The notes beneath the pieces are model-generated. The model was not told where the DNA came from. It did no database searches and saw only the letters and a list, made by a program, of their open reading frames with translations. Source: Dickeya poaceiphila (GTDB taxonomy: Bacteria > Pseudomonadota > Gammaproteobacteria > Enterobacterales > Enterobacteriaceae). From it: DNA of 64,000 bases. Position 1 is the first letter of the stretch. Every line of letters starts with the position of its first letter. The stretch spans positions 372,001 through 436,000 of the forward strand of contig NZ_CP042220.2 of NCBI RefSeq assembly GCF_007858975.2, given 5' to 3'. This document shows, piece by piece, positions 1 through 64,000 of the stretch. The translations under genes and the position numbers were made by a program.

Positions 1-63
1 GTGTTTAGCTGCCTGTTAGCGACCTTCTCGCGGTCAGCCGGTAGCTTGTTGCAACATCAGCTA

Positions 64-1551
64 TCAGGACTTCACGCTACGCACCAGCGTTTGCTTGCAA
101 ATATGTCCGAATGTGAGGAACTTATAATTATCGCCTCCCACGCCTACATCCGTTTGCGTTGGGATTCTAATTATCCATCCGCCAACATCAAAGGTTGAGT
201 TCCAGGTATTGTAGTAACCTAGGCTGTAATCTCTGAATTCGGTTGAAAAATCACCATTACAGGCGTTTAACGCAATCGTGCCTGATGCGTTACCACTGGC
301 GTCAGTGATGATAGAGTGAGCCATACTTTCATCAAATTTGATGTCGGTTTTGATATTCGTAGTTCGCTGATTGAGATAGAGAACTGCCTCTACATTTGGA
401 ATTCCCGCCCCGGTTGAATCAGTAAGACGCACATTCCAGTTAACGTTACGGTAGGCTTGTGTGATTAGGAAGCTATAGGCTGAGTCATTTACACCACCAG
501 GTATATACAGAACATTATTTTCCCCTTTAACCGCATTGGTAAGCTTGGCAATTTTTGAACCGAAAGACAGCTGATAATATTGAGCAGGCGTCGGTAATTT
601 TGCTGGATTAGGCGACACTTTTACCAGAATGATTTCATTCGGCTGTGACGGGGTGATGGTATGTTGCTCACCGGTATTACGCGTTACCCAGGTATTGCCG
701 CCGTCAGTCGAGTACGACAACAGCCAATAGCTGCTTGCAACGTTGTCTGCACCTGTCAGGCGAAGCACAACCTGCTGACCACTAATTGCAGTAAATGCGT
801 AGTAATCCTTATCTAACTCATCGTCAGAGTTAGCTTGGATATTATACAAGCCATCAGGTAAAACGGTTGCCCGCGATGGTGCATCATTGAGTTCGTATGG
901 ATCAATATTTGTATTAACGATGCTACCGAAGGTAAATGCAGAACCATCCGTAACATTACCTTGTATATACCAATAGTAGTGGCCAGGCTTAAGCCGGTTG
1001 AGTGTGACTTCATCGTTGTTATCTGGATTATCAGAAGACGATACCAATGTCAGATTATTTTTTCCATCATCGCTCAACAACTCCAACAACACGTTTGTGC
1101 CTGCACTCTGGTTGATTACGTACGTTGTGGTTTTCGCATCTTGCGTGATTTCAAAATGGTAACAGGCGAATTGACCAGTTTGCAGGCCACTGAGTGTATA
1201 AGATGCGTTTATTGACAGGGTCGGGCACAATGGCGTAAATGTGCTGTCACTGGTGGCAGCCAGGCTGCGTGATAAGGCGTTGGCCTGTTTTTTTTGCGTT
1301 GCCGCCTTTAGCACGGAGGCATTGGGTTTAATAATAATAACGCCGTCTTTTTCATTTTTGGTTAAGAGAGGCTTGTTGGCTGCTATTTGACGCATTTTTT
1401 CCGGTGCATTAAATAAGGCAACAGGACCTTTGTTGGGCAGTTTTTCGATATCTTTAACCTCAACAGAAACACTGGTTTCAGCCATGGCTGAGTTGAGGCT
1501 GAATGTTAACCCTGCTGCTATAAAACATAACCCAAGACGATAGAGCTTCAT
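64..1551 (-). CDS. Secreted PPC-domain protein, unknown function
   Basis: The product is 495 residues from the ATG at 1551, which has an AAGGAA-type ribosome-binding site; an in-frame upstream start at 1626 has none. Residues 1-24 look like a Sec signal peptide with cleavage after Ala-Met-Ala. A Lys/Ala-rich propeptide-like stretch follows, then two beta-rich segments resembling bacterial pre-peptidase C-terminal (PPC) domains (for example around DPYELNDAPSRA), and an Ig-like C-terminal part with four or so cysteines. No protease or other catalytic motif is recognised, so the protein is probably secreted or periplasmic with a binding role (inference). Codon use is more AT-rich than the core genes nearby. 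A remnant of a second copy of its last 25 codons lies at 3324-3401. Confidence 0.8.
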   Translation of the reverse strand: MKLYRLGLCFIAAGLTFSLNSAMAETSVSVEVKDIEKLPNKGPVALFNAPEKMRQIAANKPLLTKNEKDGVIIIKPNASVLKAATQKKQANALSRSLAATSDSTFTPLCPTLSINASYTLSGLQTGQFACYHFEITQDAKTTTYVINQSAGTNVLLELLSDDGKNNLTLVSSSDNPDNNDEVTLNRLKPGHYYWYIQGNVTDGSAFTFGSIVNTNIDPYELNDAPSRATVLPDGLYNIQANSDDELDKDYYAFTAISGQQVVLRLTGADNVASSYWLLSYSTDGGNTWVTRNTGEQHTITPSQPNEIILVKVSPNPAKLPTPAQYYQLSFGSKIAKLTNAVKGENNVLYIPGGVNDSAYSFLITQAYRNVNWNVRLTDSTGAGIPNVEAVLYLNQRTTNIKTDIKFDESMAHSIITDASGNASGTIALNACNGDFSTEFRDYSLGYYNTWNSTFDVGGWIIRIPTQTDVGVGGDNYKFLTFGHICKQTLVRSVKS

Positions 1552-1809
1552 TTCTATAATTCCTTTTTCATTAATGACAGACATATAACTAAACGAACGA
1601 AAGATTGTGCTGTGCACATATTTCACTTTTTGTGAATCAGGGGGCTTTTCTACACAGGCATTATCGTAAAAATAGCTTTTTACGGATGTGGGTTAAACTG
1701 GTCGTGTCGTATCAACCGCGCCTGGTGTGTTGCGTAACAATAGTCATTCCATCTGTTTTTTTGTTCTTTTTTTAGGGTATGTAGCTAACTAAAAATTCCA
1801 TAAAAGTAA

Positions 1810-1827
1810 ACTGACTGATCATTCAGT
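1810..1827. promoter_or_regulatory. Candidate operator palindrome
   Basis: ACTGAC-TGATCA-TTCAGT is an 18-bp palindrome with one mismatched pair. It lies about 260 bp upstream of the secreted-protein start and outside the duplicated segment. Such palindromes are typical of TetR-type repressor sites, but no regulator gene is adjacent, so the assignment is only a suggestion. Confidence 0.3.
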
Positions 1828-1874
1828 GACAGCGAGAAGAAATAATCAAACATGGCAAACCCTCTCACATTACT

Positions 1875-2250
1875 TTATGAGAACGTAATTAATGTCAGTG
1901 TGATAGTGAGTGGTTTGAATATGCATCAATGCATTTGCACTTTTATTCCGTTCTCTTGTCGCCAACTACAGTATTCCCATTAAGCTACTTTTTTTGTAAG
2001 AAAAAGTAAAGTGTTGCTATGGCAGGTTTCTATAAAAATTCATCTAATTGCCTTATTACGACTACGCGTATCAGCGGACTGATTTTTAGTTATTTTTTAT
2101 TCAAACTGAATTGATAACTTGAAAAATGATATATATAAAATCATTAATTTAATAACATTATTATCATGATAATTATATGTTGTTGTATTTAGGTATTCAG
2201 TAAGTATCGACATTTCGGGTGGTGGGGAAGGATAACAACAGATAACAAAG
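1875..2250. repeat. Long direct repeat, copy 1
   Basis: This segment matches 3410-3784 in the same orientation. The first ~150 bp are similar with substitutions and small indels. The block 2026-2234 is identical by eye to 3560-3768 (209 bp), and similarity fades over the last ~16 bp. It is upstream of the secreted-protein gene and appears to be the ancestral 5' flank of that gene family. Confidence 0.9.
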
Positions 2251-2480
2251 AGCAGATCCCGGCGGGTGAGTTTCAGATAATGAGCGCTGGGACGGGGAGC
2301 CGTCACTGTGCGCGCCGGCAAAGACAGTGAAATTCTGCTATTTGATTTGCTGCCGGTAAGGTGACAATGGTGTGTGAAAGCGGCCCCTTGAATATTTGCT
2401 TTCATTAACGCTGATGTTAGTTGTCGATACGCCAGCACTATATATTGACGAGGGCGATATTGTGTTACTTATCTTAAGGA

Positions 2481-2509
2481 GCGCAGGCAGACCATTAGCC
2501 TGCCTGCGC
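2481..2509 (-). terminator. Stem-loop after the 249-residue gene
   Basis: GCGCAGGCAG and CTGCCTGCGC form a perfect 10-bp stem with a 9-nt loop, about 45 bp past the stop of the upstream minus-strand gene. The following U-run is poor, so it may end transcription weakly or protect the 3' end. Confidence 0.5.
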
Positions 2510-2555
2510 CATCAGGCGATTGTATCTCCAGAGAACCTGATGCTCCTGCTACTCA

Positions 2556-3305
2556 TTACTTAGGCACACCGTTAGTTAATAATTGTTGTCGCCAATTGTT
2601 ATCCCAGCTCCGCTGATGGATCTCCCTCCCTGAATCATCATGAGGAGTGACACGGGCAAGATTTCGCGTCATGATTTCCGCGCCGATATCAATTGTCTGA
2701 GCATAGTTGTCTCGATTAAAAGAGACACCGAGGTCAAAGTCTTCAGCGTCAAAGACCGCTATCTGTGCATTCGCCAGTTTGTTTGCCTGTTCAACCAGTT
2801 CGCGTGATGAATTAAGCGCTTGTTCTAACCGTGTAACCTGTTCCTGGTTCAATCCTTGCGTTTTTGTTACAAGCAGCCTGCCGTACTGACTCACGGTAAA
2901 TCCGAACGACGCTTCTTTTAAATCCGGATTATCTTTGACAAGATTATCCATAAAAGATTGGTAAGTCTGGTCAATTTTCTGCGATATCGCATGTAGAGCG
3001 CTCGACGCTTCGTCCATCTTTTTAAATTTTTCAGCGAGCAGCTCCATAAAAGAGGTATGCATTTCTTCTGCCGTTAGAACTACCGGCTTAGAAACCAGAT
3101 TCGTCGCTAGCATTTCGTCACGATACTGACTAAAGGCTTCGATGCTGATTGTTACCGCCTGACGTTCAACTTTTACTTCGCTTGTGGCGGCTACACCACT
3201 ATCATCAGCCTGCTGTTGCCCAGAGGGGGTTTGTGTTGCTCTCAAATTCAGCTTTGAGTGTGGATCGGCTATCGAGAGTGATCCGAACGTAGGAATAGTG
3301 TTCAT
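2556..3305 (-). CDS. Hypothetical protein, 249 residues
   Basis: I do not recognise this protein. The ATG at 3305 has a good AGGAGA ribosome-binding site 8 nt upstream. The first ~45 residues are Ser/Thr/Gln-rich and look disordered; there is no Sec signal and no membrane segment. The middle (about 85-125 and 160-185) is helical and could form coiled coils. The C-terminus is charged and Trp/Asn/Gln-rich. A soluble, flexible-N-terminus protein of this kind could be a type III-secreted or other translocated protein, but no secretion gene is nearby and this is a guess. The gene sits between the two copies of a long direct repeat and starts 18 nt after the stop of a decayed paralogue remnant, so it may have been the second gene of an older two-gene unit. 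Confidence 0.65.
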   Translation of the reverse strand: MNTIPTFGSLSIADPHSKLNLRATQTPSGQQQADDSGVAATSEVKVERQAVTISIEAFSQYRDEMLATNLVSKPVVLTAEEMHTSFMELLAEKFKKMDEASSALHAISQKIDQTYQSFMDNLVKDNPDLKEASFGFTVSQYGRLLVTKTQGLNQEQVTRLEQALNSSRELVEQANKLANAQIAVFDAEDFDLGVSFNRDNYAQTIDIGAEIMTRNLARVTPHDDSGREIHQRSWDNNWRQQLLTNGVPK

Positions 3306-3323
3306 ACCATGTTCTCCTGTATG

Positions 3324-3401
3324 TTATGACTTCACGCTACGCACCAGCGTTTGCTTGCAAATATGCCCAAACGTGACGTATTGGGAGTGTTTTCCTCCCA
3401 C
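3324..3401 (-). pseudogene. Remnant of a second secreted PPC-protein gene
   Basis: Twenty-five codons plus TAA encode VGGKHSQYVTFGHICKQTLV followed by RSVKS. The intact gene at 64-1551 ends VGG-DNYKFL-TFGHICKQTLVRSVKS. The last 16 residues are identical and the three before the variable stretch match. Immediately upstream the sequence changes to the repeat that matches the 5' flank of the intact gene, so nearly the whole reading frame has been deleted, leaving promoter flank joined to the 3' end. Confidence 0.85.
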
Positions 3402-3409
3402 TATTTTAT

Positions 3410-3784
3410 TTATGAGAACCCATTTAATGTCAGTGTGAGAGTGAGTGGGTTGAATATGCATCAATGCATTTACACTTTATATTCCGTTCTCTTGTCGCCA
3501 CTACAGTGTTCTCATTAAACTACTTTTCTGTAAGTAAAAGTAAAGTATTACAGTGAGCGGTTTCTATAAAAATTCATCTAATTGCCTTATTACGACTACG
3601 CGTATCAGCGGACTGATTTTTAGTTATTTTTTATTCAAACTGAATTGATAACTTGAAAAATGATATATATAAAATCATTAATTTAATAACATTATTATCA
3701 TGATAATTATATGTTGTTGTATTTAGGTATTCAGTAAGTATCGACATTTCGGGTGGTGGGGAAGGATATCAATGGATAATAAAG
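3410..3784. repeat. Long direct repeat, copy 2
   Basis: Second copy of 1875-2250 in the same orientation, identical over 3560-3768. It ends about 60 bp short of the gntK stop codon. The copies are 1,534 bp apart (start to start of the identical block), so homologous recombination would delete the 249-residue gene and the remnant. Confidence 0.9.
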
Positions 3785-3843
3785 GCGACGATAATTCAGG
3801 AAGTCGCCGATTGGGTTAGGGTGATTGAATTGGCTGTTAGCCG

Positions 3844-4404
3844 CTATTTGCTCAACCGTGAGTCGGTATCCGCCGTGTTGTGGGTGTTGAGATGCAAGAT
3901 TGCTGCAACGCACCGCGCTACTACCTGGTCCAGCGTGTCGTTGATATCCACTGTGATGACATCAGTTTCCGTCTCATCCGGTTCTTCCAGCGCATCAAAC
4001 TGGCTTTGCAGCAGCGCTGTCGGCATAAAATGGCCGGCACGCGCCTGATGGCGTTGCACAATCACCTCAAAACTGCCTTTCAGATAAAGAAATACCAGGC
4101 CGTCGTTGCCTTCGCGCAAGCGGTCACGGTAACGCTTTTTCAGGGCTGAGCAGACAATAATGCCGGTTTCGTTTTTATTCAGCAGGCTGTAAGCGACATC
4201 GTTCAGGCGTTCCAGCCAGGGGGCGCGGTCATCGTCGTTGAGCGGCTGGCCGCCAGCCATTTTCTGAATATTGGCTCTTGGGTGCAGATCGTCGCCATCA
4301 ATGAATCTGGCGTTAATCTCGCGTGCCAGTTGGGCACCTACGCTGGATTTACCGCTGCCGGAAACCCCCATCAAAATAATACGTTGTCCTGACATAATCG
4401 TCAT
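3844..4404 (-). CDS. gntK: Gluconokinase
   Basis: GntK phosphorylates D-gluconate with ATP to 6-phosphogluconate, feeding the pentose-phosphate and Entner-Doudoroff routes in the cytosol. The Walker A motif GVSGSGKS lies near the N-terminus, followed by the DGDDLHP and CSALKKRYRD motifs typical of the family. The product is 186 residues from the ATG at 4404; alternative starts at 4425 and 4395 are possible (E. coli GntK is 175). The usual neighbours gntU and gntR are absent here: a repeat copy follows the stop codon. A GntR-type operator and a CRP-type site lie just upstream, supporting gluconate induction and catabolite control. Confidence 0.93.
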   Translation of the reverse strand: MTIMSGQRIILMGVSGSGKSSVGAQLAREINARFIDGDDLHPRANIQKMAGGQPLNDDDRAPWLERLNDVAYSLLNKNETGIIVCSALKKRYRDRLREGNDGLVFLYLKGSFEVIVQRHQARAGHFMPTALLQSQFDALEEPDETETDVITVDINDTLDQVVARCVAAILHLNTHNTADTDSRLSK

Positions 4405-4458
4405 CGCTCTATCCCAAACGGTCACTTAAATGCTGCGCACGTGTTTTGGACCCTAGCA

Positions 4459-4487
4459 CGTTACCGGCATCATGATACCGGTAACAT
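4459..4487. promoter_or_regulatory. GntR operator(s) upstream of gntK
   Basis: ATGATACCGGTAACAT at 4472-4487 fits the known GntR operator ATGTTA-N4-TAACAT with one mismatch. An overlapping degenerate copy, ACGTTACCGGCATCAT, lies at 4459-4474. They are 55-85 bp upstream of the gntK start, as expected for repression by GntR. Confidence 0.75.
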
Positions 4488-4494
4488 TGTGCAT

Positions 4495-4510
4495 TGTGAT
4501 GTATGTCACG
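4495..4510. promoter_or_regulatory. CRP-type site upstream of gntK
   Basis: TGTGA-TGTATG-TCACG matches the CRP consensus TGTGA-N6-TCACA in nine of ten core positions. It is next to the GntR operators on the promoter-distal side, the arrangement known for gluconate genes. Confidence 0.65.
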
Positions 4511-4650
4511 CCGGGTAAGTATGACCTACAGCCATTACGGTAATGACTTCTGGTGGGGTTGTCAGCGCCGCGGCGTCAGTACGCATTGATGATTGGCGGG
4601 ATATACCCGTTCTCTGCGTTCTCAGGGAAACGGAGAGAACGGGGTGAGGT

Positions 4651-5244
4651 TTACAGCTTCAGGTAGGCCCGAACGCCGTCCAGAAACATTTGGGTGGAGA
4701 GCATCACCAGCACCAACCCCATCAGCCGTTCCAGCGCGTTGACGCCTTTGTCGCCTAACAGCCTCAGGAACAGGTTTGACAACAATAGCACGACCACGGT
4801 GATGGCCCAGGCAATGAATAGCGCCAGCGTCAGATGCGGCAACTGGTTCGGGTACTGGTGGGAGAGCAGCATCAGCGCGGCCAGAATCGACGGTCCGGCC
4901 ACCATCGGGATAGCTAACGGCACCAGAAATGGCTCGTCGCCGGCGGGCAAGCCGCTGGTAAAGCCTTCCTGTGTCGGGAAAATCATGCGGATGGCAATCA
5001 AAAACAACACGATACCGCCGGAAATAGACACGGTTTCGGTACGCAGATTCAGTATCGCCAGAATCTTCTCGCCCGCGAACAGGAACACCAGCATCACGCC
5101 CAGTGCGATGATCATCTCTCGAATCAGCACCACGCGTCGTCGTTTGGGATCAAGATGTTTTAGTACCGACATAAACACCGGCAGATTGCCGAGTGGGTCC
5201 ATAATTAACAGCAACAGGACGGTTGCCGAGATCATTTCAGTCAT
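4651..5244 (-). CDS. yhgN: MarC/YhgN-family inner membrane protein
   Basis: A 197-residue, very hydrophobic protein with about six membrane helices. It matches the MarC (NAAT) family member YhgN: the MDPLGNLPVF motif near the N-terminus and the P-L-A-I-P-M-V-A-G-P-S-I-L segment are characteristic. The substrate is not established in this family; the historical antibiotic-resistance label of MarC is not supported. Its position between gntK and asd is the conserved enterobacterial one. A GAGGAG ribosome-binding site lies about 12 nt before the ATG, slightly long. Confidence 0.9.
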   Translation of the reverse strand: MTEMISATVLLLLIMDPLGNLPVFMSVLKHLDPKRRRVVLIREMIIALGVMLVFLFAGEKILAILNLRTETVSISGGIVLFLIAIRMIFPTQEGFTSGLPAGDEPFLVPLAIPMVAGPSILAALMLLSHQYPNQLPHLTLALFIAWAITVVVLLLSNLFLRLLGDKGVNALERLMGLVLVMLSTQMFLDGVRAYLKL

Positions 5245-5358
5245 GGTGGCGGTAAGCTCCTCTCATCCCAGCCTGTTGTCAGGCTCATTAGGCGTGTTGC
5301 TGAAAACGCCTGAGTCATCGAATAAATTCACTTGCGACTTCTGATACATTTTGTAAGG

Positions 5359-5385
5359 TTGACAGACATCACTTAAAACTATGCT
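5359..5385 (+). promoter_or_regulatory. Candidate asd promoter
   Basis: TTGACA at 5359-5364 and TATGCT at 5380-5385, with a short 15-bp spacer, lie about 57 bp before the asd start. The -35 is consensus; the spacing is suboptimal, so the true -10 could be shifted. Confidence 0.4.
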
Positions 5386-5441
5386 CCCTGCCTGAAACGG
5401 CAGTCGGATTGCTTTTTGTCACCCCAGGCAGGACGGTTACC

Positions 5442-6542
5442 ATGAAAAATGTTGGTTTTATTGGCTGGCGCGGAATGGTCGGTTCGGTACTCATGCAGCG
5501 CATGGTGGAAGAACGCGATTTTGATTTAATCCGCCCGGTATTTTTTTCGACGTCGCAGCACGGCCAATCGGCGCCGGCGCTGGGCGGCCAGCAGGGTGTC
5601 CTGCAGGATGCCTATAATCTGGACGCGCTACGCGCGCTGGATATCATCATCACCTGTCAGGGCGGCGATTATACCAATGAAATCTACCCAAAGCTGCGTG
5701 AAAGTGGCTGGCAAGGGTACTGGATCGACGCAGCATCGTCTCTGCGAATGAAAGATGATGCGATTATTATTCTGGACCCAGTCAACCATAGCGTGATCAA
5801 GTCCGGTCTGGACAAAGGCATCAAAACCTTTGTGGGCGGTAACTGTACCGTCAGCCTGATGCTGATGTCGCTAGGCGGCCTGTTCGCCAACGACCTGGTA
5901 GAGTGGGCATCCGTTGCCACGTATCAGGCGGCGTCCGGCGCGGGCGCGCGTAATATGCGTGAACTGCTGATTCAGATGGGTCAGTTAAACGCAGAAGTCG
6001 CCGGCGAACTGAGCGACCCGGCTTCCGCCATTCTGGATATTGAACGCAAAGTGACGGCGCTGTCACGCGGCGGTCTGGACGTGGAAAACTTCGGCGTGCC
6101 GCTGGCCGGTAGCCTGATTCCGTGGATCGACAAACAACTGGAAAACGGCCAGAGCCGCGAAGAGTGGAAAGGTCAGGCAGAAACTAACAAGATCCTGAAC
6201 ACCGCCAGCACCATTCCGGTGGATGGTCTGTGCGTGCGCATTGGTGCGCTGCGTTGCCACAGCCAGGCTTTCACGCTCAAGTTGAAAAAAGATGTGTCGA
6301 TTGCGGAAATCGAGCAGATGCTGTCAACCCACAATGACTGGGTGAAAGTGGTGCCGAATGACCGTGAAATCACCATGCGTGAACTGACTCCGGCGGCGGT
6401 AACCGGTACGTTGTCCACCCCGGTGGGCCGTCTGCGCAAACTGAATATGGGTCCACAGTACCTGTCTGCCTTCACTGTCGGCGACCAACTGCTGTGGGGC
6501 GCTGCTGAACCGTTGCGCCGTATGCTGCGCATCCTGCTGTAA
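5442..6542 (+). CDS. asd: Aspartate-semialdehyde dehydrogenase
   Basis: Asd reduces aspartyl-beta-phosphate to aspartate-4-semialdehyde with NADPH, the branch point to diaminopimelate/lysine, methionine and threonine. The start at 5442 gives 366 residues (E. coli 367) beginning [14 protein letters not shown], with the Rossmann glycine motif and an AGGA ribosome-binding site. The active-site cysteine is in [10 protein letters not shown] and the substrate-binding histidine in RCHSQAF. It is monocistronic here, with a strong terminator just downstream, and lies between yhgN and the glg operon as in E. coli, except that nikR, csp and btsS are interposed before glgB. Confidence 0.97.
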
Positions 6543-6554
6543 TTTCTGCTGCCT

Positions 6555-6588
6555 AAACGCGCCTTGCCGGGCGCGTTTTACTTTTCTT
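6555..6588 (+). terminator. asd terminator
   Basis: AAACGCGCC and GGCGCGTTT form a 9-bp stem (6555-6563 / 6570-6578) with a 6-nt loop, followed by a U-rich tail, 12 bp past the asd stop. Confidence 0.85.
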
Positions 6589-6756
6589 CACCCTGTCTGG
6601 CAATCATCTGCTGTGCTGCTTGTCTCTCTTTGTCGTGTTAGGGATTTGCGTATCGTTTTGCGTTGAGTCACGATCATCATGACCAACCCCGGCATAATGG
6701 GGCGACCTGCGTGGCGCCACGCCGGAAGATTCTTTTCGCTTTTCTGTGAGGCTGAC

Positions 6757-7176
6757 ATGCAACGACTGACTATTTCTCTGGATGACTCACTGGCTGAAGC
6801 GCTGGATGCCCTGATGCTGCGCAAAGGCTATGCCAACCGTTCGGAGGCATTTCGTGACATGTTGCGGCGCGAACTGGGTGAAATGACGGCGGCGCAGGAT
6901 AAAGACGCAGAGTGCGTAGCGGTGCTGAGCTATGTGTACGACCACCATGAACGCCAGTTGTCGAGCCGACTGGCCGGTATGCAGCATGAACACCATCACC
7001 TGACCGTCTCTACCATGCATACTCATCTCAGCCATGACGAGTGTGTGGAAACCGTGATTCTGCGTGGCCCGACCGAGCGTGTAGAACGGTTTGCCGCCTC
7101 AGTCATCGCCCAGACGGGGGTGCGCCATGGCCGGTTGAATCTGATTCCGATGGCGCAGGCGGCGAATGAAATATGA
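6757..7176 (+). CDS. nikR: Nickel-responsive regulator NikR
   Basis: A 139-residue ribbon-helix-helix regulator that binds Ni(II) and then represses nickel uptake genes. The N-terminal MQRLTISLDDSLAEAL segment is the DNA-binding strand and helix. The C-terminal ACT-like domain carries the Ni ligands at His77, His88, His90 and Cys96, one position offset from E. coli NikR (His76, His87, His89, Cys95). The start at 6757 was chosen because it has a GAGG site 6 nt upstream and matches the family; an in-frame upstream start at 6679 would add an unlikely 26-residue extension. No nikABCDE operon is adjacent, so its target is elsewhere. Confidence 0.95.
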   Translation: MQRLTISLDDSLAEALDALMLRKGYANRSEAFRDMLRRELGEMTAAQDKDAECVAVLSYVYDHHERQLSSRLAGMQHEHHHLTVSTMHTHLSHDECVETVILRGPTERVERFAASVIAQTGVRHGRLNLIPMAQAANEI

Positions 7177-7558
7177 CCGGCAGCGTACACACAAGCAGCA
7201 GAATGTGTGGACCCGGCTGACGCATAGGGTGAGATGCTAGCGGACCAGACGCGGGTCGTGCCGGGAAATTGCTGGGTCAGGATTCATCAACTGTATGAAT
7301 TATAAATAATATAAAATATTTTCATGCCGTAATAATACATAATGCTTGCTTTCAGGTCCGATGAATGCGTTAATAACCAAACGGTTTGTTAGTCAGACCT
7401 ATTTATGCCAAGCATTTTACTAAAGTAGTCCTCAGTCCAAGCGTTATCCTCAGATATCACTTCCCCTGAATCTCTTTTTTTCTTGCTCATAAGTATTTCC
7501 TGCATTGCAGACCCCTGTTGCCCTTAAACGGGCTGGAAAAAAATTACGAGGTAGTATG
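7177..7558. other. Intergenic region and probable long csp leader
   Basis: There is no coding signal here. It contains AT-rich sequence (about 7285-7350) likely to hold the csp promoter, and a long leader before the cold-shock gene, as in cspA-type mRNAs where the leader folds in a temperature-dependent way. No exact cold-box motif was identified by eye. Confidence 0.4.
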
Positions 7559-7771
7559 ATGTCTAATAAAATGACTGGTTCAGTAAAATGGTTTAACGAA
7601 TCTAAAGGTTTTGGCTTTATCAGCCCGGCTGATGGCAGCAAAGACGTATTCGTACATTTCTCTGCGATTCAGAGCGACAGCTTCAAAACGCTGTACGAAG
7701 GCCAGAAAGTGGAATTTGTTATCGGCAACGGTCCGAAAGGTCCTTCTGCTGAGAACGTAGTAGGGCTGTAA
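7559..7771 (+). CDS. Cold-shock protein, CspA family
   Basis: A 70-residue single OB-fold nucleic-acid chaperone that binds single-stranded RNA and DNA, starting [23 protein letters not shown]1 (KGFGFI) and RNP2 (VFVHF) are intact. The sequence mixes features of CspA/CspB (N-terminus) and CspC/CspE (NESKGFGF), so a specific letter is not assigned. Two adjacent ATGs (7556 and 7559) follow a GAGG site; the second gives the usual length. A canonical terminator lies 86 bp past the stop. Confidence 0.93.
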
Positions 7772-7856
7772 TTTCACAGGTCATCCTCACCGACGATAGC
7801 GAAGATGGCGTTAGCCGGAGCAGTGACGTGATGTGATACCCTGATTTGCCTGAGAG

Positions 7857-7886
7857 CGGCTTCCCCAAAGGGGAAGCCGTTTTTTA
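7857..7886 (+). terminator. csp terminator
   Basis: CGGCTTCCCC / GGGGAAGCCG is a perfect 10-bp stem with an AAA loop, followed by six T residues. It may also serve the convergent btsS-type gene. Confidence 0.9.
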
Positions 7887-7926
7887 TTTCAGGTGTGCCG
7901 TTGTGGTAAGCGGGTTTCGCGCTACG

Positions 7927-9612
7927 TTATTCCACCCGCAACGGTACTCGCACCCGCACGCGGGTAAAACGTTCCGGCTCGCTGGTGACGGTGATGCCGT
8001 AGTGATGGCCGTACCGCGCCTTGATGCGCCGATCCACCAGATTCATACCCAGTCCATCGCCGCCGTTACGCGGGTTATAAGTGCCGGCGTTGTCCTCAAT
8101 CGTCAGTTCCAGCATGTTGGCATAGGCGCGGGCTTCAATGCGCAGATGCCCATTGTCCAGCATTTGGGAGATACCGTGCTTGATGGCGTTTTCCACCAGC
8201 GGCTGCAAGGAAAAGGCAGGCAATCTGGCTGCTCTGAGCGATGACGGAATAGCTATCTCTACCGTCAGCAAATTGGTGAAACGTGCCTTTTCAATATCGA
8301 GATAGGCGCTGATGTGCTCCAGCTCATCGTTGAGTGCGACTTCGTCGCCACTGCGTTTGAGGTTTTTGCGAAAAAAGGTCGATAGCGACAGTACCAGTTG
8401 GCGCGCCTGATCCGGATTACGACGAATCACCGCCGACAGGGTATTGAGGGCATTGAACAGGAAATGCGGATTGACCTGCGCATGTAGCAGTTTGATTTCG
8501 GATTGTGCCAACAGTTGTTTCTGCTGCTCGAAGCGTCCGGCGAAAATTTGGGCTGACAGCAGATGGCCGATGCCTTCACCCAGCAGCCGGTTAATACGGG
8601 AAAATAGCTTATTCTTCGGTTCATACAGTTTGATGGTGCCGATTACCCGTTGTTCTTCGCCGCGCAGCGGGATCACCAGTGCGGAACCGAGTTGACAGTG
8701 CGATGAGATAGCACAGCAAAAAGGTGCGTTGTTACTGTCAGCGTATACGACCTGATTGCTATCGATAGCCTGATGCGTGTGGGGGGAGGTAATCAGCGAA
8801 CCGGCCAGATGGTGGTCATCGCCGGTGCCGATGAATGCCAGCAGTTTTTCCCGATCAGTGATGGCGACAGCGCCAACGCCCAGCTCTTCATACAAAATGC
8901 GCGCCACCTGCATACTGGTGCCGGAATTAAACCCTTCCCGCAATATGCCTTCGGCTCTGGCGGCAATCTGCAAAGCCCGCGTAGAGAATGTCGATGTGTA
9001 GGTTTCAAATACTGCCCGGCGGTCCAGCAGGATGCGCATAAACATGGCAGCACCGATGCTGTTGGTGACTATCATCGGTAAAGCAATGCTTTTGACCAGC
9101 GCCAGCGCATCGCCAAACGGTCGTGATAACAGCAGGATAATACTCATCTGCAGCACTTCCACCACCAGGGTTGTGGTGGCGATGACCAGTGGCTGAAACA
9201 GCAGGTCGATGCGATAGCGTCGGGTCATGTAACGGTGCAGCAGGCCACCTGCCAATCCTTCCATGATGGTGGAAAACATACAGGCCAGCGCGGTCATGCC
9301 ACCCAGCGAGTAACGATGCAAACCACCGGTCAATCCGACCAGAATCCCTACCGATGGCCCACCCAATACGCCGCCCAGCAGCGCGCCAATCGCGCGGGTA
9401 TTGGCGATGGAGTCACCAATGTGCAGACCGAACCAGGTGCCAAGGATGCAGAACATGGAGAACGTCAGGTAGCAGATCAGTCTATGCGGCAGAGTGATGG
9501 TGACCTGCGTTAGCGGGATGAACAGGGGTGTTTTGCTTAAAAGATAGGCAATAACCAAATGGACGCATGTTTGTTGCAGCAATGACAGAATCAAATCAAC
9601 CTGACTGATCAT
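7927..9612 (-). CDS. btsS: BtsS/YehU-type LytS-family sensor histidine kinase
   Basis: A 561-residue membrane sensor kinase. Residues ~1-200 form the multi-helix 5TM-LYT sensor domain, with the QQTCVHLVIAYLLSKTPLFI opening and the GGVLGGPSVGILVGLTGG segment seen in BtsS. A GAF-like region follows, then the His_kinase domain with HAQVNPHFLFNALNTL around the phospho-acceptor His and a DNAG ATP-binding motif near the end. In E. coli BtsS responds to extracellular pyruvate and signals through BtsR to induce btsT. No LytTR-type response regulator is adjacent: the next gene downstream is a convergent csp. The partner must therefore be encoded elsewhere. Confidence 0.85.
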   Translation of the reverse strand: MISQVDLILSLLQQTCVHLVIAYLLSKTPLFIPLTQVTITLPHRLICYLTFSMFCILGTWFGLHIGDSIANTRAIGALLGGVLGGPSVGILVGLTGGLHRYSLGGMTALACMFSTIMEGLAGGLLHRYMTRRYRIDLLFQPLVIATTTLVVEVLQMSIILLLSRPFGDALALVKSIALPMIVTNSIGAAMFMRILLDRRAVFETYTSTFSTRALQIAARAEGILREGFNSGTSMQVARILYEELGVGAVAITDREKLLAFIGTGDDHHLAGSLITSPHTHQAIDSNQVVYADSNNAPFCCAISSHCQLGSALVIPLRGEEQRVIGTIKLYEPKNKLFSRINRLLGEGIGHLLSAQIFAGRFEQQKQLLAQSEIKLLHAQVNPHFLFNALNTLSAVIRRNPDQARQLVLSLSTFFRKNLKRSGDEVALNDELEHISAYLDIEKARFTNLLTVEIAIPSSLRAARLPAFSLQPLVENAIKHGISQMLDNGHLRIEARAYANMLELTIEDNAGTYNPRNGGDGLGMNLVDRRIKARYGHHYGITVTSEPERFTRVRVRVPLRVE

Positions 9613-9994
9613 AAACGAGACACCTCCTTGTTGGGTCAGGCAATTTTACGTGCTGTTCTCTAAGGAACCCCGAACAGGATCAATATTCGCTAAGACTATG
9701 ATTAATTATTTTTTCTTATGGTTTTGGGGCGCAAAAATTTATCCGATATCTCAAATCTTTTCTCTTTTCTTGACTAAGATGAATCTTAGGCTTACCTGAA
9801 GAACACTTCGCAGCGGCGAGTATTACTGCGATGTTTCATTTTCTTAGGTCAGTTCTCTTCTTGGTGGGGGCAGGCTGGTTCCTTTTCTGTTACTGCCGCG
9901 GGGCATTCGCATACCAACTCAGAATGCTGAAGAAATGGCCCGTTGCTTTAACAGCTTTACTTTATTTAGATAGTTAATTCAGAGGACGGATGCC
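9613..9994. other. btsS-glgB divergent intergenic region
   Basis: This 382-bp gap should contain the promoters of the kinase gene and the glg operon. An exact inverted repeat is present at 9774-9789. No open frame of interest was seen. Confidence 0.5.
9774..9789. promoter_or_regulatory. Palindrome upstream of glgB
   Basis: CTAAGAT-GA-ATCTTAG is a perfect 7-bp inverted repeat with a 2-bp centre, 205 bp before glgB and overlapping a TTGACT hexamer (9770-9775). It could be an operator for the glycogen operon; the cognate regulator is unknown. Confidence 0.35.
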
Positions 9995-12178
9995 ATGTCA
10001 GGATTTTCCGATCAGAACGTCATTAATCTCCTTTTTTCCGGCCATTATGCCGATCCTTTCGCAGTATTGGGTATGCATGTCACCTCATCGGGGGTGGAGG
10101 TTCGCGCGCTTCTTCCCGATGCCAGTGATGTACAGGTAGTAGACGCACACAGTGGGCGCAAAGTAGCGAGCCTGCAGTGTCAGGACTCACGCGGTTTTTT
10201 CGCGTCGGTGATTCCCCGCCGCAAAAAGCCATTCAGCTATCGGCTGGCGGTGACCTGGCAGCAGGATACACATGTCATTGATGATCCTTACCGCTTTGGC
10301 ACGCTGTTGCAGGAATTGGATATCTGGCTGCTGGCGGAGGGGCGCCATTTGCGGCCATTTGAAACACTCGGCGCGCATCCATCCACGCTGGATGGCGTTG
10401 ATGGCACCTGCTTTGCCGTCTGGGCGCCGAATGCCCAGCGCGTGTCGGTGGTCGGTGATTTTAATTTTTGGGATGGTCGCCGTCATCCGATGCGGCAGCG
10501 GCGTGAAAATGGCGTGTGGGAACTGTTTGTTCCCGGCGTCGGGCTGGGGCAGTTGTACAAATTCGAAGTCATCGACTGCTACGGCAATGTGCTGGTGAAG
10601 TCTGATCCCTATGCCTTCGCGTCTCAAATGCGTCCGGATACCGCATCGGTGGTCAGTGCGTTGCCGCCAGTATTGCCGGTCGATGAGGCACGAAAGCGCG
10701 CTAACGATTTGCAGTCGCCGATTTCCATCTACGAGGTGCACCTGGGTTCATGGCGGCGGCACAGCGACAATAATTTCTGGCTCAGTTACCGCGAACTGGC
10801 AGACCAACTGGTGCCCTATGTGAAAGAGATGGGGTTTACCCACGTTGAGTTGATGCCGGTGCATGAACATCCGTTTGACGGCAGTTGGGGCTATCAACCG
10901 TTGGGACTTTACGCGCCGACCAGTCGCTTTGGTTCGCCGGATGATTTCCGTTATCTGGTCAGCGCTTTTCATGACGCGGGCATCAATGTTTTGCTGGACT
11001 GGGTTTCCGGCCACTTCCCGACGGATAGCTATGGTCTGGCGCGTTTTGACGGCACCGCACTGTACGAATATGCCGATCCGAAAGAGGGCTATCATCAGGA
11101 CTGGAACACGCTGATTTATAACTTTGACCGTCATGAAGTCCGTAATTATCTGTCGGGTAACGCGTTGTACTGGACTGAGCGTTTTGGTGTGGACGGGCTG
11201 CGGGTGGATGCGGTGGCGTCGATGATTTACCGCGATTACAGCCGCCGCGACGGGGAGTGGGTGCCGAACCATTACGGCGGTAAGGAGAACCTGGAAGCGA
11301 TAGGATTCCTGCGTTACACCAACCAGATGCTGGGGCAAAACCACGATGGTGCGGTCACTATCGCTGAAGAGTCTACCGATTATGCCGGGGTGACATTGCC
11401 GCCGGAGCATGGTGGGCTGGGTTTTCACTACAAGTGGAACATGGGCTGGATGCATGACTCGCTGGCCTACATGCAACTCGACCCGGTGCATCGCAAATAT
11501 CACCACGACCTGCTGACCTTCGGCATGTTGTATGCCTACAGCGAGAACTTTGTTCTGCCGTTGTCGCACGATGAAGTGGTGCACGGCAAGCGTTCGCTGC
11601 TCGATAGAATGCCCGGCGACGCCTGGCAGAAATTCGCCAACCTGCGCGCGTATTACGGTTTCATGTGGGCTTATCCCGGTAAAAAGTTGCTGTTCATGGG
11701 CAGCGAATTTGCGCAAGGACGGGAGTGGAACCACGATGCCAGCCTCGACTGGCACCTGCTGGATGAACCCGATGGCTGGCACGCCGGCGTGCAACAGCTG
11801 GTGCGCGACCTCAATCACTGTTACCGCCAGACCCCGCCGCTCTATCAGTGCGATTACCTGCATCAGGGGTTTGAATGGGTGGTGGTGGATGACCATGAAA
11901 ATTCGGTATTTGCCTTTATTCGACGCGATGCCGACGGCAACGAAATACTGATTATCAGTAACTTTACGCCGGTGCCCAGAGAGGGGTATCGCGTCGGTAT
12001 CAACCAGCCGGGGCAGTGGCGCGAAGTGCTGAATACCGATTCCTGGCATTACCACGGTAGTAACCTTGGCAATCAGGGATTGGTGCGCAGCGAAGCGGTG
12101 GGCAGCCATTCCCGGCCTCAGTCGCTGGTGTTGACGCTGCCGCCGCTCTCCACCCTGTATCTGGCGAAGGAGGCGTAA
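9995..12178 (+). CDS. glgB: 1,4-alpha-glucan branching enzyme
   Basis: GlgB makes alpha-1,6 branches in glycogen by cleaving alpha-1,4 chains and transferring the end. The 727-residue product has the family length, with N-terminal carbohydrate-binding modules, a GH13 barrel and a C-terminal beta domain. The catalytic nucleophile is the Asp in [10 protein letters not shown] (near residue 405), the acid/base Glu is in TIAEEST and the transition-state Asp in [10 protein letters not shown]. It is the first gene of glgBXCAP; its TAA overlaps the glgX ATG by one base, implying translational coupling. Confidence 0.98.
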
Positions 12179-14148
12179 TGGTTGACCTGCTGGCGGGGCG
12201 CCCGCGACCGTTAGGCTCTTATTTCGATGGTGAAGGTGTGAACTTTGCCTTGTTCTCATCTGGAGCATCGCGGGTGGAGTTGTGTATTTTTGATGGCCTG
12301 CGGGAGCAGCGGTTGCCGCTGATGGCCCGTACCGGCGATATCTGGCACGGCTACCTGCCGGATGCACAGCCAGGCTTGTGTTATGGCTACCGTGTAGATG
12401 GTGTGTTCGATCCGCAACGTGGGTTGCGTTTCAACCCCAACAAGCTGCTGCTTGACCCTTGCGCCCGGCAGATGGATGGCTGGGTGGTGGATGACGAGCG
12501 GCTGCACGGCGGCTACGACCAGCCCGATGCGGCGGACAGCGCTGAAGTCATGCCGCGCAGCGTGGTGGTGGATGAACGTTATGACTGGCAGGGCGACAAA
12601 TTGCCGCGCACGCCCTGGAGTCAGACAGTGTTGTATGAAGCGCATGTGCGCGGGTTGACCCGGCGGCATCCACGCATTCCGGCAGCGATACGCGGCACCT
12701 ACGCCGCGCTGGCTCACCCCGTGATGCTGGAGTACCTGACGCAACTGGGCGTGACCGCCCTGGAGTTGATGCCGGTCCAACAACATGCCGACGAACCCCG
12801 TTTGCAAGCGATGGGATTGCGCAATTACTGGGGTTACAACACGCTGCTGCCGTTTGCGGTGGACAGCAGCCTGGCGGCAGGGGATGACCCGCTCAACGAG
12901 TTCCGCGACACCGTACGAACACTCCACAACGCCGGGATCGAAGTGATTCTGGATGTGGTGTTCAATCACAGTGCGGAACTGGATGCAGACGGTCCGACCC
13001 TGACGTTGCGCGGCATCGATAACGTTAGCTACTACTGGCTGACGGAGGATGGCGGCTATCACAACTGGTCGGGATGCGGCAACGTGTTGCGGCTTGATAA
13101 CCCGGCTGTGTTGCAGTGGGTGATTGAGTGTCTGCGGTTCTGGCACGAGGTCTGCCATGTGGATGGTTTTCGTTTTGATCTGGCGACGGTTTTGGGGCGC
13201 ACGCCGGATTTTTCCGCTTCAGCCCCGTTCTTTACGGCACTGCGTAATCACCGGTCGCTGCGCGACTGCAAGCTGATTGCCGAACCCTGGGACATCGGTC
13301 CCGGTGGCTACCAACTGGGCCAGTTTCCTGCGCCGTTTGTCGAGTGGAACGACCGTTTTCGTGACGACATGCGTCGTTTCTGGTTGCACGGCGACCTGCC
13401 TGTTGGGGTGTTTGCCCGCCGTTTTGCCGCCTCCAGCGAGGTGTTTGAGCGCAATGGTCGGCGGCCCTGGGCGTCGGTCAACATGCTGACCTCCCATGAT
13501 GGTTTTACCTTGCGTGATCTGGTGTGTTTTAACCACAAACATAACCAGGCCAACGGGGAACAAAACCGGGATGGCACCAACAGCAATTTCAGTTTCAACC
13601 ATGGAACCGAAGGGTTGGAAGCGGATGACGAAACGCAGGCACGGCGGCATACCAGTCAACAGGCGTTGCTGACTACGCTGCTGTTATCGCAGGGAACGCC
13701 GATGCTGCTGGCTGGTGATGAATTTAGCAACAGCCAGCAGGGCAACAATAACGCTTACTGCCAGGACAATGCGCTGGCCTGGTTGCACTGGGATCAGGCG
13801 GATACCGATTTACTCGCGTTTACGTCTGGGTTGATCCGTTTGCGCCGCACTATTCCTGCTCTGCAGCGGGAGCACTGGTGGCGTGACGGCGAGGACGACG
13901 TCCGGTGGTTGAATGCACAAGGAGAAGCGCTGACACCGTACGAATGGGAGCAGGGAGAACATCGGTTGCAAATTCAGCTTTCTGAACGCTGGTTGCTGTT
14001 GGTCAATGCTGCGCCGCAGGCGAGCGATTTCTCTCTCCCTGAAGGGAAATGGCAGGTCGCACCGCCGTTTTGCACAGCAGATCATCCACTCAATGGACGT
14101 GTTTGGCGTGGGCAGGCGAATGCAGTGTGTGTACTGGTAAAACAATAA
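12178..14148 (+). CDS. glgX: Glycogen debranching enzyme
   Basis: GlgX hydrolyses alpha-1,6 branch points of the limit dextrin left by glycogen phosphorylase, releasing maltotetraose-size chains that MalP/MalQ can process. The 656-residue product (E. coli 657) is an isoamylase-type GH13 enzyme: N-terminal CBM48 domain, then the barrel with nucleophile Asp in [11 protein letters not shown], acid/base Glu in LIAEPWDIG and the [10 protein letters not shown] motif. It begins within the glgB stop codon and is followed 16 bp later by glgC, which has its own AAGGAG ribosome-binding site. Confidence 0.98.
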
Positions 14149-14164
14149 AAAAAAGGAGTCTTAC

Positions 14165-15451
14165 ATGGTAAGTACTGACAAACACGATCCTCTCATGCTG
14201 GCCAGGCAGTTGCCTCTGAAATCTGTGGCGCTGATTTTGGCGGGCGGGCGTGGGACCCGGCTGAAAGACTTAACGGCGCATCGCGCCAAGCCCGCAGTGC
14301 ACTTTGGCGGTAAATATCGAATTATCGATTTTGCCCTCTCTAATTGCCTAAATTCCGGTATCCGCCGAATTGGCGTGATTACCCAGTATCAGTCGCACAC
14401 GCTGGTGCAGCATATCCAGCGTGGCTGGTCGTTCCTGAATGTTGAGATGAACGAATTTGTCGATTTGCTGCCGGCGCAGCAACGGCACGACGAAAACGAT
14501 CACTGGTATCGTGGTACTGCCGATGCCGTATGCCACAACCTGGATATTATCCGGCGCTATGGCGCGGAATATGTCGTGATTCTGGCGGGTGACCACATCT
14601 ATAAGATGGACTATTCCCGTATGTTGCTGGATCACGTGGAAAACGGCGCCGAGTGTTCGGTAGCTTGCATCCCGGTCCCCATCAGTGAAGCGCACGCCTT
14701 TGGCGTGATGAGCGTGGATAAAGACAACCGCATTATCAGCTTCGATGAAAAACCGGCCAAACCCACAGCGATGCCGGATAACCCGGACATGGCGCTGGCC
14801 AGCATGGGGATCTACGTATTTAACGCGAACTACCTGTATCGGATACTGGAGGAGGATATCTGTACCTCAGATTCCAGCCATGACTTCGGTAAAGATCTGC
14901 TTCCGAAAATTGTCGCTCAGGGCCATGCCTGGGCACACCCCTTCACGCTCTCCTGCGTTACCTCGTCTGACAATGCGCCGCCATACTGGCGCGATGTGGG
15001 AACGCTGGAAGCTTACTGGCGCGCTAACCTTGACCTGGCTTCGGTGATGCCGGAACTGGATATGTACGACCATAACTGGCCGATCCGTTCGGCAATGGAA
15101 GCGTTGCCGCCTGCCAAATTCGTACAGGACCGCTCCGGCAGCCATGGGCTGACGATGAACTCGCTGGTCTCCGGCGGATGCATTGTTTCCGGCTCGGTAG
15201 TGACGCACTCGGTGCTGTTTTCGCGGGTGCGAATTAACTCCTTCTGCAGCATCGATTCATCCGTGCTATTGCCGGATGTCAACATAGGGCGTTCATGCCG
15301 TTTGCATCGTTGCATTGTTGATCGCGCCTGCGACATTCCTGAAGGCATGGTGATTGGCGAGAACGCCGAGGATGACAGCCGTCGCTTTTATCGTTCTGAA
15401 GAAGGGATTGTGCTGGTGACGCGTGCCATGCTGGCCAGGCTCAAATCCTAG
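14165..15451 (+). CDS. glgC: Glucose-1-phosphate adenylyltransferase
   Basis: GlgC makes ADP-glucose from glucose-1-phosphate and ATP, the committed and allosterically regulated step of bacterial glycogen synthesis. The 428-residue product has the nucleotide-binding signature [20 protein letters not shown], the YRGTADAV and [10 protein letters not shown] motifs, and a C-terminal left-handed beta-helix region. The N-terminal Lys in the P-L-K-S segment and the conserved Arg region support fructose-1,6-bisphosphate activation and AMP inhibition, as in other enterics (family knowledge). AAGGAG lies 6 nt before the ATG. Confidence 0.98.
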
Positions 15452-15531
15452 CCTGACGGTATCCGACCAATGCTGGTCGGAGGCTTGATGCTGCTCGCGT
15501 CTGGGGCGAGGGCAGCGGAATGGGAGACAAG

Positions 15532-16965
15532 ATGCGGGTATTACATGTGTGTTCAGAGCTGTTCCCTCTGTTGAAAACCGGGGGACTGGCAGATGTAGTG
15601 GGGGCGTTGCCCAGCGCGCAGATTGAGGCGGGGATGGATGTGCGGGTGCTGTTGCCTGCGTTTCCCGACCTGAAAAAGGGGATTCCGGATACGCAGGTGG
15701 TACGGGAGCTGGATACGTTTGGCGGCCATGTCACATTACGTTACGGTCATTACAACGGGGTGGGCGTCTACCTGATCGATGTTCCTCACCTGTATGAACG
15801 GGCCGGCAGTCCTTATCACGACACCTCGTTGTTCGCCTATACAGACAACTTTCTACGTTTCGGTCTGTTGGGCTGGATGGGGGCGGAAATGGCCAGCGGC
15901 GTTGATCCGTTCTGGCGACCGGACATTGTACATGCCCATGACTGGCACGCCGGGCTGGCCTGCGCCTATCTGGCGGCGAAGGGCCGACCGGCAAAATCGG
16001 TATTTACCGTCCATAATCTGGCTTATCAGGGATTATTTGATGCCCGTCACATGTCGGATCTGCGGTTGCCGCCGGAGTACTTCCAGATGTACGGGCTGGA
16101 ATTTTACGGCCAGATCTCGTATCTCAAGGCCGGGCTGTACTATTCGGATCATATCACCACCGTTAGCCCGACCTATGCCCATGAAATCACCCAGGCTGAA
16201 TATGGCTACGGTATGGAGGGGTTGCTGAAATCACGGGAAGAGGCTGACCGCTTGTCCGGTATCCTCAACGGGGTGGATGACGATATCTGGAATCCGGCGC
16301 ACGATTCGCTGCTGACTGCCACCTACAGCCGCGATGCGCTGGCGCGCAAGGCGGAGAACAAGCGGCACTTGCAGACGGCGATGGGGCTTAAGGTGGATGA
16401 TCGGGCGCCGGTGTTCGCTATTGTCAGCCGTCTCACCAGCCAGAAAGGGTTGGATATCGCGTTGCAAGCCGTGCCGGATTTGCTGGAACAAGGGGGACAA
16501 CTGGTGGTGCTGGGGGCAGGCGACGCTACCTTGCAGGAAGGTTTTCTGGCGGCGGCGGCGGAGTATCACGGTCGTGTCGGCGTACAGATTGGTTATCACG
16601 AAGCATTTTCGCACCGCATTATTGGCGGGGCGGATGTGATTATGGTTCCTAGTCGGTTCGAACCCTGTGGTTTGACTCAGTTGTATGGTCTGAAATACGG
16701 CACGTTACCGCTGGTCAGACGCACCGGCGGACTGGCGGATACCGTGGCGGATTGCTCGCTGGAAAATTTGGCCGATGGCCTGGCGAGCGGTTTTGTGTTC
16801 AGCGATTGCAATGCTGCGTCGCTGTCGCGGGCGATTCGTCGGGTTTTTGTATTGTGGTCGCGCCCTTCGCTGTGGCGCTATGTACAGCGTCAGGCAATGG
16901 CAATGGATTTTAGTTGGCAGGTTGCTGCAAAGGCCTATCGTGCGCTTTATCAACGTTTGTGGTAG
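15532..16965 (+). CDS. glgA: Glycogen synthase
   Basis: GlgA extends alpha-1,4 glucan chains from ADP-glucose. The product is 477 residues, exactly the E. coli length, from the ATG at 15532 with GGGAGA 5 nt upstream; an ATG at 15520 lacks a site and would add four residues. It is a GT5/GT-B enzyme with the ADP-glucose-binding KTGGLADV motif at the N-terminus and the C-terminal [17 protein letters not shown] motif. It is separated from glgC by 80 bp, so some internal regulation is possible, and is followed 23 bp later by glgP. Confidence 0.98.
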
Positions 16966-16988
16966 TACGCATCTGTGGGAATGACATT

Positions 16989-19436
16989 ATGAACTCTCCA
17001 TTTATCTACAACTCACCTACGCTCAGCGTAGACGCGTTGAAACATTCTATCGCTTATAAGCTGATGTTTACCGTCGGCAAGGATCCCAGCGTCGCCAGTA
17101 AACATGACTGGCTGAATGCCGCCGTGCTGGCGGTACGGGATCGTATGGTAGAGCGCTGGCTGCGGTCCAATCGTGCACAGCTATCGCAGGATGTCCGGCA
17201 GGTTTACTACTTGTCGATGGAGTTCCTGCTGGGGCGTACGCTATCCAACGCTCTGTTGGCGATGGGAATGTTCGACGATCTGCGGGACGCGCTGGAAGCG
17301 ATGGGGCTGGATCTGAACGAACTGCTGGAAGAAGAGGACGATCCGGCGTTGGGCAACGGCGGCCTTGGTCGGCTGGCAGCCTGTTTTCTCGACTCGCTCG
17401 CCACCATGGCGCTGCCGGGACGCGGTTACGGCATCCGTTACGAATATGGCATGTTTCGGCAAAATATTATCGACGGCAAGCAGGCGGAATCACCGGATTA
17501 CTGGCTGGAATATGGTAACCCGTGGGAATTTGTTCGCCACAGCACCCGCTACAAAGTGCGCTTTGGTGGCCGCATCCAGCAGGAAGGCAGTAAAACCCGC
17601 TGGCTGGAAACCGAGGAGATCATTGCCTGCGCTTATGATCAGATAATCCCCGGTTTTGATACCGACGCCACCAATACCCTGCGGCTGTGGGCGGCGCAGG
17701 CCAGTAACGAAATCAACCTCGGTAAATTCAATCAGGGTGACTATTTCGCGGCGGTGGAGGATAAAAACCACTCCGAAAACGTGTCGCGTGTGCTGTACCC
17801 CGATGACTCTACATATTCTGGCCGCGAACTGCGCTTACGTCAGGAATACTTTCTGGTGTCCGCTACGGTGCAGGATATTCTCAGCCGCCATTGGATGATG
17901 CATAAAACCTACGCCAATCTGGCGGAAAAATTTGCTATCCATCTCAATGATACTCACCCGGTGCTGGCGATTCCGGAACTGATGCGCTTGTTGATCGACG
18001 AGCACAAGTTCACGTGGGATGCGGCCTGGGAGGTTGTCACCAAGGTATTCTCCTACACTAACCACACCCTGATGGGGGAAGCGCTGGAGACATGGCCGGT
18101 CGATATGATGGGCAAAATCCTGCCGCGCCATCTGCAACTGATCTTTGAAATCAACGAACGTTTTCTGGAGGATGTGCAGGCGCGTTTCCCGAACGACAAC
18201 GCGTTGCTGACGCGGGTATCGATAGTGGATGAAACCCATGGACGCAAAGTTCGTATGGCATGGCTGGCCGTCATCTGTAGCCATAAGGTGAATGGGGTGT
18301 CTCAGTTACATACTGACCTGATGGTACAGTCGCTGTTTGCCGATTTCGCTCGTATTTACCCGGACCGTTTTTGTAACAAAACCAATGGCGTGACTCCCCG
18401 GCGCTGGCTGTCGCTGGCGAACCCGTCACTGTCTAAAGTGTTGGATGACGCGATTGGCAAAACCTGGCGCACGGACCTGAGCCAACTGGAAGACCTGAAG
18501 CCGCATATCGATTTTCCCGCTTTCCTGCAGAAGGTACGTAAGGCCAAACAGGAAAACAAAAAGCGGCTGGCGATATACATTGCTCAGCATCTGGATATTG
18601 TGGTGGACCCGAATGCGCTATTTGATGTGCAGATCAAGCGTATTCACGAGTACAAACGCCAGTTGCTCAACGTGTTGCACCTGATAACGCTGTACAACCG
18701 CATCAAGGATGACCCGGATCTGGAGCGCGTACCGCGCGTCGCCATCTTTGCCGGTAAAGCGGCATCGGCGTATTACATGGCCAAACACATCATTCATCTG
18801 ATCAATGATGTCGCCAACGTGGTGAACAACGATCCGGTAGTGAAAGACAAACTGAAAATTGTCTTTATCCCGAATTACGGCGTGAGTCTGGCGCAGATCA
18901 TTATTCCGGCGGCTGACCTGTCGGAGCAGATCTCGCTGGCGGGTACCGAAGCGTCTGGCACCAGTAATATGAAATTTGCGCTCAACGGCGCACTGACTAT
19001 CGGTACGCTGGACGGTGCCAACGTCGAAATGCGTGAACGGGTCGGGGAAGAGAATATCTTCATTTTTGGCAATACGGCGGAGCAGGTGGAAGAATTACGT
19101 CGTAACGGTTACAACCCGCGTGAATTCTACAATCAGGACGAAGAGTTGCACCGGGTGCTGACGCAAATAGCGACCGGCGTGTTCAGCCCGGACGATCCAC
19201 ACCGCTATGCTGATTTGTTTGATTCACTGGTCAATTTCGGCGATCACTATCAACTACTGGCGGATTATCGCAGTTATGTGGATAGCCACGACAAAGTGGA
19301 CGAGGTATACCGCGATGAAGATGAATGGACGCGTCGTACCTTGCAAAACATTGCCAATATGGGCTATTTCTCCTCTGATCGCACTATTCAGGAATATGCC
19401 GATGACATCTGGCATATCAAGCCGACACGGTTGTAG
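16989..19436 (+). CDS. glgP: Glycogen phosphorylase
   Basis: GlgP releases glucose-1-phosphate from non-reducing ends of glycogen. The start at 16989 gives 815 residues, as in E. coli; the longer in-frame extension overlaps glgA and is not used. Hallmarks are [18 protein letters not shown], the QLNDTHP-equivalent [13 protein letters not shown], and the PLP-binding lysine in [15 protein letters not shown]. It closes the glgBXCAP operon and is followed by a bidirectional terminator. A paralogue, malP, lies 8 kb further on. Confidence 0.98.
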
Positions 19437-19471
19437 GTTGAAAATAGAATAACGAGCGATGGAAAGTAGTG

Positions 19472-19500
19472 AAACGGCTTCCACATGGAAGCCGTTTTTC
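19472..19500. terminator. Bidirectional terminator, glgP/glpD
   Basis: AAACGGCTTCC / GGAAGCCGTTT form an 11-bp stem (19472-19482 / 19487-19497) with an ACAT loop and a T-run on the plus side, between the convergent ends of glgP and glpD. Confidence 0.9.
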
Positions 19501-19507
19501 TTTGGGA

Positions 19508-21007
19508 TTAACCCGCTTTCGCTAACTGGCTGCGGTAGCTGGCAAGCCAGTCGGCGACGCGCTGCTTTTGGGCGTCGTCCAGCCACATGCCGAGCTTGGT
19601 GCGGCGCCAGATAGCGTCTTCCAGCGACACAACCCACTCATGTTCTACCAGATAGCGTAACTCGGCTTCGTACAGGTTATGACCGAAATGTTCGCCCAGA
19701 TCGCTTAAGGCTTGCGCATTACCGAGAATTTTCTCGCTCTGAGTACCGTAGGTACGGCTGTAACGGCGCGCCAGCGCTTCCGGCAGGTTATAACGGCGGC
19801 GTAATGTCGCGGCATAATCTTCACGGTTGCCGCTGATGTCGCCACCGGGCAGAATCGCGTTGCGAGTCCACGCTTGTCCGGCCTGCGGGTAGTACTTCAC
19901 CAGCTTTTCCAGTGCATGTTCGGCTAATTTGCGGTAGGTGGTCAGTTTGCCGCCGAACACCGACAACAGCGGCGCCTTACCGTTTTCATCGGCCACTGAC
20001 AGCGTGTAGTCGCGGGTGATGGCTTGCGGTGAATCGGATTCGTCGTCGCACAACGGGCGTACACCCGAATACGTCCAGACGATATCGTCGCGCGTCAGCT
20101 GCTTTTTGAAGTGATCGTTATACACATCCAGCAGGTAACGAATTTCGTTGTCATCGATCTTCACCTGATGCGGATCGCCGTGGTACTCCACATCCGTGGT
20201 GCCGATGATGGAAAATTCGTCCTGCCACGGAATCACAAACACAATACGGTGGTCTTTATTTTGCAGGATGTAGGCTTGTTGTTCCTGATGCACGCGCGGA
20301 ACAACGATATGGCTGCCTTTGATCAGACGAATACCGTACGGCGATGGTAGCGCCAGACCGTCGTCAAAGAACTGGCGTACCCACGGGCCGGTCGCGTTGA
20401 CCAGTCCTTTTGCCTGCCAGCGGTGGGTTTCACCACTGTGCGTATCTTCAGCATCGACGATCCACAGACCGTTTTCACGGTGGGCGCGGGTGACTTTCAT
20501 GCGCGTTTTCACCTCGCCGCCGCGGCGTACCACTTCCTGCGCGTTCAGCACCACCAGACGTGCATCGTCCACCCAGCAGTCGGAATATTCGAAACCGCGC
20601 GTCAGTTCCGGCTTCAATACAGATTCATGACCAAACCGCAACCCGTAACTGGACGGCAGGCTAACGCGTTTACCCAAATGGTCATACATGAACAGACCGG
20701 CGCGGATCATCCAGGCCGGGCGCAGATGCGGTTGGTGCGGCAAGCGAAAACGCATCGGGAAAATGATGTGCGGCGCCATCTTTAGCAGCACTTCGCGTTC
20801 AGATAAGGCTTCGCCCACCAGGCGGAACTCGTAATGTTCCAGATAGCGCAGGCCGCCGTGAATCAGCTTTGAACTGGCGGAAGAGGTGGCGCAAGCCAGA
20901 TCCTGTGCCTCCAGCAGCAGGACGGACAGCCCACGACCGGCGGCATCCGCTGCGATGCCAGTACCGTTAATGCCTCCGCCGATCACGATCAGATCTTGGG
21001 TTTCCAC
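19508..21007 (-). CDS. glpD: Aerobic glycerol-3-phosphate dehydrogenase
   Basis: GlpD oxidises sn-glycerol-3-phosphate to dihydroxyacetone phosphate and passes electrons to quinone at the inner membrane. The 499-residue product has the N-terminal FAD-binding motif VIGGGINGTGIAADAAGRGL and conserved blocks such as SSKLIHGGLRYLE and VNATGPW. Translation starts at GTG (21007) with a strong GGAGGAG site. The upstream region carries GlpR-like operators, and glpR is in this window, so induction by glycerol-3-phosphate is expected. Confidence 0.98.
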   Translation of the reverse strand: METQDLIVIGGGINGTGIAADAAGRGLSVLLLEAQDLACATSSASSKLIHGGLRYLEHYEFRLVGEALSEREVLLKMAPHIIFPMRFRLPHQPHLRPAWMIRAGLFMYDHLGKRVSLPSSYGLRFGHESVLKPELTRGFEYSDCWVDDARLVVLNAQEVVRRGGEVKTRMKVTRAHRENGLWIVDAEDTHSGETHRWQAKGLVNATGPWVRQFFDDGLALPSPYGIRLIKGSHIVVPRVHQEQQAYILQNKDHRIVFVIPWQDEFSIIGTTDVEYHGDPHQVKIDDNEIRYLLDVYNDHFKKQLTRDDIVWTYSGVRPLCDDESDSPQAITRDYTLSVADENGKAPLLSVFGGKLTTYRKLAEHALEKLVKYYPQAGQAWTRNAILPGGDISGNREDYAATLRRRYNLPEALARRYSRTYGTQSEKILGNAQALSDLGEHFGHNLYEAELRYLVEHEWVVSLEDAIWRRTKLGMWLDDAQKQRVADWLASYRSQLAKAG

Positions 21008-21056
21008 GTTTTCTCCTCCGCCACGTCAAAAGCTGTGATAGTCGTAAAAAATCTAC

Positions 21057-21098
21057 AATGTTCGTTTTCGCTCACGATATTAATCGAAAACAAACATG
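21057..21098. promoter_or_regulatory. GlpR operator-like sequences upstream of glpD
   Basis: AATGTTCGTTTTCGCTCACG (21057-21076) matches the first half of the GlpR consensus WATGTTCGWT-AWCGAACATW perfectly and the second half partly. A second site ending AACAAACATG (21079-21098) matches mainly in its second half. Two tandem operators 50-90 bp before the start fit the known glpD arrangement. Confidence 0.6.
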
Positions 21099-21303
21099 TT
21101 AGCCAAGCGTTAACCAATTAAAAACATTTGTGCGTGATGTCGCTAACAGTTTCTCGTCTGATTTGATTAAAAATAATGCCTCCTGTGCTGACTCGTGCGA
21201 TGACTTTTCCTGCAATGTGGCCCTATACCCCTGATGTTTGCCCGGTCTATCTGGGCAGTGGGTGGGTTACAATGCTGGCAATTTCAGTCGTACCCGCTGA
21301 TAA

Positions 21304-21319
21304 CCCCCCCCCCCTTTTT
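21304..21319. repeat. Poly-C tract before glpE
   Basis: Eleven consecutive C residues (21304-21314) are followed by five T. The tract lies 39 bp upstream of the glpE start codon, between the divergent glpD and glpE genes, where a promoter spacer could be. Confidence 0.9.
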
Positions 21320-21353
21320 ATATTAAGCAGTATTAAGAAAGACGAGGCAGACT

Positions 21354-21674
21354 ATGGAGCAGTTTGAGGCAATCGATATTGAGCAGGCGTATCAGCGCTG
21401 GCAGCAAGGTCAGGTGCTGGTGGATATTCGTGACCCGCAGAGTTTCGGCGCTGCGCATGTACCAGGTTCAACTCATCTTACCAATGAAACGCTGTCCGAT
21501 TTTGTGCGCGGCGCTGATTTTGAGCAGCCGGTGATGGTGATGTGCTACCACGGCATCAGCAGCCGTAATGCGGCGGATTACCTGTTAAGTCTTGGCTTTG
21601 AAGCGGTGTATAGCGTGGATGGCGGTTTCGATGCCTGGCAAAAACGCTTTCCGCAGGATGTGGCGGCAGGGTAA
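21354..21674 (+). CDS. glpE: Thiosulfate sulfurtransferase GlpE
   Basis: A single-domain rhodanese of 106 residues that transfers sulfane sulfur from thiosulfate to cyanide or thioredoxin in vitro. The active-site loop CYHGISS carries the catalytic Cys64 (Cys65 in E. coli). In E. coli glpE is the first gene of glpEGR; here the next glp gene, glpG, is 4.4 kb away because four foreign-looking genes on the opposite strand have been inserted. glpG and glpR must therefore have their own promoter. Confidence 0.95.
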
Positions 21675-21682
21675 TCCTGAAC

Positions 21683-21709
21683 CGGTATGGCACCTGACTC
21701 GCCATACCG
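21683..21709. terminator. Stem-loop between glpE and the transporter gene
   Basis: CGGTATGGC / GCCATACCG is a 9-bp stem with a 9-nt loop between two convergent stop codons. It is a plausible bidirectional terminator, though the T-run is weak. Confidence 0.6.
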
Positions 21710-21749
21710 TCTGTTTATAAAGCCGTCTGTTTACAAAACCGGCAGGTTA

Positions 21750-23045
21750 TCAAACTTCAATCGGTTTTTTAACAAACAAGCCGTAGCTCAATGCACCCAG
21801 CATCAGCAAGCCTGCGCCCAGAAAGAAGACATTGGTAAATACCCCGGTGGCATCCAAAATCACGCCGGTGATGATAGGGGCGCTGGCCGCGCCGAGAAAA
21901 CCACCGAAATTCTGAATCGCTCCGAGTGACGCTACCTGTTCTTTAGGGGCGATGTCGGTCGCCAGCGTCCAGATGACGCCGGAAGGCAACTGCGAGCAGA
22001 AATAACCCAATGACAGCAGCAAAATAGACAGCGAGGTGTTGCTGACAAACGGAATCGGTGCAACAAAGCAGGCCGCCAGTGCCGCCCCCATGACGATCGG
22101 AATTTTACGGGCGGTAATGGTGTTGACGCCGCGACGGATCAGACGATCAGAGATGGCCCCGCCGCACAGCACGCCGAGAATACCGGCGAGGAACGGAATA
22201 GAGGCGATCCAACCGGTTTGTTTCAGCGTAAAGCCGAGGGATTTTTCCAGATAACCCGGCAGCCAGGTCAGATAAACCCAGATGGTGAACATGATGGAGA
22301 AATTACCCAGAATCATGAACCAGGTGGTTTTATGGCGGAAAAGTGCTCCCCAGCCTTGTCGGGCTTTTGCTGCGTCATGGCCGGGCGCTGTTGTCACTGC
22401 GGTGTCAGCGTGGATGTTGCGCTCTTCGGCCTCTGTTGGTTCACGATAAAACTTCAGCCAGATAATCAGCAACGGAATGCCAGCCAGACCAATGGCAATA
22501 AACATACCCCGCCAGCCCAGCGTCAGCAGCAGCACGGTCAAAATCGGCGGCGCAATGGCGTTGGCTATCTGTGAGCCGGTATTGATGATGGCGGTCGGCA
22601 GGCCGCGTTCGCGGGCAGAAAACCAACGATGGGTGATTTTAATGCCTGACGTAAAAAAGGGCGATTCAGCGATACCCAGCAACATGCGTAAGCCATAAAA
22701 CATAGAATAGCCGTTGATGAATCCAGCCAGCACGGTAAAGGCTGACCATAACCCTACTGCGCCGGAAAACATCTTTTTCGGCCCCAGTTTGTCCACCAGC
22801 CAGCCTGCCGGCAGGTTGGCGAGCGCATAAGGCCACAGGAAGGCGGACAGTAGCAACCCCATCTGAGTGGCGCTAAAACCGAATTCTTTGGCGATGGTGG
22901 TATTGGCAATACTTAAGTTGGCGCGGTCAAGGTAATTGATGACCGCCGCCATCAACAGAATGAAAATGATCCCCCAGCGTAAGCGGGTAATCGGCGAGGC
23001 AGGGATAACCCTATTGTCTTGTAAGGCAGAAGTCGTATTTTTCAT
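21750..23045 (-). CDS. MFS transporter, anion:cation symporter type
   Basis: A 431-residue protein with about 12 membrane helices. The WGIIFILLMAAVINYLDRAN opening, the GWLVDKLGPKK loop and the R-x-x-x-G motifs fit the ACS subfamily (hexuronate, galactonate, glucarate and tartrate transporters such as ExuT, GudP and DgoT). It probably imports a sugar acid by proton symport (family inference). The ATG at 23045 follows the yhcH-type stop by 5 nt, so the two genes are co-transcribed; a TTG 12 nt upstream is an alternative start. It is the last gene of the inserted four-gene cluster. Confidence 0.85.
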   Translation of the reverse strand: MKNTTSALQDNRVIPASPITRLRWGIIFILLMAAVINYLDRANLSIANTTIAKEFGFSATQMGLLLSAFLWPYALANLPAGWLVDKLGPKKMFSGAVGLWSAFTVLAGFINGYSMFYGLRMLLGIAESPFFTSGIKITHRWFSARERGLPTAIINTGSQIANAIAPPILTVLLLTLGWRGMFIAIGLAGIPLLIIWLKFYREPTEAEERNIHADTAVTTAPGHDAAKARQGWGALFRHKTTWFMILGNFSIMFTIWVYLTWLPGYLEKSLGFTLKQTGWIASIPFLAGILGVLCGGAISDRLIRRGVNTITARKIPIVMGAALAACFVAPIPFVSNTSLSILLLSLGYFCSQLPSGVIWTLATDIAPKEQVASLGAIQNFGGFLGAASAPIITGVILDATGVFTNVFFLGAGLLMLGALSYGLFVKKPIEV

Positions 23046-23050
23046 AATAA

Positions 23051-23530
23051 TCAGCAATCCGTAAATAAACTGATGTGAATTTTAATAACTGCTTTTCGAA
23101 TAAAAGAGGGACCATTGCTTTGGCAACATGGCCGATGTAGATCTTCCGGAAAGAAAACGGCAAACATGCCGGGTGTTAATGAAATAAAACTCTCGTTTTG
23201 CGTTTCACGATAAAAAACAATATCGTGATGTTCGCTTTTATCTTCAATCACGCTATTACGACGGCTACCTCGCGCAACGCCGATAGTTTCTTCTCCCTGT
23301 AATAAATATTGAATGTCAACATACTGGAAATGCGATTCTGCCAGCCTGTCCGTGGCCGGTTCGGTGGTGAATTCCTGTAATAAGCAGAACATTTTTCCGG
23401 GGATAATGTCATATTTCCCGGTCGCCATCGTAGCGAAGTTGGTTGTAGAAATATAATCGATGGCTTGATGAATAATGGGATGTAATGCGTATTTCTCTCG
23501 GCTCCAGTCTTGTTGATCACAAATAATCAT
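23051..23530 (-). CDS. YhcH/YjgK/YiaL-family protein
   Basis: A 159-residue cupin-like protein from the ATG at 23530 with an AGGGAA site; a longer in-frame start at 23566 lacks one. The conserved H-x-x-x-x-D-I-Q-Y-L-L-x-G-E-E (around ESHFQYVDIQYLLQGEETIG) and the FFPEDLHRP motif with metal-ligand-type His are family hallmarks. E. coli YhcH (NanQ) acts as a sialic-acid anomerase, and YiaL/YjgK sit with sugar-acid genes, so a sugar mutarotase role is likely. The neighbouring aldolase and transporter support a sugar-acid pathway. Confidence 0.82.
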   Translation of the reverse strand: MIICDQQDWSREKYALHPIIHQAIDYISTTNFATMATGKYDIIPGKMFCLLQEFTTEPATDRLAESHFQYVDIQYLLQGEETIGVARGSRRNSVIEDKSEHHDIVFYRETQNESFISLTPGMFAVFFPEDLHRPCCQSNGPSFIRKAVIKIHISLFTDC

Positions 23531-23570
23531 AGTGGGGTTCCCTGGTGAGTAACAAAAACCTGTCAATAAA

Positions 23571-23609
23571 CCGGCGAGAAGAAGTAAAGAGAAAGTTTCC
23601 TCTCGCCGG
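23571..23609 (-). promoter_or_regulatory. Intra-operon stem-loop
   Basis: CCGGCGAGA / TCTCGCCGG can form a 9-bp stem with a 21-nt purine/pyrimidine-rich loop between the aldolase gene and the yhcH-type gene. On the minus strand it is followed by a few T residues, so it may attenuate downstream expression or stabilise the upstream mRNA. Confidence 0.5.
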
Positions 23610-23636
23610 ATAACAATACGCCTGAGTGCAACAACG

Positions 23637-24563
23637 TTATCGTTGCTGAATTTTGTTCTGGTAGTGTTCCGTTCCCTGACGAATTTGATCGAGGATCACC
23701 GACAAGGCCCAGAATTTTTCCAGCACATTATCTCTGGTGACCCGGCAGTGATCGTGCTCGAAAGTTCCCAGACGCTGGTGGTAAATTTTGGCGTTTTTGG
23801 GGTAGCCCAACGTTTCGGTCACTGCCGCCAATGACAGGAAGGTCGCCAGTTCCTGCGCCAGTTCTGGTTGCTGATGGCTTTGGGAATAAAGCCACTGATA
23901 TAGCTCTGGGTGGAAATTGGTGAACACGCCGCTAAAGCCTTTGGAACCGGCGCGCATTGCCGGAAACGCGATGGCGGCGTTGGCGTTGATGATATTCAGC
24001 GGTGTGCCGGCAGTGAGTTTCACCCGGCGTTCTACCGTTGGCAGGTCGCAGCTCACGTCTTTGAGTACCACAAAGCGGCCACTGTTGGCGCAGTGCATCA
24101 ATTCTTCATCGGTTAACAGACGGCGATACGGCGCCGGGCACTCGTACAGGCCGAGCGGCAACGTTGCAGGCAGGGATGCCAGCAAGGTCTCCAGCGTCTC
24201 AAAGAACGTCGCCGATCCCTGGTTTTTCGGGTCCAGATGGTTGGTGACCAACACCAGTGCGTCGATGCCGGTTTCCGCCATCGCCTGCAATTCGGCTATC
24301 TGGTTATTGATGTCGTCGCTGATGTGACCGGAGGCGATAACCGGTATGCGTCCTGCGACCTGTTCTACCACGAAACGCGCCAGATTTACGCGCTCCTCCA
24401 GGCTGAGAAACAACATTTCGCTGGACTGGCAGACCGCGAACAGCGCGTCCACGCCTTTGTCCAGATACCAATCGATCAATTTCGCCAGACCGGGGTAGTC
24501 TATTTCATTGCTGGTGTTAAACGGGGTCAGCATGACGGGAACGATGCCTTCGATGCTTTTCAT
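23637..24563 (-). CDS. DapA/NanA-superfamily aldolase
   Basis: A 308-residue member of the dihydrodipicolinate synthase / N-acetylneuraminate lyase family. The Schiff-base lysine is in VLKDVSCDL and the conserved tyrosine in GLYECPAPY. The usual G-T/S-T-G-E motif is replaced by AVCQSSEMLFLS, so the substrate differs from DapA; relatives act on 2-keto-3-deoxy sugar acids or sialic acids. It probably cleaves a 2-keto-3-deoxy acid to pyruvate plus an aldehyde (inference). A good AAGGAG lies 7 nt before the ATG. It stands between the HTH-kinase gene and the yhcH-type gene. Confidence 0.85.
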   Translation of the reverse strand: MKSIEGIVPVMLTPFNTSNEIDYPGLAKLIDWYLDKGVDALFAVCQSSEMLFLSLEERVNLARFVVEQVAGRIPVIASGHISDDINNQIAELQAMAETGIDALVLVTNHLDPKNQGSATFFETLETLLASLPATLPLGLYECPAPYRRLLTDEELMHCANSGRFVVLKDVSCDLPTVERRVKLTAGTPLNIINANAAIAFPAMRAGSKGFSGVFTNFHPELYQWLYSQSHQQPELAQELATFLSLAAVTETLGYPKNAKIYHQRLGTFEHDHCRVTRDNVLEKFWALSVILDQIRQGTEHYQNKIQQR

Positions 24564-24617
24564 TTTCTTGCTCCTTGCCCGAAAATCGCTTCGGGGTGTT
24601 TAAAATAGGGGTGGGGA

Positions 24618-25829
24618 TTAGCGTTGCGCCAGCCGGTTCGTCACTTGCTGATGCGTTGGCATATTGGCGGCTCCTTCCCGTTCGACTGCCAGCGAGGCAA
24701 ACGCATTCGCGTACGTGGCGGCTTGCGCCACGCTCTGCCCGGCGGCGACGGCGGCGGCGAAGGCACCGTTGAACGCATCGCCAGCGCCGGTGGTATCCAC
24801 GCTGACGGCGGGAAAGGCCGGGATATGCTGAAATTGCTGGCCGTCAAACAACAGGGCGCCATTGGCGCCCATGGTGATTATCACCCGTGTGGCGCCAAGC
24901 GCATGGATTTTTTGCGCGGCTTGTCTGGCACTCTCAAGGTTACTGATCTCAATACCGGATAAGAGCGAGGCTTCCGTTTCGTTTGGGGTGATGATATCCA
25001 CATAATCAAGACAGGAGACGACGTCATCGGAATAAGGCGCCGGATTCAGGATAATTTTGGTGCCGAGCGCTTTGGCCAATTTCATGGCGCTCAATGTCGC
25101 CGGGAAGTTATTTTCCATTTGCAGCAATAATACGTCTGCATCTTCGAGGTCAGGCATAATCTCAGCGATTTCTTCATCGGTCAGTGTTTTATTCGCCCCG
25201 GAATAAATGGCAATCATATTTTCGCCATTTTGTTGCGAGACATAAATAATCGCATTGCCGGTGGGTTCTGTATCAGACTGGTATAATTTAAATGAGTGAA
25301 TAGGGGATTTTGACAAATGTTCATACGCGAAATGACTGAATTGGTCTTTTCCTACTTTCGATACGAAATGGACTTTCGCACCGGCCATGCTGGCCGCCAT
25401 AGCCTGATTAGCGCCTTTTCCTCCCGGTCCCAGCGCACTGCCCTGCGCCAGCAATGATTCTCCGCCTTTAGGAAAACGGGCGACCCTGGCGACAATATCC
25501 ACATTAAATGAACCAAGAATACAGACCTTGCCTTTCATGGTGTTACCCTTTTTTCGGATACTTCTATTTCTTACCTGATTCTTTATTTTTTTTAACAGGA
25601 CTTCGAAGTCTTTCCCGGTTTCGGTAATAAGCTGAGATTGCAGACTGCGTCGAATAATAATGGCGCCGCCGTGACAGCGCTGAACCAGGCGTTGTCGGGC
25701 CAATGCATTCAGATCACTACGGATGGTTTCTCTGGTGACGGAAAAAACCTCGGCCAGATACTCCACGCTGACGCGATCATGTTGATCCAGATAGTCCAGA
25801 ATCTTGTTTCTGCGTTCTTCAAGAAACAT
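24618..25829 (-). CDS. DeoR-type HTH fused to a ribokinase-family sugar kinase
   Basis: A 403-residue two-domain protein. Residues 1-~60 (from MFLEERRNKILDYLDQHDRV) are a DeoR-family winged helix with the recognition segment VTRETIRSDLNALARQRLVQ. After a basic linker, residues ~98-403 are a complete PfkB/ribokinase domain: GGKGANQAMAAS substrate motif and DTTGAGDAFNGAF ATP/anion-hole signature with the catalytic Asp. Fusion of a winged helix to a PfkB kinase is known (E. coli YeiI), and could let sugar binding control transcription of its own cluster. An internal ATG at 25538 with an AAGGG-type site could also produce the kinase alone. It is the first gene of the cluster. Confidence 0.88.
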   Translation of the reverse strand: MFLEERRNKILDYLDQHDRVSVEYLAEVFSVTRETIRSDLNALARQRLVQRCHGGAIIIRRSLQSQLITETGKDFEVLLKKIKNQVRNRSIRKKGNTMKGKVCILGSFNVDIVARVARFPKGGESLLAQGSALGPGGKGANQAMAASMAGAKVHFVSKVGKDQFSHFAYEHLSKSPIHSFKLYQSDTEPTGNAIIYVSQQNGENMIAIYSGANKTLTDEEIAEIMPDLEDADVLLLQMENNFPATLSAMKLAKALGTKIILNPAPYSDDVVSCLDYVDIITPNETEASLLSGIEISNLESARQAAQKIHALGATRVIITMGANGALLFDGQQFQHIPAFPAVSVDTTGAGDAFNGAFAAAVAAGQSVAQAATYANAFASLAVEREGAANMPTHQQVTNRLAQR

Positions 25830-25982
25830 ACCGTTAACACCTCTTGAATGAGAGTAATGGAGCCGTTCTGGTTGAAAAGTGACCGTGATCATAGGATGTC
25901 GGATAAAACGGAAGTAAACAAAAATTCTTACTACCTATCTATCAGGCGACAAGAGAGGCTGTCAGTACGCAGGGTGGCGAGA

Positions 25983-25998
25983 TGTGAAAACCATCACA
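25983..25998. promoter_or_regulatory. Perfect CRP site upstream of the sugar cluster
   Basis: TGTGA-AAACCA-TCACA fits the CRP consensus core exactly. It lies in the divergent region, 154 bp before the HTH-kinase start and 112 bp before glpG, so it could activate either transcript. Confidence 0.8.
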
Positions 25999-26109
25999 TT
26001 CATATTGAAATAGGGAGGATTACCCGCGGTTATTGCACTGCGTTCCGGGCAGTAAATGTTTTAGAATCGAGAATATAAATTCATTGGCGCAAAGCGGTGG
26101 GCTATTGTC

Positions 26110-26934
26110 ATGATCCGAATTGTTGCTTTCTCCAATCCGCGTCTGGCGCAGGCGTTTGTCGATTATATGCACACGCATCAGATCCGGCTGGTTGCCCGCA
26201 TTAACGACAACGAAGTGGATATCTGGTTGCCGGATGAAAGCCAGCAGGAGCGGGTGAGGCAGGAACTGGAACGCTTTCTGCAAGAGCCGTGGCACGAACG
26301 CTATCAGGCGGCCAGTTGGCATAGCGGCACCACCAACAGCGGGCTGCGTTACCCGTCATTTTCCTACTTGCAGACGTTGCGTCAGCGTGCGGGACCGCTG
26401 ACGCTGGGAATGCTGGTGGTCACCATTGCTGTCTACCTGTTGATGCAGGTTTATGGTGTGGAACGCATGATGCTGCTGCTGGCCTTTCCGGGTAGCGCGC
26501 AGACTTTGCAGCTATGGCGCTGGTTCAGCCACGTGCTGCTGCATTTCTCATTGTTGCATCTGCTGTTTAACCTGATGTGGTGGTGGTATCTTGGCGGCCC
26601 GGTGGAACGTGTGTTGGGCACCCGGCGATTGTGTGTGATTCTGTTGCTGTCGTCCGCGCTCAGCGGTTGGGCGCAGTCCTGGTTCAGCGGCGTCTATTTC
26701 GGTGGTTTGTCCGGCGTGGTCTACGCCCTGATGGGGTATGTCTGGTTGCGTGGTGAACGTGAGCCAGACGGGCCGTTGTATCTTCAGCGCGGCTTGATGG
26801 CCTTTGCGCTGGTATGGCTGGTGGCGGGCTATTTCGATATTTTGGGCATGTCGATAGCGAATGCGGCTCATGTCGCGGGGCTGCTCGTTGGCGTGTTGAT
26901 GGCCTGGTGGGATACCCGCCTGCGCCACCATTAA
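26110..26934 (+). CDS. glpG: Rhomboid intramembrane serine protease
   Basis: GlpG cleaves membrane-embedded substrates within the inner membrane. The 274-residue product (E. coli 276) has the cytosolic N-terminal domain, the W-R motif in [13 protein letters not shown], the [14 protein letters not shown] oxyanion-side segment, the catalytic Ser in [13 protein letters not shown] and the catalytic His in [11 protein letters not shown]. It precedes glpR in the same direction by about 100 bp. The usual upstream partner glpE has been separated by the inserted cluster. Confidence 0.97.
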
Positions 26935-27041
26935 GCCATCGTACTGTTTATCGCAGCGCAACTGGCGTGCGTATTGTTACCCAGTGCGGCGGTGTTTTAG
27001 TTGGCCGACATGACGGCATGTCGGCGTTTGAGGGGACCAAG

Positions 27042-27800
27042 GTGAAGCAAACTCAGCGGCACGACGCCATTATCGATCTGGTGCGTCGGCAGGGATACGT
27101 TAGTACCGAAGAACTGGTGGAGCATTTTGCCGTCAGCCCGCAGACCATTCGCCGCGACCTGAATGATCTGGCGGAACAGAACAAGATTCATCGTCATCAT
27201 GGTGGAGCGGCGTTGCCGTCCAGTTCAGTGAATACGGCCTATCATGATCGTAAAATGATGTGGTCTGATGAAAAAGCCAGGATTGCGAGGCAGGTCGCCA
27301 GCCAGATTCCAGATGGTGCTACGCTTTTTATTGATATTGGTACGACACCGGAAGCCGTGGCCCACGCGCTAATGAACCATAAGGATTTGCGGGTAGTCAC
27401 TAACAACCTAAATGTGGCAACGTTACTGACCGCCAAAGAAGATTTTCGCCTGATTCTGGCCGGCGGCGAGGTGCGCAGTCGGGACGGCGGCATCATGGGC
27501 GAGGCAACGCTCGATTTTATTTCCCAGTTCCGGCTTGATTTCGGCATCCTTGGAATCAGCGGTATTGATATGGATGGTTCGTTGTTGGAGTTTGACTACC
27601 ATGAAGTTCGCACCAAACGCGCTATCATCGAAAATTCCCGTTGCGTGATGCTGGTGACGGACCATTCGAAATTTGGCCGTAACGCTATGGTTAATTTGGG
27701 CAATATGGATTTGATCGACTATCTTTTTACCGATCAGTTACCGCCCCCCAGTGTGCTGAAAATAATTGAACAACATAAGGTACAGTTGGAGTTGTGCTGA
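27042..27800 (+). CDS. glpR: Glycerol-3-phosphate regulon repressor
   Basis: GlpR is a DeoR-family repressor released by glycerol-3-phosphate. The GTG at 27042, with GAGGGG 6 nt upstream, gives 252 residues, the E. coli length; upstream in-frame starts overlap glpG. The N-terminal winged helix includes GYVSTEELVEHFAVSPQTIR, and the C-terminal sensor domain has IDIGTTPEAVAHAL and GEATLDFISQFRLDFG. Targets expected here are glpD and other glp genes. It ends only 45 bp before malP, with no malT between. Confidence 0.97.
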   Translation: MKQTQRHDAIIDLVRRQGYVSTEELVEHFAVSPQTIRRDLNDLAEQNKIHRHHGGAALPSSSVNTAYHDRKMMWSDEKARIARQVASQIPDGATLFIDIGTTPEAVAHALMNHKDLRVVTNNLNVATLLTAKEDFRLILAGGEVRSRDGGIMGEATLDFISQFRLDFGILGISGIDMDGSLLEFDYHEVRTKRAIIENSRCVMLVTDHSKFGRNAMVNLGNMDLIDYLFTDQLPPPSVLKIIEQHKVQLELC

Positions 27801-27845
27801 TCCCGACGTGCCTTTTTCCATCACTGACAAGAGGAGAGAGGCACG

Positions 27846-30263
27846 ATGTCCCCCTTATTCAATCGCTCCCAGTTTAGCGCTGCTCTGCAGCGTCAGTTGC
27901 AGGCGTGTGCTAAACCGTCTTTGCAGGCGTTGTCGCTGCGCCAGTGCTGGCAACTGGTGAGCGCCGCGCTGACGGAGCAACTGGATGGGTTGACGTCTGC
28001 CAAACCATCCTTGTCTGATGCATCACCTGTGGCGTCGCGGCATGTTAATTATCTGTCGATGGAATTTCTGCCTGGTCGCCTGACTGGCAACAACCTGCTC
28101 AATCTGGGGTGGTACGACGCGGTGGCGGAGGTGCTGGCGCAGCACGGTCTGGCGTTGAGCGATGTGCTGGAGCAGGAAACTGACCCGGCGCTTGGCAACG
28201 GTGGGCTGGGAAGGCTGGCCTCCTGCTATCTGGACGCCATGGCGACGGTCGGCCAGCCGGCGATTGGCTACGGTCTGCATTATCAATACGGTTTGTTCCG
28301 CCAGCATTTTGACGCTGGTTTCCAGCGCGAAGCTCCGGATGACTGGTTGCGCGACGTTTACCCCTGGGCACGTCCCCGCCCGGAACTGGCGGTAGAAGTC
28401 GGTTTCGGCGGTGAGTTGGTCACCCAGCCGGATGGCAGCGAGCGTTGGATACCGGATCAGGTCGTCATCGGTGAAGCGACTGATATCCCGGTGATGGGTT
28501 ATCACAACGGTCGGGTGCAACCGCTGCGATTGTGGCAAGCCACCCATAGCGAGCCGTTTGATCTTGAGCAGTTCAACGCTGGCCATTACCTGAAAGCCGA
28601 ACAGCAGGGAATTTCTGCCGCCAGCCTGACCAAGGTACTCTACCCGAATGACAATCATGCAGCAGGCAAAAAACTGCGCCTGATGCAGCAGTATTTTCAG
28701 TGTGCCTGCTCAGTCGCGGACATCTTCCGGCGGCATGAGCGTGCAGGGCGACCGTTGGAGACGTTGCCCGATTATGAAGTGGTGCAGCTGAACGATACTC
28801 ACCCGACGCTGGCGATTCCTGAAACCCTGCGTCTGTTGCTGGATGAGCATGAATGGTCGTGGGAACAAGCCTGGCAGTTTACCGGGCGTTTGTTCGCCTA
28901 TACCAACCATACCCTGATGCCGGAAGCGCTGGAGTGCTGGGACGAACGGCTGTTTGGCCGGTTGTTGCCGCGCCATCTGTCGATTATTAAAACCATCAAT
29001 GAGCACCTGCGCCAGCAGGTGGACGCGCGCTGGCCGGGGGATAGGCACGTTTGGGCGCGGCTGGCGGTGGTGCATCGCCGTCAGGTGAGAATGGCGAATT
29101 TGTGCGTGGTGGCCTGTTTTGCGGTTAACGGGGTGGCGCAGATGCACTCTGAACTGGTGGTGCGCGACCTGTTTACGGAATATCACCAGTTGTGGCCGAC
29201 GAAGTTTCACAATGTGACCAACGGCATTACGCCGCGCCGTTGGCTGAAACAGTGCAATCCGGCGCTGTCTGCGCTGATAGACGAGACGCTGAAGACCGAG
29301 TGGGGCAACCGGCTGACGCTGCTGGACGGCCTGGTGCCCTACGCGCAGGACAGTGCCTTCCGCTCGCGTTATCGCCAAATCAAGCAGGATAACAAAACCC
29401 AGCTGGCACAATTTTTACGGCGTGAATACGGCATGATTGTTGACCCGACCGCGCTGTTTGATGTGCAAATCAAGCGGTTGCACGAATACAAACGGCAGCA
29501 CCTGAATCTGCTGCACATTTTATCGCTGTATAAGCAATTGCTTGCTAACCCTGGATTGGATATCGTGCCGCGCCTTTTTCTGTTTGGCGCCAAAGCCGCG
29601 CCGGGGTATGTACTGGCGAAAAATATTATTTACGCCATTAACTGCGTGGCGGAGCATATCAACCGCGACAAGCGGGTGAATGATCGCCTGCGCGTGGTTT
29701 TCTTGCCGGATTACCGTGTTTCGCTGGCTGAGCGGATTATTCCGGCTGCCGATGTGTCGGAGCAGATTTCCACCGCAGGTAAGGAAGCGTCGGGTACCGG
29801 AAACATGAAGCTGGCATTGAATGGCGCGTTGACGGTAGGCACGCTGGATGGCGCCAATGTGGAGATGGCGCAGGAAGTGGGTGCCGAGAATCTGTTCATC
29901 TTCGGGCATACTGTCGGGCAGGTAAAAACATTGCTTGCCGATGGTTATGAACCTGCTCGCTATATTGCCGCCAATCCATTATTAAAGGACATTCTTGATG
30001 AACTGGCGGATGGGACATTCAGCAATGGGGATAAAACGGCGTTCGCGCCCTTGCTCGATAGCCTGCTAAAACTGGGTGACCCCTATCTGGTACTGGCTGA
30101 TTTCGCCCCTTACTGCCAGGCTCAACAGCGTGTTGATGCGTTGTATCGTGAACCTGATGAATGGACGCGTCGCTGCATTCTGAATACTGCCCGTATGGGT
30201 ATGTTCAGTGCTGATCGGGCAATTCATGATTATCAGCAACGCATCTGGACGATGCGTGATTAA
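27846..30263 (+). CDS. malP: Maltodextrin phosphorylase
   Basis: MalP phosphorolyses short alpha-1,4 glucans to glucose-1-phosphate. The 805-residue product has the phosphorylase hallmarks [28 protein letters not shown] and the PLP lysine in [16 protein letters not shown]. It is shorter than GlgP (815) and pairs with malQ 12 bp downstream, which identifies it as MalP. No MalT-box-like cluster (GGATGA type) and no malT gene precede it, unlike E. coli; it may be read from the glpR transcript or from an unrecognised promoter. A natural source of substrate is the GlgX/GlgP products of the glycogen operon. Confidence 0.95.
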
Positions 30264-30275
30264 GGAATCAATACC

Positions 30276-32414
30276 ATGGCGTTGAGAGCAAAAAAATCTG
30301 TCCCCCACTGTCCAGGGATCGCTGATACCTATAAAGATGCTTACGGTAATGAACAGGTTGTAGACAACGAAACCCGCCAGGCACTGCAACAACTGCTTGA
30401 TGTCACGGAGCCGACAACGGCGCCATTGCCTTCGGTGTACGTGCTCCGTCAGGGGCAGCAGAATAGGTTGCCCCTGCGTGATGAGGGCGACTATATCTGG
30501 ACGCTCACCTATGAAAAAGGCGGCATTATCGAAGGGCGTTCACATGGTCAGGCGGCGCTGGCGTTGCCGGATAACCTGCCGCCTGGCTACCACCAACTGG
30601 TACTGACGCAGGGGGAGCAGCAGTGGTCTTGCCGGGTAATTGTGGCGCCGGCGCGGTGTTATGAGCCAGAACCGTTGACACAAGGAAGGCGTTGGTGGGG
30701 CGTCATGGTGCAGCTTTATACCCTGCGTTCGTCAGACAACTGGGGGATCGGCGATTTCGGCGACTTAAAAACGCTGGTGGAACAAGTGGCGCGTCGGGGC
30801 GGTGCGTTTGTCGGCCTGAACCCACTACATGCGCTGTATCCGGCGGAGCCGGAGGCCGCCAGCCCGTATAGTCCGTCATCGCGCAACTGGCTGAATATCG
30901 TCTATATCGATGTGAATCAAGTGGATGATTTTCATCAGAGCGATGCCGCTTGCGAGTGGTGGCAACAAGATGACGTTCAACGGCGATTAACCGCTGCCCG
31001 CGCCAGCCGATGGGTGGATTATAGCGCCGTCACCAGCCTGAAACTGACGGCTCTACGTCTGGCGTTTAACCACTTTACTCGCCGCAATGTACTGGACCCA
31101 CGTAAAACGGCCTTTCAGCATTTCCTGAAAACCCATGATGAAAGCCTGTTGCAGCAGGCAACCTATGACGCATTGCAGGCGTGGATGAAACAGCAGGATG
31201 AAGCGGCTGCCGACTGGTTGCAGTGGCCGCAGGAATACCACGATGCGCGCAGTGAGGCCACGTTGCGATTCCGGCAGGAACATGCCGACGATGTGCAGTT
31301 TTATTGCTGGCTACAGTGGCTGGCGCATGAACAACTGGCGGACTGTTTTTCCCTCAGTAAACAACTGGGTATGCCGATTGGTTTGTATCGAGATTTGGCG
31401 GTCGGCGTCGCAAAGGGCGGCGTGGATACCTGGGGTGATCAGCAATTGCATTGCATGTCGGTGACGATTGGTGCGCCGCCTGATCCGCTGGGGCCGAGCG
31501 GGCAAAACTGGAACCTGACGCCGATGCACCCGACACTGTTGCGCCAGCGCGGCTATCAGCCTTTTATCGAGCTGTTGCGCAGTAATATGGCGCACAGCGG
31601 CGCGTTGCGTATCGACCATGTGATGGGCTTGCTGCGTCTGTGGTGGATTCTGAATGGCCGCACGGCTAACCACGGTGCCTACGTGTTGTATCCGGTGGAT
31701 GACCTGTTGGGAATACTGGCGCTGGAAAGCCATCGCCATCGTTGTCTGGTGATCGGCGAAGATCTGGGAACTGTGCCGGAGGAGATCATCAACAAACTGC
31801 GCGACAACAGTGTTTATTCTTATAAGGTACTGTTTTTTGAAAAAGATCAGCACGATCATTTTCGCGCTCCTGATGAGTATCCACCCCGTTCAATGGCTAC
31901 CATCACCACTCATGACCTGGCAACGCTGCGTGGTTACTGGCAGGGCGTTGATCTGACGCTGGGCAAGGATCTTGGGTTGTATTCCACGGATGCGTTGCTA
32001 CAGCAGCAACACATCGCACGTGAGCGCGCCAAGCAGGGGCTGCTTGATGCTCTGCATGAACAAGGATTGCTTCCGCAGCGGGTCGGGCGCAATGCGGCAT
32101 TGACCAGCATGAGCGCTCAGCTTAATCGTGGTGTGCAACGCTATCTGGCGGACAGCGCCAGCGCACTGTTGGGGTTGCAGCTTGAAGACTGGCTGGACAT
32201 GTCTACACCGGTGAATGTGCCGGGTACTCATCAGGAATATCCCAACTGGCGGCGTAAACTGAGTCGTCCGCTGGATTCCATTTTCACTGATCGTTATCTG
32301 GAGCGGCTGATTCGGGATATCGATTTGCGCCGCGGTGGACCGGTGCCATCGAGAACCTCAAAAGCGGGCAACATCGCTGCTGACGACAAATCACAAGAGA
32401 CGAAAAAAACCTGA
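30276..32414 (+). CDS. malQ: 4-alpha-glucanotransferase (amylomaltase)
   Basis: MalQ transfers glucan segments between maltodextrins, releasing glucose. The 712-residue GH77 enzyme (E. coli 694) has the nucleophile Asp in LRIDHVMGLLRLWW, the acid/base Glu in VIGEDLGTVPEE and the third carboxylate in TTHDLATLRGYW. The C-terminus carries a hydrophilic Lys/Asp/Ser extension. It follows malP by 12 bp with an AAGGAA site and forms an operon with it. Confidence 0.97.
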   Translation: MALRAKKSVPHCPGIADTYKDAYGNEQVVDNETRQALQQLLDVTEPTTAPLPSVYVLRQGQQNRLPLRDEGDYIWTLTYEKGGIIEGRSHGQAALALPDNLPPGYHQLVLTQGEQQWSCRVIVAPARCYEPEPLTQGRRWWGVMVQLYTLRSSDNWGIGDFGDLKTLVEQVARRGGAFVGLNPLHALYPAEPEAASPYSPSSRNWLNIVYIDVNQVDDFHQSDAACEWWQQDDVQRRLTAARASRWVDYSAVTSLKLTALRLAFNHFTRRNVLDPRKTAFQHFLKTHDESLLQQATYDALQAWMKQQDEAAADWLQWPQEYHDARSEATLRFRQEHADDVQFYCWLQWLAHEQLADCFSLSKQLGMPIGLYRDLAVGVAKGGVDTWGDQQLHCMSVTIGAPPDPLGPSGQNWNLTPMHPTLLRQRGYQPFIELLRSNMAHSGALRIDHVMGLLRLWWILNGRTANHGAYVLYPVDDLLGILALESHRHRCLVIGEDLGTVPEEIINKLRDNSVYSYKVLFFEKDQHDHFRAPDEYPPRSMATITTHDLATLRGYWQGVDLTLGKDLGLYSTDALLQQQHIARERAKQGLLDALHEQGLLPQRVGRNAALTSMSAQLNRGVQRYLADSASALLGLQLEDWLDMSTPVNVPGTHQEYPNWRRKLSRPLDSIFTDRYLERLIRDIDLRRGGPVPSRTSKAGNIAADDKSQETKKT

Positions 32415-32446
32415 GTGTCAGGTGGTGTACGTCGTTGGAAGAAACA

Positions 32447-32474
32447 ACGAGCGGTCAGGTAACTGACCGCTCGT
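32447..32474. terminator. malQ/nfuA convergent stem-loop
   Basis: ACGAGCGGTCAG / CTGACCGCTCGT is a perfect 12-bp stem with a GTAA loop between convergent malQ and nfuA. The minus-strand side has the more U-rich tail. Confidence 0.75.
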
Positions 32475-32582
32475 GATGAAGTAAAAACAGGCCGACAACA
32501 TCGTTAGACGGTAACATCGTCAGAATCGTATCCTGTTATCAACGAGATCCTGTTATATCAACGGTATCCGGTTAATATCCGG

Positions 32583-33158
32583 TTAATAGTAAGAGTGCTC
32601 GCCGCGCTGGTGTTCGGTCAGGTCACGTACCCCTTTCAGCTCAGGGAATTTCTGCAACAACTCTTTTTCAATGCCTTCCTTCAGGGTGTAATCCACCATG
32701 GAGCAGCCGTTGCAGCCGCCGCCGAATTGCAGAATGGCGTAACCTTCCTCGGTGATTTCCATCAGCGATACGCGACCGCCATGACCAGCCAGTTGCGGGT
32801 TGATCTGGGATTGCAGTACGTACTCAACCCGTTCCATCAGCGGAGCATCATCGCCGACTTTGCGCATTTTGGCGTTCGGCGCCTTTAAGGTCAGTTGGGA
32901 ACCCAACTGATCGGTCACGAAGTCGATTTCGGCGTCTTCCAGATACGGCGCGCTGAGTTCATCCACATAGGCGGACAGCTTTTCAAACTTCAGCTCGGTA
33001 TCGTTCGGCTCGACGGCATCGGGCGGGCAGTAGGACACGCCGCACTCGGCGTTCGGTGTACCAGGATTGATGACGAAGACACGAATCTGGGTGCCTTCTT
33101 CCTGTTTTGCCAGCAGCTTGGCAAAGTGCTCCTGAGCAGCGTCGGTAATACGAATCAT
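32583..33158 (-). CDS. nfuA: Fe/S biogenesis protein NfuA
   Basis: NfuA carries and delivers [4Fe-4S] clusters to apoproteins under oxidative stress or iron limitation. The 191-residue product (same as E. coli) has an N-terminal A-type-like domain lacking its cysteines and a C-terminal Nfu domain with the cluster-binding CNGC motif ([14 protein letters not shown]). It follows gntX in the same direction by about 56 bp, the conserved arrangement. Confidence 0.97.
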
Positions 33159-33214
33159 AATGTTAACTCAATAGTTGACTACGCCAGTTGGTTATAATAC
33201 GCCCATCAAGACGG

Positions 33215-33934
33215 TTACGACAAGGTGCGACATACACACCACACCTGAACCTGCCGCGCACCAGCGTTGAGCAGCATCCGGCTGATCTCCGCCGCCGTGC
33301 TGCCGGTGGTCACGACATCATCCAGCAATACTAACCGTTTACCGACAACCTGTTGGCTGGCGACATCGTGTCGGCACCGGAATGCGCCGCGCAGGTTACG
33401 GCGACGGGAGCGCGCCCCCAGCGTCTGTTGGGGCGCGGTATAACGTACGCGGATCAACACATCAGGATGATAGGCGCAACCCAGCCAGTGCGCCAACTGG
33501 CGCGCGAGCAGGTCGGTTTGATTGAACCCTCTGCGCCAATGGCGCTGTCGATGCAGCGGAACGGTGATGATGGCGTCAGGACGGGGATACGCGTCGGGCA
33601 GTGTCAGCGCAGTATCCCGACGGCGTAGCAGCCATTGCAGTAGTACCAGTCGCGCCAGCGCCGGGGTCAGTTCGGTGCGTCCCTGAAATTTGAGCCGTTT
33701 GATGAGGGTGGTCAGCGGTGGCCGGTAGTCGCTGACGAACAGCAACGACTGCCATGGCGGCGGCTGTTGCAGGCAGCGTCCGCACGGCAGAACGTTGGAT
33801 GCCGAAGGCAGTCCGCAGCGTGGGCAGCAGGTGACCGGCAGCGGCAGATGACGGCGGCAGTGACTGCATATCCCGTGATGACTATGATAGAGCGGCTGCT
33901 GGCAGAGCCAGCACTGTGCCATGATCGTCAACAT
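33215..33934 (-). CDS. gntX: ComF/GntX-family phosphoribosyltransferase-like protein
   Basis: A 239-residue protein with an N-terminal zinc-ribbon-like cysteine set (CWLC, CSHC, CCPRCG, CGRC) and a C-terminal PRTase-type fold with the VLLDDVVTTGST PRPP-binding motif. The family includes ComFC of naturally competent bacteria, and GntX has been linked to use of DNA as a nutrient. The hofMNOPQ operon further along this window makes a shared role in DNA uptake plausible. The start at 33934 matches E. coli GntX (MLT...CWLC); an in-frame start at 34006 would overlap the bioH promoter. Confidence 0.93.
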   Translation of the reverse strand: MLTIMAQCWLCQQPLYHSHHGICSHCRRHLPLPVTCCPRCGLPSASNVLPCGRCLQQPPPWQSLLFVSDYRPPLTTLIKRLKFQGRTELTPALARLVLLQWLLRRRDTALTLPDAYPRPDAIITVPLHRQRHWRRGFNQTDLLARQLAHWLGCAYHPDVLIRVRYTAPQQTLGARSRRRNLRGAFRCRHDVASQQVVGKRLVLLDDVVTTGSTAAEISRMLLNAGARQVQVWCVCRTLS

Positions 33935-34014
33935 CGTCTCTTTCCCTGAGCAATCAGGCATTACCAGCGGCATGGCCTGAATCATTCCACTTCTGACGGA
34001 GGACACTATAACTC

Positions 34015-34788
34015 ATGGGATCACTGCACTGGCAAACTGAAGGGGAAGGCAGATGTGAACTTGTGATGCTGCACGGCTGGGGAATGAATTCGCAGGTGTG
34101 GAACAGCATCGTCGTGCAGCTTGCCCCGCATTTTCGGCTGCACCGGGTGGATTTGCCAGGTTATGGTCAGAGTCAGGCATTTGGGTCGATGCCGCTGATC
34201 GACATGGTGCAGCAGGTGCTGGCGCAGGCGCCAGAGCGGGCGGTGTGGTTAGGCTGGTCGCTGGGGGGGCTGGTGGCCAGCCAGGCGGCGCTGAGTGCGC
34301 CGGAGCGGGTCAGCGCGCTGATCACACTGGCGTCGTCACCGTGTTTTGAGGAACGTGATGGCTGGCCGGGCATTCGTCCACAAGTGTTGTCCGGTTTTCA
34401 GCGTTTGCTGAGTGATGATTTCTTCGGCACTATCGAGCGATTTCTGGCATTGCAGACACTGGGGACGGAAAGCGCCAGAAAAGATGCGCGTGCGTTGAAG
34501 CTGGCGTTGTCGGGCCAGCCATCGCCTTCCACCGAGGTGCTGACCGCCGGGCTGGGGATTTTGCGCGATACCGACCTGCGCGAGCCGCTTCGCACGCTCA
34601 CCATGCCGTTCCTGCGGCTGTACGGCGCACTGGACGGGTTAGTGCCGCGCAAAGTCGCCGCACTGATGGATGAGCAGTATCCGCACTCCACTTCGGTGGT
34701 GATACCGAAAGCCGCCCACGCGCCGTTTATCTCTCATCCGGAGATGTTTGTGGAGCAGGTGGTGGGGTTTGTGGGGGAAAACCTATAG
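34015..34788 (+). CDS. bioH: Pimeloyl-ACP methyl ester carboxylesterase
   Basis: BioH hydrolyses pimeloyl-ACP methyl ester, ending the pimelate stage of biotin synthesis. The 257-residue alpha/beta hydrolase has Ser82 in the GWSLGG nucleophile elbow, an Asp in YGALDGLVP and His in PKAAHAPF, as in the E. coli Ser-Asp-His triad. It is divergent from gntX and is the last core gene before the AT-rich microcin island. Confidence 0.97.
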
Positions 34789-34939
34789 AGAGTATACGCA
34801 GGCGGGTATGTAAAAGGTGAACGGTGCCTCTTTGTTGTAGGGTAAGGGGCAGGTTGTACAAAAAATAGTTACGGATATGCTATTTGCATAAGGTTATGAA
34901 AATTACCTTTTAAAAATGAATAGTATATCTTATTGGCTT

Positions 34940-35698
34940 TTATATAGTGGCAACAAAATACTCAATAAATCCATGCTTTCGTCTAGTTTCAGGTGACGCG
35001 GCTCTTTCATGTGTAATCAAATCGTCAATGTCATGTGAAAGAAATACATCTTTATAAAGGTTTGGGTAAGCATTAATAATAAATTCTTTATATTTTTCAT
35101 TTTTGTCCACATCCTTTTTGGCTATAAATAGTCCACGTCCATCAAAGAAGACTTTTTTACTAGGTAAAGCATTAGCCAGCTCTTCCAGATCGCAATCAAG
35201 ATGTTCCTCATCACCGTGTTGAATAATATGATAAGAAGCACTGCTTTCCTTATAATTTGGAATTCCTATAATCAGGTTTTTCTTCGCGACTCGTGCCATT
35301 TCTGTCAAAATATTGAACTGTTCTTCTTTACTGTAATGCTCAATCATTCCAATAGAAAACACGCAATCTATGCTGTTATCGTCAAAGGGAAGTGAGAACG
35401 CATTTCCTTTTAAAATTACAGCATTTGAATTTAACTGTTTCTTAAGAAATTGCGAGTATTCAATAGCCATGTCATCATAATCTAACCCATAAGATATGAC
35501 ATTATCATATTTGCTTAAGTAATGAATAGAGAGTGAGCCGCCACAACCGACCTCAAGGTAGCTATTATTATTCATTGTGGCTATTTTTTCACAAAATAGC
35601 TTTTGTGCATAAACTTTCACAGCTGCAAAATCATCTATTGAATATCCATTTTTAATGTTTTCTTTGAAAATTTCAAATTGTTTTTCTAAATAATTCAT
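34940..35698 (-). CDS. SAM-dependent methyltransferase-fold tailoring enzyme of the microcin operon
   Basis: A 252-residue class I SAM enzyme: motif I YLEVGCGG at residues 47-54, acidic residue Asp73 in YGLDYDD, and SIGMIEHY at 115-122, giving a Methyltransf_11-like core. Its ATG abuts the TAA of the exporter gene and GGAGAG ends 7 nt upstream, so it is co-translated with the microcin operon. In classical microcin C, MccD is a SAM-fold enzyme that transfers an aminocarboxypropyl group to the phosphate. In Yersinia and Bacillus relatives a carboxy-SAM-dependent enzyme carboxymethylates the nucleobase. This protein could do either, or simple methylation; no mccE decarboxylase or cxSAM synthase gene accompanies it. 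AT-rich, with many ATA and AGA codons. Confidence 0.8.
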   Translation of the reverse strand: MNYLEKQFEIFKENIKNGYSIDDFAAVKVYAQKLFCEKIATMNNNSYLEVGCGGSLSIHYLSKYDNVISYGLDYDDMAIEYSQFLKKQLNSNAVILKGNAFSLPFDDNSIDCVFSIGMIEHYSKEEQFNILTEMARVAKKNLIIGIPNYKESSASYHIIQHGDEEHLDCDLEELANALPSKKVFFDGRGLFIAKKDVDKNEKYKEFIINAYPNLYKDVFLSHDIDDLITHERAASPETRRKHGFIEYFVATI

Positions 35699-36910
35699 TT
35701 ACATGCTCTCCTCTGTGATGACGATAGATGAATTCCCCTTTCCTAATTTCATAAGCAACGATGAGATAGAGGCAAGGACAGTTAAACCGACTAAAACCGA
35801 AGTTAAACACAGCCATCCGTATCGTTGAGTCAGCAGCACGACTCCTGGCATTAAAACCAAAATAACTAATTTAGATAGTGAAGATAGCAGTGAATCAAAT
35901 GTTGATCTCAGTTCAGATGAAATCAGAGAATGGTAATGAGCTCTGAGAGACATAGTTAGTGTCTGGTTTGCACCGAACATAATAACCAATGAAACAGGAA
36001 TAAGAAGATTGTATTGCAATAATCCTAATAAGCAGATTATATTGGAGAGCCATAACAGTATCATGCTATAAAAATAAAGTTTTGCATTGCTTTTTACGTT
36101 GGAGCTGATCCAACCTGAAATTGATTGAGCAAGTAATATGAATAGAAATAAAAAACCATAAAAGGTATCGTTGGGAGAATAGAATGTCAAACTGTCACTG
36201 ACGAAAGGCTGCCAATATTGTAGGATTATCTGGAAGTAGACCATATTGGCCGCTAAAGCAATAAATATAAGATGAAGTGAAGAAGATTTGTTATTGATAA
36301 CATTATGGATTTTTTTTAAGTCCTCCCAAATAGAGGATTTTTCAAGTCTTTTCCTCACTACCGGTTTAGGTAAGGACCATGCCAGAGCCATGACAATAAG
36401 CAGGCACCCTGAGCCAGCTAGAATCCACACTAGTCTATCATTGTATGAAGAAAGATAGGAACCCAAAAGCGCGCTGAAAGCCATAAATAAATACTGGTAC
36501 TTGTTGTTTTTTCCAAGAATCTTATGAATTTCTTCTTTTTCATTATCCTGAGTATTGTCTATGAGATATGAAAAATAGACTCCACCAAATATACTTAACG
36601 AGAAAGAGTTGAATACTTCGGCTAAATAAAATATGGCTTTACTTTCGGCTATTCCTGTTATAATCAACCACAACCCACCAAAGATAACCGATAAAATCAA
36701 CATGTACTTGCGGCTGATTTTATCGGCTAAATATGATGAAGGAATATCAAGCATAAAAAATATCACGGATTGCATAGTTTTCATGAATGCAATATCGATT
36801 AAGCTAATTCCATGATTTAATAGATAGATAGCAGACGTTGCACCTATGAGCATTCTGAATGAATTAAATAATACATTGAATAAAATGATTTTTTTCATAG
36901 GCGAGAACAT
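35699..36910 (-). CDS. mccC: MFS exporter in the MccC position
   Basis: A 403-residue protein with about 12 hydrophobic helices and an MFS A-loop (SSYLADKISRKYML), close in length to E. coli MccC. MccC-type pumps export the finished peptide-nucleotide and give partial self-protection. I chose the ATG at 36910 (MFSPMKKIILF) because GAGAGG lies 8 nt upstream; a GTG at 36919 and an ATG at 36898, the latter overlapping the mccB-type stop as ATGA, are alternatives. It overlaps the nucleotidyltransferase gene and abuts the methyltransferase gene, so the three are one operon. Because no mccE/F immunity gene is present, this pump is the most visible candidate for immunity. Confidence 0.83.
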   Translation of the reverse strand: MFSPMKKIILFNVLFNSFRMLIGATSAIYLLNHGISLIDIAFMKTMQSVIFFMLDIPSSYLADKISRKYMLILSVIFGGLWLIITGIAESKAIFYLAEVFNSFSLSIFGGVYFSYLIDNTQDNEKEEIHKILGKNNKYQYLFMAFSALLGSYLSSYNDRLVWILAGSGCLLIVMALAWSLPKPVVRKRLEKSSIWEDLKKIHNVINNKSSSLHLIFIALAANMVYFQIILQYWQPFVSDSLTFYSPNDTFYGFLFLFILLAQSISGWISSNVKSNAKLYFYSMILLWLSNIICLLGLLQYNLLIPVSLVIMFGANQTLTMSLRAHYHSLISSELRSTFDSLLSSLSKLVILVLMPGVVLLTQRYGWLCLTSVLVGLTVLASISSLLMKLGKGNSSIVITEESM

Positions 36911-37944
36911 ACTAAGCACCTCTCGTTTTTGGGAATCAATTGCTCTTCAATTTTAATAGTTGAGGAATGTATTCCTATTCTTTTGTTTTTACTTAAAATT
37001 TCACCAAAGCCACCTAAAAACTTAATGATATCGCCAAATGCATACGAAGCTGCTACGCCATTCACTCCGGGAAACGTTGCAGCTTTGAAATCACTATTAA
37101 TTATTTTTAAATAATCACTTAAACTATCTTTTTGCGTATAATCTGGTGTGATTTCTGCACATTTAAAACAGGAGGTTACCCTGGGGATAAAAAATGGTCC
37201 GACTACGGAGATGTCATTAATATAACCTACATTGATATAAGGCTGATTATGCGCGACACAATATGAATTTACCCAATCCATTAAGCTAAAAGGATTGTCA
37301 GCGGAAATAATAAAGATGTCTGATTTTGGTATTTTATATAAATCATCTTCAGAAGTTATAGTACTTTCAATTATATCTATAGCAACATCATTTCGTCGTT
37401 TTAAAATCTCACGCTTCAATACCTCTGTCTTCGAATTTCCAACGTCTCCCTCTGTAAACAGGACCTGGCGAGTGAGGTTACTTAACTCGACTTTATCATT
37501 GTCTACTAATGTTATTTTCCCAATACCAGATGTTGCTAATAGATAGGATAGATGATTACCTATCCCTCCACATCCAATAAGGGTGACAGAAGAATTCTGG
37601 ATTTTTTTCTGAACGTCTTTGGAGTTAGCACCCATATAATTATAGTATAGGCTATTTCGGCTATACCTTTCATTGCTGTTGAAGGCATTATTTTCCATTA
37701 AACTATTGTTATCGAAAAGAAATTGAATACATTTCTCGATCTCAGAAATCGGTATTTCAGGGAAATTTTTCTTTGCTTTTTCAAGGAAGCTATTTGAATC
37801 TGTCGGAGTTTTCCAGAAACTTGCTATTTTGACGATGTTTTCAAAGTCTACTCTATCGTTAAAAATTATCTGTTTAGAGCCTACACCGAAGACTCCTCCT
37901 TTTTTATAACGCCCGACTTGAATATATTTACCAGTGTAAAGCAT
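36895..37944 (-). CDS. mccB: MccB-type peptide nucleotidyltransferase
   Basis: A 349-residue ThiF/E1-superfamily enzyme (E. coli MccB is 350). The N-terminal ~80 residues correspond to the MccB peptide clamp, followed by NERYSRNSLYYNYMGAN, very like the E. coli stretch. The ATP-binding site has GCGGIG at 124-129, then LVDNDKVELSNLTRQ with Asp148, Asp150, Asn156 and Arg159, and the adenylation Asp216 in SADN. Two Cys pairs, 259/262 (CFKC) and 343/346 (CLVC), form the zinc site. MccB converts the C-terminal Asn of the MccA heptapeptide to a succinimide and then a stable P-N linked nucleotide. Overall resemblance to E. coli MccB runs along the whole length. Confidence 0.92.
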   Translation of the reverse strand: MLYTGKYIQVGRYKKGGVFGVGSKQIIFNDRVDFENIVKIASFWKTPTDSNSFLEKAKKNFPEIPISEIEKCIQFLFDNNSLMENNAFNSNERYSRNSLYYNYMGANSKDVQKKIQNSSVTLIGCGGIGNHLSYLLATSGIGKITLVDNDKVELSNLTRQVLFTEGDVGNSKTEVLKREILKRRNDVAIDIIESTITSEDDLYKIPKSDIFIISADNPFSLMDWVNSYCVAHNQPYINVGYINDISVVGPFFIPRVTSCFKCAEITPDYTQKDSLSDYLKIINSDFKAATFPGVNGVAASYAFGDIIKFLGGFGEILSKNKRIGIHSSTIKIEEQLIPKNERCLVCSRL

Positions 37945-37964
37945 ATGTTAAAGTTCCATTTAAT

Positions 37965-37996
37965 GAAAGAGAAAGACGGGGAGGACCTTCCCCGTC
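37965..37996 (-). terminator. Terminator-like hairpin between mccA and mccB
   Basis: GACGGGGA (37975-37982) pairs perfectly with TCCCCGTC (37989-37996) around a 6-nt loop. In the minus-strand transcript it is followed by UUUCUCUUUC. It starts 14 nt after the heptapeptide stop codon and ends 30 nt before the mccB start. In E. coli a terminator in this position makes mccA mRNA far more abundant than the full operon mRNA, with ribosome occupancy modulating read-through. Confidence 0.85.
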
Positions 37997-38010
37997 GATT
38001 TGGAGTGCAA

Positions 38011-38034
38011 TTAGTTGCTGGATACGCTAATCAT
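38011..38034 (-). CDS. mccA: MccA-like heptapeptide precursor, MISVSSN
   Basis: A seven-codon gene plus TAA encodes Met-Ile-Ser-Val-Ser-Ser-Asn. E. coli MccA is also seven residues, MRTGNAN, and the final Asn is the residue that MccB converts to the nucleotide linkage. AAGGAGG lies exactly 5 nt before the ATG, among the best ribosome-binding sites in the window. The gene is followed by a terminator hairpin and then by the MccB-type gene, the order known for microcin C operons. The sequence of residues 2-6 is unlike MRTGNAN apart from small polar residues. It is far below the size that gene finders report, so it would be missed by routine annotation. Confidence rests on the combined position, length, terminal Asn and ribosome-binding site. 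Confidence 0.88.
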   Translation of the reverse strand: MISVSSN

Positions 38035-38090
38035 TATATCCTCCTTAATATTTATTTAATTAACGAACACTATCGTTTGGTCCTGTTTTC

Positions 38091-38119
38091 ATTTAATGAG
38101 TTTTTCTTCTTTTTTTCAA
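38091..38119 (-). promoter_or_regulatory. Candidate microcin operon promoter
   Basis: TTGAAA (38114-38119) and TTAAAT (38091-38096) are separated by exactly 17 bp on the minus strand, placing a start site about 50 nt before mccA. The -10 matches the consensus in four of six positions. The surrounding A/T-rich DNA offers other possibilities. Confidence 0.45.
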
Positions 38120-38877
38120 TAGTAAATGTTGAGTACTTTTTCTTGTTTCTTTTATGAAAATATTTCAAGTTGTAAAATTGATTGTTTTATTTTTTAATTT
38201 TCTGTGTGTTATATTTAATTTGCACCGTCATTGAACAAAAAAATAAACAAAAAACAATAATAATGTCGCTTTACGACAATGGCGATTGTAATTATTTTAA
38301 ACATTTTCCCTGAGAAAACATCAGTTTCCCTATAAGATTGAGATTAGCAATGCTTGTGGAGTTAAGACTCCAAACATAGTTTATAATTTATAAAAATTTG
38401 ATTTTTACAGAGGAAAAAAGTGCCACATTATATTAAATGGACTTTCTCACTGGGAGGTTTTTTTTTGATGAGAATAAAGTTGCCTTGGCATGTTACACAT
38501 AACTTTGCATACGCGCTGTAATGCTGTCTTACTGCGGAAGACATAGAGAACAATAGTTACTTGAGATATGTCGATCGGATAGGCAATCAACATGTTCTGC
38601 TTGTAAGAGGCAGATCAATTGGGGGACATTCCAGCTTGTATGCCATGACGGATGATCCTTGCCGTGTCAGAGAGTACGGATGTTCATCAGGACTCACGAA
38701 GCCGGATATATGTGTGTGACTACGTTGTCAGAAAAAATCAGCCCGTGCTTGCGTCGGGTCGGTGTCCATATAAGTTATTTAGCATAAGCACATCATTCAG
38801 GCATGACTCGCCAGTCACTGCATCTAATTTTTAAATACAGGGTTCAGACTGGATAGCCTGAACCCCGACAAGAGCTA
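38120..38877. other. Non-coding right flank of the microcin island
   Basis: About 38120-38460 is very AT-rich with long A and T runs, a typical H-NS-type target (inference). From ~38465 base composition rises towards the chromosomal average. A frame on the plus strand open from 38523 to 38720, including a short TTG-initiated stretch, resembles no protein I know and has no ribosome-binding site; it may be a gene remnant at the island border. No tRNA, integrase or terminal repeat was seen. Confidence 0.5.
38832..38865 (-). terminator. tex terminator
   Basis: GGGTTCAG (38840-38847) and CTGAACCC (38858-38865) form an 8-bp stem with a 10-nt loop, 13 bp past the tex stop and followed on the minus strand by a moderately U-rich tail. 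Confidence 0.65.
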
Positions 38878-41214
38878 TCACTGTTTCTTAAACGCCGCTG
38901 CCAGTGCGTCACTCATGGCGCTGTTGCCAGCCGGGTTACTGGTCTGGCGTGGGCGTGCCTTGTTGCCCGCCTGCGACGATGGTCGGGAGGCATTCGCGTT
39001 GTCACGCTCGCGTCCGCCGCTGCGACGGCTATTGCCCTCACCCGGCTGTTCGTCCAGTCGCAGGGTCAGCGCGATGCGCTTACGTTGCAGGTCCACCTCC
39101 AGCACTTTCACCTTAACGATGTCGCCGGCTTTCACCACCTGATGCGGGTCTTCCACGAAGCGATCCGACAAGGAAGAGATGTGCACCAGCCCGTCCTGAT
39201 GTACGCCGATATCCACAAACGCGCCGAAATTGGTGACGTTGGTGACGGCACCTTCCAGAATCATGCCCGGCATCAGGTCGTTCAGGGTTTCCACCCCATC
39301 GGCGAAGCTGGCGGTTTTGAATTCCGGTCGCGGGTCGCGCCCCGGTTTTTCCAGCTCTTTGATGATGTCGGTGACGGTCGGCACTCCGAAGCGATCGTCG
39401 GTAAAGTTGGCTGGCTTTAGCGTACGCAGCGCGCTGGCGTTGCCCATCAGATCCTGCAGTTTTTGCTCGGTGGCGGCCAGAATGCGTTCCACTACAGGAT
39501 AGGCTTCCGGGTGGACGGTAGAGGCATCAAGCGGATTATCGCCGTGGTTGATGCGCAGGAAGCCGGCGCACTGCTCAAAGGCTTTCGGACCGAGACGGCT
39601 GACTTTCAGCAGCTGTTCGCGGTTGTTGAAGCGGCCATTTTCGTCACGCCAACTGACGATATTCTGCGCCATCAACCGGGTGAGGCCCGCCACACGGGTG
39701 AGCAACGGCACCGAGGCGGTGTTGAGGTCAACGCCGACGGCGTTCACACAGTCTTCCACCACGGCGTCCAGCTTCTTCGCCAGTTGGGTCTGGCTGACGT
39801 CATGCTGGTACTGGCCGACGCCGATGGATTTCGGGTCGATCTTAACCAGTTCCGACAGCGGGTCTTGCAGGCGACGGGCGATAGACACCGCGCCGCGCAG
39901 CGATACGTCCAGATCCGGGAATTCCAGCGCTGCCAGTTCGGAGGCGGAGTATACCGACGCGCCTGCTTCACTGACGATCACCTTCTGCGCTTTTACTTCC
40001 GGGAACTGCTTCTGGGTATCAAGGAAGAAACGCTCGGTTTCACGCGATGCGGTGCCGTTGCCGATGGCGACCAGCTCTACCTGATGCTTGATGCATAACG
40101 CGGCGACGATGGCGGCGGCTTTGGCGGCCTGACCGGTGTGCGGATAGATGGTATCGGTCGCTACCAGTTTGCCGGTGGCGTCCACCACCGCTACTTTCAC
40201 GCCGGTGCGCAGACCGGGGTCCAGCCCCATGGTGGCGCGCATACCGGCAGGCGCTGCCATCAACAGGTCATGCAGGTTGCGGGCAAACACGTTGATGGCC
40301 TCGTCTTCGGCTTTTTCACGCACGCTGCTCATCAGCTCAGTTTCCAGATGCAGCAGCACCTTGATGCGCCAGGTCCAGTTCACGACTGCACGCCGCCAGT
40401 TGTCCGCCGGGGCATTGCCGAGCCGTAATCCCAGATGTTCGACGATGATGTGCTCGCAGTGGCTCTCTTTGGGCGGTTCGTCAAACTGTGGGTCGGCGTT
40501 AAGCGCCAGTTGCAGCACGCCTTCGTTACGGCCACGGAACATCGCCAATGCCCGGTGCGACGGCACCTGCGACAGCGGTTCGTGGTGGTCGAAGTAGTCG
40601 CGGAATTTTGCGCCTTCTTCCTCTTTGCCTTCTACCACGCGTGATACCAGATGAGCGTTTTTCCACAGATAATCGCGTACCTTGCCCAGCAGCACGGCGT
40701 CTTCGGCAAAGCGCTCCATCAGAATATAGCGAGCACCATCCAGCGCGGCTTTAACGTCGGCCACGCCGTTATCGGCATTGACGTAAGCTTCGGCAACGAG
40801 TTCCGGGGGTTGAGCGGGGTCGTTCCACAGGCTGTCCGCCAGCGGCTCCAGTCCGGCTTCGATGGCGATTTGCCCACGGGTGCGGCGTTTGGGTTTGTAA
40901 GGCAGGTAGAGGTCTTCCAGCTCGGTTTTGCTGAGCGTCGCGTTAATGGAGGCTGCCAGTGCGTCGGTCAGTTTGCCCTGTTCCTCAATTGATTTGAGGA
41001 TGGTCTGGCGGCGTTCTTCCAGTTCGCGCAGGTAGGACAGACGGCTTTCCAACTGACGCAGTTGGGTGTCATCCAGCCCACCGGTGACTTCCTTACGGTA
41101 GCGGGCGATAAACGGGACCGTGTTGCCCTCGTCCAGCAGTTGAATAGCCGCACTGACTTGTTCGGCTCGTGCCTGCAATTCGCTGGCAATAATCTGGCTT
41201 AATGCGTTGGTCAT
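38878..41214 (-). CDS. tex: RNA-binding transcription accessory protein Tex
   Basis: A 778-residue protein (yhgF in E. coli) related to eukaryotic Spt6. It has the N-terminal helical domain, a YqgF/RuvX-like nuclease-fold domain ([20 protein letters not shown]), helix-hairpin-helix motifs ([18 protein letters not shown]) and a C-terminal S1 RNA-binding domain ([20 protein letters not shown]), followed by a Ser/Arg/Asn-rich tail. It acts on RNA/transcription complexes and affects stress tolerance and toxin expression in several bacteria. In E. coli feoABC lies between it and bioH; here that slot holds the microcin island. Confidence 0.97.
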
Positions 41215-41349
41215 AGTGTTATCAACAAGATAGTGTTATTAGCGAGATAATGAACATTGAAAGGATAAATGACTGGGAGACAGTTATACGGATTGACGGC
41301 GCAAAATGCCAGTCAGACAAACGAGGAAAGGCCGCCCGGTGGGGGAGTA

Positions 41350-41375
41350 ACGATGCCTGTATCAACAGGCATCGT
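41350..41375 (-). terminator. Stem-loop after the LtaS-like gene
   Basis: ACGATGCCTGT / ACAGGCATCGT is a perfect 11-bp stem with an ATCA loop, 7 bp past the stop codon. There is no U-run, so termination may be inefficient. Confidence 0.5.
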
Positions 41376-41382
41376 GTGATGG

Positions 41383-43377
41383 CTAATCCCCGGTGAAGCC
41401 TTGTTCGCGGGCATTGATTTGCCAGTACAACAAGGCGGGATAGGCAGTGGTTCGTTGTTGTTGCTCTGTATTAACGGGGTGTGCGGTGGTTTGTGTGAGC
41501 ATCGGGTTGGCCGGGTCCCACGGATAGCGTGCGCTACTGCCGATAGGCATCGCGCCCTGCTCATCTATCCACAGTGCCTGATTGTAGCCAAATGCGCGCG
41601 TTGTATCGTCCTGTTCTGCCAGCATATTGCGCCCACCGAGTGCGTAATAGGGCGTATCGGAGAGGCTGTAGGCATAGAGCGTTGGAAAGATATCCTTGTG
41701 CGAGCCGGGGCGGGATGGGTCAAAACGCCAGGTGGTTTGCGCCAGAATGGTTTTGGGCACGTACAGATAGAAGGGAACCGCACGATCAAGGAACTGCTCG
41801 TGCGGATACTGGGCCTTCAGACGGCGCATCTGGTGGTCGCCGGTCGCTGCGATCAGCGTTGATTCGCCGATGGGTGATGATTTCACCGCCGTAATAAATG
41901 CACCCAGCGCATTGGTGGCGTATTGGTAGGTGGCGGCGATGGACTCTTGTTCCTGTGGCGTCACTTCAGCATGAGCCATCATCTCTGGCCCGGCATGTAC
42001 GGGGTGCGGGTGATAGCTGGCAGGGACCTGATAAGGCGGATGATTGGTGATGGTAAGAATACTGATAAATAGCGGCTGTTGTGCTTCTGCCAGCAAACGT
42101 TGCGCCAGCCGAAACGCGAATTCATCCGGCACGCCCCAGTCGGTCAGCATGGCGCGTGACTCCGGGTAACGCTCCATCAGTGAACTTTGATCGTAGATTT
42201 CATCCACGCCGAGCCGGGGCAGGTAGTTGCCGAGGTTGCGCCACATGCGGCTGCCGGAGGTGATGAAAATCACTTTGTAGCCCGCTTTTTTGTAGGTGGC
42301 GTAGGGTGTGTCGTCCAGCTTTTTGTATTGTGCGGACGAGTGGCTGAGATTCTGGATGGGGCTTTGGAAAAACAGCGCTGCAAACGACGGCGCGGTACCG
42401 TTGCCTTCTGAGACGAAACGGCGGAACACAAAGTCCGAAGCAAAATGCGGCCTCAGCGCGCCCAGCATATCGTTATCCGGCAGATGGTCGTACACCAGCA
42501 TATTACTTCCCATGCTTTCCATTAGTGCCATCACTACGTTGGGATGGTGCGCTGCCAGCCAGGGGTTAACCGGGGTACGGCCTTCCAGTGTTGTCAGGCC
42601 GGTTTGGGCACGCAGCTGGTCCCCCGCGGTACGCGTCACCGGTTTGAAGCTGATGTCTTCGTCTCTGTCACCCAGCGCCCACGCTGAAGCCATCAGGCCA
42701 TTGGGCGTCAGTTTGTTCAGAATAGTGACGCTAGAGATTTGAGAGTCGTTGCGCCGTAGCGGGAAGGTGCTGAGGCTGCCGCGGATCATGGCGAAGAACA
42801 GCAGCAGGCTGATGAACAGATAAACGATAAAGGTCTGACGAGAGAGCAAACGGGGCTGACGAACCGACAGCAGTGTGTGTCTGCTAAGCCAGCCTGCCAG
42901 CCCGGCAAACAACAATACCAGCAGTAGTGAAACCACAACCGGATAATCCTGCCAGATGGTTGCCAGCACGGCGGACGGGCCATCGTCAATCAGCCCGAAA
43001 GCGAAGATATCGATATAGGTGTGATAGGTCTGGTAATAGAAGTAGTTGATGATAGCGATGATGCTCACCAGAAAGGCGCAACCGCCCACATACCAGGGAG
43101 CGATGCGCTGCAGCCAGCGCCAGCCGCTGCGATGCAGGCTCATCAATAAACCAATGACCAGCAGCGGCGCCAGTATGATGGAGACGGCGCGTAAATCGTA
43201 ACGCAACCCGGTTAGCCACATCAGTTTCACAGCAAAAGCCTGATCTTGTAATTGCTGTTTGTCGGCAAATACCGAAAACATGGTCAGACGGGCGCCGGAC
43301 AACAATAGACTCAGGAGTAAAATCTGACACCATAGTGCCTTCAAAAGGGCGCGAGCGTGCTGTTGGTACTTATCCAT
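41383..43377 (-). CDS. LtaS-like membrane sulfatase-fold transferase
   Basis: A 664-residue protein with five or so N-terminal membrane helices (residues ~10-200) and a periplasmic alkaline-phosphatase/sulfatase-fold domain. Metal-binding Glu287 is in VVMALMESMGSN, the catalytic Thr328 in SEGNGTAPSF, and the late metal ligands in ATGDHQMRR. This is the layout of lipoteichoic acid synthase and of Gram-negative phosphoglycerol or phosphoethanolamine transferases. In a Gram-negative cell a likely role is adding phosphoglycerol or phosphoethanolamine to a periplasmic glucan or LPS (inference). It is not found between tex and greB in E. coli, so it is a lineage-specific addition. Confidence 0.8.
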   Translation of the reverse strand: MDKYQQHARALLKALWCQILLLSLLLSGARLTMFSVFADKQQLQDQAFAVKLMWLTGLRYDLRAVSIILAPLLVIGLLMSLHRSGWRWLQRIAPWYVGGCAFLVSIIAIINYFYYQTYHTYIDIFAFGLIDDGPSAVLATIWQDYPVVVSLLLVLLFAGLAGWLSRHTLLSVRQPRLLSRQTFIVYLFISLLLFFAMIRGSLSTFPLRRNDSQISSVTILNKLTPNGLMASAWALGDRDEDISFKPVTRTAGDQLRAQTGLTTLEGRTPVNPWLAAHHPNVVMALMESMGSNMLVYDHLPDNDMLGALRPHFASDFVFRRFVSEGNGTAPSFAALFFQSPIQNLSHSSAQYKKLDDTPYATYKKAGYKVIFITSGSRMWRNLGNYLPRLGVDEIYDQSSLMERYPESRAMLTDWGVPDEFAFRLAQRLLAEAQQPLFISILTITNHPPYQVPASYHPHPVHAGPEMMAHAEVTPQEQESIAATYQYATNALGAFITAVKSSPIGESTLIAATGDHQMRRLKAQYPHEQFLDRAVPFYLYVPKTILAQTTWRFDPSRPGSHKDIFPTLYAYSLSDTPYYALGGRNMLAEQDDTTRAFGYNQALWIDEQGAMPIGSSARYPWDPANPMLTQTTAHPVNTEQQQRTTAYPALLYWQINAREQGFTGD

Positions 43378-43514
43378 TTTATTCTTGGTTCTGGAGGTGT
43401 TATCAGTACCGGAATGCTACGGGGTTATTTCAGAAAAATCTTAGTATTGTGTCAGGAAGATGAAAGAAAATATGAACGGCAGACTGGCTCTACCGTTCTG
43501 TATGGCGGGGTGAG

Positions 43515-43997
43515 TCAGTTAATCGGGTGGTGATAGTCGATTTTATTGACGTACCAGACTTTGGGACCGGCGGGAGTACTGACCACCACTTCCTCGTCCA
43601 CTGCTTTTTTCAGCAGGGCGCGCGCCATAGGTGCGTCAATGGAGATGTAATCTTTGCGGCCATAGATTTCGTCTGGCCCGACGATACGAAAGCGCTTAAC
43701 ATCACCGTCTTCGTTTTCCACCTCCACCCAGGCGCCGAAAAACACCTTGCCGTCCTGTTGAGGGGAGTAATCCACTACGCGCACGACTTGCAGGCGTTTA
43801 CGCAGATAGCGCACCCGACGGTCGATTTCACGCAACAGACGCTTGTTGTAAAGGTAATCGGCGTTTTCGCTGCGATCACCCAGGCTGGCGGCCCAGGCTA
43901 CTTTTTCCGTGATTTCCGGGCGGCGTTCCTTCCACAGATAGTTCAGTTCCTGGTTCAGGGCTTCATAGCCTTCGCGGGTGATCAGATCGGTTTTCAT
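43515..43997 (-). CDS. greB: Transcription elongation factor GreB
   Basis: GreB rescues backtracked RNA polymerase by stimulating cleavage of the 3' RNA end. The 160-residue product (E. coli 158) has the N-terminal coiled coil with the acidic tip (SLGDRSENADYLYNKRLLREID) and the C-terminal FKBP-like domain (SIDAPMARALLKKAVDEEV). The YLYNKRLLR sequence and basic patch separate it from GreA. It is divergent from ompR, as in E. coli. Confidence 0.97.
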   Translation of the reverse strand: MKTDLITREGYEALNQELNYLWKERRPEITEKVAWAASLGDRSENADYLYNKRLLREIDRRVRYLRKRLQVVRVVDYSPQQDGKVFFGAWVEVENEDGDVKRFRIVGPDEIYGRKDYISIDAPMARALLKKAVDEEVVVSTPAGPKVWYVNKIDYHHPIN

Positions 43998-44274
43998 ACG
44001 CTTTTCTGAAATGTGAAGATCATAAAATCGTTATAATCGTTGGCGGTGGGATAACATAGAGGATAAATCATAAATCGTCATTTGCGGTGTGGTTTGCGGC
44101 GCTTTGTCGCGGGAACGGCTTGATTACAACGTATTTTTATATCCTTTGTAACAATTTTGCCTAGAATATATACCAGAAACGACTGTCAGTTCGTTACTGG
44201 TTTCTGAACAATATTAGATTGAGTTTCGTAATGAAGCCAAGCGCTGGCGGCTATCACGTCTTTGGAGAAGAGAA

Positions 44275-46361
<2,087 letters not shown>

Positions 46362-46420
46362 GGAGCCGGTTCGATAAACGACAGTGTGTTAAGACACCAT
46401 TCTGTTTCGCAAAACAATAA

Positions 46421-46444
46421 AAAAGGCGCGATTTCGCGCCTTTT
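46421..46444. terminator. Bidirectional terminator, envZ/pckA
   Basis: AAAAGGCGCG / CGCGCCTTTT is a perfect 10-bp stem with an ATTT loop between the convergent envZ and pckA genes. Confidence 0.9.
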
Positions 46445-46501
46445 GGCTGCCAGCACGCCACCGGGTGACCGGCGGCGGTACTTTGCTTAATGTGCCTTTG
46501 C

Positions 46502-48121
46502 TTATAATGCCGGACCAGCTGAAACCAGTGCTGCACCGGCAGGCGTATCAGTGTATTTGTCGAAGTTGGTGACAAAGCGCTGCGCCAGATCGCGCGCTTT
46601 CTCTTCCCACTGCGCCTCAGAAGCGTAGGTGTCACGCGGATCCAAAATCGCCGGATCCACACCCGGTAGCGCGGTCGGGATCGACAAATTGAAGATCGGC
46701 AGTGTCTGAGTTTCGGCATCGTCGATGCTGCCACTGAGGATCGCGTCGATAATGCCGCGCGTATCCTTGATGGAGATGCGTTTGCCGGTGCCGTTCCAAC
46801 CAGTGTTGACCAGATAGGCTTTAGCGCCTGCCGCCTGCATACGTTTCACCAGCACTTCGGCGTACTGCGTCGGGTGCAGCGTCAGGAACGCCGCGCCAAA
46901 GCAGGCGGAGAAGGTTGGCGTTGGTTCAGTCACGCCGCGCTCGGTTCCGGCCAGTTTGGCGGTGAAACCAGACAGGAAATGATACTGCGTCTGGCTCGCT
47001 GTCAGGCGGGACACCGGTGGCAGTACGCCGAAGGCGTCGGCGGTCAGGAAAATGACCTTGGTAGCGTGCCCGGCTTTGGAAGCCGGCTTAACGATGTTAT
47101 CGATGTGATAGATAGGGTAAGACACGCGGGTATTTTCGGTTTTGGAACCGTCGCTGAAATCCACACGGCCATCAGCCAGTACGGTCACGTTTTCCAGCAG
47201 CGCATCGCGGCGGATGGCGTGATAAATATCCGGCTCTGCCTCAGCAGATAGATTGATGGTTTTCGCGTAGCAGCCGCCTTCAAAGTTGAACACGCCGTCG
47301 TGATCCCAGCCGTGTTCGTCGTCGCCGATCAACTGGCGTTTCGGGTCGGTAGACAGCGTGGTTTTGCCGGTGCCGGACAGGCCGAAGAATACCGCCACGT
47401 CACCTTTCTCGCCCACGTTGGCCGAGCAATGCATCGACGCGATACCTTTGAGCGGCAGCAGGTAGTTCATGATGGAGAACAACCCTTTCTTCATCTCGCC
47501 GCCGTACCAGGTGCCGCCGATGAGCTGGATGCGCTCTGTCAGGTTGAACGCGACGAAGTTTTCCGAATTCAGCCCTTGTTCCTGCCATTGCGGGTTGGTG
47601 CATTTCGCGCCGTTCATCACGATGAAGTCTGGCTCAAAATCCTGCAACTCTGCATCGCTGGGGCGGATAAACATGTTTTTCACGAAGTGAGCCTGCCAGG
47701 CGACTTCGGTAATGAAGCGGACTTTCAGGCGAGTGTCGGCGTTGGCACCACAGAAAGCATCAACGACAAACACGCGTTTGCCCGATAACTGGCTGGTGAC
47801 CAGCTGTTTCAGGTGTTGCCAGGTTTCCTGGCTGAGCGGATGGTTGTCGTTTTTGCCTTTGCCCTGATCTGACCACCAGACGGTGTCGCGGGTCACATCG
47901 TCACGAACGATATATTTATCTTTCGGAGAACGACCAGTGAAAATGCCGGTATCAACGGCTACAGCACCCAATTGAGTTTGGATACCGCGTTCGTAGCCTT
48001 GCAGGGTGGGGGATGTTTCTTCGGTAAAAAGTAAATCGTAGCTTGGATTGTAGACAATTTCGCGGACATCATGAATACCATAAGCCGTCAGTGCTTCTGG
48101 CGTAATGCCTTTTATCTGCAT
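46502..48121 (-). CDS. pckA: Phosphoenolpyruvate carboxykinase (ATP)
   Basis: PckA converts oxaloacetate and ATP to phosphoenolpyruvate, the first step of gluconeogenesis from C4 acids. The 539-residue product (E. coli 540) has the kinase-1a P-loop [13 protein letters not shown], the kinase-2 metal motif [23 protein letters not shown] and the oxaloacetate-binding region [11 protein letters not shown]. It is monocistronic. The ~250-bp upstream gap is AT-rich and probably holds its promoter; no exact CRP site was recognised by eye. Confidence 0.98.
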
Positions 48122-48374
48122 GTTGCTACTCCTGGAACGTTATAGTTGTACCCGTGGTAAGTCTAGACGGGAAGCTTATTTTAACCGCGATAACAATCAA
48201 AAAATTAAATAAATTAATTAATAACTTTGCTTATACATGTGAACAAAAAGCAATCAAATTATTGTTATCTAAACCAGATTGTTCGCGTGAAGAACCTGGC
48301 TGCTTTTTATATGCCAGGAGATGTTGCTTAGCAGATAGCCCACGGACAGGCTACCTGCGTGAGATGCAAGAAGA

Positions 48375-49247
48375 TCAATGTAACCCTGGGGCGGCACTGG
48401 GCTGGCGAATCTCGGCGATGTCCTGCGCGCTGAACAGATAATGGCTGCCGCAATAGTCGCAGTGCATATCGACTTGCCCATCCTGAGCCAGAATATCGCT
48501 GACCTCGTCTGTCGGCAGGGTCAGCAGCGCGTCGGCGCAGCGTTCCCGTGAACAGTGACAATTGAACGTTACCGGCTGCGGTTCATACAGCGTAACGTTT
48601 TCCTGATGGTACAGGCGATAAAGCACCTCGTTAGCTGGCAGGCCAAACAACTCTTCACTTTTGACGGTGGCGGTTAATTGAGTGAGGTGGTCGAAGTCCT
48701 CACGGTTGCCATGTTGCGCAGGCAGCACTTGCAGCAGCATCCCAGCGGCACATTGACGGCTATCATGTTCGCCGGTGCGGATGAACAGACGCGTCGGCAA
48801 CTGTTCGGACTGTTGGAAATAGTTTTCCAGACAGGCGGCCACATTGTCGCCTTCCAGCCCTACCACGCCCTGATAACGTTCGCCTTCGGTTGGGGTGATG
48901 GTAATGACCAGATAACCGTTGCCGACCATGTCATGCAGCGAGCTGTCGGCAGCAATGTCGCCTTGCAAGCGAGCGACGCCACGCATTTGCTGCTGATGGT
49001 TGCCATTGATCACCGCCAATTTCAGTGGGCCGTCGCCTTGTAACTGCACGGTGATATCGCCGCTGAATTTCAGTGTGGCGGTTAGCAGGCTGGTAGCGAC
49101 CAGCATTTCACCCAGCAGATTTTTGACCGGTGCGGGGTAGTCGTGATTAGCCAGCATCTGCTGGAAAGTGTTGCTGACCGTTACCAGTTCGCCGCGAACG
49201 GCATGATTTTCGAACAGATAACGATGCAGTTGGTCATGATTGGCCAT
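48375..49247 (-). CDS. hslO: Redox-regulated chaperone Hsp33
   Basis: HslO is a holdase activated by oxidation and heat. The 290-residue product from the ATG at 49247 starts [20 protein letters not shown], matching the E. coli protein; the in-frame start at 49286 lies inside hslR. The C-terminal zinc switch cysteines are present as CHCSRERC and CDYC. In E. coli it lies downstream of hslR in the same heat-inducible operon, and the same order is seen here (igaA, yrfG, hslR, hslO). Confidence 0.96.
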
Positions 49248-49272
49248 AAATGTTCTCTCATGTGACGATGGC

Positions 49273-49686
49273 TTATTCCGCGTCACTGTACTTGAATTTG
49301 ATTAAATCCCGGCGTTCTTTTTTATCCGGTCGCCGGTCCGGATGCGGCATTGACAGGGCGTTAAGTTTTCTGGCCTGCGCCATTTTTTCCCGCTTTTCAA
49401 TACTCTGCTGCGTTTCTGCGTACAGTGTTTGTGCTTGCGCCGCAGGACGCCGTTGGCTACTGAGGGCGCGAACCACCACCGTGCGTTCATCGTTGCCCTG
49501 ACGCAGCGTGATTTCGGCATCCAGTTCCACCAGTTTGCCGGGTTTACTGCGCTGACCGTTATAATGCACTTTGCCGCCGTCGATCATCTCACGCGCCAGG
49601 GCGCGGGTTTTGTAAAAACGCGCGGCCCACAGCCACTTATCTAACCGGACAGCATTGTCGTCATCATGCTGACTGTCTTTGCTCAT
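49273..49686 (-). CDS. hslR: Ribosome-associated heat shock protein Hsp15
   Basis: HslR binds 50S subunits that carry a stalled nascent chain and helps recycle them. The 137-residue product has an N-terminal S4 RNA-binding domain ([23 protein letters not shown]) and a basic C-terminal tail. The ATG at 49686 overlaps the yrfG stop (TGATG). It is followed 25 bp later by hslO. Confidence 0.96.
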
Positions 49687-50387
49687 CAATACCCCTGATT
49701 GCTGATGCGAATCGACCGATGAATGTCCGGCAGAAAGGCCAGATAGTCGTTCATCGATGGATGTTGCCGGAAGCGGTTTTCCTGTTGGCAGCTTGAGTCA
49801 GGGTTGCTGACGCCCAAACAATAACGGATGCCAAAAGTGCTGGCGGCATCCAGTATGGGTTCGCTGTCATCCACAAACAGGGTTCGTTCCGGATTAAACC
49901 CAATGTCTTCCTGCACTGCCTGCCATAACCGCTGATCTTCCTTGGGATACCCATAAGTATGGGTGGAAAGCAATAAATCAAGGTGTCTGTCCAGCCCGGT
50001 ATAGGCAACCTTGACCGACAGGCTATGCGGATGGGCGTTGGTCAACAAAATCGACTGGCGACCGCTTTTACGCAGTGCGTGCAGAAAGGGCGCGGTGTCT
50101 TCACGCAAGCGGACGCGGTGGCCGATGTCGCTGGTCATTTGGTAAATATCCAGCCCCAACCGTTCACTCCAGTAATCAAAGCAGTACCAGTTCAGAGTAT
50201 GATGTACCGCCTGATATTCCACCGCGAGCAAGTGCCGGGCTTGCTCCAGGCTGATATCGCGCTTACGGCTCAGGGATTCCGGCACCAGTTGCAGCCAGAA
50301 GTAGCTGTCAAATGCCAGATCGAGCAACGTACCATCCATATCAAGCAGGACGGTATCGATCTCATTCCAGTTCAGTTCGGAATTCAT
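49686..50387 (-). CDS. yrfG: GMP/IMP nucleotidase YrfG
   Basis: A 233-residue HAD-superfamily phosphatase. Motif I is VLLDMDGTLLDL, motif II the Thr in SILLTNAHP, and motif IV the acidic pair in LFVDDSEPILDA. E. coli YrfG hydrolyses GMP and IMP in vitro. It sits between igaA and hslR in an operon-like row, with TGGAG 5 nt before its start. Confidence 0.94.
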   Translation of the reverse strand: MNSELNWNEIDTVLLDMDGTLLDLAFDSYFWLQLVPESLSRKRDISLEQARHLLAVEYQAVHHTLNWYCFDYWSERLGLDIYQMTSDIGHRVRLREDTAPFLHALRKSGRQSILLTNAHPHSLSVKVAYTGLDRHLDLLLSTHTYGYPKEDQRLWQAVQEDIGFNPERTLFVDDSEPILDAASTFGIRYCLGVSNPDSSCQQENRFRQHPSMNDYLAFLPDIHRSIRISNQGY

Positions 50388-50404
50388 ACTTACTCCAGTA
50401 CAGA

Positions 50405-50437
50405 TACCCTATCGCCGATTGAACCGGAGATAGGGTA
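50405..50437 (-). promoter_or_regulatory. Stem-loop between igaA and yrfG
   Basis: TACCCTATC / GATAGGGTA form a 9-bp stem with a 15-nt loop. No U-run follows, so it is more likely an RNA-stability or partial attenuation element than a full terminator. Confidence 0.4.
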
Positions 50438-50506
50438 GTCGATGTTACGAGTCTGGCGTACCGGCTAAACGCAACCGATCGCACTCACCGATTGACGACG
50501 CCTGAC

Positions 50507-52642
50507 CTAGGAGTGAATCACATTTCCGTACATAGCGCTGGCGACGGGGGCTTCTGGCACCAGATGGCGTGCGTAGTATTGCTGGATATTGGCGATTCGC
50601 TGCTGGTTACGGCGGTATTTTACCAGCAGCAATACCAGATTCAGTATCAGAATAACGCTAAAGGCCAGCAACAGCAGACAAGCGCCTAGCGAACGCCACA
50701 TGGTGATGGCATCGGGTTCGTTATGCAGCGAGATGTGACGCGTGCCGTTAGCGTCGATGCTAATCTGGGTAATCACGCCATCGGCTTCAAACGGCGTATG
50801 TAATAACAGGGATGACAGGCGCTGTAGCTGCTGCCATTGCTCCTGCGGCGGCAAATCGCGTAGCGGCGCTGTGGGAAGCGGATGACTGACGAGCTGGTGA
50901 CCTTCATCGCTATGAATCAGAAAGCCGCCTGGCGGCGGACTATTTAGCGAATTGGATGCAGTGATAATTTCGCGGCTGTAGAACTCGTCGGTTGCATTTT
51001 TCACCAGCGCATCCAGCGACTCGGCGCTCACTGGGCGCAGTACCACACTCATCCCTTTTAATGCGCCGGAGCGCGCCCGTTTGACCAACACATCCCAATT
51101 TCTGGTGTTGCCCAGATTGATAAGCGCGTTTTTAAGCCGGGTACAGTCTTCTTCTTTCTCACATAACATGTCGGTTTTGAACACGATATCAGAGAAGTTA
51201 TTCAGCAGAATCATGCCGGATTTCTGGATGGAGTCTGCCAACTGGGAACTGACCTGGTTGTCGCTGGAAGCCGGGTGCAACTGTTCGTTGACTGTCTTTT
51301 GCAAGGCGGTGGCTTTATCTATGGTATCTGACTCAGGCAATGGCAGCGGTGCGGCTGTGTTCCAGTAAATGGCGGTGCAATCAAATGGCGCGAAAGCCGG
51401 TGCTCTGGAGGATGTCGGGCTAAGGCTGATTGGCGGCACATAGCACATGCCAGTTCCATGTACCTGTAATTTGTCACCAATGTGTAGCGGCAGGCGCTCC
51501 AGTTCTTCTATCTGGGTAACCTTGATGCTGCTAGTGCCTTGTACCCAAGCCAGACTGAGCTTGAGCGGAAGATCAAACGGTACCGATGTCAGCAGTAATA
51601 TCAGGCTAAGCAGTGCGCCGACGGCCAGCATGACGTTTTTGCCCCATTGCTGTAGCGGGAAGAATTTGACTTCGTTGTGCAACGACAGGTAATTGCCTTG
51701 ACGTACGACCTGGCGGGTTAAATAAATATCCACATCGGTTTTTCTGCCGAGATCGTAACCGATATAAGGCTGCCAATGGGGAGGGTAGATAAGATCAATA
51801 TTGCCGAGCGACACATTGCCGATAAGGCTCTGGCTGGCATCGCTGAATAACCCCATACATTGTGGTATGCCATGCAGGCAATGCACTTCGTGCAACTCTT
51901 TTTGCGTGGGTGGACGAAACAACTGCCAGCATCCCCAGGCCACGATAAGGCAGGCAGCGCCAGCCAGCCAGGGCAACATCGGCAGTGGACTGGTCAGACT
52001 GAACACCAGCAGCAAAAATGCCAGGCTTAGCATCCCGGCTTCGCGCAGGCCGCGTGAGCGGTGCACAGCGTGTTCTTCCGGGGTTTCTTTGCGAATCGCA
52101 ACCAGTTCAGTGTGTTCATGGCCTTCTGGCCTAATCGATGCCTGTTCGACGGGAATATCGGTTCCGGAAAGTGAATCTATTTCATTGACGAATTCCGCCA
52201 GCGAATGACCATTCAATGAAATAACCAGTGGAATCGAACGCGTTTTGATCAGTTCGATTTCATTGTTATGGGTGATGTATTGTTCCCAACGTGCGGGCAG
52301 ATGGATTTCCTGTGTATCAATATAATAGCGCCATTTGTTGGGGGCCTCGGTACTCAGCCCATAACGGGTAATACTATGAGTAATGGGATACACTCGGTTG
52401 CCCGGCAGCAGGCGGTGTCGCGCGGCAGGAACGGATGCGGAAACCGGGCTATCCGACGGGGCCATGGAAAGATAGCGTTCAATGGCAATACGTTCCGATT
52501 GCGTCAGTTGACGATGTCCAGACGATGTAACTGGCAAACGCTTGGCGAATAGAAGACGACGATGCATGAGATAACCAATGATCCCCCCTACCGCAATCGG
52601 ACAGGCAAACAATACAGCCAATATGATGAGTATTGTGCGCAT
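50507..52642 (-). CDS. igaA: IgaA, inner-membrane brake on the Rcs phosphorelay
   Basis: The ATG at 52642 gives 711 residues, the E. coli length (yrfF); a TTG 15 nt upstream is not needed. Membrane helices lie at the N-terminus, in two central pairs and near the C-terminus (about residue 650), separated by cytosolic domains and a large periplasmic domain that contains cysteines. IgaA holds RcsD inactive until RcsF signals envelope damage. Because Rcs controls capsule, motility and pectate-lyase expression in soft-rot bacteria, it is relevant to virulence here. It is normally essential when Rcs is intact. Confidence 0.96.
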   Translation of the reverse strand: MRTILIILAVLFACPIAVGGIIGYLMHRRLLFAKRLPVTSSGHRQLTQSERIAIERYLSMAPSDSPVSASVPAARHRLLPGNRVYPITHSITRYGLSTEAPNKWRYYIDTQEIHLPARWEQYITHNNEIELIKTRSIPLVISLNGHSLAEFVNEIDSLSGTDIPVEQASIRPEGHEHTELVAIRKETPEEHAVHRSRGLREAGMLSLAFLLLVFSLTSPLPMLPWLAGAACLIVAWGCWQLFRPPTQKELHEVHCLHGIPQCMGLFSDASQSLIGNVSLGNIDLIYPPHWQPYIGYDLGRKTDVDIYLTRQVVRQGNYLSLHNEVKFFPLQQWGKNVMLAVGALLSLILLLTSVPFDLPLKLSLAWVQGTSSIKVTQIEELERLPLHIGDKLQVHGTGMCYVPPISLSPTSSRAPAFAPFDCTAIYWNTAAPLPLPESDTIDKATALQKTVNEQLHPASSDNQVSSQLADSIQKSGMILLNNFSDIVFKTDMLCEKEEDCTRLKNALINLGNTRNWDVLVKRARSGALKGMSVVLRPVSAESLDALVKNATDEFYSREIITASNSLNSPPPGGFLIHSDEGHQLVSHPLPTAPLRDLPPQEQWQQLQRLSSLLLHTPFEADGVITQISIDANGTRHISLHNEPDAITMWRSLGACLLLLAFSVILILNLVLLLVKYRRNQQRIANIQQYYARHLVPEAPVASAMYGNVIHS

Positions 52643-53063
52643 ATTATCTTCAGCCAACAGCGTAAGGTTCCCTCTGTTATTACGGATAGTAACAAAATTA
52701 CACGAACAATGTTAACTCACGTCGCGTTGGTTAATGACTGAATTAACCGGCTATATAACTTTTTAACTATTTATGCTAGCAAGCTAAACGGAGAGTGGAA
52801 ATGAGGAAAATCCGAATTTTTTCTGCTGACAGGTAGGGTAAATATTCATGGTCATGTGGCAGGTGTTATATAAGAAAAATTAATATGTTTCATTGTTATC
52901 GATATGTAAATTCGACATTATGAAGTTGCAGCTACTGTTAATGTTAACGCACAATGTGTCTCACTGAATATTCTGTAGGAAACAGCGGCTCTACCGATTT
53001 TTGTTCCGTGCCGACATGGCCTGAACGGGGAAAGCCTGTCGATGTTTCCTCATTGAGGCCACG
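52643..53063. other. igaA-nudE divergent intergenic region
   Basis: A 421-bp AT-rich gap (notably 52740-52930) with no convincing open frame. It should hold divergent promoters of igaA and nudE. Confidence 0.5.
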
Positions 53064-53624
53064 ATGAATAATAACCTGCAAAAACCCAAAATCCTCAAGG
53101 TTGAGACCGTAGCCCGTTCACATCTGTTCAATGTGGAATCCGTTGATTTGGAGTTTAGTAACGGTGAGCGCCGTATCTATGAGCGTCTGCGTCCGTCTGG
53201 GCGCGAAGCGGTGATGATTGTGCCGGTGATCGATGATGAGCTGCTGTTGATTCGTGAATATGCGCTAGGGATTGAGCAGTATGAGTTGGGTTTCCCCAAA
53301 GGGTTGATTGACCCAGGTGAAACGGTGTTTGAAGCGGCCAACCGTGAGTTGATGGAAGAGGTTGGATTTGGCGCGGAGCAGTTCAACTCGTTATCCACTC
53401 TGACCATGGCGCCTGCTTATTTTTCCAGTTGCATGAATATCGTCGTGGCGAATGGCCTGTATCCGCAACGCCTGCAAGGCGATGAGCCGGAGCCGCTGCA
53501 ACTGGTGCGATGGCCGCTGGCGGACATGATGTCACTGCTTGACGAACCCGATTTCCGCGAAGCCCGTAATGTCAGCGCGCTATTTCTGGTGCAGCAGTTT
53601 CTGATGCAAGACAAGAACAGATAG
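53064..53624 (+). CDS. nudE: ADP compounds hydrolase NudE
   Basis: A 186-residue Nudix hydrolase acting on ADP-ribose, NADH and diadenosine polyphosphates. The Nudix box spans GFPKGLIDPGETVFEAANREL followed by MEEVGFG, with the conserved REL-EEVG core. TGAGG lies 6 nt before the ATG. It is convergent with mrcA, separated by a strong terminator. Confidence 0.95.
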   Translation: MNNNLQKPKILKVETVARSHLFNVESVDLEFSNGERRIYERLRPSGREAVMIVPVIDDELLLIREYALGIEQYELGFPKGLIDPGETVFEAANRELMEEVGFGAEQFNSLSTLTMAPAYFSSCMNIVVANGLYPQRLQGDEPEPLQLVRWPLADMMSLLDEPDFREARNVSALFLVQQFLMQDKNR

Positions 53625-53702
53625 CGTCGGTAATAACTTAACTTCTCGTCGTTGCGCATTCCTGTCGGTACGACCTGCGTGGCAGCCCATAATGTCCAAA
53701 GA

Positions 53703-53727
53703 AAAAGGCGCGGTATCCGCGCCTTTT
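53703..53727. terminator. Bidirectional terminator, nudE/mrcA
   Basis: AAAAGGCGCGG / CCGCGCCTTTT is a perfect 11-bp stem with a TAT loop between convergent genes. Confidence 0.9.
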
Positions 53728-53810
53728 GGTTGTCAGCTGTAAACCACCTCATCGGGAGGTGGTGATTGTTATCTGCCACTGATAAAAACAGTGGCGTATT
53801 CTCGCCGGAA

Positions 53811-56369
53811 TCAGAACAACTCTTCCGCCTGACCACTGCTGGTATTGAACAAGGTTGTCCCGGCGTCATGTACTGCTCGCTCGGTTGGCTGCGTGCCGTC
53901 GATGAAGAACTCCTGACGGCTGTTCGCACCGCCATCAGACAGCTTGCCGCTGCTGCGATCAATCGTGACAGTCACGACACCCTGCGGTGGCGGTGTTTTA
54001 TCCTCAGGCACGCCCGCCAGCGCTACTTTCATGAAGTCATCCCAGGCGGGTTCGGCACTTTTCGCACCGCCTTCGTAGCCGGAAATCTGGTCGCGGATCA
54101 CACCAGATGCCGACGTGCGGCCAAGATCGCGGCGGTGATCGTCAAAACCAATCCACACAGAGGCAACGATATTCGGGCCATAACCTGAGAACCAGGCGTC
54201 TTTCGAGTTGTTGGTGGTACCGGTTTTACCGCCGATATCGTGACGTTGCAGCACCTTGCCTGCGCGCCAGCCGGTTCCCATCCAGCCTGGTTCACCGAAT
54301 ACGTTACTGTTAAGCGCGTCCTTGATCAGGAAAGCCAGCGGCGTACTGATGACATGTGGCGCGTAAGGCTGGGTTGCCGCCTGTCTGGCGACTTCCGACG
54401 GTGTAATGGGGTCAACCTGGGGAGCGACCTGCACGGTGTTTTGCTGTGAGGTGGCGACGTTTTCCATGCTGTCATCCGACAAGACGGCGGAACGCTGGGT
54501 ATCCCCATAAATTACCGGCAGATTACAGGTATCACACACCACTTTCGGGCTGGCGGTGAAGAGCGTATTACCATTGGCGTTATTGATTTTGGTGATGAAG
54601 TAGGGATCAACCAGATAACCGCCGTTGGCCATCACCGAGTAACCGCGTACCACCTGCAACGGCGTAAAGGACGCTGCACCCAGCGCCAGCGATTCCGTAT
54701 GTACGATGTTCTGCTCTGGGAAACCGAAGCGTTCCAGATAGTCGGCGGCGTAATCCACGCCCATGGCGCGCATCGCCCTCACCATTACTACGTTTTTCGA
54801 CTGTCCCAGACCCTGACGCAGGCGGATAGGGCCATCATACACCGCAGGCGAGTTTTTCGGACTCCAGTCTGAACCGGCACCCGGATCCCAGCGTGTAATC
54901 GGGGCGTCGTTAAGGATGGTGGCCAGTGTCAGCCCTTTATCCATTGCTGCGGTGTAGAGGAAAGGCTTGATGTTTGAACCTACTTGCCGCAGTGCCTGCG
55001 TCGCGCGGTTAAACTTGCTCTGATTGAAGTCGAATCCACCTACCAGCGCCAGTATCGCGCCGTCTTTCGGATTGAGCGACACCAATGCGGAGTTGACGTC
55101 CGGCACTTGCGCCAGCCACCACTCGTTATCGACTTTGCGCACCCAGATTTGCTGACCGGCTTCCAGCACGTCCGCCACCCGTTTCGGCGTGGGGCCTTGC
55201 TGGTCATCTGAACGGTAAGCGCGCGCCCAGCGCACCCCTGCCAGTGGCAGTTCGACTTTGTCGCCGCTGGCCATGATGGCATGAGCTTTGTCTGCGCCGG
55301 CATCCGTCACCACCGCCGGAAATAGTGGCCCGTAAACCGGTAGTTTTTTCAAGGCTTCGACAATCTTGTCTTGTGTCAAAGCCGGAGTGCCGACTTTCCA
55401 CAACACCTGGTCTGGACCACGATAGCCATGACGCATGTCATAGGCGATGACGTTGTTGTGCACTGCGTCTTCCGCCGCCAGTTGCAACTTGCGGGTGATG
55501 GTGGTGTAGACCTGATAACCGTCGTTATAAGCATCCTCGCCGTAGCGTTTCACCATTTCCTGACGCACCATTTCAGCCACATACGGTGCAGAGAAGCCGA
55601 TTTCGGGGGCGTGATAATCTGCCACCAGTTTTTCGCTACGGGCTTGATCGTACTGCGACTGCGTAATGTATTTTTCGTCCAACATACGAGACAGTACGAC
55701 GTTACGACGAGACACGGCGCGATCATAAGAGTAGAGCGGGTTGAAGGTGGACGGCGCTTTCGGCAAACCGGCAATCATCGCCATCTGCGCCAGCGTCAAC
55801 TGCTCCACCGGTAGGCCGAAATAGACTTGTGCCGCCGCCCCGACGCCGTAAGCGCGGTAACCGAGATAGATCTTGTTCAGATACAGCTCAAGGATCTCGT
55901 CTTTGGTCAGCGTTTGTTCGATGCGGATCGCCAGAAACACTTCCTTAATCTTACGCAGCAACGTGCGCTCAGGACTCAGGAAGAAATTACGCGCCAGCTG
56001 CTGAGTGATGGTGCTCGCTCCCTGCGATGCATGGCCGGACGTCAAGGCAATCACTGCGGCACGAATGATCCCCTGTGGGTCAACGCCGTGGTGCTCAAAG
56101 AAGCGACTGTCTTCCGTTGCGATAAAGGCGTTCACCAGTGTGGGCGGGATCTGGTCCAGCTTCAATGGGATACGACGCTTTTCGCCAAACTGGGCGATCA
56201 GTTCGCCGTCAGCGCTGTAAACCTGCATGGGGGTTTGCAGACGGACATCTTTCAGCGTGGCGACATCAGGTAGTTGTGGCTCGATATAGCGGTAGAGGCC
56301 ATAGAGCGAAGCGGCTCCCAGCAGAATGCAACTCACTGCAAGGATGAATAGGTACTTTACGAACTTCAC
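53811..56369 (-). CDS. mrcA: Penicillin-binding protein 1A
   Basis: A bifunctional class A PBP that polymerises and cross-links peptidoglycan. The GTG at 56369 starts MKFVKYLFILAVSCILLGAA, matching E. coli, and gives 852 residues (E. coli 850); an in-frame ATG at 56393 would add eight residues. A membrane anchor is followed by the GT51 domain (ATEDSRFFEHHGVD, with catalytic Glu) and the transpeptidase domain with SxxK in GSNIKPFLY, the SKN-type motif in GQSKNVVM and KTGTT near residue 720. It is divergent from the hof operon, as in E. coli. Confidence 0.97.
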   Translation of the reverse strand: MKFVKYLFILAVSCILLGAASLYGLYRYIEPQLPDVATLKDVRLQTPMQVYSADGELIAQFGEKRRIPLKLDQIPPTLVNAFIATEDSRFFEHHGVDPQGIIRAAVIALTSGHASQGASTITQQLARNFFLSPERTLLRKIKEVFLAIRIEQTLTKDEILELYLNKIYLGYRAYGVGAAAQVYFGLPVEQLTLAQMAMIAGLPKAPSTFNPLYSYDRAVSRRNVVLSRMLDEKYITQSQYDQARSEKLVADYHAPEIGFSAPYVAEMVRQEMVKRYGEDAYNDGYQVYTTITRKLQLAAEDAVHNNVIAYDMRHGYRGPDQVLWKVGTPALTQDKIVEALKKLPVYGPLFPAVVTDAGADKAHAIMASGDKVELPLAGVRWARAYRSDDQQGPTPKRVADVLEAGQQIWVRKVDNEWWLAQVPDVNSALVSLNPKDGAILALVGGFDFNQSKFNRATQALRQVGSNIKPFLYTAAMDKGLTLATILNDAPITRWDPGAGSDWSPKNSPAVYDGPIRLRQGLGQSKNVVMVRAMRAMGVDYAADYLERFGFPEQNIVHTESLALGAASFTPLQVVRGYSVMANGGYLVDPYFITKINNANGNTLFTASPKVVCDTCNLPVIYGDTQRSAVLSDDSMENVATSQQNTVQVAPQVDPITPSEVARQAATQPYAPHVISTPLAFLIKDALNSNVFGEPGWMGTGWRAGKVLQRHDIGGKTGTTNNSKDAWFSGYGPNIVASVWIGFDDHRRDLGRTSASGVIRDQISGYEGGAKSAEPAWDDFMKVALAGVPEDKTPPPQGVVTVTIDRSSGKLSDGGANSRQEFFIDGTQPTERAVHDAGTTLFNTSSGQAEELF

Positions 56370-56449
56370 CGGAGATTTTCCATTCAGTAGCAATTGAATA
56401 GTTTATAAACAGACGGGCGCTAGTATAAAGGGAAGCCAGCAAGGTGAAT

Positions 56450-56585
56450 ATACCCGTCGTCTTTCAGGTTACAGGCGTATGGCTGACTGCTGTACCCGGT
56501 CTTTTTCTGGTCCTCTCCCCCTCGCGGGGCAAACCGGGGGTTACCCGGTGACCGCCTTACCTGCAACCCGACGTCTGGCGGGTAT
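56450..56585. repeat. MITE-like inverted repeat, mrcA-hofM gap
   Basis: The left end ATACCCGTCGTCTTTCAGGT and the reverse complement of the right end, ATACCCGCCAGACGTCGGGT, form imperfect ~26-bp terminal inverted repeats around a GC-rich ~85-bp centre that has its own stem. No coding capacity. The ends resemble those of the repeat at 60427-60509. Confidence 0.75.
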
Positions 56586-56622
56586 CTGCTCTGTTATGAA
56601 ACGATAAGGAGATCGAACACTT

Positions 56623-57501
56623 ATGGCTTATCCCATCTGGCAGGTTGGACTGGACATCCAGAACGGCTTTATGCGCGCTCTGGCGGTACAACGCCGCCGA
56701 CATGGCTGGCAATTGCGCCATTGGTGGCAGTTGCCGTTACCCGACAGCACGTTACGCGGCGGTAGTCTACATCATCCCGCCTCACTTTGTACGGTTCTTC
56801 GTCAATGGCGGCAGGAATTGCCACGATTTGTTTCATTACGGTTGGGGTTTCCCGCAGCAAGGGTATTGCAACAACGGCTGGCAATGCCTGATCACCGTTT
56901 GCGTGAGCCGCAGCGCGGTGACTATATCCGAAAGATGGCCGCCAGGACATTACCGGTTAGCGGCGATGATCTGGCGTTGGATTATCGCCCCGACCCACAA
57001 ACTCCGAATATGCTGCTGGTCACCGCGGCACGCCAAACCGAACTGAACGTTTGGCTGCATTGCTTGCACGATGCCGGCCTGCAGCCTGATGCTGTGGATA
57101 TTACACCCTGTGCCTTGCGGTACATGGCGGCCCAGGCCGGACTGGCGACTGATCGTCTGCTGTTGCATCGTTTCGACGATCACTGGTTGTGGGTTTCGCC
57201 GTTGCAAGCGCCGCTGGCATTCGGCACCGTTCATCCGGACGACACGACGAACTGCGCGGAAGGCTCTGCGATGGAGCCTGATATCCTGAAGTATGTGAGT
57301 ACTTGCTATCAAAAAGAGGTTTCTCATCTGGCTTATCTCAGCACATCCGTGCCGGTGGCTTTACAACAGACTTCTGCCAACCTGATTCACTGGTCGCCTC
57401 TGGCGGCATTTGTTCGACAGCAACCGCCATTGCCGTCGTTTCCCACCACGTTTGCCATTGCGGGTGGGCTGGCAATACGCCCGGAGGATACGCCATGTTG
57501 A
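56623..57501 (+). CDS. hofM: PilM-like pilus assembly ATPase-fold protein
   Basis: A 292-residue PilM/ComA-type protein with an actin-like fold, opening WQVGLDIQNGFMRALAVQRR. It is the first gene of hofMNOPQ, which encodes the alignment complex and outer-membrane secretin of a type IV pilus/DNA-uptake-like machine. In E. coli these genes are needed to use DNA as a nutrient. An AAGGAG site lies 11 nt before the ATG. It overlaps hofN by 7 nt. Confidence 0.9.
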   Translation: MAYPIWQVGLDIQNGFMRALAVQRRRHGWQLRHWWQLPLPDSTLRGGSLHHPASLCTVLRQWRQELPRFVSLRLGFPAARVLQQRLAMPDHRLREPQRGDYIRKMAARTLPVSGDDLALDYRPDPQTPNMLLVTAARQTELNVWLHCLHDAGLQPDAVDITPCALRYMAAQAGLATDRLLLHRFDDHWLWVSPLQAPLAFGTVHPDDTTNCAEGSAMEPDILKYVSTCYQKEVSHLAYLSTSVPVALQQTSANLIHWSPLAAFVRQQPPLPSFPTTFAIAGGLAIRPEDTPC

Positions 57502-58055
57502 CGGTGAATCTTCTGGCGTGGCGTCCAGGTTTACTATATCGCCGTATACGGCTGAGCCTGCTGGTATCTGGCGGGTTGCTGTTTGTGGTTGGTTGTACGG
57601 CAACCATGACTTATGAGGTCTACCAGCAGCAGTACGCGTGGCGACGGCACAAGGTCGAACTGGTGCAGTCGCAACTGCCGCGCTATGAACAGCTCTACCA
57701 TCAGACATTAGCGGCCTGGCAACGGCGCGAAGCTCAGTTGGCGCAACTGTCGGTGCAGGAACAGAGCCAGCAGCGGAATCAGCGCTATCAGGCGTTGCTT
57801 GAACGGCTGCCGGCGTTGATGCCTGATTCGCTCTGGCTGACAGAAATTGGAGACAACGGCGTGCGTATCCACATATCCGGAGTGAGTAATCACTATTCTG
57901 CTATCGTCACTCTGGCTAACGCGATGGCGGCATTACCGCAAATAGAGCACGCCAGCGTACAACAGACACAACGCGACCCGCAGGATAGCGCACGGCTGAA
58001 TTTTTCGTTACGCCTGCACTGGCGGGCACTAGCCGAAGCGGGATCGAAGGGATGA
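57495..58055 (+). CDS. hofN: PilN-like alignment protein
   Basis: A 186-residue bitopic membrane protein: MLTVNLLAWRPGLLYRRIRL followed by a membrane helix (~residues 19-40), a coiled coil rich in Gln/Arg and a PilN-like ferredoxin-fold C-terminus. The ATG at 57495 lies in the last codons of hofM and has GGAGG 7 nt upstream; longer in-frame starts lie inside hofM. Works with HofM, HofO and HofP to link cytoplasm to secretin. Confidence 0.9.
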   Translation: MLTVNLLAWRPGLLYRRIRLSLLVSGGLLFVVGCTATMTYEVYQQQYAWRRHKVELVQSQLPRYEQLYHQTLAAWQRREAQLAQLSVQEQSQQRNQRYQALLERLPALMPDSLWLTEIGDNGVRIHISGVSNHYSAIVTLANAMAALPQIEHASVQQTQRDPQDSARLNFSLRLHWRALAEAGSKG

Positions 58056-58606
58056 TGACTCGGCTTTACCCGCTGGCTGCGCGTTGGCTGACGGTGCCGC
58101 TATGGTTGTGGTTACTGGCGCCATCGGCAGTGGTGATGGTGGCGGTGACCATTGCCGGTGGAGTGTGGATGTCGGCAGAGCGCCAGCAACTGCTACAACT
58201 CGAACAACAATATCGAGAGGGCGAGCGGGTTATTGATCAGTGGCGGGAGAAAATTACCCGAATGCCTGCCTTGCATGTGCTGCAGCGTTGGCTGGCTGAA
58301 CAGCCCGTACAGGAAGTGAACTGGCCGGTAAATCGTATCGCGTCGTTGCTGGATGCGCCGTTGCGTGACAGTGGCGTTCATCTGGAGGTCTGGCATCCTT
58401 TGCAAACAGAAGAGGTGAATAGTGTGCCCTCCGCCTGGTTACTGGTTTTTAATGCAGAGTACGGCGCAACCCTGAGTTTTCTTTCGCGTTTCAAGGCATT
58501 GCCAGTAGTGCTACGCATTGATCAAATCACCATTCGCAAAGTGCCTGCCGGGTTGCGTACCGAACTGCGATTGTCACTCCCGCTGCAATCGGAGATGGTG
58601 CGATGA
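58052..58606 (+). CDS. hofO: PilO-like alignment protein
   Basis: A 184-residue protein with one N-terminal membrane helix (~residues 13-38), a coiled coil and a small globular C-terminal domain, as in PilO. The start overlaps the hofN stop (ATGATGA), with a second ATG one codon later as alternative. Predicted to pair with HofN in the inner membrane. Confidence 0.87.
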   Translation: MMTRLYPLAARWLTVPLWLWLLAPSAVVMVAVTIAGGVWMSAERQQLLQLEQQYREGERVIDQWREKITRMPALHVLQRWLAEQPVQEVNWPVNRIASLLDAPLRDSGVHLEVWHPLQTEEVNSVPSAWLLVFNAEYGATLSFLSRFKALPVVLRIDQITIRKVPAGLRTELRLSLPLQSEMVR

Positions 58607-58971
58607 ACGGGTGGCAACGTGGCGTGCTGTGGCTGGGACTGCTTTTGGGGACGGTGAGAGCAGAAACAATGCGCGATCCGTTCCAGCCGCTGTCAGAGGT
58701 ATCGTGCGATAGCGGCCAGTTGCCGGATAAATGGCAACTAAAGGGGATGGTGGGGTCATCGTCGCAATGGGTGGGGTGGTTGGCGCAGGCGCAAACCGGT
58801 TGGCTGCGCGTCCGCGATGGGGATGTTATTCCTCCGGGTGACTGGCAGGTTACGCGGCTGGATAGTACCGGCGCTACGTTAAGTCTGACGGATGGGAAAG
58901 CGCGTTGTGAGAGGGCGGAGATTCATCTTGAGCCGCCTTTTCATCACAAGATTTATCACAAAAAGGAATGA
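58603..58971 (+). CDS. hofP: PilP-like pilot/linker protein
   Basis: A 122-residue exported protein: short signal-like N-terminus (MNGWQRGVLWLGLLLGTVRA) and a PilP-type beta domain (WQLKGMVGSSSQWVGWLAQA then RVRDGDVIPPGDWQV). No lipobox cysteine is visible, so it is likely periplasmic rather than a lipoprotein. The start overlaps the hofO stop as ATGA and hofQ follows 3 nt after its stop. Confidence 0.87.
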   Translation: MNGWQRGVLWLGLLLGTVRAETMRDPFQPLSEVSCDSGQLPDKWQLKGMVGSSSQWVGWLAQAQTGWLRVRDGDVIPPGDWQVTRLDSTGATLSLTDGKARCERAEIHLEPPFHHKIYHKKE

Positions 58972-58974
58972 AAT

Positions 58975-60276
58975 ATGAAAACAGGATGTTTTCCCGGCAG
59001 ACGTTTGTGTCGGTACTGTTGGCTGGTGATGCTGTTTTGCAGCATGGCTACTCATGCCGGTGGCGATGTGCCCGTTTCGCTGGCATTTGATGATGTGCCG
59101 GTCCAGCGTGTGTTGCAGGCGCTGGCTGACCATCAGCAACTTAATCTGGTGGTGGCGCCGGGTGTGGCAGGCAATATTAGCCTGAATTTGCAGCAAGTGC
59201 CCTGGCAGCAGGCGCTTGATATCATTCTGCGTATGGGGCAACTGACGATTGAACGGCAGGGTGGCGTCATGATGGTCTATCCCGATACCTATGTGAAAGA
59301 CCAGCAGCGGCAGCAGGAGGAACTGGCAACCAGACAACGTCTGCAACTACCGTTGCAGAACCTGTCTGTCACCTTGCAGTATGCGGAAGCGACCGATGTA
59401 GTGGCAAACCTGCAAAGTCAGCGCGGCACCTTGCTGACTGAGCGTGGCAGCGTCACCGTGGACAAACGCACGAATACCCTGCTGGTGCGGGATGTGAGCG
59501 CCGCGCTGGAACAGCTTCGCCCCTGGATCGAGGAACTGGATAAGCCATTGGCTCAAGTGCAACTGGCGGCGCACATCGTCACCATCAGCAGCGAGCATCT
59601 CAAGGCATTGGGTGTTAACTGGGGGCTGGGTGAGGCCACGACTGCGGGGCAGGCCCTGCAAATGAACAATTTTAGCGTTAGCCTGCCGGTGGAGTCGCCC
59701 GCCGTTAACGCAGGTTTTCATCTGGCAAAATTGAATGGACGATTGCTGGATCTGGAGTTGATGGCGCTGGAACAAGAAAACGAAGTGGAGATCATTGCCA
59801 GCCCGCGTTTGTTTACCGCGCATCAACAAACGGCCAGCATCAAACAAGGCACGGAAATTCCGTATCAGGTGTCCAGTGGCGCGAGTGGTTCCACGTCAAT
59901 TGAGTTCAAGGAGGCCGTGCTGGGGATGGAAGTGACGCCCAGAATTCTGCATGGTGGACAGATTACGCTCAATTTGCTGATTAGCCAGAATATGCCGGGA
60001 CGCGCGATTAAACAGGGCGAGGGCAGTGAAATACTGGCTATCGATAAACAGGAAATACAGACGCAGGTAACGGTTCAGGATGGCGAAACCATTGTGCTGG
60101 GCGGTATTTTCCAGCAGCAAAAAAATCAGGGGGAGCGTCAGGTGCCGGGACTGGGGGCATTACCGGGCATCGGGCAGTGGTTTCGCTCCAGTAACCGTCA
60201 GCATACCCGTCGTGAGCTGGTTATCTTCATTACACCCACTCTGATTCAGGCCGCTAAACGTGCGCCGGCAGCCTGA
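58975..60276 (+). CDS. hofQ: PilQ-like secretin
   Basis: A 433-residue outer-membrane secretin (E. coli 412). A signal peptide ends near residue 28, followed by STN and N-domain repeats (ATDVVANLQSQRG, VDKRTNTLLVRD) and the secretin core with VGSN-like SPRLFT and the C-terminal GGIFQQQ-type signature. It would form the pore for DNA uptake or a pilus. It is the final gene of the hof operon. The intact set of five genes suggests that the machine is functional, but no pilin or retraction ATPase is in this window. Confidence 0.93.
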   Translation: MKTGCFPGRRLCRYCWLVMLFCSMATHAGGDVPVSLAFDDVPVQRVLQALADHQQLNLVVAPGVAGNISLNLQQVPWQQALDIILRMGQLTIERQGGVMMVYPDTYVKDQQRQQEELATRQRLQLPLQNLSVTLQYAEATDVVANLQSQRGTLLTERGSVTVDKRTNTLLVRDVSAALEQLRPWIEELDKPLAQVQLAAHIVTISSEHLKALGVNWGLGEATTAGQALQMNNFSVSLPVESPAVNAGFHLAKLNGRLLDLELMALEQENEVEIIASPRLFTAHQQTASIKQGTEIPYQVSSGASGSTSIEFKEAVLGMEVTPRILHGGQITLNLLISQNMPGRAIKQGEGSEILAIDKQEIQTQVTVQDGETIVLGGIFQQQKNQGERQVPGLGALPGIGQWFRSSNRQHTRRELVIFITPTLIQAAKRAPAA

Positions 60277-60700
60277 CTTGCTGGAGCGGCGGGCAGTGGG
60301 AACTTGCCTGCTTTGTTAAGCTACTTTGTTAAATAGTGCCCTTCATCGTTTGACGATACCGCCGTTTTAGCATACAAGGATAGCGGCTTGAGCACGGAAG
60401 TGGTGTTACATCAGCGGTGTGTACTCGAAATACCTCAAGTTGCAGGAAAAAACGCTCGCGTGTTGAACAACGCGGCGCTTTTTCCTGCAACCTGAAGTAT
60501 GGCGGGTATAGATAAAACGTACGGTTTATCGCTGCCTGGTTCGTGTGGCATTTTATTCGGTTGCCAAACTACCCTGAGTATTGAGATAATTTTTTGTCTG
60601 ATTCTCGCACTATCGCTCATGAGGTTTCAGTTTAGGTTCCGCCGCAGGTTACATGGCGGGGCGGGTTATCATTAACGAATTTCTTAGTAATACCAAAAAA
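60277..60700. other. hofQ-aroK intergenic region
   Basis: A 424-bp gap that contains a MITE-like hairpin (60427-60509) and must contain the aroK promoter(s), as in E. coli where aroK has a long upstream region. No further coding capacity was seen. Confidence 0.5.
60427..60509. repeat. MITE-like hairpin repeat, hofQ-aroK gap
   Basis: CAAGTTGCAGGAAAAA pairs with TTTTTCCTGCAACCTG to give a long near-perfect stem around a short GC-rich loop. The right end reads inward as ATACCCGCCATACTTCAGGT, closely like the ends of the repeat at 56450-56585, so both belong to one dispersed family. Confidence 0.8.
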
Positions 60701-61222
60701 ATGGCAGAGAAACGCAATATCTTTCTGGTTGGGCCTATGGGTGCCGGCAAAAGCACTATTGGCCGTCAGTTAGCTCAGCAGCTCAATATGGAATTCTTCG
60801 ACTCCGATCAAGAAATTGAGCGACGTACCGGGGCTGATGTGGGCTGGGTATTTGATGTGGAAGGCGAGGAAGGCTTCCGTGAGCGCGAAGAGAAAGTCAT
60901 TAATGAATTGACGGAAAAACAAGGCATTGTGTTGGCAACGGGCGGTGGTTCGGTGAAATCACGCGAAACCCGCAATCGCCTGTCCGCTCGTGGCGTGGTA
61001 GTGTATCTGGAAACCACGATTGAAAAACAGTTGGCCCGTACTCAACGAGATAAGAAACGTCCGTTGCTTCAGGTTGAAACCCCACCACGCGAAGTGCTGG
61101 AGGCATTGGCGAAAGAGCGTAATCCGCTGTATGAAGAGATTGCTGATGTCACAATTCGCACTGATGAACAAAGCGCCAAGGTCGTTGCCAACCAGATTAT
61201 CAGTATGCTGGAAAACAACTGA
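60701..61222 (+). CDS. aroK: Shikimate kinase I
   Basis: AroK phosphorylates shikimate at the 3-hydroxyl with ATP in aromatic amino acid synthesis. The start at 60701 gives 173 residues, the E. coli AroK length, beginning [20 protein letters not shown] with the P-loop; an in-frame start at 60653 would add 16 residues. The shikimate-binding [13 protein letters not shown] and [11 protein letters not shown] motifs are present. No strong ribosome-binding site precedes the ATG, as in E. coli. It begins the aroK-aroB-damX-dam row. Confidence 0.97.
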
Positions 61223-61274
61223 TTTTGTGTAATCCCCTGTATACCGCAGGTCTCTAAAGATCAATGGAACGCGC

Positions 61275-62360
61275 ATGGAAAGAGTCACCGTCACCCTAGG
61301 GGAACGCAGTTACCCCATTACCATAGCTGCCGGTCTTTTCAACGATGCAGCTTCTTTTATGCCACTGAAGGCTGGCGATCAGGCCATGCTGGTGACTAAT
61401 GAGACGCTGGCGCCGCTTTATCTGGATGCGGTGCGTGATTTGCTGGAGAAAAGCGGTGTGCGGGTGGATCAGGTCATTCTGCCTGACGGTGAACAGTTCA
61501 AGTCTTTGGCTGTGCTGGAGCAGGTGTTTTCTGCATTGCTTGCCAGGCCGCATGGCCGCGACACTACGCTGGTGGCGTTGGGCGGCGGCGTTATCGGCGA
61601 TCTGACTGGTTTTGCCGCCGCCTGTTATCAGCGCGGTGTTCGCTTTATTCAGGTTCCCACCACCTTGCTGTCGCAGGTTGATTCTTCTGTCGGCGGTAAA
61701 ACCGCAGTCAATCACCCGCTTGGCAAAAATATGATTGGCGCGTTCTACCAGCCTGCTTCGGTGGTAGTCGATCTGGATTGCCTTAAGACGTTGCCCGCGC
61801 GCGAACTCTCCTCCGGTCTGGCTGAAGTGATCAAGTACGGTATCATTCTTGATCGGGCCTTTTTTGAATGGCTGGAAGAGCATATTGATGCGGTGCGAAG
61901 CCTGCAAAGCGCACCGCTGGCTTACTGTATCCGCCGCTGTTGTGAACTGAAAGCGGAAGTGGTAGCGGCGGATGAGCGTGAATCTGGACTGCGCGCCTTG
62001 CTGAATTTGGGCCACACTTATGGACACGCTATTGAAGCGGAAATGGGGTATGGCAACTGGCTGCACGGCGAGGCCGTAGCGGCGGGCATGGTTATGGCTG
62101 CCCAGGCTGCACGTCGCCTGGGCCAATTTAGCGTGGATGATGTTGAGCGCATCAAGGCATTGCTGCGGCGGGCTGGGTTGCCTGTTACCGGGCCGCGTGA
62201 AATGGCTCCGCAAACGTACCTGCCGCATATGATGCGTGACAAGAAGGTTCTGGCGGGTGAATTGCGTTTGGTTCTGCCCACGGCGATTGGTCAGTCGGAA
62301 GTCCGGTCGGGCGTATCGCACGAACTGGTGCTGGCATCCATAGCTGACTGCCTTCCCTGA
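61275..62360 (+). CDS. aroB: 3-dehydroquinate synthase
   Basis: AroB cyclises DAHP to 3-dehydroquinate, using NAD+ and a divalent metal. The 361-residue product (E. coli 362) has the NAD-binding [19 protein letters not shown], the [17 protein letters not shown] substrate loop, and metal ligands in the [10 protein letters not shown] and LHGEAV motifs. It follows aroK by about 50 bp and belongs to the same transcription unit. Confidence 0.97.
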
Positions 62361-62493
62361 GCTATTGTTCTGGCTGGCTGAATGGTCAGCAGGCGAATTT
62401 CGGTATTTATGTTTTAAATACAAGGCTTTATGATTTAGACTTTCTGCGGTGTCAGATGTGCGCGGAAACTGGCCTTTCAGTTGGAGGGTATAA

Positions 62494-63543
62494 ATGGATG
62501 AGTTCAATCCGGAAGAAGAGTTAAAGCCGGATACCAGTGATCGACGCCCTGTGCGTCAGCAGAGACGAAGCAAAGGTTTCTCTGCCCCCAGTGTTTCGCT
62601 ATCCAGACAACACACCATGATTGGTATCGGTATTGTGGTGTTGGTGTTACTGATTGTCGGCATCGGTTCTGCTTTGCAATCTCCCAGCCAGAATACCTCT
62701 TCGGCGTCGTCGCAATCAGCAGGTTCTGGCAAGAATATTGATCTATCGTCTTCCTTGTCTTCCGGTCAGGCACAGGGAACACCACCGGCGGCATCTCAGT
62801 TATCTTCTCCTGCGCCGGTTGGTGCCCAGAATACGGGGTCTGGAGCTCCGCAGACGCTGAGTGGTCAGCCGGTTTCCGGCACGCCTACGCAGGCGCCGTT
62901 GTCTTCGCAGAATACCAATCAGCAGCGTATTGAGTTGCCGGGCAATATTACCGATGCATTGTCTCAGCCCCAGCAACAGGATCGCGTCAACGCGTTGTCT
63001 GCCGGGTTGCCGACCGAACCGGCAACGGTGTTGTCGCCGACAGCCAAAAGTGGACGGGTTCAGCCGGTGGAGAAGTCGCCTTCCCATGTTCAGGCGGAAA
63101 AACAGCCTTCATCGCCATCTCATAAAGCTGCCATTGGAGTGAAAGAGACCGTTAAACCTGCAGCGAATGTGCATCGTGTACCCACGACGGCAGTGACGCC
63201 TGCGCCATCCAGCAAACCGGTAACGGCGGTTAAACCGGCGGTGCCGGCGGGAGGTCAGAGCAGTACGGCTATTCAGAGTGCGCCAGCCAGCCACTTTACT
63301 TTGCAGCTCAGTAGTGCGTCCCGCGCCGATTCCCTCAAGGCGTATGCCAGGGAACAGCGGTTGGCGAATTACTGGGTGTATGAAACGAAACGTGACGGGC
63401 AGCCCTGGTATGTTCTGGTGAATGGTGTTTACGCCTCGCCTGAGGATGCCAGGCGCGCGATTGCGTCCCTGCCTGCTGATGTTCAGGCAAAGAAACCCTG
63501 GGTCAGGCCGATCCGTCAGGTGAAGCAGGACTTGACCAGGTAA
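62494..63543 (+). CDS. damX: Cell-division SPOR-domain protein DamX
   Basis: A 349-residue bitopic membrane protein (E. coli 428). A short cytosolic N-terminus with basic residues is followed by a membrane helix (~residues 48-67), a long Ser/Gln/Pro/Ala-rich linker in the periplasm, and a C-terminal SPOR domain (from SHFTLQLSSASRADSLKAYA). SPOR domains bind denuded glycan at the septum, targeting DamX to the division ring. The shorter length lies in the linker. GGAGGG precedes the start. It is followed by dam. Confidence 0.95.
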   Translation: MDEFNPEEELKPDTSDRRPVRQQRRSKGFSAPSVSLSRQHTMIGIGIVVLVLLIVGIGSALQSPSQNTSSASSQSAGSGKNIDLSSSLSSGQAQGTPPAASQLSSPAPVGAQNTGSGAPQTLSGQPVSGTPTQAPLSSQNTNQQRIELPGNITDALSQPQQQDRVNALSAGLPTEPATVLSPTAKSGRVQPVEKSPSHVQAEKQPSSPSHKAAIGVKETVKPAANVHRVPTTAVTPAPSSKPVTAVKPAVPAGGQSSTAIQSAPASHFTLQLSSASRADSLKAYAREQRLANYWVYETKRDGQPWYVLVNGVYASPEDARRAIASLPADVQAKKPWVRPIRQVKQDLTR

Positions 63544-63619
63544 CACCAATTGGCCCTGATGTGCTGTCTTAACAGAGTACAATCCGTGGCTCTGAACTGT
63601 GTGAGTAACTAACGACGGC

Positions 63620-64000
63620 ATGAAGAAAAACCGCGCGTTCTTAAAATGGGCTGGTGGAAAATATCCGCTGGTGGAGGAGATTCGCCGATACCTGCCAGCG
63701 GGAGAGCGATTAATCGAGCCTTTCGTAGGCGCGGGTTCCGTATTTCTCAATACCGAGTACGACAGCTATATTCTGGCGGATATCAACAGCGATCTGATTA
63801 ATCTGTATAAAATCGTCAAAACCGAAACCGATGCTTTTATCCGCGATGCTCGCGAGTTGTTTATTGATGAAGCGAATACCTCGGATGTTTTTTACCGGTT
63901 GAGAGAGGAATTCAACCTCTGTACCAATGATTATCGTCGTGCGCTGCTGTTTTTGTATCTGAATCGCCACTGCTATAACGGCCTGTGCCGCTATAACATG
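63620..64000 (+). CDS. dam: DNA adenine methylase, 5' part
   Basis: The first 127 codons of Dam, which methylates adenine in GATC and serves mismatch repair, replication timing and gene regulation. It opens MKKNRAFLKWAGGKYPLVEE with the SAM-binding FxGxG-type motif FVGAGSVFLNT, and continues through LYLNRHCYNGLCRYN. The catalytic DPPY motif lies beyond the window end, so the gene is cut by the window and not truncated biologically. It follows damX by 76 bp. Confidence 0.96.
   Translation, partial: MKKNRAFLKWAGGKYPLVEEIRRYLPAGERLIEPFVGAGSVFLNTEYDSYILADINSDLINLYKIVKTETDAFIRDARELFIDEANTSDVFYRLREEFNLCTNDYRRALLFLYLNRHCYNGLCRYNM

What the first reader, a model, noticed from the sequence alone, without database searches (positions are those of the whole stretch)
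34940..38119. A compact microcin C-like Trojan-horse antibiotic operon between bioH and tex
Four genes in one minus-strand unit: a 7-codon precursor (MISVSSN), an MccB-type nucleotidyltransferase with intact GCGGIG, adenylation and zinc motifs, an MFS exporter in the MccC position, and a SAM-fold tailoring enzyme. The unit is AT-rich against GC-rich flanks and occupies the place where E. coli K-12 carries feoABC. The length match to E. coli MccB (349 versus 350) and the terminal Asn of the peptide make a peptide-nucleotide product very likely. I do not know of a described system with this peptide and this minimal gene set.
Basis: partly seen in the sequence, partly recalled or inferred. Interest (0 to 1): 0.95.

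Follow-up and report, generated by a model that had tools for sequence, protein, structure and literature searches.

The report
Microcin C-type antibiotic operon in Dickeya
A plant-associated Dickeya bacterium carries a small, recently acquired set of genes that almost certainly makes a Trojan-horse antibiotic of the known microcin C kind, with one added enzyme that the standard version lacks.

Summary
The minus-strand unit 38034-34940 holds mccA (MISVSSN), mccB, mccC and a SAM-dependent enzyme ("D"), in a Dickeya genome. MccB is about 47% identical to E. coli MccB, keeps the E1-type residues, and groups with MccBs, not ThiF/MoeB. A minigene with strong SD, 7 codons and final Asn precedes mccB in 11 of 13 loci scanned; the nearest relatives have MISVSSN, MISIASN and MISSGSN. 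A hairpin follows mccA, as in E. coli. D. oryzae ZYY5 carries the same cassette (91.6% DNA identity) at another site, while its tex-bioH gap is nearly empty, so the cassette moves. New, but modest: D resembles MccD no more than unrelated methyltransferases do; the operon has no MccE or MccF. A stand-alone MccF homologue (60% identical to E. coli MccF) lies elsewhere in the genome, as in 7 of 9 Dickeya genomes searched. Best reading: a new variant of the McC family, a peptidyl-nucleotide tailored by an unrelated SAM enzyme, with self-immunity perhaps supplied in trans. Product, nucleotide and D's reaction are not shown.

The parts
38040..38046 (-). strong Shine-Dalgarno AAGGAGG of mccA
   Evidence: sequence; same in D. 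oryzae L009
38011..38034 (-). mccA minigene, MISVSSN, precursor peptide ending in Asn
   Evidence: relatives MISVSSN, MISIASN, MISSGSN
37975..37996 (-). hairpin GACGGGGAAGGTCCTCCCCGTC followed by T-rich tract, between mccA and mccB (putative terminator)
   Evidence: minimum-energy hairpins at the same place in 6 other loci
36895..37944 (-). mccB, 349 aa, ThiF/E1-type peptide nucleotidyltransferase
35699..36898 (-). mccC, MFS exporter, 399 aa from the ATG that overlaps the mccB stop
   Evidence: sequence; MFS_1 E 1.1e-15; 47-50% identical to the MFS after mccB in G138 and G361, 27-35% over parts to those of E. coli, G368, G350
34940..35698 (-). 'D': class I SAM-dependent enzyme, 252 aa, no closer to MccD than unrelated methyltransferases are
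   Evidence: 93% identical in D. oryzae; dN 0.030, dS 0.20 by NG86
34908..38653 (.). stretch shared with the mcc cassette of D. oryzae ZYY5 (91.6% DNA identity)
34779..38836 (.). approximate insert relative to the short tex-bioH gap of G394 (taken to be D. oryzae ZYY5)

Best explanation
It is a horizontally acquired microcin C-type operon. Ribosomes make the heptapeptide fMISVSSN from a minigene whose short transcript is favoured by a terminator hairpin behind it. MccB activates the C-terminal Asn with one NTP, closes it to a succinimide and links it to a nucleoside monophosphate through an N-P bond. MccC exports the product. Enzyme D adds a SAM-derived group, most likely a methyl, to the peptidyl-nucleotide (about 0.5 for a plain methyl on this product). 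Target cells import the peptide, digest it and release an aspartyl-nucleotide analogue that blocks AspRS. The producer is protected by export and perhaps by the stand-alone chromosomal MccF homologue. Shown here by sequence: genes, order, family of A, B and C, hairpin, presence at two different sites in two Dickeya genomes, purifying selection on B, C and D, presence of the MccF homologue. Inferred: every chemical step, the identity of the nucleotide, termination at the hairpin, the role of D, uptake, target and immunity.
For: MccB: best PDB match is E. coli MccB, E 7.9e-103, about 47% identity to the E. coli plasmid copies. RYSRN, GCGGxGN, D148/D150, NLTRQ, K172, D216 and Cys 259/262/343/346 are invariant in the 8-row alignment, whose G138 and G361 rows are only the downstream 269-270 aa. 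The tree separates MccB from ThiF/MoeB/TcdA at 97/96. A 7-codon SD-preceded ORF ending in Asn was found before mccB in 11 of 13 loci scanned, among them the two E. coli plasmids with the known MRTGNAN as positive control. A hairpin behind mccA is in the minimum-energy fold of 7 of 7 loci folded. D. oryzae has the same cassette elsewhere. dN/dS by NG86 about 0.10 for B and C and 0.15 for D; by YN00 0.13, 0.18 and 0.18. The MccF homologue is 60% identical to E. coli MccF, and PDB MccF chains score 427-457 bits against 147 for the next S66 group.
Against: No product, expression or activity data. Over the roughly 100-nt stretch folded, the energy beats shuffles by more than 2 SD in only 5 of 7 loci, and in G350 the centroid fold lacks the full hairpin; terminator-like sites in the region, 4 found against 2.2 (sd 1.4) expected, are not clearly in excess. 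D has no close homologue in the searches made outside the two Dickeya cassettes, so its reaction cannot be read from relatives, and its AlphaFold model failed (pLDDT 39.6). The MccF homologue is also in 5 of 7 Dickeya genomes without mcc, so it did not come with the operon and its link to immunity is only plausible. Two related MccB genes (G138, G361) have an in-frame stop, so such operons can decay.
Confidence: 0.85

Rival explanations
1. D does the MccD reaction after all: it transfers 3-amino-3-carboxypropyl from SAM to the phosphoramidate, and without MccE the group stays carboxylated.
For: D sits at the mccD position directly behind mccC and is a class I SAM enzyme of similar size, 252 against 267 aa. 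Both hit Methyltransf_11/25/31. An MccD profile gives D 23 bits (26 for the D. oryzae copy) against 3.5 for the one control methyltransferase.
Against: The same profile gives MccDs 542-562 bits, and D keeps 31 of 144 MccD-invariant columns, the control 29 of 144. Unrelated methyltransferases match E. coli MccD better than D does: MitM 43 bits, LahSB 36 bits against 27.7 bits for D (other program and scoring). MccD (5fcd) is absent from the 32 PDB matches of D at E up to 1 with the single sequence and from the 32 at E up to 10 with the profile. The operon has no decarboxylase.
Confidence: 0.12
2. D is a self-immunity enzyme: it methylates the processed or intact compound (for example the free Asp carboxylate) or a host component, making the producer resistant.
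For: No mccE or mccF is in the operon. Many mcc clusters carry an immunity gene (PMC9239234, passages). LahSB (6uak) is among the best PDB matches of D; that LahSB methylates a RiPP C-terminus is recalled.
Against: A general MccF homologue is already present in the genome. The McC immunity enzymes named in the passages read are an acetyltransferase, two peptidases and a phosphoramidase, no methyltransferase. The LahSB match is weak and covers the SAM-binding core only (E 6e-8, residues 42-144).
Confidence: 0.2
3. The operon is a decaying or silent remnant that makes nothing.
For: AT-rich insert with no expression data; relatives in G138 and G361 have broken mccB.
Against: All four reading frames are intact, and B, C and D are under purifying selection against the D. 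oryzae copy (dN 0.025-0.030, dS 0.20-0.31, NG86). mccA, its SD and the hairpin stem-loop are identical between the two.
Confidence: 0.06
4. MccB-like enzyme of another ThiF-type RiPP pathway (not a peptide-nucleotide), for example thiolactone or indolylamide formation.
For: ThiF-like RiPP enzymes with other chemistry exist (PMC12250964 passages; PMC12150305, search listing with start of abstract only).
Against: Close match to E. coli MccB over nearly its whole length (residues 4-347), a 7-aa precursor ending in Asn, hairpin and MFS exporter as in McC.
Confidence: 0.04

Closest known systems
E. coli microcin C7/C51 operon mccABCDEF (MccC7-H22 plasmid NC_010257.1; ATCC 25922 plasmid NZ_CP009074.1)
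   Same: 7-codon minigene with strong SD, mccB at about 47% identity, MFS mccC, SAM enzyme in fourth place; hairpin behind mccA (ATCC 25922 copy folded)
   Different: Peptide MISVSSN instead of MRTGNAN; D is not MccD; no MccE; mccF is not in the operon but a 60% homologue lies about 0.98 Mb away on the chromosome
   Same: Closest MccB found outside Dickeya (63-64% over the downstream reading frame) and peptides of the same MIS..SN form, MISIASN and MISSGSN
   Different: Neither has D; G361 has a GNAT acetyltransferase after mccC; both mccB frames are broken by a stop
mccABCDE operons of G368 and G350 (unnamed)
   Same: 7-aa precursors MEHTTNN and MDHSMNN, MccB 43-44% identical
   Different: Carry an mccD (57-59% identical to E. 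coli MccD) and a 588-593 aa frame in the mccE place
Minimal mccABC clusters of Helicobacter pylori and Borrelia plasmids
   Same: MccB + MFS with a 7-codon precursor ahead, MKLSYRN and MRGKTLN
   Different: No SAM enzyme behind the MFS gene in the two records read; distant MccB, about 31-33% identity
Carboxymethyl-cytidine McCs of Bacillus amyloliquefaciens and Yersinia pseudotuberculosis
   Same: Extra SAM-type tailoring beside MccB (PMC12250964 passages)
   Different: There the precursors are 19 and 11 aa and carboxymethylation involves a MccB C-terminal domain (Bacillus) and MccS; here MccB has no C-terminal extension and D is the only further gene

Membership tests
microcin C-type peptide-nucleotide RiPP cluster | short precursor ORF with strong SD, C-terminal Asn, near mccB | tested here: met
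   MISVSSN with AAGGAGG; conserved form in relatives
microcin C-type peptide-nucleotide RiPP cluster | ThiF-like enzyme of the MccB clade with intact catalytic and zinc residues | tested here: met
   the role of the residues is recalled from the E1/MoeB family
microcin C-type peptide-nucleotide RiPP cluster | export pump gene | tested here: met
   MFS_1 E 1.1e-15 and 47-50% identity to the MFS genes of two other mcc loci
microcin C-type peptide-nucleotide RiPP cluster | terminator hairpin between mccA and mccB (as in E. coli) | tested here: met
   hairpin 37996-37975 with T-rich tail; termination itself not tested
microcin C-type peptide-nucleotide RiPP cluster | product is a peptide linked to a nucleotide by an N-P bond and inhibits AspRS | not testable with these tools
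   needs mass spectrometry and growth assays
E. coli-type aminopropylated McC (mccABCDE) | MccD homologue | tested here: not met
   D: 23 bits against 542-562 for MccDs, 31/144 invariants; best genome-wide MccD hit E 3e-4
E. coli-type aminopropylated McC (mccABCDE) | MccE (PLP decarboxylase + GNAT) | tested here: not met
   none in the operon; genome has only weak separate hits to the two halves, best E 1.2e-6
E. coli-type self-immunity | MccF serine carboxypeptidase | tested here: inconclusive
   stand-alone homologue at G000:C1:1390255-1391247, 60% identity, but not in the operon and activity untested
carboxymethyl-cytidine McC (Bam/Yps type) | carboxymethyltransferase (MccB C-terminal domain) plus MccS, longer precursor | tested here: not met
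   MccB 349 aa without extension, 7-aa precursor, a single SAM gene; D was not compared directly with MccS

The most novel reading that the evidence does not exclude
The Dickeya operon makes a third tailored class of microcin C: a heptapeptidyl-nucleotide modified by a SAM enzyme unrelated to MccD or MccS. The new group could be a methyl on the phosphoramidate, ribose, base or Asp carboxylate. Immunity comes from a near-core genomic MccF rather than from the mobile cassette.
Probability: 0.5. Interest if true: 0.6.

Novelty: new variant of a known kind. Interest (0 to 1): 0.45.

Why it matters
McC-type compounds are Trojan-horse inhibitors of AspRS, and their decorations affect potency and immunity. 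A SAM enzyme unrelated to MccD points to a testable new decoration on a system where the rest is well understood. The case also bears on an idea that PMC9239234 says "has not been explicitly checked" (passage read): that minimal mcc operons live in hosts whose genome supplies MccF-like or other immunity from stand-alone genes. Both mcc-bearing Dickeya genomes searched carry such a gene, although so do most mcc-free ones (2 of 2 and 5 of 7). The producer is a crop-associated genus in which my searches of the open-licence library showed no described microcin C (of the 120 papers only 30 were listed).

Tried and rejected
Rejected: MccB as housekeeping ThiF/MoeB (the genome has other MoeB-, ThiF- and TcdA-like genes). 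D as MccD. D as a phage or plasmid gene with close relatives: no match in phages, none confirmed in viral contigs, and in plasmids only 8 records with distant methyltransferase matches covering 42-45% of D. D was not sought in the genome-contig collection, whose one scan went to MccB, nor in the genus by itself.

Led nowhere: the AlphaFold model of D from a 2-row alignment (pLDDT 39.6), so no fold search was made. Promoter scan: 18 found against 17.1 expected by shuffles, no information. PADLOC and PHROGs matches were to other systems, to a general methyltransferase or to families without known function. Megablast of the operon against the E. coli genomes: no match. The first fold of the E. 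coli locus used wrong coordinates inside mccB (last item, z 0.41) and was repeated at the right place. MccB in viral contigs: one distant locus, L043, not studied. Literature: "MISVSSN" 0 papers; "Dickeya"+"microcin C" 2 papers, listing only, on efflux systems and SbmA/BacA transporters; "MccF"+"Dickeya" 0. A D. zeae genome paper (PMC8386352, passages) mentions an antiSMASH "bacteriocin" cluster in the strains it compares except EC1, type not named in the passage, and has no "microcin".
Full report
THE OBSERVATION. The minus strand of the window reads, from tex towards bioH: an AT-rich upstream stretch; AAGGAGG at 38046-38040; ATGATTAGCGTATCCAGCAACTAA (MISVSSN) at 38034-38011; a GC-rich hairpin at 37996-37975 followed by TTTCTCTTT; then mccB (349 aa), mccC (399 aa from the ATG at 36898; one search lists a longer GTG-started frame of 406 aa) and D (252 aa), packed without gaps. 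The mccB stop overlaps the mccC start as ATGA, and D starts on the base after the mccC stop. GC is about 28-38% against mostly 50-63% in the neighbouring flanks. The flanks are tex (Tex domains) and a bioH-like alpha/beta hydrolase.

THE HOST. The window's genome is one 4.3-Mb contig. G394, placed by the tool in the same genus, has its match on a contig of 327,125 bases, the length of NZ_ML762922.1 of Dickeya oryzae ZYY5, which carries the same cassette. I take G394 to be that strain and the genus to be Dickeya; the species of the window was not determined.

IS THE MINIGENE REAL? The pattern "strong SD, 3-9 nt, ATG, five codons, Asn codon, stop" is found at one ATG only in 64 kb on both strands. 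It arose in 2 of 2000 first-order Markov simulations of one strand of the insert. A search upstream of mccB in other genomes gives an SD-preceded heptapeptide ending in Asn in 11 of the 13 loci scanned: MISVSSN (window and D. oryzae), MISIASN (G138), MISSGSN (G361), MEHTTNN (G368), MDHSMNN (G350), MRTGNAN (two E. coli plasmids, the known MccA), MRGRRLN (G597), MRGKTLN (Borrelia), MKLSYRN (H. pylori). None was found in the Salmonella plasmid and Macrococcus loci. Longer SD-flagged candidates also appeared in L018, L019 and L021 and a 5-aa internal start in L045. Loci with only distant ThiF-like matches (L010-L016, L043) were not scanned. The Ile2-Ser3...Ser6-Asn7 form is shared by the window, D. 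oryzae, G138 and G361. A review read in passages says substitutions at Thr3 and Asn7 of E. coli MccA dramatically impair MccB activity (PMC12250964); Ser3 here is a hydroxyl residue too.

MccB. The best PDB relatives are E. coli MccB structures (E 7.9e-103; next molecule 1.1e-24). The 8-row alignment, in which the G138 and G361 rows are only the downstream 269-270 aa, keeps RYSRN (93-97), GCGGxGN (124-130), D148/D150, NLTRQ (156-160), K172, SAD (214-216) and four Cys (259, 262, 343, 346) in every row. The role of these residues as E1/MoeB-type catalytic and zinc sites is recalled from the family. In a 19-row maximum-likelihood tree, 8 MccB rows and 6 housekeeping rows (three of the genome's own ThiF-family genes plus three from plasmids) are parted at 97/96; five other rows were in no group. 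TcdA, Macrococcus and Salmonella rows have long branches, and several rows have deviating composition, so their exact place is unsure. The window's MccB is sister to D. oryzae (100/99), then to G138 (82/75) and G361 (86/86).

HAIRPIN. A hairpin right behind mccA is in the minimum-energy fold of 7 of 7 loci folded (window, D. oryzae, G368, G350, ATCC 25922, G138, G361). Over the roughly 100-nt stretch, folding is better than shuffles by more than 2 SD in 5 of 7 (G350 -0.21 and G138 -1.36 are not), and in G350 the centroid lacks the full hairpin. The consensus scan found 4 terminator-like sites against 2.2 (sd 1.4) by shuffles, so the scan alone proves nothing. In E. coli a terminator lies at this place and ribosome binding to mccA induces termination, so that the peptide is made in excess over the enzymes (PMC6495379, passages). 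The same control is likely here but not shown.

ENZYME D. D hits general class I methyltransferase models (Methyltransf_11 E 1.2e-14) and is far below the cut-off of each of the 25 NCBIfam models shown (of 26). Against MccD: BLASTP 27.7 bits over 69 residues of the SAM core. A profile of three MccDs gives D 23 bits (26 for the D. oryzae copy) against 542-562 for MccDs and 3.5 for the one control methyltransferase; D keeps 31 of 144 MccD-invariant columns, the control 29 of 144. So D lies somewhat nearer MccD than that control, but MccD itself finds unrelated enzymes at 43 (MitM) and 36 bits (LahSB) in the PDB. E. coli MccD is in the PDB (5fcd) but is not among the 32 sequences that D finds at E up to 1, nor among the 32 found with the two-row profile at E up to 10. 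Outside the two Dickeya cassettes I found no close relative: order search 1 of 394 genomes (own) at 1e-15; phylum search 2 of 393 at 1e-12, own plus one 32% partial match; phages none; plasmids 8 distant partial hits; viral contigs none. These are samples, not all genomes. D is under purifying selection between the two Dickeya copies (NG86 dN 0.030, dS 0.20; B 0.029/0.309; C 0.025/0.256; YN00 ratios 0.18, 0.13 and 0.18 in the same order). D is therefore probably functional and so far specific to this cassette, but its reaction is open. I favour methyl transfer to the peptidyl-nucleotide, because D lacks MccD features and no decarboxylase partner is present; this is inference. The structure model failed.

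MOBILITY. MccB at E below 1e-30 or 1e-45 is sporadic: 5 of 392 genomes of the family, 2 of 9 of the genus, 2 of 394 of the order, 1 of 369 of the class, each count including the window's own genome (the samples overlap). A scan of genome contigs with the window protein gave 8 loci, of which only D. oryzae is close (93%); the others are 28-36% over parts. In D. oryzae ZYY5 the cassette (91.6% identity over window 38653-34908) lies in a stretch with a topoisomerase, DUF3577, DUF3275 and DUF3085 genes and transposase genes; that such genes mark integrative elements is recalled. In G394 the tex-bioH gap is only about 0.13 kb. The gap is short (0.1-0.2 kb) in 4 of 9 Dickeya genomes searched (G394, G208, G392, G393) and holds cargo in 5 of 9: mcc here; an Hcp-like gene plus a DUF1493 gene in G282 and a like arrangement in G097; single AT-richer frames in G395 and G344. 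So this site takes up cargo repeatedly.

IMMUNITY. The operon has no mccE or mccF. Genome-wide, E. coli MccE finds only weak hits (best E 1.2e-6) and MccD E 3e-4. E. coli MccF finds one gene with 60% identity (G000:C1:1390255-1391247). In the PDB it scores 427-457 bits with MccF chains and 147 or less with other S66 peptidases. At 1e-30 it is in 7 of 9 Dickeya genomes: both with mcc and 5 of 7 without. This is compatible with the proposal in PMC9239234 (passages) that minimal operons use stand-alone immunity genes. With these numbers no association can be claimed, because the gene is nearly core.

WHAT IS KNOWN. Minimal mccABC operons, diverse precursors ending in Asn, and variable extra genes are described (PMC12250964, passages; PMC6495379, passages and section 6; PMC9239234, passages; PMC7157772, passages). 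The two decorations described in what I read are aminopropyl (MccD + MccE) and carboxymethyl. I found no paper naming MISVSSN or a Dickeya microcin C, within an open-licence library and without the key supplementary table. I therefore call it a new variant of a known kind, not a new kind.

Noticed in passing
L056:6598-8403 (G282) and L057:655-2643 (G097): The same tex-bioH gap in two other Dickeya genomes holds an AT-rich Hcp-like gene (T6SS_HCP) opposite a DUF1493 gene and a 153-aa gene, so the site seems a hotspot for competition-type cargo (Pfam was run on the G282 proteins only).
   Followed up: partly
L018 (NZ_CP009074.1, E. coli ATCC 25922, 24-kb plasmid): The widely used control strain ATCC 25922 carries an mccABCDEF-like set with an intact MRTGNAN minigene on a 24-kb IncX1 plasmid.
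   Followed up: no
L020 (G138) and L021 (G361): The two closest non-Dickeya mccB genes each have an in-frame stop in the 5' part while mccA, hairpin and mccC look open; G361 also has a GNAT acetyltransferase behind mccC.
   Followed up: partly
L065:4244-5308(-) (match G000:C1:1390255-1391247): Stand-alone MccF homologue beside a LysR-like and an aminotransferase-like frame (my reading of the translations), present in 7 of 9 Dickeya genomes searched.
   Followed up: yes
L046 (Salmonella plasmid pRM11060-2, 3917-6225) and L047 (Macrococcus plasmid, 3833-7942): Deep-branching MccB-like genes with no SD-preceded minigene ending in Asn found upstream; Macrococcus has arginase and isochorismatase family genes behind it. 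Possibly other ThiF-type RiPP pathways.
   Followed up: no
L049 (Mycetohabitans rhizoxinica megaplasmid, 358-2651): MoaD/ThiS-like protein, MoeB-like enzyme, SAM methyltransferase and a YcaO gene side by side, an unusual combination.
   Followed up: no
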